Source: Streptococcus suis
GTDB taxonomy: Bacteria > Bacillota > Bacilli > Lactobacillales > Streptococcaceae
NCBI GenBank assembly: GCA_002831545.1
Contig: CP025095.1
Location: 1,550,001 to 1,614,000, forward strand
DNA length: 64,000 nt
Reading direction: 5' to 3'
Shown here piece by piece: positions 1-64,000 of this stretch. The position numbers and the translations under genes were made by a program. Position 1 is the first letter of the stretch. Each line of letters begins with the position of its first letter. Below the pieces are notes generated by a model. It ran no database searches, was not told the origin of the DNA, and saw only the letters and a program-made list of their open reading frames with translations.

Positions 1-492
<492 letters not shown>

Positions 493-678
493 TCATACCT
501 CGAAATAGTGTTAGACCTATTCTATCATATTTATTGAATATTTTCAGATTTTTTTTGGAAAATTATATCTAAATAAAAGCGATACTCAAAATCTACAGAA
601 ATTAAAGAAAGAATTTTCAGAATTTACTGTAATTTTTACACAAAATCATGAATATTGGTTTTAAATTCTTAAAAATAA

Positions 679-687
679 TGGTATAAT
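679..687 (+). promoter_or_regulatory. Extended -10 promoter of the aroG-aroE-aroB operon
   Basis: The sequence TGGTATAAT is an extended -10 box. Transcription would start near 694, downstream of any good -35 (only a weak TTTTAA lies 17 bp upstream). This placement matters because it leaves the ATG at 702 without a ribosome site and favours the TTG at 720 as the first gene's start. No leader hairpin or T-box is visible between 490 and 702. Confidence 0.6.
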
Positions 688-719
688 TGAGAAATCTATA
701 AATGAAAGAGGAAGACCTA

Positions 720-1739
720 TTGTTTACACCAATCAGCGAAAAAATTGATATCAATCAAGTACGAGAACATTCAAAACTTTCTCCAGAAACACTTACTAAA
801 AAACAAGCTCGTGACCGTGAACTTGAGGCTATTTTAAAGGGAGAAGATGACCGTCTTCTCTTGGTTATCGGACCATGTTCATCAGACAATGAAGAGGCCG
901 TTTTGGACTACGCACACCGCTTGGCCAAGCTTCAAGAAGAGGTCAAAGATAAAATTTTCATGGTCATGCGCGTCTATACTGCCAAGCCACGTACCAATGG
1001 TGATGGTTATAAAGGACTCATGCACCAACCAGATACAGATGCTGCACCAAGCCTCATCAACGGAATCAAAGCTGTTCGTAACCTCCACTATCGTGTCATT
1101 ACGGAAACAGGTTTAACTACTGCTGACGAGATGCTCTACCCTGAAAATCTGCCTTTGGTTGATGACTTGGTTTCCTACATCGCTATCGGAGCTCGTTCGG
1201 TTGAAAATCAGCAGCACCGTTTTGTAGCGTCAGGCATCGATGTTCCAACAGGCTTGAAAAATCCAACATCTGGCAACCTCAAAGTCATGTTCAACGGTCT
1301 TTTTGCTGCTCAGAAGAAGCAATCCTTCCTCTTCAACAATACTGAAGTTGAAACATCTGGCAACCCACTTGCTCACGTTATTCTTCGTGGCGCAGTCAAT
1401 GAAAATGGTAAATACCTACCAAACTATTACTATGACAATCTTCTAGAAACCATTGACCTCTATGATCAATTTGGTTTGAAAAATCCATTCATCATCATCG
1501 ATACCAACCATGACAATTCTGGGAAAAATTATTTGGAACAAATCCGTATCGTCCGTCAAACCTTAATCAACCGTGACTGGAACGAAGCCATTCGTAACTA
1601 CGTTCGCGGATTCATGATTGAATCCTACATTGAAGACGGTCGCCAAGACAATCCAGATGTCTATGGAAAATCCATCACAGACCCTTGCTTAGGCTGGGAA
1701 AAAACACAAGAACTCATCCGAGAAATTTACAACAGATAG
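720..1739 (+). CDS. aroG: 3-deoxy-7-phosphoheptulonate (DAHP) synthase, class I, first copy
   Basis: Condenses phosphoenolpyruvate and erythrose 4-phosphate, the entry step of aromatic biosynthesis. Family signatures are GPCSSDNEEA, the substrate-loop motif MRVYTAKPRTNGDGYKG, DTNHDNSGK and the C-terminal SITDPCLGWEKT. An in-frame ATG lies at 702, but GAGGAAG (708-714) sits 5 nt before a TTG at 720, and the resulting start FTPISEKI suits the family, so I chose TTG (339 residues). It is followed after 9 bp by a second DAHP synthase of very similar sequence. The symbol is by family; aroF or aroH would be equally defensible. Different feedback sensitivity of the two copies is possible but not visible. 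Confidence 0.92.
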   Translation: MFTPISEKIDINQVREHSKLSPETLTKKQARDRELEAILKGEDDRLLLVIGPCSSDNEEAVLDYAHRLAKLQEEVKDKIFMVMRVYTAKPRTNGDGYKGLMHQPDTDAAPSLINGIKAVRNLHYRVITETGLTTADEMLYPENLPLVDDLVSYIAIGARSVENQQHRFVASGIDVPTGLKNPTSGNLKVMFNGLFAAQKKQSFLFNNTEVETSGNPLAHVILRGAVNENGKYLPNYYYDNLLETIDLYDQFGLKNPFIIIDTNHDNSGKNYLEQIRIVRQTLINRDWNEAIRNYVRGFMIESYIEDGRQDNPDVYGKSITDPCLGWEKTQELIREIYNR

Positions 1740-1748
1740 GAAGATATT

Positions 1749-2774
1749 ATGGGAATTCACAAACGTAGCACCAGTTTAGACATCGACAAAGTAAAGGAAC
1801 TTTCCAAGTTAGAAGGAGAATTTCTAGCTGCAAAAAATCAGCGCGATGAAGAACTGAAAAGAATTATCCGAGGCGAAGATGACCGTCTGCTCTTGGTTAT
1901 AGGCCCTTGCTCATCAGATAATGAAGAGGCCGTTCTAGAATATGCACGTCGTCTCTCTAAGCTTCAAGAGGAAGTCAAAGATAAAATCTTCATGGTCATG
2001 CGGGTTTACACAGCTAAGCCACGTACCAATGGGGAAGGCTATAAAGGACTGGTTCATCAGCCAGATACTTCTAAATTACCAGACCTCATTAACGGTATCG
2101 CTGCCGTTCGTAATTTGCATTACCGTGTCATTACTGAGACCGGACTCACAACTGCTGATGAAATGCTCTACTCTGCCAACTACCCTCTTGTGGAAGACTT
2201 GGTGTCCTACCATGCTATCGGAGCACGTTCGGTTGAAGACCAAGAACACAGATTTGTTGCATCAGGTATCGATATGCCAACTGGTATGAAAAACCCAACT
2301 TCTGGTAATTTGACCGTTATGTTCAATGGTATCTACGCCGCACAAAACAAACAGAACTTTATTTACCGTGATGCAGAAGTTGATACAGATGGCAACCCTC
2401 TAGCTCATGCTATCCTTCGTGGTGCCAATACTGAAAAGGGCGGTTATGAGCCAAACTACTACTATGATATTCTCTTGAAAACCATCAAACAGTATGAACA
2501 ATTTGGTCTTAAAAATCCATTTATCGTAATTGATACCAACCACGACAATTCTGGTAAAAATTACCTGGAACAAATCCGTATCGTCCGTCAAACCCTCATC
2601 AACCGTGATTGGAACGAATCCATTCGCAAGTACGTTCGTGGTTTCATGATTGAATCCTACTTAGAAGACGGCCGTCAAGATAGCCCTGAGGTATTCGGCA
2701 AATCCATTACCGACCCTTGCTTAGGTTGGGAAAAAACGGAAGCTCTGATTCGTGAAATTCATCAAACCGTCTAA
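1749..2774 (+). CDS. DAHP synthase, class I, second tandem copy
   Basis: A 341-residue paralogue of the preceding gene, with the same GPCSSDNEEA, MRVYTAKPRTNGEGYKG, DTNHDNSGK and SITDPCLGWEKT motifs, so it should catalyse the same PEP + erythrose 4-phosphate condensation. The two proteins differ most in the first 35 residues and around residues 85-95 and 220-245. N-terminal differences in class I enzymes often bear on subunit contacts and feedback control, so the pair may respond to different aromatic end products; this is inference. The ribosome site AGGAAG overlaps the stop of the first copy, so the two are translationally close. Both copies look intact. Confidence 0.92.
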   Translation: MGIHKRSTSLDIDKVKELSKLEGEFLAAKNQRDEELKRIIRGEDDRLLLVIGPCSSDNEEAVLEYARRLSKLQEEVKDKIFMVMRVYTAKPRTNGEGYKGLVHQPDTSKLPDLINGIAAVRNLHYRVITETGLTTADEMLYSANYPLVEDLVSYHAIGARSVEDQEHRFVASGIDMPTGMKNPTSGNLTVMFNGIYAAQNKQNFIYRDAEVDTDGNPLAHAILRGANTEKGGYEPNYYYDILLKTIKQYEQFGLKNPFIVIDTNHDNSGKNYLEQIRIVRQTLINRDWNESIRKYVRGFMIESYLEDGRQDSPEVFGKSITDPCLGWEKTEALIREIHQTV

Positions 2775-2819
2775 TTCTTTCCTTAATTTTTTATACGATA
2801 AATAATTTGGAGGTAAGCT

Positions 2820-3689
2820 ATGAACATTGATGGTTACACTCGTCTTGCTGCCGTTGTTGCAAAGCCAATCAAACACTCCATCTCCCCCTTCATTCATAAT
2901 CTGGCTTTTAAGGAAACAGGTGTAAATGGTGTCTATGTCGCTTGGGAAATTCCCGAGGAAGATTTGGCTGTAACGCTTGAAAATATCAAACGATATGATA
3001 TGTTTGGTATCAACCTGTCCATGCCCTATAAGCAGGCTGTCATCCCTTATCTCGATAGCCTGACTGACTCTGCTCGCTTAATTGGCGCTGTCAATACCGT
3101 CATTCATAAAGATGGAAAACTAATCGGTCACAACACCGATGGAATTGGATTTTTCAAGAGTTTGGAAAGACTAAAAGGCTTTCAAGTTAAGAACAAGCGA
3201 CTGACCATTCTAGGTGGTGGTGGTGCTTCTACTGCTATCATAGCTCAGGCTACATTGGATGGTGCAAAGGAAATTACTATTTTCTGCCGTCAACAAAGCT
3301 TGGAAAGAACACAGGCGAGTCTTACACCTATTGCTCAAGCAACTGGAGTTCCCGTGAAGGTCCTAGCGCTTGATGATAGCCAATTACTACAGGAACATAT
3401 CACCAACTCCGACTTACTAGTCAACGGAACCAGTGTAGGCATGGATGGGTATTCTCAACCTGTTCCTTCTACCATTCGCTTTCCCGAAAATCTTTTGGTT
3501 GCAGATGTGATTTATCAACCATTCGAAACACCTTTATTAAAACTAGCCCAATCACAAGGCAACCCTACTATTAACGGTTTGGGCATGCTCCTTTTCCAAG
3601 CGGCTGAAGCATTCCAAGCCTGGACTGGTAAGGAAATGCCGACTGACTTGATTTGGGACCAATTAGTCCAGAAATACGACATCAAATAG
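2820..3689 (+). CDS. aroE: Shikimate dehydrogenase
   Basis: NADPH-dependent reduction of 3-dehydroshikimate to shikimate. The 289-residue protein has the substrate motif [16 protein letters not shown] near the N-terminus, [10 protein letters not shown] carrying the catalytic lysine, [20 protein letters not shown], and the nucleotide-binding glycine motif LGGGGAST. Length is normal for the family. A strong GGAGG ribosome site lies 7 nt before the ATG. It sits 45 bp after the second DAHP synthase and 12 bp before aroB, in one operon. In pneumococcal-type order aroE-aroB sit between aroD and aroC; here they are on the opposite strand about 28 kb away from those genes. Confidence 0.96.
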
Positions 3690-3701
3690 AGAGGAAATCT
3701 G

Positions 3702-4769
3702 ATGAAACTGACCGTCAATCTTCCCAACACTCCCTACGACATCCTTATCCAAAGAGGAAGTTTAGCACAGACAGGTACATGGGTCAAAGAACTTTGGAAA
3801 CCTCAGAAAATCGCCATTATTACAGATGACCACGTTGGCTCACTCTACCGTGAAACAGTTCAGTCAAGCTTAGAACAAGCTGGTTTTGAAACCATTGTCT
3901 TTGCATTTCCAGAAGGCGAAGCTTCAAAAAATCTTGATACCGTCAATCAGGCCTACGAATTTCTCGTAAAAAATGGTATGACACGAAGTGATGGAATCAT
4001 TGCTCTCGGCGGGGGAGTCGTTGGCGATTTAGCTGGCTTTGTTGCCTCTACCTATATGCGAGGTATCCATTTTCTACAAATTCCAACCAGCTTGACTGCT
4101 CAGGTTGATTCCTCTATCGGGGGAAAAACTGGCGTGAACACCCCATTTGCCAAAAATATGGTGGGGACCTTCTGCCAGCCTGACGGCGTTCTCATTGACC
4201 CTGATACCCTAAAAACACTCGGCAAACGAGAATTGATTGAAGGAATGGGCGAGGTTGTCAAATATGGCTTAATAGATGATGTGAAGCTCTGGGAAACCCT
4301 AGACCAATTAGACGGCTCTGTCGAGAGCATTCTGGAACATGCTGACTATATTATCTACCACTCCTGTGAAGTCAAACGCAAGGTTGTTGTCGAAGATGAA
4401 TTAGACAACGGTGTCAGACTCTACCTCAACTTCGGTCACACGATTGGACATGCTATTGAAGCGACCGCTGGCTACGGCCAAGTCATGCACGGTGAAGCTG
4501 TTGCCATCGGTATGGTACAAATCTCACGCGCAGCTGAGAAAAAAGGACTGATGCCAGCTGGTATGACAGAAAAGATTATCGCCATGTGTGAAAAATTCGG
4601 CTTGCCGACTACACACCAGCCTTGGAATGTAGATGAATTATACGCCGCCCTAACTCACGATAAAAAAGCACGTGGCAAGACCATCAAACTTGTCATCGTT
4701 CCTCAATTGGGACAGGCAGCCATCCATCAAATCCCAATGGAAGAAATGCTGGAGTTTCTACAAGTATAA
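3702..4769 (+). CDS. aroB: 3-dehydroquinate synthase
   Basis: Converts DAHP to 3-dehydroquinate, using NAD and a divalent metal. The 355-residue protein shows [33 protein letters not shown] (nucleotide site), [19 protein letters not shown], and the metal ligands in [10 protein letters not shown] and [10 protein letters not shown] with HGEAVAIGM. Length and motif order are normal. The ATG at 3702 follows AGAGGAAATCTG, an acceptable ribosome site. It is the last gene of the aroG-aroG-aroE-aroB unit and is followed by a perfect intrinsic terminator. Confidence 0.97.
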
Positions 4770-4773
4770 GAAA

Positions 4774-4812
4774 AAGACTACTGACTTGAATAAATCAGTA
4801 GTCTTATTTTTT
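4774..4812 (+). terminator. Intrinsic terminator of the aroG-aroB operon
   Basis: A perfect 11-bp stem, AAGACTACTGA (4774-4784) with TCAGTAGTCTT (4795-4805), is followed by ATTTTTTG. It lies 4 bp after the aroB stop codon. Confidence 0.92.
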
Positions 4813-4816
4813 GTAT

Positions 4817-4916
4817 AGTCTTTCAGTTTGCTTTTAGTACTAGGCAACGAGTTGAAGACAGTACTGGAGTACGGCAAAACGAGTTAACGACGTAATAAAA
4901 GATAAACTGAACGACT
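4817..4916. repeat. 100-bp palindromic repeat (MITE-like) abutting the IS110-type element
   Basis: The ends are inverted repeats of about 20 bp: AGTCTTTCAGTTTGCTTTTA at the left, and the complement of the right end reads AGTCGTTCAGTTTATCTTTT. The inner part contains gttgaagac and other short palindromes. A partial related copy, AGTTTGCTTTTAGTACTAGG onward, occurs at about 27455. The element ends exactly where the insertion sequence begins, so it probably served as the insertion target. Confidence 0.65.
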
Positions 4917-4929
4917 GATATGTAAAGCC

Positions 4930-5290
4930 CTTTGTCAAGTAAAAACAATCGAACTGATTAAAAAATGAAAAGTATCTAGAAAGAGCCTAGTTCTTAGCTT
5001 CGGGCATTGGCCACTCTGATATTCGTGGATTGGTTACCTACAGGTCAATGGTTCTGCCGCGAGTCCTACTCTCTATAAGCGTGGATCACAATTGTGCCAC
5101 TTAGTCGTTTCGTAGATGACTCAAACCTTGAAGTCCTAAACTCCTTCAAGATACTTTCCATTCAAACATGATTTCAATCCTTATTTCTGTCCAAATTCAC
5201 CCAGTGATTTTGGATAGAAATAGGGATTCCTCATCGCTCTGCGATGATAAAACTTAATGGTCAAAAGTGTACATGAAAACAAGCGCTAAC
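4930..5290 (-). ncRNA. Candidate bridge/seek RNA region of the IS110-type element
   Basis: IS110-family recombinases are known to use an RNA from the non-coding end that pairs with target and donor DNA. This 360-bp region is rich in hairpins: a long stem at 5177-5227 (ATCCTTATTTCTGTCC with its imperfect complement), CTTGAAG loops near 5130-5155, and GTGG-AT-CACAATTGTG-CCAC at 5081-5100. Flanking that last hairpin are TCTATAA (5072-5078), identical to the right-hand target flank (6522-6528), and AGTCGTT (5103-5109), the exact complement of the left-hand flank AACGACT (4910-4916). This is the geometry expected of a target-binding loop. RNA ends and strand are not established; the minus strand is assumed from the transposase. 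Confidence 0.6.
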
Positions 5291-5291
5291 T

Positions 5292-6413
5292 TCAAGCTAT
5301 TCTTCCTGTCATCATCCCCCAAATAAAACCAGACAATTCTCGTGCAATAGCTGTTTTAGCAACATTTTGTTTCTTATTTTTTCCTAGAACAAGTGTGCGA
5401 TAACGTCTTCTTAAGCGTTCATTAGCCTTATCCGCATAAGCAATCACCTCCACTCGGTTTCCACTTTGTCTCCGTTTCAATTCTTTGGATTTATACCCAA
5501 TCGTCCCCTTAGCCAATGATTGTGCAGCTTCTATCAGAAGTCGTCTCACATGGCTATTCCCAGCTTTGGTGATAGCACCTCTTCTCTCCTTGTCGCCGCT
5601 AGAATTTTCGCTAGGAGTTAGCCCAAGATAAGAAGCAAAATGTTGAGCTGTCGCAAAGCGATTAAAATCACCGATTTCTGTCACAATGGAAAGAGCAGTT
5701 AGTGTTTTAATGCCAATAAAGCAAGAAAGCCGTGAGACCTTCTCTTGGTAACTGTCGCTTTGACCCAGTTGCTCAATTCGTGCATCATACCGTTCTATTT
5801 GATCTACTAATTTCTCATAGGTCAATAGATATTCTGTCAAAATCTCTGCGTAAAGTCCCTCAGGTTTTAGGGAACGGAGCCAGCGAACATGTTTCTGTGT
5901 CCAATTACTGCTTCCCTCGGTATAGCGAAAATCATGTCGGAGACAGAAGGCAAGAATTTGTTGTTTGATTTTCTTCAGAGCCACTTTGTGGTCTGTTCTC
6001 ATGCGGATATATTCTTTGACTTGTTCATCCTCAACAGTAGGAATATGAACAGGCCGATAGCTACGAAAGGCCAGAGCTTTTGCGAGCTGAGCTGCATCTT
6101 TTTTATCAGTCTTAACACGCTTAGATCCTTCCTTCATCACCGTTGTAGGCGCCATCACGATACAGGGAATCCCGTGAGCTTGTAGCTGGTGATATAGGGT
6201 AAATCCAAGACATCCGGCTTCGTAGCCACATAACACTTCTGCATCTTGACCATATAAACGACGAAGCTCATTCACATAGTTCACAATATAGCTAACATTT
6301 GGACCAACTTTAGTGCTATGTTTGAATTGATTCGCCATCATATCATAATAGCAGAGTGAAAAACTTTCTTTGTGAACATCCATTCCGATGAAAAGTGTGG
6401 TAAAATGAAACAT
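5292..6413 (-). CDS. IS110-family transposase (DEDD plus serine recombinase type)
   Basis: A 373-residue recombinase. The N-terminal RuvC-like DEDD domain begins with FIGMDVHKESF (first Asp near residue 12), continues with CGYEAGCLG (Glu near 65) and KTDKKDAAQLAKALA (paired Asp near 103-106). The C-terminal Transposase_20 domain contains FIGIKTLTALSIVTEIGDF, YLGLTPSENSSG and KAGNSHVRRLLIEAA with the conserved serine. A helical linker (residues 130-230) joins the domains. Length is normal and the gene looks intact. A good GGAGG lies just upstream of the ATG. The intact frame and clean ends suggest recent activity. Confidence 0.93.
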   Translation of the reverse strand: MFHFTTLFIGMDVHKESFSLCYYDMMANQFKHSTKVGPNVSYIVNYVNELRRLYGQDAEVLCGYEAGCLGFTLYHQLQAHGIPCIVMAPTTVMKEGSKRVKTDKKDAAQLAKALAFRSYRPVHIPTVEDEQVKEYIRMRTDHKVALKKIKQQILAFCLRHDFRYTEGSSNWTQKHVRWLRSLKPEGLYAEILTEYLLTYEKLVDQIERYDARIEQLGQSDSYQEKVSRLSCFIGIKTLTALSIVTEIGDFNRFATAQHFASYLGLTPSENSSGDKERRGAITKAGNSHVRRLLIEAAQSLAKGTIGYKSKELKRRQSGNRVEVIAYADKANERLRRRYRTLVLGKNKKQNVAKTAIARELSGFIWGMMTGRIA

Positions 6414-6522
6414 ATAAGACCTCCAATTGAGTGTGGTAATTCCTGTTAGAAGTTGATTGTTTTTTTTATTCTAGTGTACAGGTAAATCCACGAATTCTCA
6501 ACTGGGGGTCTTTACATATTGT

Positions 6523-7323
6523 CTATAAAATCATCTCATCGTCAGTTAGTTTCTCACCGCTGTTTTTGTAGAAAAGGTCCATCAAGTTTTGAACAGTCAA
6601 GTTCTTCTTCTCTTCTCCTTCTACATCAACAACAATCTGACCACGGTGCAACATGACCAAACGATTACCATATTCAATGGCGTTTTCCATATTATGCGTA
6701 ATCATCAGAGCTGTCAACCGGTGACTTTCCACGATTTTCTTGGTCAATTCCATAACCATATCGCTGGTTTTTGGATCAAGGGCCGCAGTGTGTTCGTCCA
6801 GGAGCAGAACTTTTGGTTTAACCAGCGAAGCCATCATCAAGGTCAGAGCCTGACGTTGACCACCTGAAAGAAATTGCGTGTCCACCTTCATACGGTTTTC
6901 TAATCCCAGACCAAGCTCTTTCAAGGCTTCCTTAAAAATAGCACGTTCACTATCCTTCACACCCCAACCAAGACCGCGCGACAATCCACGACGATAGGCA
7001 ATAGCCATATTTTCTTCAATGGTCAAGCGGGAAGCTGTTCCCATCTTAGGATCTTGGAAAACACGGCTGATGTCCTTAGAACGTTTGGCAGCTGAGACAT
7101 GCTTAATGGATTTACCTTCAAGCAAAATATCGCCCGAATCAACCGTCAAGGCACCTGCAAGTGAGTTCATGAAAGTTGATTTACCAGCACCATTACCACC
7201 GATGATAGAGATAAAATCCCCTTCTTTCACATCTAGGTTCAACCCACGAAGGACATGGTTCTCATTAACTGTTCCAGCTTCGAAGGTTTTATGAATATTT
7301 TGAATTGATAAAATTGTAGACAT
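6523..7323 (-). CDS. ABC transporter ATP-binding protein (aromatic-type importer)
   Basis: The energy-supplying subunit of the importer. It has Walker A GGNGAGKSTFMNSLAG (about residues 42-57), signature LSGGQRQALTLMMA and Walker B VLLLDEHTAALDP, with the switch His in MITHNMENA. At 266 residues it has normal length. It belongs to the class paired with BPD_transp_2 permeases and PF04392 binding proteins, described in some Gram-positives as a tryptophan/tyrosine transporter. It is the last gene of the four-gene operon, 9 bp after the permease. Its stop codon is only a few bases from the IS110-type element, so the operon's native terminator may have been displaced. Confidence 0.9.
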   Translation of the reverse strand: MSTILSIQNIHKTFEAGTVNENHVLRGLNLDVKEGDFISIIGGNGAGKSTFMNSLAGALTVDSGDILLEGKSIKHVSAAKRSKDISRVFQDPKMGTASRLTIEENMAIAYRRGLSRGLGWGVKDSERAIFKEALKELGLGLENRMKVDTQFLSGGQRQALTLMMASLVKPKVLLLDEHTAALDPKTSDMVMELTKKIVESHRLTALMITHNMENAIEYGNRLVMLHRGQIVVDVEGEEKKNLTVQNLMDLFYKNSGEKLTDDEMIL

Positions 7324-7332
7324 GACTTCCTC

Positions 7333-8226
7333 CTAAGCATTTCCATTCAATTTTGGACGACGAATATTCAATTTCTTCTGCAATTCTGGCACATAGAGAA
7401 CGGTTGCCAGAAGGATAGCTGAGAAGAGTTTAACAAGGTCTGCATCCATACCTGGAATTTCCAAAATCGCTAAGATAATCAAACGGTAAACAACTGCACC
7501 GAGAACAACCGATAGGAGTCTCCAACCCAAGCGTAAGTTACGCAAGATAACTTCTGCAATAATGACAGATGCCAAACCGATAACAATGGTACCAGTACCT
7601 GAATTGAGATCTGCATAGCCATTATTCTGAGTAAGAAGAGCACCACAAAGGGCAATTAGACCATTCGACAACATATAGCCGTAGATTTTCATATTATCTA
7701 CATTGATACCATTGGACTCACTCATTGGAATATTATCCCCTGTTGAACGAATAGCTAGACCAATTTGTGTATTGAGCAAGAGCGTCAATAAGCTTATAAC
7801 TGCTAGCACAAAGACCAGACCAATCACCAAAACGGCATTTGTTTTTGTCAAACCGAAATCCTGCAATTGGGTCACTAGAGTTTCTTGCTTAAGTAGAGCC
7901 ACATTGGCTTTGCCTAATATTTTCAAGTTGATAGAGTAGAGACCTGTCAAGGTTACAATACCAGTCAAAAGGGCTGGAATTTTTAGTTTTGTATGAAGTA
8001 ACCCAGAAATCAAGCCTGCACCCATACCAACTACCATAGCCATAAAGGTTGCCAGCAAGGGACTCACTCCGTTCACAATCCCTGTCGCACAAACAGCAGC
8101 TCCAAGCGGATAAGACCCCTCAGCTGTCATATCAGCAATATCTAAAATACGAAACGTCAAGTAAACACCAATCGCCATAACTGACCAAAGCAAGCCTTGC
8201 GAGATACTTGATAAAATAATATCCAC
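7333..8226 (-). CDS. ABC transporter permease (BPD_transp_2 family)
   Basis: The membrane channel of the importer, 297 residues with about eight to nine hydrophobic segments, starting MDIILSSISQGLLWSVMAIGVYLTFRIL. The segment DMTAEGSYPLGAAVCA and the late segment GLASVIIAEVILRNLRLGWRL are typical of this branched-chain-type permease family in its YufP/TrpY-like branch. It forms a dimer with the ATPase encoded immediately downstream. The ATG follows GGAGAAAATCGTGG. The gene looks intact. Substrate cannot be read from the permease itself; the aromatic assignment rests on the operon's leader peptide. Confidence 0.88.
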   Translation of the reverse strand: MDIILSSISQGLLWSVMAIGVYLTFRILDIADMTAEGSYPLGAAVCATGIVNGVSPLLATFMAMVVGMGAGLISGLLHTKLKIPALLTGIVTLTGLYSINLKILGKANVALLKQETLVTQLQDFGLTKTNAVLVIGLVFVLAVISLLTLLLNTQIGLAIRSTGDNIPMSESNGINVDNMKIYGYMLSNGLIALCGALLTQNNGYADLNSGTGTIVIGLASVIIAEVILRNLRLGWRLLSVVLGAVVYRLIILAILEIPGMDADLVKLFSAILLATVLYVPELQKKLNIRRPKLNGNA

Positions 8227-8280
8227 GATTTTCTCCTTTTTCTAAATTCGTAGTCAATACTAGGTTCTATCTTACCAATC

Positions 8281-9255
8281 TTATTCCGATACAGCAAGCT
8301 TAGAAGTATCGATACCTAATTTCTGAGCCATTTCTTCATTAACGTGAAGACTGACGGTCTCTGGGTATTCTACTGCTGTTTCTGACACATTGGCTCCTTC
8401 GATAATCTTAATAGCCATTTTTGCAGTTTGACGACCTAAAGCTACATAGTTGGTACCGTAAGTCAAAAGCCCTCCTTCATCCACCATGTCCGTTGAACCA
8501 CCGATTACTGGAACCTTATGCTCCACAGATAATTCACCGATCATGGTCATGGTTGAAGCGACAGTATTGTCTGTTGGAATAAAGAGAGCATCTACATCCT
8601 TCATCAAGCTAGTTGTCGCATCTTGGACTTCATTTGAAGATGTGATTCCTTTTACTACTACCTTATAACCTGCTTTTTCCAGCAATTCCTTAGCTTGCTC
8701 TACCTGGACTTCTGAATTACGTTCGCTAGTAGTGTACAAAATACCAACTGTCTTAGCATCTGGAACAGCTTGACCTAGCAATTCAACCTGTTTGTCAATT
8801 GGAGCTTGATCAGAAGTACCTGTCAAAAGTCCACCTGGTTTTTCAATGGATTCTACCAAGTCAGCTGACAAGGGATCTGTAACCGCAGTAAAGACAATCG
8901 GCGTTTCAGTAGACACAGTCGCTAAACTCTGGGCAGACGGCGTAGCGATTGCCAAGACAATATCATTTCCATCGATTAATTGTTCTGAAATGGTTTGAAG
9001 ATTAGCTTGATCGCCTTGGGCATTTTGATAATCCAAAACCAATTTTTCACCCTCTTTATAACCATTTGCTTCTAATTCCGCCACAAAACCCTCACGGGCA
9101 GCTGTCAATGATTCATGCTCCATATATTGGAGAACTCCAACTTTTACCACATCTGAGGAAGCTTGTTCTGATGATGAGGAACAAGCTGCAAGTGTTAGCA
9201 AACCCATACTTGCTACTGAAATAGTTGCCAATTTTTTTACTAGCTTATAATACAT
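8281..9255 (-). CDS. ABC transporter substrate-binding lipoprotein, second copy in operon
   Basis: A 324-residue lipoprotein with a signal peptide ending in the lipobox LTLAAC (Cys near residue 25) and a serine-rich linker. The mature part fits the PF04392 ABC_sub_bind family: VGVLQYMEHESLTAAREGFV, YQNAQGDQANLQTIS, AIATPSAQ, FTAVTDPLSADLV, LYTTSERNSEVQVEQAKELL and PTDNTVASTM. It lies 23 bp after its paralogue and 54 bp before the permease. Two lipoproteins for one permease suggest a broadened substrate range or two affinities. It would sit on the outer face of the membrane. Substrate is inferred from the leader. Confidence 0.88.
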   Translation of the reverse strand: MYYKLVKKLATISVASMGLLTLAACSSSSEQASSDVVKVGVLQYMEHESLTAAREGFVAELEANGYKEGEKLVLDYQNAQGDQANLQTISEQLIDGNDIVLAIATPSAQSLATVSTETPIVFTAVTDPLSADLVESIEKPGGLLTGTSDQAPIDKQVELLGQAVPDAKTVGILYTTSERNSEVQVEQAKELLEKAGYKVVVKGITSSNEVQDATTSLMKDVDALFIPTDNTVASTMTMIGELSVEHKVPVIGGSTDMVDEGGLLTYGTNYVALGRQTAKMAIKIIEGANVSETAVEYPETVSLHVNEEMAQKLGIDTSKLAVSE

Positions 9256-9278
9256 AAACGTTTCTTCTCCTAAATATT

Positions 9279-10238
9279 TTACTCTTCTAATGCTTTTATA
9301 GTCGCTGCATCAATACCAACAGCTTTAGCCATTTCTTCATTGACGGTAATAGCCGCTGTATTTGGTTTTTCAACTGCTAAGTCAGCAAGCTTTTCACCCT
9401 TCAAAATCTTCACAGCCAATTCACCAGATTGAACACCGATAGCATGGTAGTCGACACCGTAGGTAAATAGAGCTGCGTCAATAACTGCCGCGTCACTTCC
9501 CATAGCTGGAACTTTTGCTTCTTTTAAAATATCACCGATTGTTGAAGCTGTAGAGGCAACTGTATTATCAGTTGGAAGATAGATAGCATCGACTTTTCCT
9601 GCAAGTGAAGTAATAGCTTGCTGAACATCGTTTGTCGTCGTAACTGTTGTCACTTCTACTTTTACACCTTTTGCTTCGAGTGCTTTTTTAGCCTGCTCAG
9701 CTTGGACTTCTGAGTTTACCTCGCTAGAATTGTAGAAAATACCGACAGTCTTCGCAGTTGGTACAACTTTGAGCAACATCTCGATTTGACCTTCCACATC
9801 AGTTGCATCAGTCGATCCCGTCATGGTCCCACCTGGTTTTTCCAATGATTCAACCAAACCTGCTTCAACTGGATCTGTGACAGCTGTGAATACACTTGAT
9901 GTTTCACTATCTGCATTAAGCATGGCTTGGGCTGCCGGTGTTGCGATGGCAAAGTTAAGATCATTTTTCCCTGCCAATTTCTCAACCATTGTCTGTAAGT
10001 TTGCTTGATCACCTTGGGCATTTTGCAAATCAATCGTCAGATTTTCACCTTCCTTGTAGCCTGCTTCTTCGAGTGCCTCTACAAAGCCTTCACGAGCTGA
10101 GGTCAACGCTTCATGTTCAGCATATTGAATAATACCAACATTGACTGAACTTGAATCTGACGAATTGGAACTGCATGCAGCAAGCGTTACTGCTGACAAA
10201 AGTGCTACTGAACTAAGTATAATTTTTTTAAATCCCAT
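9279..10238 (-). CDS. ABC transporter substrate-binding lipoprotein, first copy in operon
   Basis: A 319-residue lipoprotein, lipobox VTLAAC (Cys near residue 22), paralogous to the next gene along its whole length: VGIIQYAEHEALTSAREGFV, LQNAQGDQANLQTMV, AIATPAAQAM, FTAVTDPVEAGLV, PTDNTVASTAS. This is the PF04392 family. It is the first structural gene of the importer operon. Its ATG follows AGGAGAATAATC, directly after the long leader described separately. The two lipoproteins have diverged in the second lobe, which may reflect different ligands; this is inference. Confidence 0.88.
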   Translation of the reverse strand: MGFKKIILSSVALLSAVTLAACSSNSSDSSSVNVGIIQYAEHEALTSAREGFVEALEEAGYKEGENLTIDLQNAQGDQANLQTMVEKLAGKNDLNFAIATPAAQAMLNADSETSSVFTAVTDPVEAGLVESLEKPGGTMTGSTDATDVEGQIEMLLKVVPTAKTVGIFYNSSEVNSEVQAEQAKKALEAKGVKVEVTTVTTTNDVQQAITSLAGKVDAIYLPTDNTVASTASTIGDILKEAKVPAMGSDAAVIDAALFTYGVDYHAIGVQSGELAVKILKGEKLADLAVEKPNTAAITVNEEMAKAVGIDAATIKALEE

Positions 10239-10267
10239 GATTATTCTCCTTTTATAAATATAATTGT

Positions 10268-10309
10268 AAACAAGAAAGGACCGCTTAGACTACACTCTAA
10301 ACGGTCCTT
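10268..10309 (-). terminator. Attenuator terminator before the importer genes
   Basis: On the minus-strand RNA, AAGGACCGUUUAGA (10309-10296) pairs with UCUAAGCGGUCCUU (10289-10276) in a 14-bp stem with one U-G pair and a 6-nt loop, followed by UCUUGUUU. It lies between the leader peptide and the first structural gene, so it must be read through for the importer to be expressed. Its 5' arm has an alternative partner at 10358-10350. Confidence 0.88.
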
Positions 10310-10544
10310 ATATTTCATCTGTATAGGAAAACAGAATGAATTATCCGTGCCATTTAGATGTATCATCTATGAGGCACATGTCAAAATAGCTACAGCCACA
10401 TAGATACAAACTTTACGTTCCCGTGTTTGCATCCATGTTTACCATGACTACAAACACTACCTAAAATAGCCGTAGAAATAAGTATGATTAGCTGAATGAT
10501 TTTGACACATTTGTAACATCTCTGTTTCCCTTTCTCATTTATTT
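10276..10544 (-). promoter_or_regulatory. Leader-peptide transcription attenuator of the aromatic importer operon
   Basis: The leader RNA can fold in two exclusive ways. Fold A: CUACGGCUAU (10475-10466, over the Tyr-Gly-Tyr codons) pairs with GUGGCUGUAG (10399-10390); then GUGCC/GGCAC and UAGAUG/CAUCUA form a hairpin (10377-10347) and the terminator forms. Fold B: with the first segment masked by a stalled ribosome, AUCUAUG-U-GGC (10405-10395) pairs with GCC-U-CAUAGAU (10375-10365), freeing UCUAAAUGG (10358-10350). That segment pairs over 9 bp with CCGUUUAGA (10304-10296), the terminator's 5' arm. A spacer hairpin GUGUUUG/CAAACAC (about 10457-10424) brings the segments together. All pairings were worked out by hand. 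The mechanism is inferred, but its logic is complete. Confidence 0.75.
10457..10519 (-). CDS. Aromatic-rich leader peptide (20 residues)
   Basis: The short frame reads MLQMCQNHSANHTYFYGYFR, then TAG. Five of the last seven residues are Tyr or Phe, which suits a ribosome-stalling sensor for these amino acids. AAAGGGA lies 8 nt before the ATG. The predicted transcript starts about 25 nt upstream, so the peptide is the first thing translated. The Tyr/Phe codons overlap the first pairing segment of the attenuator. Too short to have a family assignment; I do not recognise it from memory as a named leader. Confidence 0.75.
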   Translation of the reverse strand: MLQMCQNHSANHTYFYGYFR

Positions 10545-10550
10545 GTAACT

Positions 10551-10579
10551 ATCATAACTGTTTTCAAATTATTTGTCAA
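10551..10579 (-). promoter_or_regulatory. Promoter of the importer operon
   Basis: On the minus strand TTGACA (10579-10574), a 17-bp spacer and TATGAT (10556-10551) make a near-consensus sigma-A promoter. Predicted start is about 10544. A strong promoter followed by a terminator is typical of attenuated operons. Confidence 0.88.
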
Positions 10580-10741
10580 TAGGAAATTGCGTAAATTTTC
10601 AGATTTTTCAAGTTTTTTCGAATTTTTCTAAAAATAGAACCCTATATTATTAGCTATAAAACGATCTGTCATCATGTTTATATAGCTTTTTACTTTACTT
10701 TTATACTCAATTAAATTAAAAATCTGAAGTACAATAGAAAC

Positions 10742-11847
10742 ATGGAATTTACTAACGAAATGATTAAAGAGCTCAAAACAGCTCTAAAAGATAAAAACTT
10801 AGCACCTTATCACAAACGTATTCAAGCAGTATATCTTAGGGCTATCCATACTCCCTACAAAGCGATTATGGACATGCTGAATGTCTCACACGATACAATT
10901 TGGAGACTGACTAAGAAATTATCAAGAACATGGTTTAACAGGTCTTACATCAGATGCTAGAGGAGGTCGTCGCCACTCTTATATGACAGTTGAAGAAGAA
11001 CAAGCCTTCTTGAGTGAGCAGTTAACTTCTGCTGTAAATGGAGAATTTGTAACTGTTGAATCCCTCTATAGAGCTTATCAAGATAAAATTGGTCGCACGA
11101 CAACTAAAGATGGTTTCTACCAACTATTGAAACGTCATGGATGGGTCAAAGAATCAAAAGATTCTTTGAGACGGGAAATAAAGCTTACGCAGTAAGCAAC
11201 AAAAATTAGCCCCCGTCCAGAACATCCAAAGAAAGCAGACGCCGAAACGATTCTAGCGTCTAAAAATAAAATCTTTGTACAAGGAAAAGTCAGGCAAGCG
11301 GTTTCTTGAACAAAATTCCTACAACCAAACCCGGCTTATATATCAAGATGAAGCAGGGTTTGGTCGGATTAGTAAACTGGGGGCATGTTGGAGTCCTAAA
11401 AACTACCGTCCGAATATCTCAAGCCATCATATCCGAGAATTTCGTTACTGCTATGGTGCGGCAGATGCACACACAGGGGAATCTTTCTTCATAATAGCTA
11501 GTGGTTGTAATACCGCTTGGATGAATGAATTTTTACGTCAATTATCAAAAGCTTATCCCGATGACTACATCATTTTAGTCATGGACAATGCAATTTGGCA
11601 TAAATCTCAGGCACTTGAAATTCCTGATAATATTGAATTTGCGTTCATACCACCATATACCCCTGAGATGAATCCCATTGAACAAGTTTGGGCAGAAATC
11701 CGCAAACGCGGATTTAAGAACAGAGCTTTTCAAACATTGGAGTCAGTCATTGATAAGCTCCAAGAAATCATTCAAGAGTTAGATAGTGAAACTCTAAAAA
11801 GTATTGTACATAGAAAATGGGTTTATTCAGATTTTGAAATCGAATAA
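10742..11847 (+). pseudogene. IS630-family transposase, frameshifted remnant
   Basis: Three consecutive frames together make one IS630 transposase. The first (10742-10960) is the helix-turn-helix part, HKRIQAVYLRAIHTPYKAIMD. Removing one T near 10917 continues it as KKYQEHGLTGLTSDARGGRR and on into the second frame (10983-11195). A further break at about 11190-11290 precedes the catalytic DDE domain with YQDEAGFG, VMDNAIWHKS and TPEMNPIEQVWAEIRKRG (11275-11847). At least two disruptions mean it cannot make one protein. Its 3' end runs directly into IS66-derived sequence at 11850. Promoter-like sequence precedes it but function is not expected. Confidence 0.85.
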
Positions 11848-11849
11848 GC

Positions 11850-12001
11850 ATCATTTCTGCTTTTCTTCTCAAAGCGGCGAGATTGGGGAATAGTCAGTGG
11901 GACGATGGGCTGTGACATAAAAAAATCCTCCAGTTATGTTTTTCTAACAATATACTGGAGGAGGGAGTGATTAGATAGATACCTTGTTATTGGGCGGTTA
12001 C
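11850..12001 (-). mobile_element. IS66 end remnant (152 bp)
   Basis: This stretch aligns base for base, with few differences, to 14145-14296 of the complete IS66. It includes the start of tnpA (ATG after GGAGG) and the terminal repeat ending in TTATTGGGCGGTTAC. It has the same orientation as the complete copy, and its inner side is truncated against the IS630 remnant. It marks an older IS66 insertion at the same place. Confidence 0.82.
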
Positions 12002-12002
12002 G

Positions 12003-12038
12003 AATGATTGGATAGGTACCTTGTTATGGGGCGGTTAC
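12003..12038 (-). mobile_element. Second IS66 terminal fragment (36 bp)
   Basis: The sequence from ATGATTGGATAGG through TTATGGGGCGGTTAC matches the last 36 bp of the IS66 terminus with about five changes. It lies directly after the previous remnant and 21 bp before the target duplication of the complete IS66. Three IS66 ends therefore sit in a row in one orientation. Confidence 0.7.
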
Positions 12039-12132
12039 GGTTACCCTAGTACGAGCAACGCCTCTCCGTAACCGCCCAATAACAAGGTATATTGAAAAGG
12101 TTCCAAAGTCCTGTCGACTCTGGAACCTTTTT

Positions 12133-13645
12133 CTATTTACACGCTCTCTTAATTGTTTCCTTCCATGGCAAATAAGCCTCTAGCACCTCTTTTTTTGCGA
12201 GCGTCTCTTCGTTGGGTAAGTGTTCTAGAAGATAGGTCATATATTTCTCTGCATCAAGTCCGTGTCGCTTAGCTGTTTCCAAAAGACTCAAAATGACAGC
12301 TGTCGACTTGGCTCCCTCAAAGCTCTGAGAGAACAGCCAATTTTTTCTGCCCATCACCAAGGTCTTCATAGCCCTCTCAGCCATATTGTTGGATAGGACT
12401 AGGTCACCGTCCAAGAGAACGTTTCGGAAGGTGGTTTCGTATTTGAGGCTATACTCCATTGCAGTGCCCAATTTGGAGCCTGGCAAAACGGCCTGATTGC
12501 GACACCAATCAAAGAACTCGTCCATCAAGGGAGTTAACTCTGTCTGCCGTTTATGTCGCCGTTCCTCAGTAGACAAATCTGCCCAGTCATTCTCTAAGGC
12601 AAATAGGCGGTCGCAATAGGCTAAACCCTTAGCACCTAAAGAAGTCTTGTCTGTCTTCTTAGGAGTCGCCTCAAAGAATTTTCTTCTGACATGAGCCCAA
12701 CAGCCAACCAGCTGAGCCTTGTCTAACTGCCGATAGGCTGACCACATGTCACAATGTACATAGCCCGCATAGTCCCCAAGAACTTCCTCCACAACCAAGC
12801 CACTCCGTCGTTTGTCATGATGATAGAGGGTGATGCCCTTTTTCTCATGCTTCCCAGACAAGAAAGTCCAGTAGAAGGTCAACTGGCTATCATTTTCTAA
12901 GACCTTGTAGGAGGTTTCATCCGCATGGAGAATAGGCTGCTCCAACAATTTCTCGTGCAACAGGTTATAAATCGGTTCGAAATAATACTGACTAGACTTG
13001 ATGTGCCAATTGGCTATTTCCTTGCGACTGATGGGCAGACCGAGCTTGTTCCAATCCTCTTCCTGACGGTAATTGGGCACCTTCAGATTGAACTTCTGGT
13101 GAATGGTGTGGGCAATGATAGAGGCTGAACCCAAGCTGTGTGCCAAAGGTGCCTTAGGAATGGGAGCCTTGATAATCTTATCGCTCAGATTCTTCTGACT
13201 ACATGCCTGACACTTGTATGCGTGTTGAACATGGTCAATCCGCTTTAATTGTGCAGGAATGAAGACCAACTCTTGTCGTTGAACAGTTGAACCAATCTCC
13301 TTTAATTGACCATGACAGTCTGGACAGGTACAATCTTCGCCTTGCAATTCGTGATGCACTATCTCTGGAGTGAATTGGCTGAAAATAGCCTGACGAACTC
13401 CCTTAGCTTTCTTGCGTTTATAGGTAATCGTTTCTGTTTCAACTGGGTAAGTCAGCTTCTTCTTCAGGGAGAATTTCCTCCCCAAACAAGCTCAGCTGAC
13501 CGGGTTGATACACAACCTTCTCTGATGATTTTCCGTAGAGTTTCTGTCTCAGATACTCAATCTGTTCACGAAGGAGGCTCAACTCGTTGGTCATGATTTC
13601 AATGGTTTTTGTTAGACTTTCAATCACTTTATCTTGTGACTCCAT
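12133..13645 (-). pseudogene. tnpC: IS66 transposase TnpC, single frameshift
   Basis: The N-terminal part (13645 to about 13445) has the leucine-zipper-like region and the RQKLYGKSSEKV motif of IS66 transposases, ending SLFGEEILPEEEADLP. The rest continues in another frame as VETETITYKRKKAKG and runs to 12133, with zinc-binding CTCPDCH and CQAC motifs, the DDE domain with HADETSYKV, HCDMWSAYRQ and ERAMKTLVMGRKN. One extra C in a CCC near 13445 explains the break. IS66 is not known to need a programmed shift here, so the copy is probably inactive unless helped in trans. A sequencing error is the alternative. Confidence 0.85.
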
Positions 13646-13696
13646 GGACTTACCTCCTTCTTTTTATCTCATTATACACAAAGAAAAGCCATGATT

Positions 13697-14047
13697 TCAA
13701 TAGAAATCACGACTTTTTGAAAGATTTATTTTTGGATTGATAGAAAATCCTTTCATGAGCCAGTCCACCTGCTCGGAAGTTAGAGCCTTGACCTCTTCTT
13801 CATTGTTTGGCCAGGTCAATTTTCCATTCTCAAAACGTTTATACAATAACCAAAATCCTTGTCCGTCCCAGTAAAGAGCTTTGAATCGGTCTTTTCGACC
13901 TCCGCAGAAGAGATAGACCTGACCTGAAAAGGGATCCAGATTGAATTGACTTTTGACAAGGTAGGCGAGAGAATCAATCCCTTGACGCATGTCCGTTTTA
14001 CCGCAAACCAAGTAGACTTGACCTAAATCACTGAGTCGGATGGTCAT
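13697..14047 (-). CDS. tnpB: IS66 accessory protein TnpB (Orf2)
   Basis: A 116-residue IS66 Orf2 protein starting MTIRLSDLGQVYLVCGKTDM, with RQGIDSLAYLVKSQFNLDPF, the family motif VYLFCGGRKDRFKALYWDG and GFWLLYKRFENG. Its start overlaps the end of tnpA by 20 bp, typical of this IS family. It is needed for transposition with TnpC, although its precise activity is unclear. The gene is intact. Confidence 0.92.
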   Translation of the reverse strand: MTIRLSDLGQVYLVCGKTDMRQGIDSLAYLVKSQFNLDPFSGQVYLFCGGRKDRFKALYWDGQGFWLLYKRFENGKLTWPNNEEEVKALTSEQVDWLMKGFSINPKINLSKSRDFY

Positions 14048-14213
14048 AGTGCAGTACCTTATCCAAGATTGTTTCTAATATTTTTTGGTTGATAGAGTGA
14101 AAGAATGTGACTTCCACTTTTCCGAGACGAATTTTCATCAGAATATCGTTTCTGCCTTTCTTCTCAAAGCGGCGAGATTGGGGAACAGTCAATGGGACGA
14201 TGGGCTGTGACAT
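14028..14213 (-). CDS. tnpA: IS66 small accessory protein TnpA
   Basis: A 61-residue protein, MSQPIVPLTVPQSRRF to LDKVLHYDHPTQ. The ATG at 14213 follows GGAGG by 6 nt, and the same start with ribosome site is preserved in the remnant at 11850-12001. A longer in-frame extension upstream would run through the terminal repeat and is unlikely to be real. It is basic and helical as expected of TnpA-like helpers; the position before tnpB supports the call. Confidence 0.75.
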   Translation of the reverse strand: MSQPIVPLTVPQSRRFEKKGRNDILMKIRLGKVEVTFFHSINQKILETILDKVLHYDHPTQ

Positions 14214-14313
14214 AATAAATCCTCCAGTTTTGTTTTTTATAACAGTATACTGGAGGAGGGAGTGATTAGATAGATACTTTGTTATTGGGCGGTTACGCCT
14301 CTCCTTTAAACCG

Positions 14314-14358
14314 AAAAAATCCCATTGCCACAGATTCAACCTGACAATGAGATTTTTT
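14314..14358 (-). terminator. Terminator of the pilus operon
   Basis: AAAAAATC (14314-14321) pairs with GATTTTTT (14351-14358), and CATTG (14323-14327) with CAATG (14345-14349), one mismatch apart. The A/U ends would let it work in both directions. It lies 24 bp after the minor pilin stop. Its presence argues that the operon naturally ended here, without a sortase gene after the minor pilin. Confidence 0.8.
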
Positions 14359-14381
14359 CTTTGTTCTTAGTCTGTCAGGCA

Positions 14382-15236
14382 CTATCGTTTCGTATAAGTA
14401 ACCAAACGATAGCCCAGCAAGAAGAGGATAATGCCTAGCGACAGAACCGCTATGACCACCGCATTCCCTGTATATGGAATCTCAATACCGGGCGGTGTGA
14501 TGGGCTTGTTCTTGATTTTTACAATCTCAGAAACATGCGAATCCGAGCTAATCTCAAACGGTATCGTATCGTGAGACAGAAGATATCCTGTAGGTGCCTG
14601 CACCTCCTTTAGGTAATAACGACCATAAGGAAGAGAACCTACTTGAAAACGACCATCTGAGCCTGAAGTGACATGATAAGAATTGCCGTCGATAGTCACT
14701 TCCTTCAGTTCTCCATTCACTTCCTCAAGGACTACAAACTCTGCCCCTGATAAGGGAGCTGTGCTTGTTGAAACCTTCAGAAAGGTTTTACTGCCGGTTT
14801 CCTTGCTTGGTCTTCTGACTTTTGCCTCAATCTGCGCAACACTGCCGTCAACTTTCATCAAGAATGGGACAACCTCGAGACTCGTAGGAGTTCCTACTTG
14901 TCGGACATAATACCACCCTTTAGCCAAACCCTGAAAAGTGGCCTGACCTTCTGAAGTAAGGGCTTGCGAAGAAATCGGCTCTCCGTAGAGTTGGTTTAAC
15001 TCGGACCGACTTTTTATATATAAAGTATCTGCCAACTGTCCAGAAGAGGCTGGCTCTTCTGCAGCAATATACCAAGCCTCCAAGCCTGTCGACACTTGAC
15101 TGGCATCTATTCCGTCTGGAAGAGGAATATGAACCTGAACATCAAAGGAGTCTTGTGCTTGAAGTGAAAGCGAGGGCAGTGACAATACACAAATAATAGC
15201 TATGAAACAACATACTAGCTGTCTGATTCGTCTCAT
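14382..15236 (-). CDS. Minor (anchor-type) pilin, LPXTG-like
   Basis: A 284-residue exported protein with a signal peptide ending about residue 27 (LSLQA). One SpaA/Cna-B-type module lies at about residues 145-245, with the E-box YYLKEVQAPTGYLL. The sorting signal is IPYTGN (near 254-259), followed by a hydrophobic segment and the tail YTKR. The short length and single module suit a basal or anchor pilin. It lies 24 bp after the backbone pilin in the same operon and ends at the terminator. The sorting motif differs from the canonical LPXTG and from that of the giant adhesin, which may mean different sortase preferences. Confidence 0.82.
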   Translation of the reverse strand: MRRIRQLVCCFIAIICVLSLPSLSLQAQDSFDVQVHIPLPDGIDASQVSTGLEAWYIAAEEPASSGQLADTLYIKSRSELNQLYGEPISSQALTSEGQATFQGLAKGWYYVRQVGTPTSLEVVPFLMKVDGSVAQIEAKVRRPSKETGSKTFLKVSTSTAPLSGAEFVVLEEVNGELKEVTIDGNSYHVTSGSDGRFQVGSLPYGRYYLKEVQAPTGYLLSHDTIPFEISSDSHVSEIVKIKNKPITPPGIEIPYTGNAVVIAVLSLGIILFLLGYRLVTYTKR

Positions 15237-15260
15237 CTGTCCCTCCTTTTCTACTCTATC

Positions 15261-17261
15261 CTAGGCGTCTTCTGCCTGGCGTTTTTTCATAGCGATGAAT
15301 GCAAATACCATTGTACTCAAACCTACAACTGTAAATACAACTGTACCAATGCCACCAGTTTGTGGAATGGTAATCTTTTTGTTTTTCACTTGTTGGAAGT
15401 TAGTAGTATTTACCTCTTCACCTGAACCCCAGCTACCTCTATTCACTGTAAATTGAATCTTATCACTTGGTAAAGCGTAGCCTTCTGGAGCCTTGGTTTC
15501 TTTCAAGTAGTAGGTTCCAGCTTTCAAACCTTTAACTTCGAATTTACCTTCTGTAGATGAAATGAACTTGAAAGCTTGAGACTCATCTGCTACCCACTGC
15601 CACTGCATATTCAAGGCTTCATAGGCTGCATCACGTGCTGCTTTTTTAGTAACAACTTCACCACTATTTGCTTTTACTGCTGCAAGATAATCTTGTTCTG
15701 CTTGTGTGTACTTAGTCAATGAATCTGCTTGGGTATTTGCTGATTTCAAAGCCAAATATTGATTTTGATCATTCGTCACCACAAACTCTGCGCCGAGAAG
15801 TTTGTCACCACCAAAGTTGTCTTGATTATCTGTCTTGATGAAACGTTTTCCGTGAGTGATAACTTTTGGTTGTTCTGGTACTAGCGGTGGTGGGTTGTCT
15901 GATGGGTTGTTGGTTACGGTGAGGATATGACCTTTATCAACACCTTGTTCAACAGTATAAGTTGGAAGGTAGCCGTTAATATCCTTTTCGACAACTATGT
16001 ATTCTTTTGTTGATTTTAAATCAGCATGAGTAAACTCAATTTCTGTTTGACCTGGTTGAATTGTAATTTCTTCACCAATCTTTTTACCAGTTTCTTTTTC
16101 ATAGACAACAAATGTTGCAGATTTATTTTGTGACTTATCTCCCCAAACTTTATTGATTTTAATTTTCAGCTGACCACCTTCTTCTTTCGGTGTCACTGGT
16201 TTTGGCTCTGAATCAGTGAAGGTACGTGGGCGGTTACCATAGTGGAATTTCACTTTGTTAGGGATTTCAGTATCAACAATGGCTGAGTCGTTTAGGACAC
16301 CCCTATAGGTCAAAGTGATGTTAACATCCCGAGTTTTAGCAGCCTCTTCAATAGCGGCAAGACCGACTTCCTTCATTTTCACCATAAAGCCACGTTTGTC
16401 TTGAGTAATAGTGTAGTGATCATTTCCATTAAGAGCTACAACTTCTTTAGAAGCAACTTGGATTGAGCCTTCAACAAAGTCCAACCCTTCAACCATCAAG
16501 TCTTCCCAGACAATTGTCTTGTAAGAAGAACCTTTTGGAATTTTTGTAGTGATTTTATAGTCTATTTCTTCGCCAATTTCGACATTTTTTGTATCAGTTT
16601 TATCATTTCCAAAAGTCTTTTTCACAGTCGGCTTATCCTCTGTGTTCTTTGGATAAACATGGAGAGGGTTATTTGTGCTATCAAAATATCCTGTTCCATC
16701 AGGGAGAGTGACTGGTAAGACAAGACGGAATGGAACTGCCTTAGCTTCTGTTAATTCATTACCTTCTTGTTTATTGTAGTAAGGTGAGTTTGCCTTATCT
16801 TCCACAAAGATATAAGTGCCATTTGGAAGTGTAAATTCTGCACCAGCATTATTTTCACCAGTAACTACACCATTAGTACCATACTCTCCATCCATCAATT
16901 TGTAGTTCTCATTAGCACCATCACCAGAGATACCCAACTGATCACCAGTTTTTGTCACTTTATCTTGAGCTTGGTCAACCTTCTTCCAAACCTTGAAGTT
17001 GACACCTGCTATTTCTTTCGCACTACTACCAAAATAATCAGTAATTGTGCCAATCTGATTACCATTGTAGCCATCTTTTTTGGCTTCGTGATCAAAATCA
17101 GCGAACTGTTCCTTATTCAATAAAATTTTATGAACAAAAACTTTCGTTTGCTGCGGTTGCTGTGTATCATCAGCATGTACCAGATGGCGAATATTTCCCA
17201 ATGGACCTAGGATTGTCACTAAGACGGTCAAGAGGGAAAATAATTTCGTTAGTTTTTTCAT
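15261..17261 (-). CDS. Major (backbone) pilin
   Basis: A 666-residue pilin. The signal peptide ends near LVHADD. The pilin motif is LHVYPKN (about residues 200-206), whose lysine is the usual sortase-C polymerisation site. Isopeptide-type Cna-B domains include one with the E-box YYLKETKAPEGYALP. The sorting signal is IPQTGG, followed by a hydrophobic segment and KKRQAEDA. AGGAGA lies 8 nt before the second ATG (17261) and only 0-1 nt from the first (17267), so 17261 is the start. It follows the giant adhesin by about 40 bp. No sortase C is encoded in the window, so polymerisation would need an enzyme from elsewhere. Confidence 0.9.
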   Translation of the reverse strand: MKKLTKLFSLLTVLVTILGPLGNIRHLVHADDTQQPQQTKVFVHKILLNKEQFADFDHEAKKDGYNGNQIGTITDYFGSSAKEIAGVNFKVWKKVDQAQDKVTKTGDQLGISGDGANENYKLMDGEYGTNGVVTGENNAGAEFTLPNGTYIFVEDKANSPYYNKQEGNELTEAKAVPFRLVLPVTLPDGTGYFDSTNNPLHVYPKNTEDKPTVKKTFGNDKTDTKNVEIGEEIDYKITTKIPKGSSYKTIVWEDLMVEGLDFVEGSIQVASKEVVALNGNDHYTITQDKRGFMVKMKEVGLAAIEEAAKTRDVNITLTYRGVLNDSAIVDTEIPNKVKFHYGNRPRTFTDSEPKPVTPKEEGGQLKIKINKVWGDKSQNKSATFVVYEKETGKKIGEEITIQPGQTEIEFTHADLKSTKEYIVVEKDINGYLPTYTVEQGVDKGHILTVTNNPSDNPPPLVPEQPKVITHGKRFIKTDNQDNFGGDKLLGAEFVVTNDQNQYLALKSANTQADSLTKYTQAEQDYLAAVKANSGEVVTKKAARDAAYEALNMQWQWVADESQAFKFISSTEGKFEVKGLKAGTYYLKETKAPEGYALPSDKIQFTVNRGSWGSGEEVNTTNFQQVKNKKITIPQTGGIGTVVFTVVGLSTMVFAFIAMKKRQAEDA

Positions 17262-17301
17262 GAACATTCTCCTATTTTTTTAGTTGTGTTTCCATTAGGG
17301 G

Positions 17302-20300
17302 TTATAGACTGTTTTTGCGACGTCGCTCAACGGCAAAAGCAACGAACATCATCACCCCCCCTAATGCAATATATGGGATTGCGCCCATTCCACCTGCTTG
17401 CGGATATTCTCCTTTGCGGAGGTTTTTCACGATAATCAGGTGAGGATCCATACCGTCCAGACTGACGAGGTCACCACCATCTCGAATGGTAATCGTGCCA
17501 TCTGCACCTATATCGATTTGGAATTCTTTTTCGATCTTTTGATAGCCCTCTGGAGCTACCGTTTCTTTCAGGATATAGGTTTTCCCTAAAGCCAATTGGT
17601 CAAAGCTCACTTCATCCCCTGTGGTCGTCGTTGTTTTGACAACGGCTGAGGCAGGATTATCACCTTCTCTTAGCTCAAACTCGGCTTCTAACCGTTGATT
17701 TGGATCACGGTAAGAGCGCTTGGCTAGTTTGATGGATGTGGTCGAGCGTGTGTTCTTCATGGTGAAGAGGACAACATTCTCCCCATTCGCTCTTTGAGCT
17801 AGGCTAACTTGATCATCTCCGTTATGGAGATAAGTCGTTCCATCATGGTTAATCTGGAAACGATATTGTTTCGGATTTAGTTGATAGCCTGTTGGAGCAG
17901 CTGTTTCTTCCAAGATATAGTAACCAAAACTTAGTGGTGTTTCGAATATACCATTTGCAGTTGTACCACTAGCAATTTCAGCATCTTTAACTCCATCATT
18001 GTTCGAATCGCTATAAATCTTGAATGTTGCTCCGTCTAGGAGTTGATTATCATTACGACTATCCGATTTTTGGAGTCGGAACTTGAATTGCTTGAAGTTC
18101 TTGATGGTTATCTCAAGGGTAGCCCCTTGTGACACATCAACCGTTACCATATTCGAATCAAAGTCTATGAGTCTCAGACTTCCATCTGCTTGGATCTCGA
18201 ATTTAATGTCTCGCAACTCAGTGGTTGGTCTATAACCACCGGTTGGAACGACTGTCTCTTTCAAGATATAGATGCCGACTGGCAGGTTCGAGAAGGTAAT
18301 ACTATTGTCCGCATTGCTGGTAGTGCCTTTCATACCGACACCATCAATGACTACAGGTCGATTATCCTCTGTAAAGAGTTCAAATCGAGCGTTCAATCCA
18401 GTCGTTGGATTATGGTAGTCCCGTTTCTTCACTTTGATGCTACGACGTTCATTTTTAACGGTAATCGTTGTTGAGCGATCCGTCGCATCAATGTCACCGA
18501 TAGCAAAGTTGTCATCTCCATTATCTGTCGTTACGCTACCATCTTCTGCAACCACCAGCTTGTACTTTTTACCGTTGGTCACATACCCTGTCGGTGATTG
18601 GCTTTCTTGTAGATAGTAGGTACCCGCGTCTGTAACAGTAAATTCAAGAATACCTTGGCTATTTGTTGTCTTTTCGTCCCCTATCTGGGTTGTTTGGTCA
18701 GAAGCAAAGAGCTTGAACTTGGCTCCTGCGAGAAGCGTTTGTTTGGTCTTGTCTATTTTCTTAACCTTGATTTTCTTCTCAAACTCATTTTTAAGGACGA
18801 TAGACAAACGACCATCCTTGGTTGTAGTCCCCACTAAGTCTGTAGGGGCATCCACCTCAAGTTCAATCTGATTGGAAGCATTAACAGTAAATGTAAATGC
18901 TTCCAACTGTTTGTAACCACTTGGTGCACTGATTTCTTCCAATCTATAGCGCCCCTGTGGAAGCAAGAAGACTGCATCTCCATCAGCTCGTGTCGTCCAT
19001 TCTACTGTCTTAGCAGTCGAGTTAACAACACCTCTATAATTATTTTGATGCCATGTCACATCTTTAAAGTTTGGAGCAGGTGTTTGATCCAGTGCAGTTA
19101 TTTTCAATCGAACGCCTGCCAGACTGACACCTGTCGCTTTTTTCAGTTTTTGAACGCTCATCTCAAGGAACTTGAAGTTCTTGACGGTTATCTCAAGGGT
19201 AGCCCCTTGTGACACATCAACCGTTACCATATTCGAATCAAAGTCTATGAGTCTCAGACTTCCATCTGCTTGGATCTCGAATTTAATGTCTCGCAACTCA
19301 GTGGTTGGTCTATAACCACCGGTCGGAACGACTGTCTCTTTCAAGATATAAATACCGACTGGCAGGTTCGAGAAGGTAATACTATTGTCCGCATTGCTGG
19401 TAGTGCCTTTCATGCTAACACCATCAATGACTACAGGTCGATTATCCTCTGTAAAGAGTTCAAATCGAGCGTTCAATCCAGTCGCTGGATTATGGTAGTC
19501 ACGTTTCTTCACTTTGATGCTACGACGTTCATTTTTAACGGTAATCGTTGTTGAGCGATCCGTCGCATCAATGTCACCGATAGCAAAGTTGTCATCTCCA
19601 TTATCTGTCGTTACGCTACCATCTTCTGCAACCACCAGCTTGTACTTTTTACCGTTGGTCACATACCCTGTCGGTGATTGGCTTTCTTGGAGATAGTAGG
19701 TACCCGCGTCTGTAACAGTAAATTCAAGAATACCTTGGCTATTTGTTGTCTTTTCGTCCCCTATCTGGGTTGTTTGGTCAGAAGCAAAGAGTTTGAACTT
19801 GGCTCCTGCGAGAAGCGTTTGCTTGGTCTTGTCTATTTTCTTAACCTTGATTTTCTTCTCAAACTCGTTTTTAAGGACGATAGACAAACGGTTATCCTTG
19901 GTTGTAGTCCCCACTAAGTCTGCAGGGGCATCCACTCCAAGTACAATCTGATTGGAAGCATTAACAGTAAATGTAAATGCTTCTAACTGTTTGTAACCAC
20001 TTGGTGCGCTGATTTCTTCCAATCTATAGCGCCCCTGTGGAAGCAAGAAGACTGCATCTCCATCAGCTCGTGTTGTCCATTCTACTGTCTTAGCAGTCGA
20101 GTTAACAACACCTCTATAATTATTTTGATGCCATGTCACATCTTTAAAGTTTGGAGCAGGTGTTTGATCCAGTGCAGTTATTTTCAATCGAACGCCTGCC
20201 AGACTGACACCTGTCGCTTTTTTCAGTTTTTGAACGCTCATCTCAAGGAATGGGACGTTTTTTACAGTCAGGCGGATTTCTCGATTTTCATCTGCATTGC

Positions 20301-23300
20301 TGGTCGTCAAGAGTTCTGCTGGTCCTTCAAGAACGGTTAGTGTTCCATTGGCAGCAATCTGTACCTTAATATCCATAATTCCATTGTAATTGCTTGGCGT
20401 TCGTACCTCTTTGAGGACATAATCACCAGGATTGAGATTACGGAAGACAAGGTTCTCACCAGACGACGTCGTATTTCCGGCATCGACACGACTACCATTT
20501 TCACGATAAAGTTCAAAGCGGGCATCCAGTCCAGCATCTGTCGTCGAATCTTTCTTGATGACTTTAAAGTTATAGCTTTTTTGCGTATTTTTTACTTTAA
20601 TGCTAATAGCGTTCGTAAGAACTCCGCTAACAGCAGATAAATCTGTTACGCTGACCGCATCGGTCTGGCTTAGGACCCTGAAACGGGTCACCGCTTTTTG
20701 TTGGGTCACGTCATAGGCTCGTGTGGTTTCCTCCAATTCCAGCAAGACAGGAGTAGCCAAGCCATCATAGCCTTCTGGAGCCTGCGCTTCCTCAAGAACA
20801 TATTTGCCCAGCGCTGTCGCAGTTAACCTAGTCATGCTACTTTGACCTGTAAAGGTCAAGGTTTGCACAAGATTGCTGTCATTAAGAGTAACACTTGATA
20901 CAGTATCAGCTGTTGTACTATCGTCAACTTTGTAGAGCTTAAAGGTGACAGGTTTTGAGATTTGGTTGTTATTGCTATCAACCTTCTCAATTTTGAACTC
21001 TGGGTTCTCGATGTTGCCGATTGGATAGACATCCATACCTTGCACATTTACAGAAACAGCCTCTTGAGCCGATACTCTCAACTCTCGTATCGCAAACCAT
21101 TTTTGTGATACCAATTCTTCATTTCTTATCCGAATATAGCGAGCAAGAATGTCTGTATCTTGCGTCAGACTTTCTCCCGACGCATTGCTCACGAGTGGAT
21201 AATAGTTCTGACCATCAATAGAGTACTCAACTGTATAGCGATTCAATCTATCTAATGGATTGCTTTGATTTCCTTGCAAATAGTAAATCTGACGGACACG
21301 TTTTACGGCTTGTAAATCAACTCCTATATAAGCTCCTACTGGGATATTATCCCCCTGACCATTAAAGTTTGAGTAGGTAACAAATGTATCATCACGACCG
21401 TCAATAGCATTTCCATCTTGTCCAGCTTGAATATTGGACAAATCCGCTGACTTGATGAGAGTGGCATTTGTGACCGTTTCGATCGACGAAGCATTGGAAA
21501 TCTTGTACAAGGAAACTCCTGAGCGAGTCACTGTCACCTTATAAGTAACCGAATCAACCAGATAACCTGTTGGCGGTGTGGTTTCGACAAGAGTATAGGA
21601 ACCGTAGGTCAGGTTATTAAAGACAAAGTCTGTATTCGCAGCATGGGTCTGAACGGCTGATACTGCGGTTGTATCATTGCCCTTGGTCAATGTAAAGGTC
21701 ATCTGACCCGTGATAAGACTCGGCAAGTCTTCCAATCCCTTGATGCGTTTGGAAATGCGCAGGGTTTTCTTACTGTCGTTTTTGACCGTCAGTTGAAGCG
21801 TATTGCCACTTGATGCACCAATTTCTAGAAGCTCTGTATCTCCTGACAAGATTTGTAATTGACCTGCCTGCGTGATTTCAAGTCGAACTGGATCTACTTG
21901 AATATAACCTGACGGCGGTGTTACTTCTTTGAGGACATAAATACCAGCTGACAGATTTTGGAAGGTAAGACTATTACTATCCCGTTCAGTATCACCTTGA
22001 CCAATCGGAGTTGCTTCATTTGCATTGTACAACTCAAAGCGAGCATTGAGGCCGGTATTTGGATTTGCAAGGTCTCGTTTCAATAGCTTCAAGTTGAAGG
22101 TGTTCCGCACGTTTTTGACAACCATTTTCAGGGTATTGTCCGTTGCGGTGGTGCTGTCATCAACCGTTACCTTGTCTGTTTGACTGAGCACTCTAAAGCG
22201 TGTGACTGCTTTATTGAGCTGAGTGTTATGCGGTTGATTCTCTTCATAAAGTTCCAAGAGAACTGGGGCTGATAGTCCTGTATAACCTGTAGGGGCTTGG
22301 GTTTCAACAAGAGCATACCGACCTAGCACCTTGGTTTGTAGATTCTGACTTACCTGACCGTTTGTCAACTCAAAAGTTTGGACATGGTCAGCCTCTCGAA
22401 TGACAACGTTATCAGCTGTTGTTGTATCATCCACCTTATAGAGTTTAAAGGTGACATTTTGTGAAATGACTTGCCCATTTGTATCCTGCTTTTCAATCCG
22501 TAATTTTGGATTTTGGATATTTCCGATAGCAAGTGTCCCATCTGTCAACGGAGTGATTGAGTTTCTTGTGGTAATCGTCATTTCCTTGATGGCTAACCAG
22601 ACGTTCGTCTTGAGACGGAGGTTGCGAACACGGATATAACGTGCCATCACTTCGGTATCTTTCAATACTTCTCCAAGAGAACCACCAGTCGGTGCATTAT
22701 AGGTGCCTAGGCTTTGGTAGTTTTGACCATCGACAGAATACTCTAACGCAAGACTATCCATTCTATCCTTATCACTTCCATTTCCTCCTGCTGGACCTTG
22801 GAGGTAGCGGATACGGGAAACATTTTTTATTTCTCCCAAATCAACTCCCCACCATTGACCTTCCTCTAGTCGGTTATTGGCAAGTTTGTAGAGAGCAACA
22901 GTTGAGTCGCTTCCGTCCAAGGCTCTACCTTCGATATTGTCTCCCCAGAGTGGCGCATTGTCAAAGTGGTTTGACTTGATGACCGTTAGTCCCGTAGCTT
23001 GAGTCGTTGTTCCTTGACCAGATTGGTACAAGCTAGCTCGTCCTTTGTCCACGATAACGGTATACGGTGTTGGGGATTTGACATATCCTGTCGGTGGTTC
23101 GGTCTCTTCTAAACGATACACGCCTTTTGATAAATTGTTAAACACAAATCTTGTATTAGCATTCTGCCTTAAAGTGATTGGATTAAAGCTTGTATCGTTT
23201 AATTTGGTCAACTTGAACGTAACAGGCGAAGTAATCAAATCGTTCAGACTTTCTAGTCCCTTGATTTTCTTAGTGATGACAAGAGTGGCTAAATCAGCTC

Positions 23301-26300
23301 TGTTTTTCACCTTGAGGGTAAGATTATCTGATTCTAGACTAGCATTGTTTCCACCTGAAACCAGTTGCCAAACGTAGTTTGTACCACTTTGGACTAACTT
23401 CACTTCGATACCAGTTGTCAGGATACGATAGCCTGCTGGTGCAGTCTCTTCGACAATGCCGTAGTTGACATTGGTCATAATGTTTGGAATGACAACTGCT
23501 TCTGACTCGCCGTAAAGCGTAGCGGTTCCATCCGCTTTTGAGGTTTGAATGGTCGCCACTGGTACGGCTCCAGTATTTGGTCGGATAGTGTTGTTATTGT
23601 TCGTATAATCGCCTGATTTATAGACTTTAAAGGTGGCTTTATCCGATGTAATGAGACGACCATCTTCGTCTGTCTTTTTAATCTTGAGGCGGACGACATC
23701 ATTGACAACGGAATAAAGAAGATTGCTTGCATCAACAACTGATAATGGATCAGTCGTTGCAGAGATTGGTGCTCCATTCTCATCCGTAATCGTAATCTGT
23801 CCTGTAGCAGTTACTGTCAAGAGGTATACTTTTGGTGTACGGGTATACCCTACTCGTGCCGAGGTTTCTTCAAGACGATAGGTATGTCCTACCAGCAAGG
23901 ATGGGAAGATGGCATAGCCGTACTCGTCAACTTCATGATTGAAGACAAGTCCTGTCACTGTGTCGGTAATCCTGAAACTAAAGGTCTCTGTTAGTTTTGG
24001 ACGGATATGCGTTGTCGAAATTGGCAGGGCTGAAATCTTATAATAACCACTACCCTGTGAGGTGACTTGTGCAGGTCCCCAGCTTCCTGATCCAGGGTCA
24101 AATTTCCAAGCGTTCAAGCCTCCGGCCGTTTTTTGAACACGTAATAGATTTCCAAATCGGTCTACGACTTCAAGAATACCATTGTTCTGACTGGCTAGTG
24201 GGTAGACCTTGCCGCCACTATCTGTCACGACAGTCCCCTCTACCTTGATGGTGACATCGTAATCTTTGAGGAGTGGTCGTGATGGTCTGAAGACCTTGCC
24301 ATCTGGGCTGATATAAATATCTTCCTCGCCAGCCTTTTTACTATAGACAATACCAGTATCATCTGTATAGGTGATGGTGCTGCCATTTTTCTTCTGGGTA
24401 AAGACTTTGTGGAGGTTATTTTCAAAGAGAAGATTGCCTTGATTGTCTGTCTTCTGACTTAAACTTTGTCCGCGATTATCTACAAATTTTTTGCTTAGGC
24501 TATTATAGGTATAGGTATTTCCATGGTCATCCTGATACTGAATAGCATCCCCAACCTTTTGGTAGTTGGGGTAAACTACTGCTTTATTTGGGTCAGTTTT
24601 CTGAATCTTGAAATTCCCCAAAAGGTCTTTAGGCTCCTTAGGGACTACCCAACCTGCACCAAAGCCTTCCGTCGGTACATAGTAGTCAACGATTTGCCGT
24701 GTAGCAAAAACACTCTGTCTAGAATGAACTCCCATGTGGTAGCCCAAACGGTTGAGGTCAGCTGCTTCAGCTGATGGAGTCTTCTTTTTAGACTTGATAA
24801 TTGCTAAGTAGGTTTTATTGTGTTCTGGACCACCCCAGTTTGCCATCCACTCTGTCGCATTGTAGGGATTAAATCTCTTACCAGTGGAAACTTGCTGACC
24901 TGCTTCAGGATTGTTTGGATCTACGGTAGCCATGGGCGGTACCATAGAGGTCGCCTGTTTGCTAGCATATGGACCGTTGTAGCCTTCAAAGAGCTTGATA
25001 TCGACAATCTGGAGCTCCGAACCTGCTGGTCTTAGATAGACTTCCCAAGCACCTGGACCAGTCGCATTTCTATTTCCATTATATACGAAGTAGTGGTACA
25101 GATAGTTCCGATCTTCGTAGACGGGGAAGAGTGCATCACGACCATAGGAGGAGGTCTGTTGAGCACCTGCTCCAAAGTCATGGGTGGTTTCAAAAAGCTG
25201 TGTTCGCTGATTGATATAAACACCACTTTTACTAGGATCACCATTAGCGTCTTCTAAGTCAATTGGAGTTCCGTTCATATATTGGGAAGTGTAGATGATT
25301 TTCCGACCTAAAAACCAAGGGTTACCATTGGTCGGAGTCGCACCCGCTTGCTCGGTCATCAGCATATAGTTGGGATAAAATCCTTCATAAAAGTCATACT
25401 TTTTGATTTGATCATCCAAGTCGTTGATATCCCAGTCCAACCTACTATCGGTTGCTCCGTTACCAGCTGGTCGGATACGCTTGCTACCACGGTGGCGACC
25501 ATTACCATCTGTAACAGCGGTTAGATTGTATTTATCAACTAGCTTACCGATAATGGCATCCCCTTCAATAGGTCCTTTGTCATTCGCATACTTCTGGACA
25601 ACGAAGGTCAGCTCGCCTGCCTTGGTATAGTAGACATTGAGAATCGGAATCCCTGTTGGTTCTGTCGCACTTTGTCGTGTCACAACTGTAAAGAAGAGGT
25701 TCCCGATATGTGTATCAGGATAGCGGTCCTCTACACTGTCTAGTCTATCGTAGGGAACTGTCTCATTATCATCATACATAGGAGCACGGTTCAGCAAAAT
25801 CTGGTTCCCAAACTTCAAAGTGAAGTAGTCCCCTTCCTTGGCTTCTGCCGGTAGTTTCCACCTGATATCCATACCAGCACCATAAGTAGAATAACCATCT
25901 TGGAATTGATAATAACCAAAGGTATCAATATTGGCGTAAGTGATACCGTAGGTCTCTACACTTGGAGAAAGCGTCGTATTGACTGCAGCCCGTTCTGATA
26001 CAGAGCGTGTGCGTCGTACTGCACGTGATAAACTTTCTTTTGGTTGGTTAATGACGAGAACTGTCTTAGCAGGCTCTGATTCTGTTAGTTCTACCGCTTC
26101 TATTTGTTCAGCGAGATTATAACTTGAGGTAGAAGTGAGTTGCTTGATGGTGTAAGTCCCTAGTGCGATATTTTCAAAGGTCACATTTCCGTTTAAATCC
26201 GTCTTCCCTTTCGTCGTTTGTTCGGGATGGTCCACTGGGGAAATTTCAAACTCACTTTCTGTCAGGGGAACCTTTGGGTCTGGATTATTCTCTTCATATG

Positions 26301-26994
26301 CTCTGAGCTGAATGGTCAGGCTACCTGGGGCTCTTGGCATCTCGGTTGATGCAGTTATCTCTGTCGTTTCCTGATTAGTAAACACCAATTGATTTTCTTT
26401 GAGAATGGTCAGGTAATGTTCGTTGGTCATTGCGACCATTTCCCCAGTCTGAACCTCGGCAACCTTTTTGAAGACAAAGACATGCTCTTCAAATCGCTTG
26501 CTACTGTCATTTGGGTCTGTATTTAAGGTGATAGAGCGGTCAGCACTGGGTTTGATTTTCAGTGAATAGTAGCCTTCGCCATAAACCGGTAATTGTTCGA
26601 GGCCGGCCGCGAGTGCGTCGCTACCCTCTGCTGCAACCTTCCTATCATTTTCATTATAAGCCTCATCTCGGTAGAAACCCTCAGGAAGTATATCCTGACC
26701 TTGGTCATTTTGTTGCAAAGCCAGACCGCTTTGTAGCACCAAGGTCAATCCTTGCTCGTTGATTTCTCCTTCTGCAGCTTTGAGTTTGACAACCAGCTGC
26801 TCGGTGTTTGTTTGTTCCTTATCAATGGTAAGTGATAGCTTGGAAGCATCCTCTTTATAATCCTTTATGTAAGTGTCGCGTATCCGTACTCCTTCTGTAG
26901 TCGTTTCTGATAAGGCAAGGACTGGCGTTGCCACAGAATCTACTATTAACAAGGCGAGTAGCCATTTACTCACTACCTTTTTCCACGATTTCAT
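17302..26994 (-). CDS. Giant multi-module pilus-associated surface adhesin (3230 residues)
   Basis: The first gene of the pilus operon. A signal peptide (MKSWKKVVSKWLLALLIVDS to about residue 30) leads to an N-terminal adhesin region (to about 900) with one SpaA-like module, RTRSVSERAAV and YGITYANIDTFGYYQF. About 16 SpaA/Cna-B modules follow, each ending in a motif such as EETAPAGY, KETVVPTGGY or EISAPSGYK. Two F5/8 type C (discoidin-like) domains interrupt them, recognised by WWGVDLGEIKNVSRIRYLQG with ARYIRVRN and IGVDLQAVKRVRQIYYLQG with ARYIRIRN; such domains bind glycans or lipids. The end is the sorting variant YPQAGG, a hydrophobic segment and ERRRKNSL. The start at 26994 follows AGGAGAGGAA; an in-frame upstream extension is not supported. 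Confidence 0.88.
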   Translation of the reverse strand: MKSWKKVVSKWLLALLIVDSVATPVLALSETTTEGVRIRDTYIKDYKEDASKLSLTIDKEQTNTEQLVVKLKAAEGEINEQGLTLVLQSGLALQQNDQGQDILPEGFYRDEAYNENDRKVAAEGSDALAAGLEQLPVYGEGYYSLKIKPSADRSITLNTDPNDSSKRFEEHVFVFKKVAEVQTGEMVAMTNEHYLTILKENQLVFTNQETTEITASTEMPRAPGSLTIQLRAYEENNPDPKVPLTESEFEISPVDHPEQTTKGKTDLNGNVTFENIALGTYTIKQLTSTSSYNLAEQIEAVELTESEPAKTVLVINQPKESLSRAVRRTRSVSERAAVNTTLSPSVETYGITYANIDTFGYYQFQDGYSTYGAGMDIRWKLPAEAKEGDYFTLKFGNQILLNRAPMYDDNETVPYDRLDSVEDRYPDTHIGNLFFTVVTRQSATEPTGIPILNVYYTKAGELTFVVQKYANDKGPIEGDAIIGKLVDKYNLTAVTDGNGRHRGSKRIRPAGNGATDSRLDWDINDLDDQIKKYDFYEGFYPNYMLMTEQAGATPTNGNPWFLGRKIIYTSQYMNGTPIDLEDANGDPSKSGVYINQRTQLFETTHDFGAGAQQTSSYGRDALFPVYEDRNYLYHYFVYNGNRNATGPGAWEVYLRPAGSELQIVDIKLFEGYNGPYASKQATSMVPPMATVDPNNPEAGQQVSTGKRFNPYNATEWMANWGGPEHNKTYLAIIKSKKKTPSAEAADLNRLGYHMGVHSRQSVFATRQIVDYYVPTEGFGAGWVVPKEPKDLLGNFKIQKTDPNKAVVYPNYQKVGDAIQYQDDHGNTYTYNSLSKKFVDNRGQSLSQKTDNQGNLLFENNLHKVFTQKKNGSTITYTDDTGIVYSKKAGEEDIYISPDGKVFRPSRPLLKDYDVTIKVEGTVVTDSGGKVYPLASQNNGILEVVDRFGNLLRVQKTAGGLNAWKFDPGSGSWGPAQVTSQGSGYYKISALPISTTHIRPKLTETFSFRITDTVTGLVFNHEVDEYGYAIFPSLLVGHTYRLEETSARVGYTRTPKVYLLTVTATGQITITDENGAPISATTDPLSVVDASNLLYSVVNDVVRLKIKKTDEDGRLITSDKATFKVYKSGDYTNNNNTIRPNTGAVPVATIQTSKADGTATLYGESEAVVIPNIMTNVNYGIVEETAPAGYRILTTGIEVKLVQSGTNYVWQLVSGGNNASLESDNLTLKVKNRADLATLVITKKIKGLESLNDLITSPVTFKLTKLNDTSFNPITLRQNANTRFVFNNLSKGVYRLEETEPPTGYVKSPTPYTVIVDKGRASLYQSGQGTTTQATGLTVIKSNHFDNAPLWGDNIEGRALDGSDSTVALYKLANNRLEEGQWWGVDLGEIKNVSRIRYLQGPAGGNGSDKDRMDSLALEYSVDGQNYQSLGTYNAPTGGSLGEVLKDTEVMARYIRVRNLRLKTNVWLAIKEMTITTRNSITPLTDGTLAIGNIQNPKLRIEKQDTNGQVISQNVTFKLYKVDDTTTADNVVIREADHVQTFELTNGQVSQNLQTKVLGRYALVETQAPTGYTGLSAPVLLELYEENQPHNTQLNKAVTRFRVLSQTDKVTVDDSTTATDNTLKMVVKNVRNTFNLKLLKRDLANPNTGLNARFELYNANEATPIGQGDTERDSNSLTFQNLSAGIYVLKEVTPPSGYIQVDPVRLEITQAGQLQILSGDTELLEIGASSGNTLQLTVKNDSKKTLRISKRIKGLEDLPSLITGQMTFTLTKGNDTTAVSAVQTHAANTDFVFNNLTYGSYTLVETTPPTGYLVDSVTYKVTVTRSGVSLYKISNASSIETVTNATLIKSADLSNIQAGQDGNAIDGRDDTFVTYSNFNGQGDNIPVGAYIGVDLQAVKRVRQIYYLQGNQSNPLDRLNRYTVEYSIDGQNYYPLVSNASGESLTQDTDILARYIRIRNEELVSQKWFAIRELRVSAQEAVSVNVQGMDVYPIGNIENPEFKIEKVDSNNNQISKPVTFKLYKVDDSTTADTVSSVTLNDSNLVQTLTFTGQSSMTRLTATALGKYVLEEAQAPEGYDGLATPVLLELEETTRAYDVTQQKAVTRFRVLSQTDAVSVTDLSAVSGVLTNAISIKVKNTQKSYNFKVIKKDSTTDAGLDARFELYRENGSRVDAGNTTSSGENLVFRNLNPGDYVLKEVRTPSNYNGIMDIKVQIAANGTLTVLEGPAELLTTSNADENREIRLTVKNVPFLEMSVQKLKKATGVSLAGVRLKITALDQTPAPNFKDVTWHQNNYRGVVNSTAKTVEWTTRADGDAVFLLPQGRYRLEEISAPSGYKQLEAFTFTVNASNQIVLGVDAPADLVGTTTKDNRLSIVLKNEFEKKIKVKKIDKTKQTLLAGAKFKLFASDQTTQIGDEKTTNSQGILEFTVTDAGTYYLQESQSPTGYVTNGKKYKLVVAEDGSVTTDNGDDNFAIGDIDATDRSTTITVKNERRSIKVKKRDYHNPATGLNARFELFTEDNRPVVIDGVSMKGTTSNADNSITFSNLPVGIYILKETVVPTGGYRPTTELRDIKFEIQADGSLRLIDFDSNMVTVDVSQGATLEITVKNFKFLEMSVQKLKKATGVSLAGVRLKITALDQTPAPNFKDVTWHQNNYRGVVNSTAKTVEWTTRADGDAVFLLPQGRYRLEEISAPSGYKQLEAFTFTVNASNQIELEVDAPTDLVGTTTKDGRLSIVLKNEFEKKIKVKKIDKTKQTLLAGAKFKLFASDQTTQIGDEKTTNSQGILEFTVTDAGTYYLQESQSPTGYVTNGKKYKLVVAEDGSVTTDNGDDNFAIGDIDATDRSTTITVKNERRSIKVKKRDYHNPTTGLNARFELFTEDNRPVVIDGVGMKGTTSNADNSITFSNLPVGIYILKETVVPTGGYRPTTELRDIKFEIQADGSLRLIDFDSNMVTVDVSQGATLEITIKNFKQFKFRLQKSDSRNDNQLLDGATFKIYSDSNNDGVKDAEIASGTTANGIFETPLSFGYYILEETAAPTGYQLNPKQYRFQINHDGTTYLHNGDDQVSLAQRANGENVVLFTMKNTRSTTSIKLAKRSYRDPNQRLEAEFELREGDNPASAVVKTTTTTGDEVSFDQLALGKTYILKETVAPEGYQKIEKEFQIDIGADGTITIRDGGDLVSLDGMDPHLIIVKNLRKGEYPQAGGMGAIPYIALGGVMMFVAFAVERRRKNSL
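18091..20250 (-). repeat. 1080-bp tandem duplication inside the giant adhesin gene
   Basis: 18091-19170 and 19171-20250 are nearly identical at an offset of 1080 bp, which is 360 codons and keeps the frame. Each unit encodes three SpaA-type modules, beginning at FLEMSVQKLKKATGVSLAG. The few differences (for example ACC/GCC codons, Thr-Ala and Val-Gly changes) show a recent duplication. The unit number could change by recombination and so alter the adhesin's length. Confidence 0.92.
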
Positions 26995-27362
26995 TTCTTT
27001 TTCCTCTCCTATGCTTAGCCACTTGCTGAATCCATTGTGGCTATACAACTACAATGGTGAACAGTCTAACGTTTCACACTTCTATTGACTTTTATATCCT
27101 AAATGACAAAAAAATAGTATCAAGCTTTACAAGCCCTTGCTCGACTACTTTGTCTCTTTTTTTAAAACTGATTTCGTCCAAGATGTAGTGATAAACTTTC
27201 TTTGTGCTGAAATGACGGTTGCGGGTTCATTCTTTCTCTCAAAAAAAAGTTTCTCTTTACTTCTATGGGTTCCTGTTTCCGACAATTGCGACTTCCTTGC
27301 TCACATGGGAACAAGGCGCAGAAACCATTTTTACATCGTGACGCTTTTAAAAGCTCTCTTCC
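26995..27362 (-). other. Long 5' leader of the pilus operon
   Basis: About 360 bp lie between the poly-G promoter and the giant adhesin start. I see no convincing gene. Minus-strand AT-rich runs at about 27090-27120 (TTGATA then GATATA with a long spacer) might form a second, weaker promoter. The ribosome site AGGAGAGGAA is at 27009-27000. The function of the leader is unknown. Confidence 0.5.
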
Positions 27363-27393
27363 ATTATACCCCCCCCCCCCCCCGAAAAATCAA
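27363..27393 (-). promoter_or_regulatory. Poly-G phase-variable promoter of the pilus operon
   Basis: On the minus strand the order is TTGATT (27393-27388), TTTC, fifteen G (27383-27369) and TATAAT (27368-27363). The spacer is 19 bp, two more than the optimum; thirteen G would give 17. Slipped-strand changes in the G run would change the -35/-10 spacing and so the promoter strength. This is a known contingency-locus design in other bacteria. The only operon in position is the pilus operon about 370 bp downstream. The G count given is that of this sequence and may vary between cells. Confidence 0.8.
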
Positions 27394-27454
27394 GTAGTTA
27401 TTCTCAATTTCCACGACCGGCGCGAAAACCTAAATCCTTAAACCTGTAGTATTT

Positions 27455-27540
27455 TAGTTTGCTTTTAGTACTAGGCAACAAGTCACAGGCATAACTGATA
27501 CTCTTCGAAAATCGAAAGCAGACGTTGTTAACTTGATTGG
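27455..27540. repeat. Composite of two intergenic repeat fragments
   Basis: From 27455 the sequence AGTTTGCTTTTAGTACTAGG matches the palindromic repeat at 4827. From 27498 ATACTCTTCGAAAATCGAAA followed by GCAGACGTTGTTAACTTGAT matches, in inverted orientation, the right end of the repeat at 37211-37254. These are dispersed non-coding repeats of the kind common between streptococcal genes. No gene is seen here. Confidence 0.65.
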
Positions 27541-27624
27541 ATGAGTGAGGCCGGCAAAAAGCCCAGCTCCACTTCTTAGAGTTCTTGTCAACATCTCAGC
27601 GCCTACTACCTGAAAATGCGAAAG

Positions 27625-27745
27625 TATAGTGATTTGAATTAGGAAAAGGACAACTTTAAGTTATAGTGTCAATAACCTACTCCTAAAATAACTTTAAAGT
27701 TTTCAAATTGATAAACTTAGATATGTCCTGCTTCATTTCACTATA
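27625..27745. repeat. 121-bp MITE-like element with terminal inverted repeats
   Basis: Left end TATAGTGATTTGAATTAGGA and right end, complemented, TATAGTGAAATGAAGCAGGA share 16 of 20 bases. A second inner inverted repeat, CTTTAAGTTAT with ATAACTTTAAAG, makes the element a long imperfect hairpin. It has no coding capacity. The TA at the ends would fit a non-autonomous IS630/Tc1-like element, but no parent is identified. Confidence 0.65.
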
Positions 27746-27766
27746 AATGAATATATTTGATGGCAC

Positions 27767-27796
27767 AAAAAAAGTCTGAACCTAAGCCCAGACCTT
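27767..27796 (-). terminator. Terminator after lacD
   Basis: On the minus-strand RNA AAGGUCUG (27796-27789) pairs with CAGACUUU, followed by a run of U. It lies 11 bp after the lacD stop. Confidence 0.82.
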
Positions 27797-27806
27797 ACTA
27801 AAACAA

Positions 27807-28808
27807 TTATTTTACTTCAACTTTTTCAGTCCAAGGACGCGCTGTAGTTGCTAGAACCTCGTTGAGTTCTTCTACGTTGCGGCGGCCTTGATCTGCCAAC
27901 CAAGCTTTGGCTGCTTCTTCACCCTCGCTTGCAAAGATGGCTACTGCATCCTTCCAAGTCGCCCGACCACACAGGACACCATTAAAGCTTGAACCAGCTT
28001 CTTTGGCAAAGACAAGGGTTTCTTGGAAAAGTTTAGCAGATACGCCAGCGCTCAAATAAATGAATGGCAAGTGGGTACTATCTGTTTGTTCCTTGAAGAA
28101 GGCCTTAGCTTCCTCAACTGTATAGACTGGCTCTTTATCTGTGTAGCCTTCTACAAAGTTCATATTGACAGGTACTTCAACCTTGAGCACGTCGGCATTA
28201 TAACGTGACTTACTAAATTCACGCATGGCACCATTGACCTTGTGTGGTTTGAGGGCTGCGTATTCACGAGAAGTCACATCCATATCGCTGGCATCATAAG
28301 TCAAGATTTCGACGAAGTAAGGAATATCTTCTGCGATACACTCACTACCAATGCGTTCTACCCAAGCATGCTTAATGTCGTTGATTTCTGGCTTGTCATC
28401 TACATCATAGTAAAGCAAGATTTTTACGGCATCCGCGCCCAATTCTTTGATACGTTTGGCTGACCAATTTGGCAAAAGGTCTGGCAAACGACCTGGTGTG
28501 GACGCATCGTAACCTGTTTTTTCATAAGCTGCAATGAAACCGCAATCTGCATGGCGCAATTCTGAAGCCGGAACACCGTATTCCGCATCCAAGAGAATGG
28601 AGCTTGCATAAGGAGTCAAATCGCTTGAGATGACTTTCTTGAAGTCAATCAAAATGTCATCACCAAATTCACCACCACCTGCTGCAGCAGCAAGCAGGCG
28701 TTTCAATGCACCACGTTGGTCAATCGCCAAGGCCGCAATCACCTGATCGCTGTTTGACAAGCGGGTCATGTGATTGAATTTTGCCTGAGAAAGTTGTAAT
28801 TTTGTCAT
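27807..28808 (-). CDS. lacD: Tagatose 1,6-diphosphate aldolase
   Basis: Cleaves tagatose 1,6-bisphosphate to dihydroxyacetone phosphate and glyceraldehyde 3-phosphate. The 333-residue protein matches LacD: LAIDQRGALKRLL, LLDAEYGVPASEL, VKILLYYDVDDKPEIND with the Schiff-base lysine, YDASDMDVTSREYA, LKVEVPVNMNFVEGY and FIYLSAGVSAKLFQETL. The ATG follows AGGAGGAAACTAATG. It lies 23 bp after nagA in one operon. No other lac-operon genes are near, so it is probably a stand-alone LacD used with amino-sugar breakdown, or a regulator-type paralogue (LacD.1 is known in S. pyogenes). The sequence does not decide between these. Confidence 0.92.
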   Translation of the reverse strand: MTKLQLSQAKFNHMTRLSNSDQVIAALAIDQRGALKRLLAAAAGGGEFGDDILIDFKKVISSDLTPYASSILLDAEYGVPASELRHADCGFIAAYEKTGYDASTPGRLPDLLPNWSAKRIKELGADAVKILLYYDVDDKPEINDIKHAWVERIGSECIAEDIPYFVEILTYDASDMDVTSREYAALKPHKVNGAMREFSKSRYNADVLKVEVPVNMNFVEGYTDKEPVYTVEEAKAFFKEQTDSTHLPFIYLSAGVSAKLFQETLVFAKEAGSSFNGVLCGRATWKDAVAIFASEGEEAAKAWLADQGRRNVEELNEVLATTARPWTEKVEVK

Positions 28809-28831
28809 TAGTTTCCTCCTAAGGAATTTTA

Positions 28832-29977
28832 TTAACCAAATCGTTTCACGCCATCTAGATAGGTCGCTTGTAAGCGTCCTGCATCATCTACGACGATAAA
28901 GTCTGCAGCTCGGCCTTCTGCAATCCGACCACAAATATGGTCAATATTGACAGAGCGAGCTGGTGCCAGAGAAGCCATACGAAGGGCATCAGGTAGGGAC
29001 ACCAAGCCCCATTTCACAACATTCTGCACTGCTTCGATCAATTCTAAGATAGAACCTGCCAAACTACCACTTTCTTTTAAACGAGCAGTTCCATCTTTTA
29101 CAACAACTTCAAATTCACCGAGGCGGGACTCCCCTTCCCCCATACCGCCAGCTCGCATACAGTCCGTAATCAAAACAGTTTCCTCTGCTCCACGTGCTTT
29201 GACCACGATTTCTGCCGCAGCTGGATGAACATGGTGTCCATCACAAATCATTTCCGCATAGACATTTTTTAAATTCAAAGCAGCTCCGACCATACCTGGT
29301 TCACGGTGATGAAGCCCACTCATCCCATTGTAAACATGGACGAAGATATTGGCACCAGCTTCTACTGCCGCTTCCGCTTGCGCATAGGTCGCATCGCTGT
29401 GAGCCAAGGCAGTATGAATTGCCTTGCTGTTAGCAAACTCGATGAATTCTTTGACGCCTTCACGTTCTGGAGCAATAGCAATTTTATTGACTAAACCTTT
29501 GGATAAGCTGTACCAGTTGTCCAACTTTTCAATGCATGGATCACTCATGTACTTAGGATTTTGTGCTCCCTTGTATTTTTCTGTAAAGAAAGGACCTTCT
29601 AAGAAAATACCTTGAATCTTGGCGCCTGTTTCCTGCCCTGCATAAGTCCCAATCGTTTCACAAACTGCATCTAAATTTTCAGTCGTATCTGTTAAGGTCG
29701 TTGGAAGCCAAGAGGTTACCCCACAAGACAAGAGGCCTTCTGAAATTACCTTGATCCCTTCAAAATCATTGTCCATAACATCGTGAGAAGCGTAGCCGTG
29801 GATATGTGTATCAACTAGCCCTGGTGCTAAATGAAAGTCAGAATAATCAACAATCTCCCCTTCAGGCTTTTCAGTCACAATCCGTCCAAACTGACCATTG
29901 TCAGTAATTTCCAAATAGGCTGATTTGACCTCACTCTCTGGTAAAATAATAGATTTTGCTTTTATAAATACTGTCAT
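28832..29977 (-). CDS. nagA: N-acetylglucosamine-6-phosphate deacetylase
   Basis: Deacetylates GlcNAc-6-phosphate to glucosamine-6-phosphate. It is an amidohydrolase-fold enzyme with LAPGLVDTHIHGYASHDVMD, FLEGPFFTEKYKGAQNP, ALAHSDATYAQAEAA, HVYNGMSGLHHREPG, CDGHHVHP and LITDCMRAGG. At 382 residues it has normal length. The start at 29977 (MTVFIKAKSIILPE) follows GGAGATAGT; the 16-codon upstream extension crosses the promoter region and is rejected. The gene shares an operon with lacD and has its own promoter with a NagR-like operator. Confidence 0.95.
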   Translation of the reverse strand: MTVFIKAKSIILPESEVKSAYLEITDNGQFGRIVTEKPEGEIVDYSDFHLAPGLVDTHIHGYASHDVMDNDFEGIKVISEGLLSCGVTSWLPTTLTDTTENLDAVCETIGTYAGQETGAKIQGIFLEGPFFTEKYKGAQNPKYMSDPCIEKLDNWYSLSKGLVNKIAIAPEREGVKEFIEFANSKAIHTALAHSDATYAQAEAAVEAGANIFVHVYNGMSGLHHREPGMVGAALNLKNVYAEMICDGHHVHPAAAEIVVKARGAEETVLITDCMRAGGMGEGESRLGEFEVVVKDGTARLKESGSLAGSILELIEAVQNVVKWGLVSLPDALRMASLAPARSVNIDHICGRIAEGRAADFIVVDDAGRLQATYLDGVKRFG

Positions 29978-30012
29978 ACTATCTCCTTTATTGATATATA
30001 TACTTATCAAAC

Positions 30013-30065
30013 TGGTTATAACCATATACTAAATATATTGTAGAACTTCTATTAGAAAATGTCAA
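30013..30065 (-). promoter_or_regulatory. nagA-lacD promoter and NagR/DasR-like operator
   Basis: On the minus strand TTGACA (30065-30060), 17 bp, TACAAT (30042-30037). About 12 bp downstream is the perfect palindrome TGGTTATAACCA (30024-30013). The form TGGT-N4-ACCA matches the known operator of GntR-family NagR/DasR/YvoA repressors, which respond to glucosamine-6-phosphate. Its place just after the start site fits repression. Inference from motif and gene function. Confidence 0.75.
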
Positions 30066-30110
30066 GTAATTACCATAACTTTATAAGAAATGGATGCTGT
30101 GAGAAGGTAG

Positions 30111-30172
30111 AAAAAAGAGTTCTTACTCCCCAAAGTACCGTTTCTGAATCTGTACTTGGAGATAAGAACTCT
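30111..30172 (-). terminator. Terminator of the aroD-ylbF operon
   Basis: AGAGTTCTTACTCC (30116-30129) pairs with GGAGATAAGAACTCT (30158-30172) with a bulge, extended inward by further pairing (AGTAC with GTACT). A run of six A at 30111-30116 gives the U tract on the minus strand. It lies about 68 bp after the ylbF-like gene. Confidence 0.85.
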
Positions 30173-30239
30173 ACGTAAGCAGTGTATACTAGGCGTCAAT
30201 CCATGACCTAACACCCTGCTCCTATCAAATATAAATATA

Positions 30240-30578
30240 TTACAACAATTCGTTGAGAGGCTTGAAGATGATACGTTCCAAATCAGCTACATAAGTTCCC
30301 AATTGTTGTTGCTTGCTGAAATATTCCGTCAAAAGTGGATTTCCCTGAACTTTCTTGTTGAAATCCAACATTTTCTTTTGGTCAGCTTCAGTAGGAATTT
30401 CACCAGCCTGCAATTTAGATTGGATTTCTTTTTGGAAAGAAATATAACTTTCCAATATTTCTTTGGCTTCTGAATCCCCCTCAACTGAGACCTTAACGGC
30501 TTCCACTGCCTTATATTCAGGCAGGTTACGGATTGCACGTTCCAATTCATTTGCTATATCATAGATATTTGTTGACAT
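30240..30578 (-). CDS. YlbF/YmcA (UPF0342) family protein
   Basis: A 112-residue, acidic, almost wholly helical protein: MSTNIYDIANELERAIRNLP, with DSEAKEILESYISFQKEIQ and LTEYFSKQQQLGTYVADLER. The family includes B. subtilis YlbF and YmcA, parts of the Y-complex acting with RNase Y. UPF0342 members in streptococci regularly lie between tyrA and aroA. It lies 9 bp after tyrA and ends the operon here. A role in RNA processing is only a family-based guess. Confidence 0.85.
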   Translation of the reverse strand: MSTNIYDIANELERAIRNLPEYKAVEAVKVSVEGDSEAKEILESYISFQKEIQSKLQAGEIPTEADQKKMLDFNKKVQGNPLLTEYFSKQQQLGTYVADLERIIFKPLNELL

Positions 30579-30587
30579 AATTTTCTC

Positions 30588-31691
30588 CTAATCTAAATGG
30601 ATTTTGTAAGTCGTCTGCTCTCTTAAACGTTTCGCAGCGTCTTCCAAATTTCCTTTGTTTTTAAACGTAATTTGTAAAATACCGTGTATATCTTCACGGT
30701 TCTCTTCATTGATACGAATATTGACAATGGAAATACCCCGTAAGACTTCCAAAACCTTCAAAATCGTATCTTCCTCATCAGGAACACTAAGGAATAAATC
30801 GTAGAAAGAATCAACACCTGCACGCTTGTGAATTTCCATGGCTTTACGAGTTTGACGTCCTTTATCAAAAAAGTCCCAAATTGCTTTTTGATCGCCAGAT
30901 CTGAGAACATCTGAAATTTCTGAGAGACGTGCTTGAAATTCCTCGATTCGATTTAGAATAGAATCTGCATTGGTTAGCAAAATGCTAGTCCACATGCTCG
31001 GCTCACTTTCCGCAATCCGTGTCATATCTCTAAATCCTCCAGCTGCAAAATTATTCGTAAAGGGATGATCTTGCGCAAACTCTCCAGCTTGGTGCATCAA
31101 ACTAGAAGCCAATACGTGTGGAAAATGTGAAATTTGACTGGTCACACGGTCATGTTCTGCCGCATCAATCTGAACAAAACGTGCCCCCGTTCCAGATAAC
31201 AAATCTGTCAATCGAGGAACCGCATCCTGCTTGGTAGCCTGACACGGTGTCATAATGTAGTAAGCATTCTCAAATAGATGGAGATCTGCTGCACTGGCAC
31301 CAGATTTATGACTACCTGCCATAGGGTGTCCACCGATAAAATTAATTTGTCTTGGCGCCAAATGTTCCTCAGCAACAGCCACAATTGCAGACTTCGTTGA
31401 ACCTGCATCTGTAATCAAGACCGTATCCTTCAATTCAAGAGCACTAAATTCTTCAATCAAACGCAAAGAAACTTGAATTGGAACACACAGAAGAATCACA
31501 TCCGCCTGCTTTGCTACACCCTCCAATTCCATTGATACCTCATCAACCATCCCCTTGCCCAAGGCAATTTGGCATGATTGTTCGTTAGGATCAAAGCCAA
31601 TGAGGTGATAGTCAGGATGGTCTTTGCGAATACAGAGCGCAAGTGAACTTCCAATCAACCCTAGACCTACAATTAAAATCGTTTTTTTCAT
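30588..31691 (-). CDS. tyrA: Prephenate dehydrogenase with C-terminal ACT domain
   Basis: NAD-dependent oxidative decarboxylation of prephenate to 4-hydroxyphenylpyruvate, the tyrosine branch. The N-terminal Rossmann motif is VGLGLIGSSLALCI. The catalytic region has FIGGHPMAGSHKSG and TSQISHFPHVLASSLMHQAG. The helical dimer region contains GGFRDMTRIAESEPSMWTSI. An ACT domain (about residues 300-367) is likely the tyrosine feedback site. Length is normal at 367 residues. It lies between aroC and ylbF in the operon. The phenylalanine-branch gene pheA is not in the window. Confidence 0.95.
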   Translation of the reverse strand: MKKTILIVGLGLIGSSLALCIRKDHPDYHLIGFDPNEQSCQIALGKGMVDEVSMELEGVAKQADVILLCVPIQVSLRLIEEFSALELKDTVLITDAGSTKSAIVAVAEEHLAPRQINFIGGHPMAGSHKSGASAADLHLFENAYYIMTPCQATKQDAVPRLTDLLSGTGARFVQIDAAEHDRVTSQISHFPHVLASSLMHQAGEFAQDHPFTNNFAAGGFRDMTRIAESEPSMWTSILLTNADSILNRIEEFQARLSEISDVLRSGDQKAIWDFFDKGRQTRKAMEIHKRAGVDSFYDLFLSVPDEEDTILKVLEVLRGISIVNIRINEENREDIHGILQITFKNKGNLEDAAKRLREQTTYKIHLD

Positions 31692-31698
31692 TAATTAC

Positions 31699-32865
31699 CT
31701 AGAAATTTTTGACATAGTCGCGATGACTGGCTACTGCAGCTTTCAATTCCTCCATATTATCGGAAGAGAACTTCTCTAGGATTTCTGTCGCTAGAGTTGT
31801 GGCTACGACTGATTCCATGACCACACCAGCTGCTGGGAGAGCCGTTGGATCTGAACGTTCCACAGTAGCTTTATAAGGCTCATGAGTATCAATGTCAACC
31901 GACATCAATGGCTTATAGAGGGTCGGAATTGGTTTCATAACACCACGAATAATCAGAGCCTCGCCATTGGTCATACCACCTTCGAAACCACCTAGATTAT
32001 TGGTTCGGCGTGTATATCCTTTTTCTTGGGACCAGAGAATTTCGTCCATGACTTGACTCCCTTTGAGATAGCCAGCTTGGAAGCCTACTCCAAATTCTAC
32101 TCCCTTAAAAGCATTGATTGAAACAACAGCCTGCGCTAATTTTGCATCTAACTTTTTATCCCATTGCACATATGACCCCAAGCCAGCTGGAACTCCTCCA
32201 ACAACAGTCTCAATCACTCCGCCAATAGTATCTCCATCTCGCTTGATTTGATCAATATAGGCTTTTATTTCTTCTTCACGCTCTTGGTTGACAATGGATA
32301 CTTCTGACTGGGCTGCACGCTCTTTGATTTCTGCTACGCTTAAACCATCTGGGACATCAATTTCCTTCCCTCCGAAAACGACTACATGGTTAGCAATTTC
32401 AATATCCAACTCAGCCAAAATCCGTTTGGCAACCGCACCTACAGCCACACGCATAGTTGTCTCACGCGCACTAGAACGCTCCAAGGAATTACGCAAATCA
32501 TCAAAGCGATATTTCATACCACCAACTAGGTCAGCATGTCCTGGTCGTGGATGTTTGATACGACGCTTACTTTTGAGTTTCTCTTCGATATCCTCAACTG
32601 CCATAATATCCAACCATTTTTGATGGTCTTTATTGGTCACATTCAATGTAATCGGGGCACCTGTTGTCTTGCCGTGACGAACACCAGCCGTAATCTCTAC
32701 GCGATCTGTTTCAATCTGCATCCGACTACCACGACCGTATCCCCCCTGGCGACGTTTTAAATCTTCATTAATATCCTCAGCTGTTAAAGGAAGACCAGCT
32801 GGAACTCCCTCAATAATGGCTGTTAGACGTGGTCCGTGAGACTCACCAGCTGTTAAATAACGCAT
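31699..32865 (-). CDS. aroC: Chorismate synthase
   Basis: Makes chorismate from EPSP, using reduced flavin. The 388-residue protein has the three signature stretches: [40 protein letters not shown] to [20 protein letters not shown] with [16 protein letters not shown], and [11 protein letters not shown] with [15 protein letters not shown]. It is followed after 7 bp by tyrA and preceded by aroD with a 2-bp gap, so all three are translated together. Confidence 0.97.
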
Positions 32866-32867
32866 AC

Positions 32868-33542
32868 TTAATTCTCCAAAATTTCCAAAAACTTACGAGT
32901 ATTGCCTAAAGACATCTGTCCAGGTGCAGATGTTTCATCTAAGCTGGCAAAAGTCCAGCAGGATCCTGTAATCACACCTGCAATACGCGTTAACTTCCCT
33001 AGTTCACCCATAGCGATTGTCGCAAATGTCTGCTCGGTGTTCAGCGATTTAAAACCACGAGTATAATTCATAACATCTAGGACATCCTGCTCTGTCTTAG
33101 CCATTACAGCCATTTTAACAACAGCTGGTGACAGGCTAGTTAGTTCAGACATGATTTCCATATAATTAGACGGTGTTTCCTCAAAATTATGATAACTCAA
33201 CACAAGATTAGGAAACTCCAACATCTGCTCAAAAACCGGCTTATAAGAATAATATTCAAAATCAATATAATCTGGCTGATAAAGCGCTGCAACTTCTTTG
33301 ATTAAATTGACATATTCTTGATCGTCCAAATCCAAGTGGCCACCTTCACGTGTTGTTCGAATGGTGAAAACCACTTCCTTACCATTACATTTTTCAAATA
33401 TAGCAGGTGCTACTCTTAAAATATCATCTTTCGGAAGATAGTCTGCTCGCCATTCAACAATATCTGCCTCTGCTAGACGTTCTACATCAATGGCCTCTAC
33501 ATCTTCCAGATTTCTAGGCATAATAGGAACTACTATTTTCAT
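32868..33542 (-). CDS. aroD: 3-dehydroquinate dehydratase, type I
   Basis: Dehydrates 3-dehydroquinate to 3-dehydroshikimate through a Schiff base. Type I features are [41 protein letters not shown] with the catalytic His, and [11 protein letters not shown] with the catalytic Lys. At 224 residues it is normal. Its ATG overlaps the stop of the upstream methyltransferase gene (ATGA), so translation is coupled. Confidence 0.95.
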
Positions 33543-34702
33543 TTATCTACCTGTATCGTAAAGACCTTTAGGTAATTACTACTTTCATCATTTTTATTGA
33601 TTACAAAATCGGCCGGCAAGCGGTAACTTGCCTCATAACGGTGTTTTCTAACACCAAAACCTTTTTCAATCTGCCGTTTAAATTTTTCAACAGAAACATT
33701 TGCGGCGTTGGTCGAAGCGATAATAGTTCCACCTGTATTTAGTATTTCCAAAGATTGAGAAATCAACTTGTGATAATCTTTGGCTACTGAAAAGGTTTGT
33801 TTCTTATTTCGTGCAAAGCTTGGCGGATCCAAGACAATCACATCATAAGTTAAGCCTTTACGTTTGGCATATTTGAAATATTCAAATACATCCATTACTA
33901 CAAAGTGATGATTATCTAAGTCTAAACTATTAACCTTAAAGTGAGCTTTAGAAAGTTCTCGCGAGCGTTTGGCTAAGTCAACAGAAGTCGTTTCCCCTGC
34001 TCCGCCCATGGCAGCAGCAATAGAAAATGCTGCCGTATACGAAAACATGTTCAAAAGTGACTTGCCTGCTGCCAGACCATCCACCAAGGAACCACGTACC
34101 TCATGCTGATCCAAAAAGATTCCCGTCATCAGACCATCATTCATAAAGACCTGATAGTGAACTCCATTTTCCAACACAGTGAAATATTCAGGGGCTTCTT
34201 CTCCATACAGATGAGTAGACTCAAAGGCCAAACCTTTAAAACGAATCTTCTCATAAGCTCCTCTTACTTCTGGAAATACCTGTTGAAAGGCAGCAACAAT
34301 CATCTCTTTAACAGAATAAATAAAGGTATTATACCATGAAAAAACTGCGTATTCATCATACAAGTCAACCGTCATTCCGCCAAAATTATCTCCATCTTGA
34401 TTAAATAAACGAAAAGCGTTCGTCACCTCAGATTGATAAAAATGTTGACGTTTCTGTTTAGCATCCACGAATAGTTTAACAAAAAAATCCATGGTCAAAT
34501 CTTGATTGCTTCTACTAAACAGCCAGCCTATTCCCTTATTCTGTTTGGATAAATAAGCCTGGCCCAAATAGCTTCCAGACTCTGAATACAAAACAGCCAG
34601 CCTGTCTTCATCAAACGAAAAACCTGAAAAATCAGCGCTATCCAAGAGTTGAATCCCTCTGTTTATTTTCTGTTCTGCAATACGGTTTACCTTTATTTTC
34701 AT
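33539..34702 (-). CDS. Class I SAM-dependent rRNA methyltransferase (RlmI/RlmK-like, PUA domain)
   Basis: A 387-residue protein with a PUA-like N-terminus ([20 protein letters not shown]), an RlmI-type central region with [20 protein letters not shown], the SAM-binding region [20 protein letters not shown], and the catalytic motif [14 protein letters not shown]. The family methylates cytosine 5 of 23S rRNA; the exact target base cannot be told from sequence. It heads the aroD-aroC-tyrA-ylbF operon. The promoter's predicted start falls on the ATG itself and no ribosome site precedes it, so the mRNA may be leaderless. Confidence 0.88.
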
Positions 34703-34708
34703 AGAATT

Positions 34709-34738
34709 ATTATAACATGTTTCTTCATACTATGCCAA
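34709..34738 (-). promoter_or_regulatory. Promoter of the methyltransferase-aroD operon (leaderless geometry)
   Basis: On the minus strand TTGGCA (34738-34733), 18 bp, and an extended -10 TGTTATAAT ending at 34709. The expected start, 7 nt further, is 34702, which is the A of the start codon. Confidence 0.65.
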
Positions 34739-34752
34739 AAAAACTCTAAACT

Positions 34753-34782
34753 TTGAGGCTTATTTTAAAATTATGGTATAAT
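34753..34782 (+). promoter_or_regulatory. Promoter of the LtaS-family gene
   Basis: TTGAGG (34753-34758), 18 bp, then an extended -10 TGGTATAAT (34774-34782). Transcription would start near 34789, about 30 nt before the GTG start. Confidence 0.72.
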
Positions 34783-34818
34783 GAACTAAGCTTTTAGAAA
34801 GGACCATGAGGTTTTATT

Positions 34819-36993
34819 GTGAAAAAACTAATTGACTACGTCAAGAAGAGCGGACAAACTCGACTTGGCTTCGTCTTGATTTTGCTAATGATTTACTGGC
34901 TCAAAACACTCTGGGCCTACTATGTTGATTTTAATTTAGATACCCAAGGATTTTTCCAAAATTTTATCGCTATTATGAATCCTCTACCAGTAGGAATTTT
35001 ATTGCTTGGTCTCTCGCTTTATATAAAGAATACGAAGGCATTCTATAGTGTAACGATGACCATTTATATTGTTCTTTTCGCCTGGCTCTTTTCAAATGCA
35101 GTCTATTATAGAGAATTTTCCGATTATATCTCCATTTCTACCATGATGGCTACCTCTAGCGTATCTGCTGGATTAGGAGAAGCAGCTCTTAAGTTATTTA
35201 GGCTATGGGATATTGTCTATTTTCTTGATTTTATAGCTTTTGGTTTCTTAGTCTACCGTAAGGCATTTCACTGGGACAAAACTCCATTTCATAAAAAATC
35301 TAGCTTTGCCATCACAGCCTTTTCAGTATTATTATTCTCTATCAATCTCTTTTTAGCAGAAATTGATAGACCTGAGCTACTTACGAGAGGATTTTCTAAT
35401 ACTTATATCGTCAGAGCCCTTGGTTTACCAGCTTTCCTTGGCTACAATGCTAATCAAACCTACAATGCCCATAAGGATCGCTCTGGGGCCACCGCCTCAG
35501 ACCTGGAGCCTGTAAAACAATATATTACAGAACATTATGCTCAGCCGAATGACAACTACTTCGGTATTGCCAAAGGACGAAATGTTATCTATCTCCACCT
35601 AGAAAGCTTACAACAATTTGTTATTGACTATAAGTTGAACGTCAATGGTGTCGAATACGAAGTCACACCTTTCCTCAATTCTCTGTATCATTCTAGCTCT
35701 ACTCTCGCCTTTTCTAATTTCTTTAACCAAGTGAAGGCAGGTAAAACCTCTGATGCCGAAACCATGATTGAAACCTCACTTTTTGGACTCAATCAAGGCT
35801 CTTTCATGGTCCAATATGGCGGAAGCAATACCCAGCAAGCCGCACCATATATTCTCTCTCAAAATGGTGGCTATACATCTGCTGTATTCCACGGTAACGC
35901 AGCTAGTTTCTGGAATAGGAACAACACCTATAAACAATGGGGTTACAATTACTTCTTTGATCAATCCTATTTCTCTAAAGCCACTGCTGAAAATTCATTC
36001 CAATACGGTCTGAATGATAAAATCATGTTCGCCGACTCTATCCAATATCTGGAACATTTACAGCAACCCTTCTATACCAAATTTATCACAGTTTCCAACC
36101 ACTACCCCTATACAACCAGCTTGATTGGGGATGAGATTGGCTTTCCATTAGCCAATACAGATGATGAAACCATTAATGGCTATTTTGCTACTGCAAACTA
36201 TCTCGATGCGTCCATAAAGGCATTTTTCGATTACTTAAAAGCGACTGGCTTGTACGAAAACTCCGTCATCGTTCTCTATGGTGATCACTATGGAATTTCT
36301 AATTCACGCAATCCTGACTTGGCACCGTTGATTGGAAAAGATTCTCAGACTTGGTCAGATTTTGACAATGCCATGATGCAACGTGTTCCATATATGATTG
36401 TTGTACCTAGAATGACCAACGGTGGGATTTTTGATACCTACGGTGGTGAGATTGATGCACTTCCTACTCTCGAACATCTTTTAGGAATCAAATCCGATAA
36501 CTATCTTCAAGTTGGTCAAGACCTACTTTCCAGCCAACACAGCCAAATCGTGGCTCTTCGAACCGCTGGCAGTTTTATCACACCAAAATACACTAGCTAC
36601 GAAGGTAAAATCTACTATACAGAAACTGGTCTTGAAATTACAAATCCAGATGAGACAACTCAGAAAGAAATTGATGCAATTAAAGAAGCTACCGCAGCAC
36701 AACTGGCGACTAGCGATGCCATTCAAACTGGTGACCTTATCCGATTCTTCGACAATGGATTGCCAGCCTTGGATTCAAGTCAATATAACTACATTGACTC
36801 ATTGGCTGCCGAGATTGCACTGGAGAATAAACTTGGTACACAATCGACAAGTTTGTATAGTAAAAACGGCAATAAGTCAACAATTGAACTATTTAAAGCA
36901 CCAAGCTACCTAGAACTTCACGGTAGTACAACTGCTACTAGCACACCAAATACTGGTACTACCTCAACAAGTACCAGTTCAACTTCGCAGTAA
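34819..36993 (+). CDS. LTA synthase family membrane sulfatase-fold enzyme
   Basis: Five N-terminal membrane segments (residues about 15-190) are followed by an extracellular sulfatase-fold domain with VIYLHLESLQQFVIDY, the nucleophile region KAGKTSDAETMIETS (Thr), HGNAASFWNRNNTYKQWGY, FITVSNHYPYTTS and VIVLYGDHYGISNS. These match LtaS, which polymerises glycerol phosphate from phosphatidylglycerol into lipoteichoic acid. The 724-residue length includes a Ser/Thr-rich tail that looks like a linker. GTG 34819 follows GAGG by 7 nt. It is monocistronic with its own terminator. Streptococci can carry two LtaS-like paralogues, so whether this is the main LTA synthase is not certain. Confidence 0.88.
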   Translation: MKKLIDYVKKSGQTRLGFVLILLMIYWLKTLWAYYVDFNLDTQGFFQNFIAIMNPLPVGILLLGLSLYIKNTKAFYSVTMTIYIVLFAWLFSNAVYYREFSDYISISTMMATSSVSAGLGEAALKLFRLWDIVYFLDFIAFGFLVYRKAFHWDKTPFHKKSSFAITAFSVLLFSINLFLAEIDRPELLTRGFSNTYIVRALGLPAFLGYNANQTYNAHKDRSGATASDLEPVKQYITEHYAQPNDNYFGIAKGRNVIYLHLESLQQFVIDYKLNVNGVEYEVTPFLNSLYHSSSTLAFSNFFNQVKAGKTSDAETMIETSLFGLNQGSFMVQYGGSNTQQAAPYILSQNGGYTSAVFHGNAASFWNRNNTYKQWGYNYFFDQSYFSKATAENSFQYGLNDKIMFADSIQYLEHLQQPFYTKFITVSNHYPYTTSLIGDEIGFPLANTDDETINGYFATANYLDASIKAFFDYLKATGLYENSVIVLYGDHYGISNSRNPDLAPLIGKDSQTWSDFDNAMMQRVPYMIVVPRMTNGGIFDTYGGEIDALPTLEHLLGIKSDNYLQVGQDLLSSQHSQIVALRTAGSFITPKYTSYEGKIYYTETGLEITNPDETTQKEIDAIKEATAAQLATSDAIQTGDLIRFFDNGLPALDSSQYNYIDSLAAEIALENKLGTQSTSLYSKNGNKSTIELFKAPSYLELHGSTTATSTPNTGTTSTSTSSTSQ

Positions 36994-37000
36994 TACACTA

Positions 37001-37047
37001 AAAGGCTTAGAATCATGTCAGTTACTACATTGATTCTAAGCCTTTTT
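37001..37047 (+). terminator. Terminator of the LtaS-family gene
   Basis: AAAGGCTTAGAATCA (37001-37015 region) pairs perfectly with TGATTCTAAGCCTTT (37031-37045), followed by further T. It lies 8 bp after the stop codon. Confidence 0.93.
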
Positions 37048-37254
37048 ATACTCAATGAAAATTAAAAACAGACTAGCTCCAAAGGTTTGGGGAACCTTTG
37101 GAGGTTGGAGATAGAGCGAACGTAGTTCGTTTCTACTTAGCAGATAGAACCCTGTTACTATTTTGTTTCAAGGTAACAGGCTGAAAGGCTCCACTGGAGC
37201 CTTTCACTCATCAAATCAAGTCAACAACGTCTGATTTTGATTTTCGAAGAGTAT
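37048..37254. repeat. 207-bp intergenic repeat with inverted ends
   Basis: The ends are ATACTCAATGAAAATTAAAA and the complement of the right end, ATACTCTTCGAAAATCAAAA, both continuing into CAGAC. Internal hairpins include CCAAAGGTT/AACCTTTGG and GGCTCCACTGGAGCC. The right-hand 44 bp recur at 27498-27540. The form resembles widespread streptococcal intergenic repeats that begin ATACTCTTCGAAAATC. It holds no gene. Confidence 0.72.
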
Positions 37255-37289
37255 TAGACCACTATTTCAAATCACTCATCTCTATTGCA

Positions 37290-39791
37290 TCAAGGAAATA
37301 TAGAATCCTCACTAGACTCTTCCCCTGCTGATGGATTCTTAGGGACATCTATGGGTGCAACAGTACTACTTTCTGTTGCTTTTGTATCTTCTGTTGTAGT
37401 TTCAATGTCTGTTACAGTTTCTACTTCTGAACTAGGTGTCAACAAATCATCTAACCAGCCGTCTGCATCCTCTTCTCCATTAGGGACATCTGGAGTATTC
37501 GGCAATGGATTTCCAGGCAACCAAGTATCACCTGGCTCAACTGTCCCATCTTTGCTATCACTTTCAACTTTATCGAAATGAATATCGTAGGTAGTATCTT
37601 CCAAAATAGGTGTGTCCCATGCTACATTTGGAATAACAGGTTTTGTATAATCTCGTTTATAACCTGTATCACTCTTCAAAGATGGCGGAAAAATTCCAGC
37701 TTGGTTCAATGTTAACCCTTTTCTAACAAGGTAAACAACTGTTTTACTAGTTCCCAAATGGGTCTGAAGTTGACCGCCGTCACCTGCTCGAAATGCAAGA
37801 GCTACATAATTCTTTGGATCATGCCAATAGTAATTTGGATGTCTACTTGGATCATTGATGTCCGTTGGATTATCCGTATTTTCGGCAATATATGGTCCTA
37901 TACGAGGAGCTGTTGTCCCAAATGCTGCCAAGCTCGTTGTGGCACTAACATAATCTGTATCTTTTTCTCCACCGGTAATAACTGTCCTAAACTCGATGAA
38001 TTCATAATCTTTACTTGGAACCGGTTCTGGTACAACAAGCCCCTGCTCCTTAGCTTGTTTCCAAGTTAAGTCAGATTTCACAAAGTATATGAACCCTGCT
38101 CGAATCTCACCATTTAATTTTAAACGACCATTAGCTATCGCACTATATTTAACAGGTACATAGTCTGATAGATCAATATTTGAAACATCATCACTTGGAG
38201 TGTAAATATTTTTTGTCGGCTTACGATAAACATTATCAAAATCAGCATAAAAACTCTGATGTTCTCTTGCCATCTTGCCAGACTTTGGCAAAGTAGCATT
38301 CCAACCGTTAAAGACGCGTCCCTTTTGTTGAAGGGTCTGCGGATAGGCGATGTTCAAATCCTCCCAATTTAAATCTTTACGAACCAAATAATAGACTCTC
38401 TTCGTTTTTTTACCATTAACGACAAAATCACCAAAATCACTATTTGTACTGAATGTTACCAGAATGAAATTTTTAATATCCTGAAGCCCTTCTGGATGAT
38501 ACTTTTGATGGACACCATTACGTGTTAAATTTTCTGTTGAACCTTCTGTATAAAAAGGCCCATATACTGATTGTTTCTCAATAGCAAGATTTACCGTTTC
38601 GGTCTTAACATCACGCTCAGGATCATCTGGCAAGCTAGGATCAATTTTATAAACGTGCGCATGGTCCCCATGGCGTACACTCATATAGTTCCCATCAATT
38701 GTAATGTCCTCACGTTTTACTTTAAAACGCTCCATGTACTGTTTAATGAGACGTTCTTTTCTCTGTTCAAGAGTTTCTCCATCCTTTTGCTTAAGAATAC
38801 GATCCTCCGGACTTTCAAACGGCTTCCTTGTATCAATTTCCTTTAATAAAACAATATGTGTGTGATCGCCATGCGGATATTCTAATCCAATTTGACCGTC
38901 AACAATGACTTTCTTAAGACGTGATGGCTCTAAATTCAGTTCTTTTGCTAAGTAGTCCAATTTGGTTTGATACTCAGTATTATCTACCTCAGGTTGTGAC
39001 TTCTTATCCGATTCAACACTTGGTTTGTACTGGTTCACAAGATAAGACCATTTACTCTTTTTCAATGTTTCAAAATGAATAAGATGCAAATGTTTCCCAT
39101 GCCTTACTAGAATCCCAGTTTCCGTTACACCGCTGATATTTTGCCCATCAAACAAGAAACCATCACTCGTTTGAAAATCAATCCCCGGAATCCCTTCCTG
39201 TCGATGAACAATAGGAAGAGTTGGCGATTGACGACTATCAGAGGTCAATTGTCTGTGTGTCGTGCCACCTAAGCTTGATTTTAAAATATAGTGATAATGA
39301 TCCCCATGCCGAACAGTATAGCCATTGGCATCCTCTGCGACAATATCTTTAGGATCAAAAACGTATTCATCTTCGGTCTGTTTCGATCCTGACGATAATT
39401 GACTTCTACTTCTATTAGGTTGTGAAGAATGTGTTTTTTCTTGATAGTTCTCAGGAATTAAATAAGCCCATTTTGTATTCTTTAAATCTGAATAAAAGAA
39501 AAAGTGCTTATGATCGCCATGATTAACAATAATTCCTAAATCAGTTTTTTCCTCAATTTGTGACTCATCAGTGAGTAAAAATCCATCATCTGTCGCTTTA
39601 TCAATCCCTGGAACTTCCTTTTTCGAATCTGAAGGAATCTCTTTTGATTGCTTTGATTGCGATGTTTCTATGCTTGTTATTTTTTGATGGCTCGATTGCT
39701 CTTTATAATTAGACACTTGATAGGTTACCAATGCTACAGCACAAATAAGCGATACTCCTGCTACATAAAGCAAAGTCTTACCTTGTTTCAT
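37290..39791 (-). CDS. Streptococcal histidine-triad surface protein (Pht/HtpS family)
   Basis: An 833-residue surface protein implicated in zinc handling and complement resistance in this family. Five HxxHxH triads are visible: HGDHKH, HGDHYH, HGKHLH, HGDHTH and HGDHAH, in the first 400 residues. Each of the first three lies in a Pht-type repeat with a TD(D/S)GFL motif. The second half is a beta-rich region, and the tail is acidic and Ser/Thr-rich. The N-terminal hydrophobic segment LLYVAGVSLICAVALVTYQV acts as signal or anchor; no clear lipobox or LPXTG motif is seen, so the mode of attachment is unclear. The promoter carries an AdcR-type zinc box. Confidence 0.9.
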   Translation of the reverse strand: MKQGKTLLYVAGVSLICAVALVTYQVSNYKEQSSHQKITSIETSQSKQSKEIPSDSKKEVPGIDKATDDGFLLTDESQIEEKTDLGIIVNHGDHKHFFFYSDLKNTKWAYLIPENYQEKTHSSQPNRSRSQLSSGSKQTEDEYVFDPKDIVAEDANGYTVRHGDHYHYILKSSLGGTTHRQLTSDSRQSPTLPIVHRQEGIPGIDFQTSDGFLFDGQNISGVTETGILVRHGKHLHLIHFETLKKSKWSYLVNQYKPSVESDKKSQPEVDNTEYQTKLDYLAKELNLEPSRLKKVIVDGQIGLEYPHGDHTHIVLLKEIDTRKPFESPEDRILKQKDGETLEQRKERLIKQYMERFKVKREDITIDGNYMSVRHGDHAHVYKIDPSLPDDPERDVKTETVNLAIEKQSVYGPFYTEGSTENLTRNGVHQKYHPEGLQDIKNFILVTFSTNSDFGDFVVNGKKTKRVYYLVRKDLNWEDLNIAYPQTLQQKGRVFNGWNATLPKSGKMAREHQSFYADFDNVYRKPTKNIYTPSDDVSNIDLSDYVPVKYSAIANGRLKLNGEIRAGFIYFVKSDLTWKQAKEQGLVVPEPVPSKDYEFIEFRTVITGGEKDTDYVSATTSLAAFGTTAPRIGPYIAENTDNPTDINDPSRHPNYYWHDPKNYVALAFRAGDGGQLQTHLGTSKTVVYLVRKGLTLNQAGIFPPSLKSDTGYKRDYTKPVIPNVAWDTPILEDTTYDIHFDKVESDSKDGTVEPGDTWLPGNPLPNTPDVPNGEEDADGWLDDLLTPSSEVETVTDIETTTEDTKATESSTVAPIDVPKNPSAGEESSEDSIFP

Positions 39792-39916
39792 ATCACTGTT
39801 TCTCTCCTTACTTACTATTATATTTATATTATTGACATGATAAATGGATTCTACCCTTGTAGAATGCCATCGCCATATCCATTTACTTCATAAAATAAAA
39901 TTTGTCGCCTTTTTAA

Positions 39917-39956
39917 TTTACTGGTTAAGTATATCATTCATATTGAAATTTAGCAA
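39917..39956 (-). promoter_or_regulatory. Zinc-regulated promoter of the histidine-triad gene (AdcR box)
   Basis: On the minus strand TTGCTA (39956-39951), 17 bp, TATACT (39933-39928). Overlapping the -10 and start point is TTAACCAGTAAA (39928-39917), matching the AdcR consensus TTAACYRGTTAA at 11 of 12 positions. AdcR with zinc bound would block this promoter. The known control of pht genes by AdcR supports the call. Confidence 0.82.
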
Positions 39957-39974
39957 GCCATGAGCGAATTAAAA

Positions 39975-40008
39975 CAAAAAAAGAGCTTGGCACACAGACC
40001 AAACTCTT
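39975..40008 (-). terminator. Terminator of the infC-rpmI-rplT operon
   Basis: AAGAGCTTGG (39981-39990) pairs with CCAAACTCTT (39999-40008) with one G-U in the RNA, followed on the minus strand by a long U run. It lies 12 bp after the rplT stop. Confidence 0.88.
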
Positions 40009-40020
40009 TATTTTATATAT

Positions 40021-40380
40021 TTATTTAGCAAGCTTTGCTTTAGCAGCATCTGCAAGAGCTGTGAAAGCTGCTGCATCGTTTACTGCCAAGTCAGCAAGCA
40101 TTTTGCGGTTTACTTCGATTTCTGCCAATTTCAAACCGTGCATCAATTGTGAGTATGACAAACCGTTCATGCGAGCAGCCGCGTTGATACGAGTGATCCA
40201 CAATTTACGGAAATCACGTTTCTTCTGACGGCGGTCACGGTATGCATAGTAGTAAGAGTTCATTACTTGTTCTTTCGCAGTGCGGAACAAGAGATGTTTA
40301 GCTCCATAGTAACCTTTAGCTAATTTTAAAATACGTTTACGGCGTTTACGAGAAACAACGCCACCTTTAACACGTGCCAT
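40021..40380 (-). CDS. rplT: 50S ribosomal protein L20
   Basis: A 119-residue, very basic protein with [60 protein letters not shown] and [15 protein letters not shown]. It binds 23S rRNA early in 50S assembly and in many Firmicutes represses its own operon through the leader RNA. It is the third gene of infC-rpmI-rplT. Confidence 0.98.
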
Positions 40381-40429
40381 TTAATTTTCCTCCAAATAAT
40401 TCAAATAATAAGTAGTGCTATATCAGTGC

Positions 40430-40630
40430 TTAGCGCATTTGAGTAAGCATTGACTTGATACGCTTGAAGTCACCAGCATGTACCATACCTGCTTTACGAA
40501 GGTGACGACGTTGTTTTTTAGTTTTACCGTGGAAACGGTGTGAAGTATAAGCGCGGAAGCGTTTCAATCCACCAGAACCTGTACGTTTGAAACGTTTAGC
40601 TGATGCGCGGTGAGTTTTTTGTTTTGGCAT
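40430..40630 (-). CDS. rpmI: 50S ribosomal protein L35
   Basis: A 66-residue basic protein starting [20 protein letters not shown], with [20 protein letters not shown]. Typical length and motifs. It is co-transcribed between infC and rplT. Confidence 0.98.
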
Positions 40631-40656
40631 GTTAATTCTCCTTTTGCTTAAAAAGC

Positions 40657-41178
40657 TTATTTTTTATCTGAAGCTGGGGCCAATTGCATAAACATTTGAC
40701 GTCCGTCCATCTTAGCGCGTTGTTCGATAATGGCAATATCTTGGGTTGCTTCAGCGAACTCAGCTAATACTTTCGCTCCAACTTCTTTGTGGGTAATCAT
40801 ACGACCCTTGAAACGGATCGAAACCTTAACCTTATTTCCTTTTTCAAGGAATTTACGGGCATGACGAAGTTTTGTCTCGAAGTCCCCTTTATCAATAACT
40901 GGACTTAGACGCACTTCTTTTACAGTGACAACACTTTGTTTTTTGCGTTGTTCTTTCTGTTTCTTCTGATATTCAAATTTGAACTTACCGTAGTCCATAA
41001 TTTTCGCTACTGGTGGTTTAGCTTGCGGTTGAATCAATACTAAATCCACGTTGGCGCTATCAGCAATGGCCTGAGCCTCATTGAGCGGTTTGATTCCCAA
41101 CTGTTCACCCTCAAGACCGATAAGACGAACTTCACGCACTCGAATTTCATCATTGATGAACAAATCTTGCTTTGCTAT
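40657..41178 (-). CDS. infC: Translation initiation factor IF-3, with ATA start
   Basis: Binds the 30S subunit and checks start-codon pairing. The frame reads [37 protein letters not shown] and [13 protein letters not shown], ending QLAPASDKK. The codon ATA at 41178-41176 lies 7 nt after AGGTG, and a stop TGA precedes it in frame, so there is no ATG/GTG/TTG alternative with a ribosome site. The product would be [11 protein letters not shown] and onward, 173 residues. Rare AUU/AUA-type starts in infC are known to give autoregulation, because IF-3 discriminates against them. A TTG at 41163 is possible but has no ribosome site. Confidence 0.93.
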
Positions 41179-41189
41179 GGCTTTTCACC

Positions 41190-41334
41190 TCATTTTATAT
41201 TTTTCGAGAAAAACGAAACGGACTTGCTAAACAAGTCCGCACTACACCATTATTCTTTCCGAAGAAATCTTAATCCGTAGAGCCAGACAACGTTAGTCGC
41301 AAGGCGAGAAGCTCTCACTTCTGCTTTTCTCAAT
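41190..41334 (-). ncRNA. Leader RNA of the infC operon (L20-leader-like attenuator)
   Basis: About 145 nt lie between the promoter and infC. The RNA contains upstream pairing segments (for example AGAAGUGAGAGCUUCU) and ends in a terminator, CGGACUUG (41239-41232) with CAAGUCCG (41226-41219), followed by UUUCGUUUUU. This layout matches the L20 leader class of Firmicutes, where L20 binding promotes termination. The class assignment is by position and form rather than by a covariance search. Confidence 0.72.
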
Positions 41335-41340
41335 ATGACT

Positions 41341-41369
41341 ATTCTAACATGTCTAAAACTACTTGTCAA
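41341..41369 (-). promoter_or_regulatory. Promoter of the infC-rpmI-rplT operon
   Basis: On the minus strand TTGACA (41369-41364), 17 bp, TAGAAT (41346-41341). It overlaps the end of cmk, so the ribosomal operon has its own start downstream of the cmk unit. Confidence 0.85.
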
Positions 41370-42036
41370 GAATTTCTTTCGCTTTTTCGGAAATAAATTT
41401 CACTACACCTTCGATGGATACTCCTGTTGTATCAAATGTGATGGCATCGTCAGCAGCTTTCAAAGGTGAAACCTCCCGAGTACTGTCTTTCAGGTCACGA
41501 GCTGCAATCTCCTCTTTCAAGATTTCCAAGTCTGTCTCGATGCCACGTTCCGTATTTTCCTTAAAACGACGCATGGCACGCTCTTCCACTGAAGCAATCA
41601 GGAAAATCTTGAGTTCTGCCTGTGGTAAAACAACTGTTCCAATATCGCGACCATCCATGACAATACCACCAGCCTGGGCAATTTCCTGTTGCAGTCGTAC
41701 CAATTCTTCCCGTACTAGAGGAAGTGCTGCTACTGCCGATACATTATTTGTAACTTGGTTATCACGAATTGGTAAAGTGACATCTTCATCACCCACAAAA
41801 ACTAATTGTTGGCCATTTTCATCACGCCCAAATCGAATAGGATACTGAGCAAGCAAGGCCACGATTCTATTTTGATCTGTGACCTCTATGCCGTTTGTCA
41901 AGGCTAGATAGGTAGCCGAGCGATACATAGCTCCTGTATCTAAGTAAGTATATCCAAAATTTTTAGCAATAATTTTAGCAACCGTTGACTTTCCACTTGA
42001 AGCTGGACCGTCAATTGCAATTTGAATTGATTTCAT
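41359..42036 (-). CDS. cmk: Cytidylate kinase
   Basis: Phosphorylates CMP and dCMP. The 225-residue protein has the P-loop [44 protein letters not shown] and [19 protein letters not shown]. Length is normal. It follows the LysM-protein gene after 9 bp, the usual streptococcal order. Confidence 0.97.
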
Positions 42037-42045
42037 AACCCCTCT

Positions 42046-42522
42046 TTATCTAATACGGACTACATCACCTGGATGCGCAAGCCAAGACCCTGTGGTCATT
42101 TTCTCTGGATTTAATCGCTCTAACTCAGCAATTGAAATCCCGCCACGTGCGGCTAATTGTCCAACACCTTCACCTGCTTGAACAGTAAGGGTAGAGCCAT
42201 CCGTAGCTTCTGCTAGACTGGAACTTGTTTCTGTTTCTGTCGTGTCAGTCGAAGTAGATTCTTGTGTCTCAGCAGCCGATGAAGAGCTCTCTGCTACGAC
42301 TGTTGTAGTGCTTGGGGTATAAAATTCTTTTGTTGAATCTGTTTTACTACCGCCACCGATTGAGAGATAGACAGCCATAATTCCAATAATCAGTACGATA
42401 ACAAAGAAAATAATTGCCAAGACTGTAAATACTGTTGTACTTGCTACTCCCTTGTTTAGACGTTCTTTTCGACTAACTGTTTCTGTTTGATAAACTTCTT
42501 CATTCCATGGCTCTTGTGACAT
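42046..42522 (-). CDS. Membrane-anchored LysM protein (SAG1386/EF1546-like)
   Basis: A 158-residue protein with a charged cytoplasmic N-terminus, one membrane segment (about residues 30-55, VFTVLAIIFFVIVLIIGIMA), a Ser/Thr-rich extracellular linker and a C-terminal LysM-like domain (VQAGEGVGQLAARGGISIAE, LERLNPEKM, HPGDVVRIR). LysM binds peptidoglycan, so it probably tethers the membrane to the wall. It is regularly found just upstream of cmk in streptococci and enterococci. Its precise role is not known to me. Confidence 0.85.
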   Translation of the reverse strand: MSQEPWNEEVYQTETVSRKERLNKGVASTTVFTVLAIIFFVIVLIIGIMAVYLSIGGGSKTDSTKEFYTPSTTTVVAESSSSAAETQESTSTDTTETETSSSLAEATDGSTLTVQAGEGVGQLAARGGISIAELERLNPEKMTTGSWLAHPGDVVRIR

Positions 42523-42537
42523 TATCGAGAAAACTCC

Positions 42538-42566
42538 TTGTATTTTTATTAAAATATGATTACAAT
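42538..42566 (+). promoter_or_regulatory. Promoter of the ferredoxin gene (leaderless geometry)
   Basis: TTGTAT (42538-42543), 17 bp, TACAAT (42561-42566). The expected start, 7 nt further, falls on 42573, the A of the ATG, and no ribosome site is present. Confidence 0.6.
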
Positions 42567-42572
42567 ACTAAT

Positions 42573-42767
42573 ATGAAAATAAAACTTATTCCTGAACGGT
42601 GCATTGCCTGCGGGCTCTGCCAAACTTATTCATCTATATTCGATTATGATGACGACGGTATCGTTGTTTTTTCAGACGACTCACAATTTGAGAAAACGAT
42701 TGAACCCAATCCAGATATTCTCAAAGCCATCAAATCCTGTCCTACAAAAGCCATTTCAGCGGATTGA
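42573..42767 (+). CDS. Ferredoxin, single [4Fe-4S] cluster
   Basis: A 64-residue electron carrier. The start MKIKLIPERCIACGLCQ gives the CxxCxxC part of the cluster site, and KSCPTKAI gives the last cysteine with its following proline. The acidic, short chain is typical of streptococcal ferredoxins. A longer frame from 42507 runs through the promoter and was rejected. The gene is divergent from the LysM-cmk unit and overlaps the 3' end of the convergent ebsA-like frame by 124 bp. Confidence 0.9.
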   Translation: MKIKLIPERCIACGLCQTYSSIFDYDDDGIVVFSDDSQFEKTIEPNPDILKAIKSCPTKAISAD

Positions 42768-43243
42768 TTTGGCTTTTTTGCATAATACTCTTCAAAATAA
42801 TCCTGTTTTATTAAATGGTCTATTAATTCAATCTCACCCTTGAAGCAATTATGAATAGCTAAATGGTTAATAAAGTATTTTTTCGGCCATTTGCGCATGT
42901 GATACACCTGCCCATTGGGAAATTCTTGTGAAAATATGCGAATGGCTAGATAAGAAACTTCAATTTTTTCTATGGTAGCAATTTCAATTTTCTGTACTGC
43001 AAAAGGATTAGCCGAAGCAATCCGTAAATGCTTTTCTTTTATCTCGAAATAGCGATGTAAGCCAAGCACTACTAATACAGCAAAGAGAGAGAGAAGTAAG
43101 ATAAATAATCTTGAAACTCTCAACTTTTCCAATAAAAGTGTCATACCAATGAAAATAGGCGTGAAGGTAAGTGACCAGTAAATAATGGCCCATGATAAAT
43201 CCGGTTGCCAATGGTAACGAATTTTACCAAAAATTTTGATCAT
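42644..43243 (-). CDS. EbsA-like membrane protein
   Basis: A 199-residue protein with two membrane segments (about residues 18-37 and 45-62) after MIKIFGKIRYHWQPDLSWAI, followed by a small soluble domain ending near FKGEIELIDHLIKQDYFEEYY. It resembles the EbsA family, which lies next to ferredoxin in other lactic acid bacteria. The last 40 or so residues are encoded antisense to the ferredoxin gene and have little resemblance to family ends, so the natural stop may have been lost. The ATG follows GGAGGTCCGAT. Function is unknown. Confidence 0.7.
   Translation of the reverse strand: MIKIFGKIRYHWQPDLSWAIIYWSLTFTPIFIGMTLLLEKLRVSRLFILLLSLFAVLVVLGLHRYFEIKEKHLRIASANPFAVQKIEIATIEKIEVSYLAIRIFSQEFPNGQVYHMRKWPKKYFINHLAIHNCFKGEIELIDHLIKQDYFEEYYAKKPNQSAEMAFVGQDLMALRISGLGSIVFSNCESSEKTTIPSSS
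42746..42779 (+). terminator. Terminator of the ferredoxin gene
   Basis: AAAAGCCA (42746-42753) pairs with TGGCTTTT (42770-42777), followed by T. The stem begins inside the last codons of the ferredoxin gene. Confidence 0.72.
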
Positions 43244-43269
43244 ATCGGACCTCCATCTATTATTCTAGC

Positions 43270-43302
43270 ACAAAAATAGAGATTTTCCTATGAAAACCTC
43301 TA
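43270..43302 (-). terminator. Terminator of the polysaccharide operon
   Basis: ATAGAGATTTTC (43275-43286) pairs with GAAAACCTCTAT (43291-43302) with a 4-nt loop, followed on the minus strand by TTTTTG. It lies between the GDPD-like gene and ebsA. The 120 bp before it (43303-43422) hold no gene. Confidence 0.85.
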
Positions 43303-43422
43303 TCTTTTGAAATTTTTATTACATTTACATGACAATATTAGTTTGTTTGTAAAACTTCTGAAATGCTTTTGAAATATTTTTTGATGATATGATTAAAATA
43401 GTGCCATCAGTAATAATAAAGA

Positions 43423-44642
<1,220 letters not shown>

Positions 44643-44656
<14 letters not shown>

Positions 44657-45431
44657 TGTTTCCTCCATTCGTTTCTTGACTCTTAACATAGTATCTCAAG
44701 AGAAATTTGGCAATAAACTCTGGCCAGAACAACAAATACATTTCATAGTCTTCTTGTGTACGAATATTGTTTTCAATGCTATTTGTCGTCTCAGATTCCT
44801 CATGGATACGATGATACATCAAACTCTCATCTACAAAGGTAAAGCTCCCATTTTTTTGTGCAATCTGATACCAAGCAAACCAATCAAGAGAAACTTTCAT
44901 TTCTTCATTAAACTTGAAATCATTCAGTTTCTTCAAATTATAGGTCACAGCTGGACAAGAAATTGGATTACCAAAGGCTAAAACCCTATTCCGCCAAAAC
45001 TTCCATTTGGGAAACATGGCCATTGTCCGTAACATGAGTTGCTTGATTTTCAAATTTGAAGTTAGGGCAATGACCTCACCCTCTTTCACTTCCTGGTAAT
45101 CTGAATAAGCAATCAACGTTTCCTCTGTCATCTGAGACATTATTTTTTCACAATAGTCTGGTAAATAAATATCATCTTGATGAGCAATTGTAGCATAAGG
45201 GGTTGTTACAAAAGAGAGTGCCAAATTCCAATCTTTTCCAATACCTCCTCCTTGTGCGGTATGCATTACGATTGCATTCTTTTGGCAAATTTGTTCTATA
45301 TATTCACTCGGAGTACTAGTGTATAGGATAAGTTGTGATTGAAGTGTTTGCTGCTTTAACGAATGGATGCATTCTTCTAGATACTTACTATCTCCATAAG
45401 CACAGATAACAAAGGTATGATTATTCTGCAT
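44643..45431 (-). CDS. Glycosyltransferase family 2
   Basis: A 262-residue GT-A enzyme: TFVICAYGDSKYLEECIHSL at the nucleotide-sugar site, GGGIGKDWNLALSF and the DxD-like HQDDIYLPDYCEKI. It lacks membrane segments, so it acts on the cytoplasmic side. It overlaps the upstream DUF2304 gene by 11 bp and the downstream GDPD-like start by 14 bp, showing tight translational coupling. Sugar donor and acceptor are not deducible. It probably adds a side-group sugar to the rhamnan or makes a lipid-linked sugar. Confidence 0.85.
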
Positions 45432-45777
45432 CAGATTCCTCCAACTCAGATATTCTTTTTTTAGTCATTGATACTTCTTGAATTAAATTTTTAATCTGCT
45501 GCTTTTGTTGAGATAAAGCCATACTATGCAAAAATCCAATCACCAAGAGAACAAAGATTGCCACAGATAACAAGAAATTGGAAGTCAGACCAAACCCGAA
45601 TAAGTAAGCCAGTTTAATAGGAATAACATCAAAGAGCGCAAAAACAATCAGTCCGAAGCCAATAACAATCCACATAAAGGCATGTTCGAATAAGATCTTA
45701 TTTTTATTAATATTCCTAAAAATAAAATACAAAAAAACTAGTGAGGCAAGAAACATAGCTAATGCTTGTATGGTCAT
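45421..45777 (-). CDS. DUF2304 small membrane protein (GacJ-like)
   Basis: A 118-residue protein with three membrane segments and a charged coiled C-terminus (QQKQQIKNLIQEVSMTKKRI). Start MTIQALAMFLASLVFLYFIF at 45777, where TAATG couples it to the upstream glycosyltransferase and GGAGGGAG gives the ribosome site. The DUF2304 family includes S. pyogenes GacJ, which binds and stimulates the Und-P-GlcNAc synthase GacI. The same pairing with a DPM-like transferase is seen here. Confidence 0.8.
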   Translation of the reverse strand: MTIQALAMFLASLVFLYFIFRNINKNKILFEHAFMWIVIGFGLIVFALFDVIPIKLAYLFGFGLTSNFLLSVAIFVLLVIGFLHSMALSQQKQQIKNLIQEVSMTKKRISELEESDAE

Positions 45778-46493
45778 TATTCTCCCTCCTTCATTAATGA
45801 TGCAATCAAGATTGATGAACAAACCTCAACCATATAACGAATTGATTTTAGAGGTGTTATGGATGAAACCCCTCCCGCTCTTTCAAACATATTTGCCGGT
45901 GCTTCTACTACTTGGAAATTTTGCTTTAGTAAATGAACAGTTGATTCCGGTTCCGGATATTTAATTGGGTATCGTTTTGCAAATTGTGCAATCACTTTTC
46001 TATTTCCCAAACGATAACCTGATGTAGTATCCCAAATTCGGTTTCCAGTTGTTAATTTAATCATATTTGAAATAACACCTATTCCAAAACGCCTCATAAA
46101 GCTAGTTTGAAATTCCGACAAAGTATCACCAACAAAGCGTGAGCCAATCACCATATCAGCCTGACCAACTACGATTGGCTGAATTAAGCTATTTAATGAA
46201 CGAATGTCATGCTGACCATCACCATCAAATTGAACTGCTACATCATAGTCATTGTCCAAGGCATATTTATATCCCGTCTGAACAGCTCCACCAATGCCTA
46301 AATTTTGTACTAGGTGAACAGCATTTAATTTATTTTGAATCAAAATTTCTTTCGTGTGATCTGTTGAGCCATCATTAATGACAACATAATCCAATTGGAA
46401 ATTCACACTATTTCTATAATCTATAATTCCCTGAACAGTTTGAAGGATACTTTCTTCTTCATTGTAGGCAGGGATAATCATTAATACTTTCAT
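45777..46493 (-). CDS. Polyprenyl-phosphate glycosyltransferase (DPM-like family 2, GacI-like)
   Basis: A 238-residue GT2 of the dolichol-phosphate-mannose synthase type: VLMIIPAYNEEESILQTVQG, VVINDGSTDHTKEI, GIGGAVQTGYKYAL and FDGDGQHDIRSL with the DxD-type motif. Such enzymes transfer a sugar to undecaprenyl phosphate for later use outside the membrane. It lacks the C-terminal membrane helices of GacI, and the DUF2304 partner immediately after it may supply membrane attachment. A 104-bp gap before it could hold a promoter, though none is convincing. Confidence 0.85.
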   Translation of the reverse strand: MKVLMIIPAYNEEESILQTVQGIIDYRNSVNFQLDYVVINDGSTDHTKEILIQNKLNAVHLVQNLGIGGAVQTGYKYALDNDYDVAVQFDGDGQHDIRSLNSLIQPIVVGQADMVIGSRFVGDTLSEFQTSFMRRFGIGVISNMIKLTTGNRIWDTTSGYRLGNRKVIAQFAKRYPIKYPEPESTVHLLKQNFQVVEAPANMFERAGGVSSITPLKSIRYMVEVCSSILIASLMKEGE

Positions 46494-46597
46494 TTTTTCT
46501 CTCTAAAACTAGAATTCTATATAACTTTTTAGATTCTACTTACTCATTTGAAGAAACTATAATAATACATGTTTTAACATAGGTATCCTATTATCCA

Positions 46598-47851
46598 TCA
46601 AAGTCGAAGTTTATGTCTGATTTTTGTCGCCATATTGCTAATCAATCTTGCATAACGCTCCAATCTTGTTGGACGCATATTTAAAGTCAGTAACTCTTTT
46701 ATGTGACTTAAATTTGTATTTTGGTGTCCAGTATATTCTAAGTGATTGATGCCGTCCAGTATTTCTTTATAGGCAACTTCCGGTGTATATAGAGTACGTA
46801 AACGTTCCACATCAAGCCGAGCCCTATCTGAAAAATTTCTAAAGGATTCAATCACTTGCTCTAACTTAGTCACCAACTCTTCTATATCGCCCAATTTATA
46901 AATTTGACCTGCTGAGAATATTTCAAATGCCGTCAAATGTCCCAAATTATCTGATAGAATTACTGGAAGCCCTCTTAAGATTGCTTCAACATAGACTAAG
47001 CCAAAAGTTTCCATAGATGAAGGGAAAACACAGATATCTCTATCAGTTACTTCTTCCCAAGGATTATCTAAGTTACCTAAAAATTTAACATTTTTCTGTA
47101 ATTTATTTTCATGGATATATTCATCACAAATAGCTTTGTATTTACTATCCCATCCTCCAATAAAAACCAATTCAATATCTAATCTATTTAGTGTCTTATA
47201 TGCTTTTATTAGTTCTAGTTGATTTTTTCCTTCTGTTAATCGACCAACAGAAACAATTCTAACTTGATTGCCTTTTTTTAAAACTTTTGTTTCTTGCTCA
47301 GTATAAGAAATAAACGAATGGACTTTCTTATTAAATAGTGGTGTTAAAAAATTATTTAACTCTCCAGTCACACTAAATAATTCTGAAGAATACTCTTCTA
47401 TGAAGTCAATTTTATCAGCATAATAGGCAAACTCATTTTTAGGAAATTCATGAATTAGCCAGAAATGGGGAACCTTTTGACATGAGGCAGCAATTGCTCC
47501 TTGAAAAACATTAACAGTATTTGAAATAACCAAGTCTATCTCATTTTGCTCAATAATTTCAGCTATGTCTTGAACATTCTGGCGATAGTAGCTTGTAGCC
47601 TCTTCTCTATTAAGGATTTCTCCACCTGGTGCATCCGGCCACCACCACTTAATAGTTGGCAAATAGTAATTCTTAACCCCTACCATTTTATAAAGTTGCT
47701 CATGCTTATCTTGTGGTTCCCCTCCTATTGCATGAGTAACATTTATAACTGTGTGTCCCAGTTGAATAAGGTACTTCATTAGATAATAAATAGACTTCTC
47801 CGCACCATTATCCATACTAGTCGTAGGAGAAATAAACAAAATACGTTTCAT
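46598..47851 (-). CDS. Glycosyltransferase family 4 (GT-B)
   Basis: A 417-residue GT-B enzyme. The N-terminal lobe has SPTTSMDNGAEKSIYYLMKY. The C-terminal donor-binding lobe has VRIVSVGRLTEGKNQLELIK and FPSSMETFGLVYVEAILRGL with the EX7E-type motif. It shares one base with the stop of the upstream fusion protein (TAATG). It is cytoplasmic and probably adds a sugar to the polysaccharide repeat; the substrate is unknown. Confidence 0.85.
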   Translation of the reverse strand: MKRILFISPTTSMDNGAEKSIYYLMKYLIQLGHTVINVTHAIGGEPQDKHEQLYKMVGVKNYYLPTIKWWWPDAPGGEILNREEATSYYRQNVQDIAEIIEQNEIDLVISNTVNVFQGAIAASCQKVPHFWLIHEFPKNEFAYYADKIDFIEEYSSELFSVTGELNNFLTPLFNKKVHSFISYTEQETKVLKKGNQVRIVSVGRLTEGKNQLELIKAYKTLNRLDIELVFIGGWDSKYKAICDEYIHENKLQKNVKFLGNLDNPWEEVTDRDICVFPSSMETFGLVYVEAILRGLPVILSDNLGHLTAFEIFSAGQIYKLGDIEELVTKLEQVIESFRNFSDRARLDVERLRTLYTPEVAYKEILDGINHLEYTGHQNTNLSHIKELLTLNMRPTRLERYARLISNMATKIRHKLRL

Positions 47852-49911
47852 TAGACTAACTCTTCTTTCAAAAAATCATTAATTCTATTTGTTGTAGTGC
47901 AATGATTCATTACAAACTCAAAAGCATTTTTTGCTATTTGTTCTCTCAAGTCTTGTTCAAGAATCAATCTCTCCAATTTACTTTCCCATTCGTTATCATC
48001 TGCTAGAACTCCAGTCACTCCATCTTGAATCATCTCTTCAAATGCTCCAAGATTACTTGCGACTGTCACAACTTTAACTGCTGCCGCTTCTATCCATTTA
48101 ATTTCCGACTTTGCTTCATTAAAGGTTGTGGTTACAAGCGGCGCCAAGTTAATATCAACTTGTGAAATTAAAATTGGAAGCTTTCTCCAATCAACATACT
48201 CATGACTCACAATCTGTTTTTTGAATTTTTGGAATGGTTTCGGAATGTCTAAATATCCTACTATATGTAATTCCACTTGCGGGTACTTTTGAAGTAGATG
48301 TAGCAATGCTTGACTAATTAAATTAAAATTTTCGTTGTGTGTAATTGACCCTGAGAAATATCCTATTTTAACTTTATTGTCGTTCGAATTTTTCTTAACT
48401 TGTAAACTACGCTCAACTAATTCTTTAGACATGACGTTGCGATTCAAAATAACCTTGTTTTTATATTGTTCGAGCTCGTCTTTCAATTTCGAAGTTGATG
48501 TGATAGCATAGTCGCAGAGAGAAAGCATTTTTTTGTAAGCTAAAACACTTGTATCGTAGCCTTTTTTCTCTCTCTTGCTCAAACCTTGGGTAAATTCAAG
48601 TTCATCTGTAAATTTTGTATCAAAAACCAAATCATCAATATCAAAATAAACAGGTCTGTTCTTTATGTGTGCCGCCCTACATATTTCTTTCAGCATATCA
48701 TTGAATGGAGCACGATAAATAATAATATGACTAGCAAACTGTGCATCCTGAAGTTGTACAAGAGAATTATTTATCACTCGGACTGTATAACCAAGTTCTC
48801 TCAATTGCTCAGCCTTATTTAACACACGATAACGTGTACATTGTGGAATAATATTTTCAACACCATCAATAATCAAAATATAAGATTGATTTTCTCTAGT
48901 TTTAAAATCTTCTAATATAGAAGACACCACTTCAATCGGATAATCTGTTTCCTTAGCAATATACTCCATCAAATCTGGAATCTCAGATTCTCTCTCTAAA
49001 CCATGCCAAAAATATTGTTCTCTGTCATAATTTCTAAAGGCCGAATACTTAACTAATGGACAACCTTGCTTTAATAATTTAAGCGGATGAATATACAATG
49101 CACTATCTTTCGTGTCTTTAATCAATGCGTCATACTTAAAGCCTCGATCATGAAAATATTTTGCAAACACAGTTTCATGTTTTCCAATTGCCTTATTACG
49201 AGAATCCGTATCAGAGAGCTTTTCCCAATAATCATAAAATCCTTCATACCTAAGCAAGCTATTTTCAATAACAACAAAATATGATTGTAAGTGCTTAGGA
49301 ATTTTACCATAAGGGTTATAACCAGTAAAGTCTAGTTGCTCCTCACCCATGGAAATTCCCCAAAAGTCTAGCTGATCGGAATTAACCTCAGAGAAAACCT
49401 CTTCTAAATCTCTAAAAGGACCAATATTCGTATCATTAACCAAGATGAGCTGATTATACTGTTGTAACGCCTCTTTTCCAGTATGTATTATCCCGTGTCG
49501 GAAAGCCGCAACGTCATAGCCCTCATTATCTCTTTCCAAAACCTTACCAAATTGTGCTAAACGATTTATATCAGCCTGTGGAAGTTTACCATTTACAACA
49601 ATTAAAACATCTCGAGAAATTTTAGCCAATGCCTCTAAAAAAATTACTTTATAGTCCTGTAAAGACGATTGATGTTCATAAATTGTGTAAATCAAGTAAC
49701 GATTTTTGATATCTGAATAATTATTTCTACGTTGCTTATCACGTTGCAAAGCTAGTAGAGTTCGCTTTATATATTTTGGAATTCTCCAGAAAAACTTTGC
49801 AATATTTTTGGTAAGCTCTAATATATAAAACAATAGCTTGTATTTACCTGATAAGATAAATAATCGCGTTGTGAAATTTCTAATCCACCTTTTCACAGTG
49901 TTACCAATCAC
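47851..49911 (-). CDS. RgpF-like rhamnan synthesis domain fused to a GT-B glycosyltransferase
   Basis: A 686-residue two-domain protein. Residues about 65-340 resemble RgpF (rhamnan synthesis F): YLIYTIYEHQSSLQDYKVIF, RDNEGYDVAAFRHGI, LVNDTNIGPFRDLEEVFSEV, DFWGISMGEEQ and KHLQSYFVVIENSLL. Residues about 345-686 are a GT-B transferase: DGVENIIPQCTRYRVLNKAE, VYFDIDDLVFDTKF, VKIGYFSGSITHNENF and NEAKSEIKWIEAAAVKVVTV. Both activities on one chain suggest two consecutive transfers. A second RgpF-like protein is encoded at 54512-56236, so this one is probably for a variant or side-chain sugar. Confidence 0.85.
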   Translation of the reverse strand: MIGNTVKRWIRNFTTRLFILSGKYKLLFYILELTKNIAKFFWRIPKYIKRTLLALQRDKQRRNNYSDIKNRYLIYTIYEHQSSLQDYKVIFLEALAKISRDVLIVVNGKLPQADINRLAQFGKVLERDNEGYDVAAFRHGIIHTGKEALQQYNQLILVNDTNIGPFRDLEEVFSEVNSDQLDFWGISMGEEQLDFTGYNPYGKIPKHLQSYFVVIENSLLRYEGFYDYWEKLSDTDSRNKAIGKHETVFAKYFHDRGFKYDALIKDTKDSALYIHPLKLLKQGCPLVKYSAFRNYDREQYFWHGLERESEIPDLMEYIAKETDYPIEVVSSILEDFKTRENQSYILIIDGVENIIPQCTRYRVLNKAEQLRELGYTVRVINNSLVQLQDAQFASHIIIYRAPFNDMLKEICRAAHIKNRPVYFDIDDLVFDTKFTDELEFTQGLSKREKKGYDTSVLAYKKMLSLCDYAITSTSKLKDELEQYKNKVILNRNVMSKELVERSLQVKKNSNDNKVKIGYFSGSITHNENFNLISQALLHLLQKYPQVELHIVGYLDIPKPFQKFKKQIVSHEYVDWRKLPILISQVDINLAPLVTTTFNEAKSEIKWIEAAAVKVVTVASNLGAFEEMIQDGVTGVLADDNEWESKLERLILEQDLREQIAKNAFEFVMNHCTTTNRINDFLKEELV

Positions 49912-49920
49912 TTTCTATTA

Positions 49921-50901
49921 TTATCTACTTTTATAAATTTTCAAAAGTTTGTTTTGAATAAATGTTGATACATATATCCCCAGAACTCTGGTCATTAAAC
50001 CTGAGATTCTAAACGAAACAAGTTCTACCCTCTGTGAATATTTTAGCAAATATCTAAATTTTTTCACAAACATTTTTATATCAGAATTATTCAGATATGG
50101 AAATACAAATGGCAAGATGGAAATATAAGAATTTGATAAATAAATCAAAAGTGCTTCTTGTTTCTCATTCGATAGTTGTTTAAAATTCTTTAAATTTTCT
50201 TCAATTCCTCTAAAGGCATGATAGACTTTTTTTTGTGTAATTTTGTTAGTAAAACTTCCATCTCTATTTTGTCTATACATATAATTAGAATTTTCAATGA
50301 CACAACAACAAGTTATTATTTTTAATAGGTCTGCACACCAAATACCATCTTCGTACATTAACCCATCCGGAAACATCAAAGAATCTGCAAATAGTTCTCT
50401 GTGGACACACTTGTTCCAAACAGGAGCAATCAATGCGCCTGTTTCTACAAGTAGAACAGAATCAGTAATAACTTCATGTCTAGGTAATTTTTGAGGGAAA
50501 TCACGAACTCTTATATCAGCATTACCATACCAGTATGAAAATGGATAAATTACTGCATCTACCACTTCCTCGTGAGAATTTAGTTCTTCATTGATTTCAT
50601 CTAAAAAATACACATCAGTCCAAAAATCATCACCATCTAGAAATAAAATATAATCACCACTAGCATTTTTTATTCCTGTATTTCTCGCAATTGATTGCCC
50701 ACCATTAGTTTGGTGAAATACCTTCACCCTATCATCTTTAGCTGCTAATTTATCGCATATATTGGAGGTTATACCATCTGTAGAACCGTCATCTACCAAC
50801 AATATTTCAAATTCTTCATAAGTCTGATTCAGTACACTATACACACATTCTTCCAGATAATCAGCAACATTGTACGCTGGGATAATAACGGAAAACTTCA
50901 C
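49921..50901 (-). CDS. Glycosyltransferase family 2
   Basis: A 326-residue GT2: MKFSVIIPAYNVADYLEECV, EILLVDDGSTDGITS, NGGQSIARNTGIKNASGDYI and the DxD motif FLDGDDFW, with YEDGIWCADLL as acceptor-site acidic residues. It resembles polymer glycosyltransferases of capsule clusters. It is flanked by a GT8 gene (2-bp gap) and the RgpF fusion (9-bp gap). Sugar specificity is unknown. Confidence 0.87.
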   Translation of the reverse strand: MKFSVIIPAYNVADYLEECVYSVLNQTYEEFEILLVDDGSTDGITSNICDKLAAKDDRVKVFHQTNGGQSIARNTGIKNASGDYILFLDGDDFWTDVYFLDEINEELNSHEEVVDAVIYPFSYWYGNADIRVRDFPQKLPRHEVITDSVLLVETGALIAPVWNKCVHRELFADSLMFPDGLMYEDGIWCADLLKIITCCCVIENSNYMYRQNRDGSFTNKITQKKVYHAFRGIEENLKNFKQLSNEKQEALLIYLSNSYISILPFVFPYLNNSDIKMFVKKFRYLLKYSQRVELVSFRISGLMTRVLGIYVSTFIQNKLLKIYKSR

Positions 50902-50903
50902 AC

Positions 50904-51893
50904 CTAGACTCCTTTTTGTAATCTAATTTTCCTATATTTCATGAATACAGGAATTAAGACTGTAATAATTTTATAGCGCAACATAGGAAAAGGCTTCATA
51001 ATCATGTTAAAAAGATTAAAGCAGAAAAAGTAAAACTGCCAACCACTCTCAAATTGAGTACCTCTCCATGGCGTCTGATTTAATGCAGAAACATAGTCTT
51101 CTCTAAATCGATGTTTATTTCCGATTCTCCATGGACGTTCTTCACCTAAAAAATGAACAATACGTGGTTGCTTACGAATTTTTACAAATTCTTCTTTTGA
51201 AATAAACGTTGAAGGCCTACTTAATTTTTCCAACGTACGATATGGATAAACATCAAAAATATTAAAATAATTATAAGTGATTGAGAGTGTTTTTATCTCT
51301 TCTTTCAATGCTCCATTCAGTGCATCTTGATCATTAGCAAAAAGCTCTCCATTTTTTTCTTTATAATAATCAAAAATAATTGTTCCTATACTTTTTGAAC
51401 GCCACCGTTTCAAATCGATTAGAAGAACTCCCGCATTATGATATGTATACGTACCCAAATTTAAGCCTTCTCTTCTCTCAGACGAAGCTGTCGGTTCTGG
51501 GCACATTCCAAGGACTTTCCCCTCCAAATCTACTTCCCATAGCTCCCGAATATTTTCTAAAACTAAAGTATCTCCATCTAAATAGATGATTCTATCAACT
51601 TCTTCGGGCAGTAATTTATCTACAAGTAATCTTGCAAGTACAACCGAAGCCCAACCATTTGTGTCAACTTCAAAATCAAAATATGATTCCAAGTTTTCCA
51701 ATTCAACGATTGTCAATTTATTTCCTCCGTCGGTAACAAATTGATTAAGTTTTTCTTTATTCTGTTGACTTATACCATCTGAGAAAAGATAAAAATGGCA
51801 TGTATCGTCTTCGTTTAATGTTCGCATGATTGAGCCCATACAAGCTGCAACTTGCGGGACAAAAGCATCATTCAATGTAAATAATATATTCAC
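50904..51893 (-). CDS. Glycosyltransferase family 8
   Basis: A 329-residue retaining transferase. The start MNILFTLNDAFVPQVAACMG at GTG 51893, after AGAGGG, matches family starts; a GTG at 51908 is the alternative. The metal-binding DxD is in RIIYLDGDTLVLENI, with HNAGVLLIDLKRWRSK and ANDQDALNGAL, the last typical of GT8. These usually transfer galactose or glucose. It is probably a side-chain enzyme of the polysaccharide. Confidence 0.86.
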   Translation of the reverse strand: MNILFTLNDAFVPQVAACMGSIMRTLNEDDTCHFYLFSDGISQQNKEKLNQFVTDGGNKLTIVELENLESYFDFEVDTNGWASVVLARLLVDKLLPEEVDRIIYLDGDTLVLENIRELWEVDLEGKVLGMCPEPTASSERREGLNLGTYTYHNAGVLLIDLKRWRSKSIGTIIFDYYKEKNGELFANDQDALNGALKEEIKTLSITYNYFNIFDVYPYRTLEKLSRPSTFISKEEFVKIRKQPRIVHFLGEERPWRIGNKHRFREDYVSALNQTPWRGTQFESGWQFYFFCFNLFNMIMKPFPMLRYKIITVLIPVFMKYRKIRLQKGV

Positions 51894-51915
51894 GTTTCCC
51901 TCTTCCACTATCTTC

Positions 51916-53223
51916 TTACAACCAATAATAATCTACTATCAAAAATAGATACATGATAAAGTTAATGACTACTGTGCCAGTGATCCACCGTATCAAATAC
52001 TTCTGTTTTACCGATACACTTACCTGCTCTTTTAACATTAAACATGCCGGAAATAGATAGACTAAAAACGGAGTAAAGTATCTTCCTTGTGCCCCTTGAG
52101 AAATCATTGCATTTGGCCCAATAGCTGTCGGTGTCCATGCAAAATACATGCCCGCTACAATGATAGCTACCTGAACAGGGAGTACAAATAACGACGCAAG
52201 ACCTTCTGTTTTACTTATCTTTAAATTTCCATCATTAAATAATAATAACGTAAAAATGAAAATATCTATGAAAATTAACCAGAGAGGTAGTTGAGTGACA
52301 AACCAGCCAAAATAACCAAAAATACCAACTGTTAAAATACCATTAAGATGATCGTTTCTGTTATTGATAAATAAACTGTTTATCATCACTTTCACAAAGT
52401 GCACGACACCACCTCTGTTATGTAGAAATAGATAGCTAACAAGTAAAACTAGTCCAAACCCCAAAATAAGAATTGGTAATCTTCTCTTTTGAATCCATTT
52501 TAAAATCGAATTAAACTTAGATAAGATGCCTTCAAATTCGAAATCAACAAAAAACAATAGTGCCAAAAGTAAAATATTATTTGCTTTTGTTAAATATAGT
52601 AGCAAGGCTAGTAATATTAAGTTAATAAATTTCCTGGTGGTCAGTACCTTGTCTACCAATAAGTTAACATAAAAAACAAAAAATGCAACAACAGCCAGAT
52701 AGTTCACCACATCATAAGACAGTGAGCCAGCCTGCTGAATCATCATAGGTAAAAGTGAGACAAAAAACAGGGTCATCTTCCCATACTTTATTTTTTTTAT
52801 CAAATAGTAGATACCTATAATATAGACTATTGTATTAAAAAGGCGCCCTATAGTGACCATCATACCATATGACGGATAAATCAATTTACCTACAACTAGA
52901 CCAATTAGCTGAGGTGTACTCATTAACGATTTCAGAGAAAAATCGATAGATAATTTGTCCTTTGAAAAATCACGAATTTTGGTAAAAAGGCTTGAATATT
53001 CTGTAGAATCAACTGCATGAATCTCCGGTTCTGAATACGCAAAATCTGCTGCCCGTAATTCATTCATTGCCTCAGTATCTCTACTTGTCGGAGAATCAAA
53101 TAATATATTCCACGACATAAAAGCATGTGTTGCTTCATCAGGAACCTTTGTCACAGGCATAACAAATATTGAAATCAACAAAAAGGGGATTGCTAACCTT
53201 AAAAATAATTTTTCTATCTTCAT
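51916..53223 (-). CDS. DUF2142 polytopic membrane protein (candidate GT-C enzyme)
   Basis: A 435-residue membrane protein with about ten to twelve segments. The start MKIEKLFLRLAIPFLLISIF at 53223 overlaps the flippase stop as ATGA with GGAAG before it; the longer upstream frame is inside the flippase gene. The segment VMPVTKVPDEATHAFMSWNI, with its acidic pair, is the DUF2142 signature, and the loop after the first segment suits a GT-C active site. By analogy with GacL, it could transfer an undecaprenyl-linked sugar to the polymer outside the membrane. This is inference. Confidence 0.75.
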   Translation of the reverse strand: MKIEKLFLRLAIPFLLISIFVMPVTKVPDEATHAFMSWNILFDSPTSRDTEAMNELRAADFAYSEPEIHAVDSTEYSSLFTKIRDFSKDKLSIDFSLKSLMSTPQLIGLVVGKLIYPSYGMMVTIGRLFNTIVYIIGIYYLIKKIKYGKMTLFFVSLLPMMIQQAGSLSYDVVNYLAVVAFFVFYVNLLVDKVLTTRKFINLILLALLLYLTKANNILLLALLFFVDFEFEGILSKFNSILKWIQKRRLPILILGFGLVLLVSYLFLHNRGGVVHFVKVMINSLFINNRNDHLNGILTVGIFGYFGWFVTQLPLWLIFIDIFIFTLLLFNDGNLKISKTEGLASLFVLPVQVAIIVAGMYFAWTPTAIGPNAMISQGAQGRYFTPFLVYLFPACLMLKEQVSVSVKQKYLIRWITGTVVINFIMYLFLIVDYYWL

Positions 53224-54479
53224 TCTTGTACTTCCCAATTCAAATGTTTTTGCAATTTTAGATATATTACGAAAGAAATTAAAAACCAAGTCCACATCGA
53301 ACTAACAAAAGCAATAGCTGCCCCCAATATTCCATAATATTCTACCAGTGGATTAGAAATCAATATGGATAATAAACAAGAAATTGCAAATGAAATTACG
53401 AGATACTTTTGCTTCCTCAAAACAGTAAGTATGTTATCACAAATGGTTGCAAAGGTACTCGCAATTCCCCCAAGCATTGTTATAATAAAGCTGAGCCAAT
53501 ATTTATTAAGATTCGTTCCGTAGAGAATATTTAATGCTGGAATCCCCAATACTATTCCCCCAACCAAAACTAACACAGCCAATCCGACAACCATTTTAAC
53601 GATACGCTTCTGATATTGTTTAAATTGATTATAGTTCCCAGCTCTTCTATATATAGCCAACTGAGTTATCATGGGTCTAAACAAAATCAACAAAATATTC
53701 ATTGAAAAAACAGGCATAAATAAAATATTAAAATCTCTTTGAACACCTGTTCCTATAACACCTCTCTCAAAAAAAGTATTGAGAGCATATTTAGGTTGAT
53801 TATAGATAGTAACAAGTAAAAATGCATTAATAAATAACGGTAAGCATTCTGACAATATATTTTTAATGGCTTTCAAATTAATTTCTTCTTTGATAATCCT
53901 CGTAAATTGAACCAAATTCGGAACATCAAAAAAGAAAACAAATAAATATGAACTAATTACTAAATAGATTAATGAAAGTAGTAGGTTGTTAGTCATAAAC
54001 AAACCAATTCCAAATGTCAAAATCACAATAGAATTTCTCAAAAAAAGTGATTTACCTGCAATATCTAGCCGAGAATTTTGTTGGAACAATCCTTGAAAAA
54101 CGTCCGACAGAGCATCACTTCCGCGATACAAACAGATTAGGAAAATACAAACAGATTTTTGAAATTCATATTTAGACAGAAAAATATAGCTTAAGGCAAG
54201 TAATAGCATAATAGTGATTGTTATAAGCCTTGTTGCAAGATACTGGCTAAACGAAAACTTTTTCGAAACATCAGTAGCTTGATAATCTCTTACCTGAAAA
54301 CTAGCAATTATTACAAAAAGATTTGCTACTGCATAAGCAAAACTAAAAATATCAGCCTCTAATTCCGTCAACAAACGTGTTACTAGTAACAATAAAAATA
54401 TTGATATTGCTGCTGAAGAAATACTCCCTAATAAATTCCAAATAAATATTGTTTTTGGTGATACTATTTTGCTCTTCAC
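53220..54479 (-). CDS. Polysaccharide flippase (Wzx/MATE-type)
   Basis: A 419-residue protein with about twelve membrane segments. It begins MKSKIVSPKTIFIWNLLGSI, has LLLLVTRLLTELEADIFSFAYAV in the second half of helix 1-2, and later long loops typical of Wzx. The family flips undecaprenyl-linked sugars to the outer face. An ABC exporter (RgpCD) is encoded in the same operon, so this flippase more likely serves side-chain donors (as GacK does) than the main rhamnan. Confidence 0.82.
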   Translation of the reverse strand: MKSKIVSPKTIFIWNLLGSISSAAISIFLLLLVTRLLTELEADIFSFAYAVANLFVIIASFQVRDYQATDVSKKFSFSQYLATRLITITIMLLLALSYIFLSKYEFQKSVCIFLICLYRGSDALSDVFQGLFQQNSRLDIAGKSLFLRNSIVILTFGIGLFMTNNLLLSLIYLVISSYLFVFFFDVPNLVQFTRIIKEEINLKAIKNILSECLPLFINAFLLVTIYNQPKYALNTFFERGVIGTGVQRDFNILFMPVFSMNILLILFRPMITQLAIYRRAGNYNQFKQYQKRIVKMVVGLAVLVLVGGIVLGIPALNILYGTNLNKYWLSFIITMLGGIASTFATICDNILTVLRKQKYLVISFAISCLLSILISNPLVEYYGILGAAIAFVSSMWTWFLISFVIYLKLQKHLNWEVQE

Positions 54480-54511
54480 ACTATCTTCCCCTTGTTTGTC
54501 ATCCGTTATCC

Positions 54512-56236
54512 CTAATTTTTTAATAGAGATTTCTTTATCATCTTAAACACACTTACAATCCCAACTGATATTATCTTTAGTGTCCTTCTCAGTCCAATTT
54601 GTAAAAATTCCTTTTCTTCAATAATTAAACGCAATTCTCTTTCGCTAGAAAAACTAATCTTTTCCAAGATTGGACTCACATTTTCAGTATTCTCGACCAC
54701 TGCATAATCGTTTGATAAATCCCACGCGCTATAAATAAATAATATTGGAACTAGCAATAATCTATCTTCTTTTGAAAAATCAATGTTTCTAAATTTGTCC
54801 TCAATCTTTTTATAGTGTTCTGTTTTTATCCAATACCAACTTACTTCTTCTCCAATTATATAAGGCAGTTTATAAAAATCAACTTTCTTAGTTCTCACAA
54901 GTGATTCATAGAGTATATTCAATTGACGAATAAGTTCTGGATTGCCCTCTCGAAGACTTTGTCTATCATATCTTTGATTGGTTGTTAAGTCTGGAATAAC
55001 TACAGCCAAGCTAGATTGTGATTCAAAATTAGAAATCACTGCATCAAATGATGTAAAAAACATTTTCCTCAACTGATACCTGTCAATAATATCCTCTACA
55101 GAATATTTTGTTTCATTTGTTTGTTTGACAGTTATATGAGCAAGATATTTGGCATCTCCCATATAGTTGTTTACTATTTCAAAAAATTGTAATTCATCTG
55201 TGACTTTTACAATCTGTGCTCTCAATTGGTAGGTGAATAAACATCTCTCAACTATACTACACTTATTTGAAAAATCAGCTTCTGGCAATGTTATTAGTAA
55301 CTGGCACCGATCGGCTATTTTGCATAACTCTTCAATATACTCTTCAAAAATAGACACTGATTCTATATGAACATGAAGAAGTACCGACGTCGAAGAACGA
55401 ACGGTCTCTGTCGTTTGCGAAACCCGTATTTGAGGAATAAAACTCATACCCGGAATGATTATCTGCCTCAAATGCCTCTCGATTAATTCAACTGGATATT
55501 TCGTTTTCATCCTAATAAGATGTAATAAAGAGTATATTCTGTCTGGATATTCGGTAAAACTCTTTATTTTTATGAATGGAACGTTATTTTTAAGAATAAC
55601 TTCTGGATATTCTAATGTAATGTTGCTATTTTTAAGGGTTTTACAATAAATGGACGTATCTAATACACACTTATAGCTATAACCCTCTGATAAAAGTATT
55701 TTTGTCAATTGGCTCTCATATAATTTTATAACATCTTGAATATCTGTTAACTCACTTACCGATGACCAAAAACCAACAAATGCTTGACTCTGCAAGATTC
55801 GTTTCTTAAATACCATAAAATATGATTGTAAATGTTCCGGGACAACTACACTATCTATTTTTGTCTCTAAATGATTGGTCATCCCCCAAAAATCTACATC
55901 AACATCACTGTCAAATCGACTATAATAATCCTCTAGGTTCCAGAGGGGGCCGAAACATGTATCATTCATCAGAGTTACCGAATCATATTGATAAAATGTT
56001 ACTTGATTCAGCCCTTCTTTCCATGCCGCAAAATCATAACCAATATTATCTCTTTGGATAAAAAAATCAATCAGTCGTTCCGACTGTAAATATTGTACTA
56101 TGTCTTTTGAAACATGGCTGTTAGAAACAAAAACTATGTCTGAATAAATACTTCGTATCGACTTTAATTGATAATAAATATATTCACTGACAACATTATA
56201 TTTATTATAGTGAACATATACCAACAAACGCGACAT
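54512..56236 (-). CDS. Rhamnan synthesis protein F (RgpF-like)
   Basis: A 574-residue protein. The start MSRLLVYVHYNKYNVVSEYI at 56236 follows GGAGG by 4 nt; the 13-residue upstream extension is rejected. RgpF motifs are FIQRDNIGYDFAAWKEGLNQ, LMNDTCFGPLWNLEDY, DFWGMTNH and HLQSYFMVFKKRIL, then ALIERH-type residues before a divergent C-terminal half (after about 300) with no clear family match. In S. mutans RgpF is needed for rhamnan polymerisation. It lies just after rgpD, the usual order. Confidence 0.85.
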   Translation of the reverse strand: MSRLLVYVHYNKYNVVSEYIYYQLKSIRSIYSDIVFVSNSHVSKDIVQYLQSERLIDFFIQRDNIGYDFAAWKEGLNQVTFYQYDSVTLMNDTCFGPLWNLEDYYSRFDSDVDVDFWGMTNHLETKIDSVVVPEHLQSYFMVFKKRILQSQAFVGFWSSVSELTDIQDVIKLYESQLTKILLSEGYSYKCVLDTSIYCKTLKNSNITLEYPEVILKNNVPFIKIKSFTEYPDRIYSLLHLIRMKTKYPVELIERHLRQIIIPGMSFIPQIRVSQTTETVRSSTSVLLHVHIESVSIFEEYIEELCKIADRCQLLITLPEADFSNKCSIVERCLFTYQLRAQIVKVTDELQFFEIVNNYMGDAKYLAHITVKQTNETKYSVEDIIDRYQLRKMFFTSFDAVISNFESQSSLAVVIPDLTTNQRYDRQSLREGNPELIRQLNILYESLVRTKKVDFYKLPYIIGEEVSWYWIKTEHYKKIEDKFRNIDFSKEDRLLLVPILFIYSAWDLSNDYAVVENTENVSPILEKISFSSERELRLIIEEKEFLQIGLRRTLKIISVGIVSVFKMIKKSLLKN

Positions 56237-56256
56237 TCTGCCTCCGTTATATTTTG

Positions 56257-57471
56257 TTAATCTAGCAGCTCCCATTGGCTATTTCTCTGAATAAACCCGG
56301 TTGCTGCGTCTTCCTCTGCAATATTATCAGTACTAAACTTCCTACTAATAAAAATAGCTGGTGTGTCAGATGTCTTGGCAAATAATAACGGCTGCTTATT
56401 ACTATTTCGTACTGACACCGCCATTTTTAATTTTGCCTGATTAATTGAAGGTAGCTTACATTTCACTCGGAAAAACTTCTCGCCTTTGCCAAACGTTTTT
56501 AAATCCATAGAATTATCGTTATATACATCAAAATGACGTTCTAAATCTAAAAATGTAAATGCAACATGTGTTTCAATATCTTCTAAAACCGTATATCTAA
56601 ACTCGATTTCAATTGATTCATCTGGTTCAATTTGATTTTTTGAGACCAGGTTAATCTGCAAATCTTTTACAATATCACTCTGATGCAGAGGTTCTTCGTT
56701 TTCTGTAACTTCGCTTATTGAGGCAAGCACATTATCAAAACTGTATTGATTAGCTACATCATCAGGTTCTCCTAATGCCTTGACGTATCCTTTCTCTATA
56801 AGAAGGGCTTTATTACAATACTTTTTCACAGCTCCCATATCATGGGTGACAAGAATGGTCGTTTTTCCACTTTTTTTACGCTCTAGGAAGTAATCATTAC
56901 ATTTACGCTGAAAAGCCTCATCACCGACTGCTAGAACCTCATCAAGTATCAGAATATCTCCCTGAGCTTTAATGGCAACTGAAAAGGCTAAACGTACCTG
57001 CATACCACTAGAATAGTTTTTCAACTTTTGATTCATGAATTCACTTAATTCCGCAAATTCAACAATATCATCATACATTGCATCAATTTCTTCTGCAGTG
57101 AATCCTAACATCGCACCATTTAGGTATACATTTTCCTTACCAGTTAGCTCAGGATTAAAACCAACACCAAGTTCAATAAAAGAAACTAATTTACCATCCA
57201 CAGCTACAGTTCCTCTTTCAGGAACATATATTTGAGATAAAATTTTTAACAGTGTTGACTTACCAGATCCATTGCGACCAACAATTCCAAAAAAGTCCCC
57301 TTTTTCAACTTCGAAACTGATATCCTGCAAAACATTATACTCTACGTAGCCTTTAATCCCTTTAAATAAATTGACTAAAGTAGTTCTTAGACTCTGACTA
57401 CTCTCCGTTGGAAGTTTAAAACTCTTGCTAACATGTTCTACTTTTACAGCAATATTATTATTTTTTACCAT
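56257..57471 (-). CDS. rgpD: Polysaccharide ABC exporter ATPase with C-terminal Wzt-like domain
   Basis: Powers export of lipid-linked rhamnan. The ATPase half has Walker A GIVGRNGSGKSTLLKILSQI, NYSSGMQVRLAFSVA as signature and ILILDEVLAVGDEAFQ as Walker B. The GFN and LTGKENVYLNGAMLG stretch is typical of teichoic-acid/O-antigen exporters. Residues about 265-404 form a beta-sandwich resembling the Wzt carbohydrate-binding domain (VEFRYTVLEDIETHVAF-like region), suggesting recognition of a capped chain end. It overlaps the permease stop by one base. Confidence 0.9.
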   Translation of the reverse strand: MVKNNNIAVKVEHVSKSFKLPTESSQSLRTTLVNLFKGIKGYVEYNVLQDISFEVEKGDFFGIVGRNGSGKSTLLKILSQIYVPERGTVAVDGKLVSFIELGVGFNPELTGKENVYLNGAMLGFTAEEIDAMYDDIVEFAELSEFMNQKLKNYSSGMQVRLAFSVAIKAQGDILILDEVLAVGDEAFQRKCNDYFLERKKSGKTTILVTHDMGAVKKYCNKALLIEKGYVKALGEPDDVANQYSFDNVLASISEVTENEEPLHQSDIVKDLQINLVSKNQIEPDESIEIEFRYTVLEDIETHVAFTFLDLERHFDVYNDNSMDLKTFGKGEKFFRVKCKLPSINQAKLKMAVSVRNSNKQPLLFAKTSDTPAIFISRKFSTDNIAEEDAATGFIQRNSQWELLD

Positions 57472-58277
57472 TACAAAATCTCCGCAAACTTTTTGGCATT
57501 TTTTCTAAACACAGTTATACCCAATAGGTAAACAACGACTGGAAGAATATACGGAATTGCCACAATAACAGGATTTTCAATCAATTCACTAACTGTAGTA
57601 TTCCCAGAATAAACAATAAAATGTCTCAAGTCTTGAATAATTTGTGCAACAGGGTTCAACATCATCGACTTAGCAAATGTTACTTGCCCACGCTGTAAAA
57701 TAAATGTCAATGAATAAATAATTGGTGTTGCATACAATCCAGCCTGTAAGAACACTTCCCAAATTGGACCAATATCTCTAAATCTTACAAATAAAGAAGA
57801 TAGAATGAAAGCTATACCTGTTGCTAGTAATGCCAATTCAAAAAACAATGGGATTATAATTAAAACGGACCAAGTAAAGGGAACCCCGTTAATAGCAGCA
57901 AATACAAACACAACCATTAAGTTAATGGCGTAATTAATTGCAGCTCCTGCAACTGAAGAAAAGACAATAATTTCTTTCGAAAAATTCAATTTACGCAACA
58001 AATCTCCACGAGAAACAATGGACATCATTCCCATGTTGGTTGCTTCAGTAAAAAAGTTCCAAGTAACCATACCAAGCAGTAAGCTTACTGCATAATGTGG
58101 AGTTCCATCATCAAAACGCAAAAAACGTACAAAGACTAAATACATAATTGTAAAAAGTAACAATGGTTTTAGGATTGACCACAGGTGACCAATCAAAGAA
58201 CCTTGATAACGCAGTTTAAAATCAGTTTTTACCATTTCTTTCAAAAGAATCTGGTTTTCTCTATTCAATAAGTTCAT
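57471..58277 (-). CDS. rgpC: Polysaccharide ABC exporter permease
   Basis: A 268-residue ABC-2 type permease with six membrane segments: MVKTDFKLRYQGSLIGHLWS (the family's start motif), ILKPLLLFTIMYLVFVRFL, LLLGMVTWNFFTEATNMGM, and the re-entrant region GPIWEVFLQAGLYATPIIYS. It pairs with the ATPase encoded immediately downstream. It follows the rhamnosyltransferase gene by 2 bp. Identification is firm at family level and by order (rgpA-B-C-D). Confidence 0.92.
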   Translation of the reverse strand: MNLLNRENQILLKEMVKTDFKLRYQGSLIGHLWSILKPLLLFTIMYLVFVRFLRFDDGTPHYAVSLLLGMVTWNFFTEATNMGMMSIVSRGDLLRKLNFSKEIIVFSSVAGAAINYAINLMVVFVFAAINGVPFTWSVLIIIPLFFELALLATGIAFILSSLFVRFRDIGPIWEVFLQAGLYATPIIYSLTFILQRGQVTFAKSMMLNPVAQIIQDLRHFIVYSGNTTVSELIENPVIVAIPYILPVVVYLLGITVFRKNAKKFAEIL

Positions 58278-58279
58278 AA

Positions 58280-59209
58280 CTATTCCTTATAAGCAAATTT
58301 TGTAATAATGAGTGTTGTAAATACCAATGTATGGAAAGCCTTATTTTTCCTCAATCCATATTTTCTCAAAATCCTGAATCGTTCAAGCATTGGTTTATCC
58401 ATAATGGTTACAAATGCTTCAATTAATTCTCTATTTGACTGAGATAGAGGCATTTGTAGTAAGTGTCGGGCTTGTTTTTGACTATTTTTTATCAAATCCC
58501 AATAGACAGCAAATAAAATATGAGGGCGAATCCATTTTTTAAAGCGTTTTGAGAGTGTTCGAGCCCCTAAAACATTATCAGAATGCTGGCGGTACAGTTC
58601 CCCTGGTTGATCAATAAATACCAAATTTCCAAAGGCTGACGCAAGCAGGGCCAGATACCAATCATGCATCAAAATATCCTCAGTTACTTGCCACATTTCA
58701 GCAAGATGATGATTAATCATGGCGACACCGCCAGTCGCAGTATTCTCAGTCAACTCTTGCACCAATTCCGTATTGGCATGATGAGATTGAGATTTTACCA
58801 TGCTTTCTGCCATAACCTCTAGATTTTGATTGACAACTTTGAGGTCCATATAAACCATCAATGGCAAATTTGTTGGATAGGCTTGTGCTTTTTTCAGGCT
58901 AACTTCCAGTTTATTTGGCAGCCAAACATCATCTTGGTCACTGAAAAAATAGAAATCAGCAGTATCATAATGAACTAGCCTATGAAAACTTTTGATGACA
59001 CCGAGATTTTCGTCTGTCTCAACATCTATGAAGTGAATTCGCTGATCTTGTTCAACAAAATCTTTAATAATCTCTCTAGTTCGATCACTGGAACCATCAT
59101 CACGAATAAATAGTGTCCAGTCTGTGTAAGTCTGTTCTTGGATAGAACGAATTTGCTCAGCTAAGAACTGTTGACCATTGTAGGTCGACATGAGTATGTT
59201 TACTTTCAT
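58280..59209 (-). CDS. rgpB: Rhamnosyltransferase, family 2 (RgpB-like)
   Basis: A 309-residue GT2: VNILMSTYNGQQFLAEQIRS, WTLFIRDDGSSDRTREI, FFSDQDDVWLPNKLE with the DxD-like motif, and TATGGVAMINHHLAEM, MHDWYLALLASAF and YRQHSDNVLGA. RgpB-like enzymes extend the rhamnan main chain. It overlaps the upstream gene's stop by 4 bp. Assignment is by family and gene order. Confidence 0.88.
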   Translation of the reverse strand: MKVNILMSTYNGQQFLAEQIRSIQEQTYTDWTLFIRDDGSSDRTREIIKDFVEQDQRIHFIDVETDENLGVIKSFHRLVHYDTADFYFFSDQDDVWLPNKLEVSLKKAQAYPTNLPLMVYMDLKVVNQNLEVMAESMVKSQSHHANTELVQELTENTATGGVAMINHHLAEMWQVTEDILMHDWYLALLASAFGNLVFIDQPGELYRQHSDNVLGARTLSKRFKKWIRPHILFAVYWDLIKNSQKQARHLLQMPLSQSNRELIEAFVTIMDKPMLERFRILRKYGLRKNKAFHTLVFTTLIITKFAYKE

Positions 59210-60354
59210 TGTAAAAATAATTCCTCGTACTCGTGGACGATTTTTTCCCAGGTGTATTCATCCTTCATGTGTTTTTTCGCAATTTCTCCTAATTCCACCG
59301 CTTCAGCATTCTCATCAATTTGGTTAATTAATTGACTAAGGCTACCTGACTCCTTACTCCAATACCGAGCACCTTCTAGGGCAACTTTGCGGTTAAAATC
59401 GACACCTAAAACCAAATTTTCATTGGTTTGCGCCAGCGCTTCTAGGAGACTAGGATTGGTTCCTCCAACTTCATGTCCATGAATATAAGCTCGACATTCT
59501 TTGCGCAGATACTTAAGCAGTTCTTGGTCATACACTGTTCCTACGAACTTGATTCGCTTATCTGATGCTAAGCCTGTCTCGTCTTTTAATTTTTGAAAAT
59601 AGGCAGAGCCTTCATGGTTTGCAACGATGACTAAATCACGCTTGGTCGAACTAGCCATGAATTCCTTAATAGCTGTCACATAGTTATTCTCAGGTACAAA
59701 ACGACCGATAATCAGATAAAATTCTTTCTCTTTAATGTTCCAATTTGTAAAATATTGGCGAACTTGCTCAGATTCTTTTGTTAACTTAGTCGGACTTAAA
59801 TCTGTACCATAGGCAATAAAGCGTGTATTGGTAGCCGAGTATTCAGATTGAATATAATCCTCAATTCCCTCATTATCAGCAATAATCAAATCAGCATATT
59901 TGACCATCATCTTTTCAGAAAATTTTAGATACCTTTGGACTGGCTTGGCCCACTTGGCCCGTTTCCATTCCAAACCGTCTGGATTGACAAACAAGGTACC
60001 TCCAACAGAGTGAATCTTTTTCGCAAAAGGTACTATGAAGCCACCTATGGTATTTCCCAAGATATAGAAAATTGGTCGCTCTATCTGCTGTTCCTTAATG
60101 ATTTTAAGGGCATAAGTGATCGCCATCATATCATAAGCAATCACACGAGCCGGTCCAAGTTTTGGTGGATTAATGGTGAAGCAATCTGCACCCAGGTAGG
60201 TTGAATGTTGGCGATGACTTGTATCCGATAAACAAGCCACATGATAACAAATCTTCTCAGATTGCTGGTGACTGACCAATTGTTGGACAAAGGTCTCAAA
60301 GCCACCATATTTTGCTGGCAGTCCACGACTACCGATAATAAAAACGTGTTTCAT
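59206..60354 (-). CDS. rgpA: First rhamnosyltransferase (DUF1972/GT4, RgpA-like)
   Basis: A 382-residue GT-B enzyme starting MKHVFIIGSRGLPAKYGGFE, the DUF1972 signature shared by RgpA and capsule beta-1,4-rhamnosyltransferases. The donor lobe has LIIGRFVPENNYVTAIKEFM, GHEVGGTNPSLLEALAQTNE. It would place the first rhamnose on the lipid-linked GlcNAc acceptor. It is the first gene of the cluster, with an extended -10 promoter (TGGTATAAT, minus strand, 60391-60386) 32 bp upstream. The first five codons are part of a 600-bp tandem duplication that follows. Confidence 0.9.
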   Translation of the reverse strand: MKHVFIIGSRGLPAKYGGFETFVQQLVSHQQSEKICYHVACLSDTSHRQHSTYLGADCFTINPPKLGPARVIAYDMMAITYALKIIKEQQIERPIFYILGNTIGGFIVPFAKKIHSVGGTLFVNPDGLEWKRAKWAKPVQRYLKFSEKMMVKYADLIIADNEGIEDYIQSEYSATNTRFIAYGTDLSPTKLTKESEQVRQYFTNWNIKEKEFYLIIGRFVPENNYVTAIKEFMASSTKRDLVIVANHEGSAYFQKLKDETGLASDKRIKFVGTVYDQELLKYLRKECRAYIHGHEVGGTNPSLLEALAQTNENLVLGVDFNRKVALEGARYWSKESGSLSQLINQIDENAEAVELGEIAKKHMKDEYTWEKIVHEYEELFLQ

Positions 60355-60385
60355 GAATCCTCTCCATCAAATTGCAGTTCTTTTC

Positions 60386-60518
60386 ATTATACCATTTTTT
60401 AGTTTTTTTTCCTAATTCTATCCTAGTTTGGCTATAAAGCCTTTTCTTTTTCTACCCCTCTAACTCCACAGTATAGATAAAAATAAATTTTGAGTTAATA
60501 AGAAAAATTTGATATAAT
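60386..60518. promoter_or_regulatory. Divergent promoters between rgpA and the GacH-like gene (first copy)
   Basis: Minus strand: extended -10 TGGTATAAT with TATAAT at 60391-60386 for the rgp operon. Plus strand: TTGAGT (60490-60495), 17 bp, TATAAT (60513-60518) for the GacH-like gene. Both promoters occur again exactly 600 bp to the right (60986-60991; 61090-61118), because of the tandem duplication. Confidence 0.78.
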
Positions 60519-60567
60519 ATGTACTGGCTTTTACATAAAAATATAAAACTTAGAATTGTTAATAAAT

Positions 60568-61002
60568 ATGAAATTAATCAAACAGTTTATTCACATACTA
60601 ATCTCCATCGGATTGATTGGAAGTTTTTTTCTCTATGCACATCTCATTCAAAACGAATTAGGTTCTACAAAAAATGATGGAATGATAGAAATCATCGCAG
60701 AACAACCAAACCAAGTAATCGACAGCATCCAAATAAATGGACGCTATATTCATTCATCAGAAATTATAGAAAACCAATGGGGAATCAATGATGCTGATTT
60801 AATCCCTAATTTCTCTTCTCTAGGTGAGGAAAATTCACTCATAATTAAATCTTCCTCTTCTGTAAGAACCTTATCATTTGAATACTTTGTTAGTGAAAAT
60901 CCGACTATTGTAAAAATTAAAGTTGGTGGACAATTGGTTGAAAACGTGTTTCATGAATCCTCTCCATCAAATTGCAGTTCTTTTCATTATACCATTTTTT
61001 AG
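60568..61002 (+). pseudogene. Truncated first copy of the GacH-like gene
   Basis: The first about 125 residues equal those of the complete gene 600 bp downstream (MKLIKQFIHILISIGLIGSF to KVGGQLVE). The frame then enters the duplicated start of rgpA and ends after about 20 unrelated residues. It keeps its promoter and could make a short single-span membrane protein, but lacks the sulfatase domain. It is best seen as a by-product of the duplication. Confidence 0.88.
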
Positions 61003-61167
61003 TTTTTTTTCCTAATTCTATCCTAGTTTGGCTATAAAGCCTTTTCTTTTTCTACCCCTCTAACTCCACAGTATAGATAAAAATAAATTTTGAGTTAATA
61101 AGAAAAATTTGATATAATATGTACTGGCTTTTACATAAAAATATAAAACTTAGAATTGTTAATAAAT

Positions 61168-63717
61168 ATGAAATTAATCAAACAGTTTATTCACATACTA
61201 ATCTCCATCGGATTGATTGGAAGTTTTTTTCTCTATGCACATCTCATTCAAAACGAATTAGGTTCTACAAAAAATGATGGAATGATAGAAATCATCGCAG
61301 AACAACCAAACCAAGTAATCGACAGCATCCAAATAAATGGACGCTATATTCATTCATCAGAAATTATAGAAAACCAATGGGGAATCAATGATGCTGATTT
61401 AATCCCTAATTTCTCTTCTCTAGGTGAGGAAAATTCACTCATAATTAAATCTTCCTCTTCTGTAAGAACCTTATCATTTGAATACTTTGTTAGTGAAAAT
61501 CCGACTATTGTAAAAATTAAAGTTGGTGGACAATTGGTTGAATCTGTTGACACATCAACTGGAGATAAATATAAAAATTTAGCCTTTATTGAACTTCCCT
61601 ATACTTTACGGATAACTAAAGATAATCAATTTTGGTATCTCCACTTAATAGTCCTTGCTTTAGGCCTATCATGCTTTATCTTAAATGGATCAACATGGAG
61701 AATCAAGAGAAGACATATCAGCATCTTAACAATATTATTAATCACTCAATATATATTCACTACTTTTACATTTCCACGTTTATATCGCAATGAATTAGTG
61801 CTATTTAATTCGAACTTTAATAAAATGGAAACTCAACAGCTATTAGTTGCACTAACTTTCCTGATATTTTTTGGTCTTTTGGGATACAAACAACTCCGAG
61901 GTCATATCTCTAAAGCCTTCAAAACGATTAGTCTATCAGTGATTTATCTTCTAGTTCCCATTTTTTCATTATTTATTATTGAAAATAGCTATTCACAATT
62001 CTCTACTCTTTCCCCAAACAGTCTTTGGAACAATCTAATCATTATCGGAGTCCTCTACCTAATACTGGTCTTTACAACTAATCTACGATTTGCCAGCCTA
62101 TTAATTCTATCTGCTTCAGTATTTATTGGTATAAGTAACCAACTTTTGATTGACAGCCGTGGTGCTCCTCTATTGTTTTATAATCTTTTTCAAATCACAG
62201 ATGGATTAAATGTAGCTTCTAGCGTAGCAATTAATATCAACAATCGAATGCTACAAAGCATGGTATTTTCTTATATTTTATTGACCTTCTTTTTCTTTAT
62301 CCCTAAATTATATTTACCAAAACTTCTACCTTCTAGAACGTTTTATTCTAGTTATGATTTCAAGTGGCCGAAACGTTTCAGCAGAATTTTACTGGGCTAT
62401 ATAACTTTAATAACAATCGTTCCAATGATTAATAAAACTATCGTCTCTAATGCAAATATATCATTAAATTACTGGAGAATGTACGTTACCTACGGTCAAT
62501 TTGGGCTACCACTCTCGCTCGCCTCTTTCTATGAAGATAGTAAAATAACTGAACCTGATGGATATTCAGCTTCCAATCTTAGTGAAGTTCTTGAAAAATA
62601 CTCTCCTGAACCAGAAAGACAAACAATCAGACCTAATATTATCTTTATACAGAATGAATCACAGAGTGATTTTTCAAACTTACAGGGCTTAAATATGGAG
62701 CCTGATCCGCTATCAAACCAACATGCTTTAACAGATAATACTGTTCACGGTACATTAAATGTTTCTGTATTTGGAGGCGGAACAGCTAATACAGAGTATG
62801 AAGTTCTGACAAGTAACCCAATCAGTTTATTATCTTCTAATTTATTCCCATATCAGCAGATTATCACACAAGAACGTCCAAGTTTCGCAACTTATCTAAA
62901 AAATAAAAATTACGACACCGTAGCTCTACATCCTCAATCCGGAAATAATTACAACCGCAATGCAGTGTATCCTCTACTAGGGTTTAATAAATCTTATTTT
63001 TTAGATTCGGAACCTGCTATTAGTAGCTTAGCACCACTAACAATCGATCGTGGCTGGCCATCTGATCAATTCTTGTTCAACGGAATAAAAGAACTTTATA
63101 CCCAAAAAGGAGACCAGCCTCTATTTAGCTTTGTTGTTACCATGCAAGGACATGGAGGCTATCCAAGTACGGAAGAAATTTATCCTCGCGAAGTCAGCAT
63201 TAATGGTTCAACATCTGAATACTTAGCTGAAACAGAATTTTTGACCAGCATGAAGAAGACGGACGAAGCATTTGCTGATTTAATTACTTTCTTTAGCACT
63301 TACAAAGAGCCTACGGTCATCGTCATGTACGGCGATCACCAACCTAGTTTGACTCAAGAATTTTACGCACAATTTATGGATGAAAATAATCCTGCCGCTA
63401 AATATTCTACCCCTTTTGTGATTTGGTCTAATTTTGATATTAAGAAACGTGAATCTACAACTATTAGCCCAAACTATCTCGTTCCATATTTGATGGATAT
63501 TTTATCCGAATCCGACTATGCCCTTCCTCGATCACCTTACCAACAATTTTTGAGTGTTATGCAAATCGAAGCACCTATCATTACTAGCTGGGGAAATACC
63601 GATAATAATGGCCAACAAATTGAAGACATATCCAGCCTATCACTTTACCAAACCTACTTACAACTAGAATACAATAGTGCCGTTGATAAACGACCTCTAA
63701 CAGATCTATATGAGTGA
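61168..63717 (+). CDS. GacH/SccH-like glycerol-phosphate transferase (LTA synthase superfamily)
   Basis: An 849-residue membrane protein. The first membrane segment is near residue 10-28, then an extracellular domain (to about 140), then about eleven further segments (140-430), and an extracellular sulfatase domain (490-800). Motifs are NIIFIQNESQSDFSNL, SVFGGGTANTEYEVLTSNP (nucleophile Thr), YDTVALHPQSGNNYNRN, FVVTMQGHGGYPS and VIVMYGDHQPSLT. GacH of group A Streptococcus adds glycerol phosphate to the group carbohydrate; the layout and location next to rgpA agree. The start ATG 61168 has only a weak ribosome site. The 10-bp earlier non-ATG start was rejected. Confidence 0.85.
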   Translation: MKLIKQFIHILISIGLIGSFFLYAHLIQNELGSTKNDGMIEIIAEQPNQVIDSIQINGRYIHSSEIIENQWGINDADLIPNFSSLGEENSLIIKSSSSVRTLSFEYFVSENPTIVKIKVGGQLVESVDTSTGDKYKNLAFIELPYTLRITKDNQFWYLHLIVLALGLSCFILNGSTWRIKRRHISILTILLITQYIFTTFTFPRLYRNELVLFNSNFNKMETQQLLVALTFLIFFGLLGYKQLRGHISKAFKTISLSVIYLLVPIFSLFIIENSYSQFSTLSPNSLWNNLIIIGVLYLILVFTTNLRFASLLILSASVFIGISNQLLIDSRGAPLLFYNLFQITDGLNVASSVAININNRMLQSMVFSYILLTFFFFIPKLYLPKLLPSRTFYSSYDFKWPKRFSRILLGYITLITIVPMINKTIVSNANISLNYWRMYVTYGQFGLPLSLASFYEDSKITEPDGYSASNLSEVLEKYSPEPERQTIRPNIIFIQNESQSDFSNLQGLNMEPDPLSNQHALTDNTVHGTLNVSVFGGGTANTEYEVLTSNPISLLSSNLFPYQQIITQERPSFATYLKNKNYDTVALHPQSGNNYNRNAVYPLLGFNKSYFLDSEPAISSLAPLTIDRGWPSDQFLFNGIKELYTQKGDQPLFSFVVTMQGHGGYPSTEEIYPREVSINGSTSEYLAETEFLTSMKKTDEAFADLITFFSTYKEPTVIVMYGDHQPSLTQEFYAQFMDENNPAAKYSTPFVIWSNFDIKKRESTTISPNYLVPYLMDILSESDYALPRSPYQQFLSVMQIEAPIITSWGNTDNNGQQIEDISSLSLYQTYLQLEYNSAVDKRPLTDLYE

Positions 63718-63718
63718 T

Positions 63719-63760
63719 AAAAATAGCCTTGCTCGTTTTTGAGCAAGGCTATTTATTTGT
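63719..63760 (+). terminator. Terminator of the GacH-like gene
   Basis: AAATAGCCTTGCTC (63721-63734) pairs perfectly with GAGCAAGGCTATTT (63741-63754), loop GTTTTT. It is nearly symmetrical and could serve the convergent gene as well. Confidence 0.93.
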
Positions 63761-63786
63761 CCCCTGAAAGAGGCTGGGCAAAAAAC

Positions 63787-64000
63787 TTAATTATCTAAAA
63801 GATAAAGCTTGTAATTCTCGATAATTGATCGTAATTTTTCACCATATTTCGGATCAGTAGCATATCCTGATTGTCTTAGCGCAAGAATCGCTTGTTGATA
63901 ATCAGTTGCCTCTCTGAAACTCTGGTAATTTTTTATTCTCCACGGAGTAGAGGTAAAGAACTTAGCATAGTCTGCTACACTTTCATTCCATGAATCATAT
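63787..64000 (-). CDS. Glucosaminidase (GH73-like), C-terminal part
   Basis: The minus-strand frame from the right edge reads YDSWNESVADYAKFFTSTPW, then ILALRQSGYATDPKYGEKLR, SIIENYKLYLLDN and stop. The W-SV-YA-FF and GYATDP-Y--KL-IIE pattern is the C-terminal half of the mannosyl-glycoprotein endo-beta-N-acetylglucosaminidase (GH73) domain, which cuts peptidoglycan glycan chains. The protein ends directly with the domain. The N-terminus and any cell-wall-binding parts lie outside the window. Confidence 0.82.
   Translation of the reverse strand, partial: YDSWNESVADYAKFFTSTPWRIKNYQSFREATDYQQAILALRQSGYATDPKYGEKLRSIIENYKLYLLDN

Follow-up and report, generated by a model that had tools for sequence, protein, structure and literature searches.

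An ABC importer operon of Streptococcus suis, located in the 64,000-nucleotide stretch of DNA analyzed here (the window), is very probably controlled by a ribosome-dependent transcription attenuator that senses the charging of tRNA-Tyr and tRNA-Phe, the importer itself being of the Tyr/Phe type. Judged by its sequence, this leader belongs to a class that spans the order and in which the codons are swapped, which goes beyond what an earlier note on this DNA had read in it. The Lactobacillales are likely to own a single homologous attenuator superfamily with exchangeable control codons (Tyr/Phe, Trp or Ile/Leu/Val), an order-wide alternative to the T-box that trades places with it before the Trp importer and is already in Rfam, once as an 'sRNA' and once as a 'riboswitch candidate'. 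Its control codons would also form a switch strand, giving three readouts, on when the ribosome has stalled and off when it has finished or when the leader is not translated. Amino acid genes of Gram-positives are mostly taught as regulated by T-boxes or proteins, and ribosome-dependent leader-peptide attenuators are known from proteobacterial trp, his and phe operons and from actinobacterial trp and ilvB leaders. Leader-peptide attenuation as such is classical; what appears to be new is this scaffold, through which a leader-peptide system would be widespread in an order that includes major food bacteria and pathogens.

The predicted features of the locus, in the direction of transcription, are the following:

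10551..10579, reverse strand: promoter TTGACA-17-TATGAT, sigma-70-type, 11 of 12 consensus matches, predicted from sequence
just 5' of the leader frame ATG at 10519, reverse strand: Shine-Dalgarno sequence GAAAGGG
10457..10519, reverse strand: leader peptide frame MLQMCQNHSANHTYFYGYFR plus stop; ATG at 10519, stop at 10459-10457, 20 codons
10466..10475, reverse strand: S0, control codons (Tyr-Gly-Tyr region), pairs with the 3' part of S3
10449..10455, reverse strand: S1, GUUUGUA, directly 3' of the stop, pairs with S2
10425..10434, reverse strand: S2, GGAUGCAAAC, partner S1 or the 5' part of S3
10390..10411, reverse strand: S3, GUUUGUAUCUAUGUGGCUGUAG, common partner of S2, S4 and S0
10365..10375, reverse strand: S4, GCCUCAUAGAU, partner S3 or S5
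10347..10359, reverse strand: S5, antiterminator strand, AUCUAAAUGGCAC, partner S4 or S6
10276..10309, reverse strand: S6:S7, intrinsic terminator of 14 pairs with U-rich tail
9279..10238, reverse strand: TrpX-like substrate-binding protein 1 (NF041285, 286 bits, cut-off of 390 not reached), predicted Tyr/Phe-type, Tyr at position 273
8281..9255, reverse strand: TrpX-like substrate-binding protein 2 (334 bits, cut-off not reached), Tyr at position 273
7333..8226, reverse strand: ABC permease, TrpY-like by position, other permease models matching weakly only
6523..7323, reverse strand: ABC ATPase

The consensus promoter, the 20-codon Tyr/Phe frame with its ribosome site and the intrinsic terminator had all been claimed in the earlier note and were recovered here. 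The terminator is the sole terminator-like site within 10000-11000, where shuffles expect 0.4. The closest named matches of the importer genes are from S. suis, with 98-99% protein identity. A scan of 6000-14000 with Rfam at E up to 1 returned a single match, RF02863, with 38.1 bits over 10473-10307; no T-box was found there, as the note had said, nor in the whole window at the gathering threshold. The sole Rfam match of the window above gathering is a ribosomal protein L20 leader (RF00558) at 41332-41204 on the reverse strand, with 70.6 bits. By-eye reading of the frame list shows transposase-like IS frames or fragments on the flanks of the operon, at 5292-6413 (reverse), 11275-11847 (forward), 12133-13485 (reverse) and 13697-14339 (reverse), and, at 14382-17267 on the reverse strand, two frames resembling pilus-type surface proteins with sortase-type tails.

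The leader RNA can form a chain of mutually exclusive helices, namely S1:S2, S2:S3 or S0:S3, S3:S4, S4:S5, S5:S6 and S6:S7, as read from the sequence. Four of the pairings had already been proposed and are found at their coordinates, i.e. 10475-10466 with 10399-10390 (S0 with S3, 10 pairs, some of them G-U), 10405-10395 with 10375-10365, the hairpin 10377-10347, and 10358-10350 with 10304-10296. The note had taken its segments as sufficient for the switch; the pairings stand, but they do not provide the off-switch after full translation, because a ribosome at the stop codon would still cover 10475-10466 and thereby favor antitermination. Two further helices are therefore needed for the off state, 10455-10449 with 10431-10425 (S1:S2) and, alternatively, 10434-10425 with 10411-10402 (S2:S3).

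In the mechanism that we propose the position of the ribosome sets the chain. If the footprint of the ribosome reaches, as is usual, some 12-13 bases beyond the A site, a ribosome waiting at Tyr14, Phe15 or Tyr16 would cover S0 and leave S1 free, and one at the stop codon would cover S1. When Tyr and Phe are plentiful the stop would be reached and S1 covered, so that S2:S3 forms, then S4:S5, and S6:S7 terminates. When they are scarce, a stall at the first aromatic codons would allow S1:S2, then S3:S4, which frees S5 to form S5:S6 and leads to read-through. An untranslated leader would form S0:S3 and S4:S5 and terminate, with the same outcome as completed translation. Since S0 pairs with S3, the control codons would also be a switch strand.

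To see whether such leaders carry a common frame, frames were called blind to amino acids, taking the best ATG plus Shine-Dalgarno match with at least 10 codons and a stop near S1. The 202 matched rows contain 26 identical copies, leaving 176 distinct elements, and 174 of them have a short frame whose end lies between -5 and +14 bases relative to a single conserved strand (S1); in 167 of the 176 the frame starts with ATG and has a Shine-Dalgarno match of 4 or more. The two frameless elements (L064 and L250) are self-complementary matches on the wrong strand; hence loss of the frame from a homologous leader, the finding that would speak against the earlier reading, was not seen among the leaders that the models can detect. 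The frame tails fall into Tyr/Phe (YF, 148), Ile/Leu/Val (ILV, 16) and Trp (W, 10) classes. At least four Tyr/Phe in the last eight codons occur in 130 of 167 element frames vs 10 of 581 chance frames, the latter being the ATG plus Shine-Dalgarno frames obtained from 20,000 sites drawn at random from the window. In the remaining two frames of the leader DNA, Leu, Ile, Thr or stops abound and there is no Tyr/Phe bias. As the covariance model (R1) was built from Tyr/Phe leaders, the Ile and Trp finds are not circular. A second model (R2), made from the RNA 3' of the stop codon only, thus peptide-free, and with Trp rows excluded, was run on 40 genomes, and 50 of the loci found, with 57 matches (55 of them distinct), were read. 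In these 50 loci, same-strand matches belong only to the YF, ILV and Trp codon classes (L318, L319 and L321, missed by the 10-codon or start rule, were read by eye, and L320 has an aromatic frame with no Shine-Dalgarno match), and six weak matches on the other strand (L286, L296, L297, L305, L310 and L328) have no such frame.

Some leaders depart from the common layout. In 16 elements (e.g. L101, L110 and L145) the stop lies 8 bases inside S1 and the frames run on, as FRRCL or FRYCL, which would let the ribosome finish inside S1. Lacticaseibacillus (L037 and L159/L161) shows two distinct leaders separated by about 1.4 kb; their tails are YYYGYYG and NFFAGFFG, and each has an element of its own.

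The control codons fit the genes behind the leaders. First downstream genes were clustered by similarity and the cluster representatives named with NCBIfam; four entries (two YF, two RF04312) have no readable downstream gene. All 16 ILV tails precede branched-chain genes, i.e. 10 LivJ-like binding proteins, three ilvE, two ilvA and one ilvB, and TrpX follows 10 of 10 Trp tails. Behind the YF tails (146 readable genes) there are 107 TrpX-like importers, 21 aroE, three aminotransferases, two genes of a group whose scanned member (L229) has a chorismate mutase domain, and one each of aroB-like, aroC, aroF, pheA and a TrpY-like permease. The eight of 146 that lack a clear aromatic link are five polar amino acid ABC genes, one D-lactate dehydrogenase-like gene, one anion symporter and one unknown. 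Thus, in other Lactobacillales, Ile/Leu/Val or Trp codons on the same scaffold precede branched-chain and tryptophan genes. Two of the proteins behind Tyr/Phe leaders have an unusual architecture. One (L229:409-1875, forward strand) has an N-terminal membrane-transporter-like part, by eye, in front of the C-terminal chorismate mutase domain, and the other (L216:111-2594, reverse strand) is a single long chain in which a polar amino acid-type permease is fused to two binding-protein domains.

The exclusive helices are backed by covariation across species, the check that the earlier note had proposed, with S4:S5 the weaker one. S0:S3, to which the alignment was not fitted, is 96.8% paired in 85 distinct rows, with two-sided changes at 6 of 9 pairs; compensatory examples are CUAC/GUAG, CUUU/AAAG and GCUUC/GAGGC. 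For the structure combining S0:S3 and S4:S5 the observed covariation score was reached by none of 500 shuffles and the count of pairs with two-sided changes by one of 500, and shifting the partner by 1-3 columns lowers pairing from 89.1% to 29-45%. S2:S3 is 98.4% paired, with two-sided changes at 3 of 10 pairs. S1:S2 (97.8%, two-sided changes at 6 of 11 pairs) and S3:S4 (94.6%) are helices to which the alignment was fitted. S4:S5 shows 81.3% standard pairs and two-sided changes at 5 of 9 pairs.

The terminator arm binds its own upstream RNA with -11.3 kcal/mol, that of other leaders with -8.7 and shuffled RNA with -6.8 (n = 147: 126 YF, 16 ILV and 5 W), and in 76.5% of comparisons the cognate RNA is the better partner. 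For S0 paired with its own S3 the energy is -13.5 vs -9.6 kcal/mol with the S3 of others, all classes together and for 172 of 174 leaders, the two left out having an unclear S3; within the Trp class alone (n = 10) the cognate S0:S3' pairing is no better than the non-cognate one. A terminator is present by our rule at 164 of 172 elements and absent by it in 8. Several Trp leaders have the U-run behind the S4:S5 hairpin, which is thus itself the terminator; the same ribosome states would then switch in the same direction.

Folding with the ribosome placed at different positions suggests, as a model result, an effect across the family that is real but small. At equilibrium, S6 is held by upstream RNA more in the stalled state than at the stop in 112 of 131 YF leaders (p = 8e-16), and more than in the untranslated state in 118 of 131; for ILV leaders the stalled state exceeds the stop state in 10 of 16 (p = 0.13). 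With S1:S2 imposed, S6 is held upstream more when stalled than at the stop in 113 of 125 YF and 13 of 16 ILV leaders. Before S6 is made, S5 is held at 0.70 in the stalled state vs 0.74 at the stop across the family, and S3:S4 is higher at the stop than stalled in 49 of 126 YF leaders. For the window leader the S6 occupancy at equilibrium is 0.71 stalled, 0.67 at the stop and 0.71 untranslated, S3:S4 stays at or below 0.01 at every ribosome position tried when S1:S2 is not imposed, and S2:S3 is present in both structures printed. The window leader is thus nearly switch-free at equilibrium, so the model needs co-transcriptional kinetics: according to these calculations a kinetic, co-transcriptional switch would be required. 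The sequence evidence supports the interpretation of the earlier note, and this near-absent equilibrium switch counts against it.

The element is widespread within one order. By DNA similarity, the leader region is at least partly present in 27 of 59 genomes, its own genome counted. The RF02863 model matched 108 of 198 Lactobacillales genomes, the 14 control genomes giving no match, and R1 matched 251 of 395 Lactobacillales genomes, covering 61 of 80 genera. In a phylum-wide draw R1 matched 3 of 299 genomes, all three of them Lactobacillales. One genome carries six copies. R1 was run on 34 of a set of 40 importer loci and hit 31 of them once or more, missing L034 (138 bases of upstream sequence), L039 (a clostridium) and L040. 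In the other six (L003, L004, L007, L008, L009 and L038) a leader frame is present by pattern. In L040, from Oenococcus kitaharae, a TrpX-like gene is preceded by the short frame MKIVFKNNSAWWWLG at 2687, which contains three Trp codons and is followed by hairpins; this is perhaps an unrelated Trp attenuator.

Two Rfam families look like members of this class. The trpB motif (RF04312) matched 87 of 148 Lactobacillales genomes, and outside the order gave three weak matches under the cut-off in 299 genomes (L283-L285), with unrelated downstream frames; the genome of the window has no match at E up to 0.001. As published, the motif also has members in Fusobacteria. All 30 loci fetched have a Trp-codon frame that ends upstream of the Rfam match, e.g. 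MNMTQTLTSWQSWRM, with two Trp codons in 27 and one in three (L253, L263 and L276); for L282 the second of two equally scored frames was taken. At least 4 of the 30 are also R1 loci (e.g. L239 = L274, in genome G123). The two hairpins of the motif correspond to S2:S3 and S4:S5 by position, and it overlaps several Tyr/Phe elements, although it was published as a riboswitch candidate and here follows a Trp-codon frame, with S4:S5 itself the terminator in several members. For RF02863 (sRNA_2410 of Enterococcus), 29 of 30 loci read directly (L082-L111, with the L105 locus read as L147) show a leader frame followed by an importer or aroE gene, and the strong matches fetched have the Tyr/Phe frame and the same helices. 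The family is filed as an sRNA gene, its gathering threshold is 61 bits vs 38.1 for the window, and an attenuator role is not mentioned in the accessible part of PMC5593968; the link to the attenuator class is one we infer. No family other than RF02863, RF04312 and the T-box matched the scanned loci at the thresholds used. The livJ motif of Narunsky 2024 was considered as a relative and set aside, being reported mostly from Streptomyces in the portion of PMC11109978 consulted. For the published orphan riboswitch candidate and the orphan sRNA family the present reading would offer a mechanism.

These two filings are rival explanations in their own right, and a third concerns the nature of the stall. 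If a nascent chain were to arrest the ribosome, the peptide, perhaps with a ligand such as free Tyr, would do what we ascribe to uncharged tRNA, and the same RNA switch would follow downstream. Many YF and ILV tails do end Ser-x-x-Arg-stop, which could be an arrest motif, but the nucleotides of Ser, Arg and stop (AGC, AGAUAG) lie within or beside S0, and this position can explain their conservation without such a motif; moreover, the whole tail is swapped for IIISIIR or WQNWRR in leaders whose target genes match the new codons. We regard arrest by the peptide as improbable. A riboswitch that binds a metabolite, or a leader bound by a protein, would make the frame incidental, and has an even smaller chance of being right. 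It would account for the conserved RNA core, with S1-S3 nearly invariant, and the trpB motif is ranked as a strong riboswitch candidate by Narunsky 2024 (PMC11109978), where, in the text available to us, classical attenuation is left open. However, the competing helices explain the conserved core as well. The frame is present in 174 of the 176 elements, its amino acids match the genes, and its Tyr/Phe bias is absent from the other two frames of the same DNA, all of which speaks against an incidental frame.

The role of a trans-acting small RNA, under which Rfam files RF02863, is the least credible of the three. It draws on the 195-nt E. faecium RNA, seen as two transcripts on Northern blots in the accessible part of PMC5593968, but a terminated leader would look like such an RNA, and a leader frame with an importer or aroE gene behind it is what 29 of the 30 RF02863 loci have. 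Attenuation by a leader peptide that reads tRNA charging is the explanation retained in what follows.

The aromatic regulon of low-GC Gram-positives was reportedly described by Panina et al. in 2003, and a leu-phe leader is an Rfam family. The proteobacterial and actinobacterial attenuators, in the part of PMC9413887 seen, share with the present class the short control-codon frame, exclusive helices, an intrinsic terminator and genes for the same amino acid. Unlike them, here one RNA scaffold would serve three amino acid specificities, the control codons would double as a switch strand, and an extra relay helix, S4:S5, precedes the terminator in the YF and ILV classes. Within the Firmicutes a few cases of leader-peptide attenuation are in print, as far as the excerpts of PMC2965389, PMC8632094 and PMC9413887 tell. 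The uORFC-13-1 motif before aroF combines a uORF with Phe codon(s) and a terminator, but is reported, in the same excerpt of PMC8632094, solely from Acholeplasma and environmental DNA; His leader peptides before hisS and hisZ in bacilli (Naville and Gautheret 2010, PMC2965389, seen in part) are also leader-peptide attenuation, but with histidine codons and other genes. Both are likened by description only. A paper describing this scaffold was not found in open-licence PubMed Central, the literature covered.

The substrate of the window importer, which the earlier note had given as probably Tyr and Phe or their precursors, is predicted to be of the Tyr/Phe type from a tree of binding proteins and from residue 273. 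In the tree of 102 proteins (near copies removed, quick search) 23 Trp-leader and 77 Tyr/Phe-leader proteins lie on opposite sides of one branch with an SH-aLRT of 100, the two unlabelled rows being the T-box paralogue and the second binding protein of the window. The S. suis importer that has a Trp T-box (L081) groups with the Trp-leader proteins, the window protein with the Tyr/Phe-leader ones. Residue 273 is Gln in all 34 rows (30 distinct proteins) of Trp-leader proteins, and Tyr (98) or Phe (6) in the 104 Tyr/Phe-leader proteins; both binding proteins of the window have Tyr. Gln273 has been tied to Trp preference (PMC9382623). Three solved relatives were matched, and no others: the pneumococcal protein with Trp bound has Gln at this position, and CD0873 with Tyr bound and VC_1101 with Phe bound have Tyr, which is said to block Trp sterically in the section of PMC6816091 consulted. 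Glu263 of CD0873 was tried as a second Tyr/Phe discriminator and rejected, since the alignment is ambiguous there and Trp-leader proteins also have Asp or Glu. Two independent features, the codons of the leader and residue 273, would hence distinguish Tyr/Phe from Trp importers.

This S. suis genome has 10 T-box matches with E up to 0.001, including one upstream of the paralogous Trp importer that scores 32 bits, under gathering; a T-box, RF00230, senses tRNA charging as well and controls this importer (trpXYZ, PMC9382623), whereas the window leader has no T-box match. A test that could have failed was made on the first 20 streptococcal genomes among the element-free ones listed: 19 have one such importer (E up to 1e-10), with Gln273 in all 19, and no Tyr-type importer without a leader was seen among these 20. 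Of the 19 importer loci 14 were scanned with Rfam: a T-box lies shortly upstream in 11 (above gathering in 10) and the trpB motif in two, both times slightly under gathering; in the last, L353, a T-box matches only partially, at the edge of the locus and some 1.4 kb away from the gene. T-box and attenuator thus appear to replace each other before the Trp importer. The natural set of codon swaps on one scaffold could be used to test how attenuators gain specificities and exchange with T-boxes. Both kinds of regulator also occur at a single locus, where a T-box match of 80.4 bits, under gathering (L163:25-272, reverse strand), lies about 1.2 kb downstream of an Ile-leader element before ilvA.
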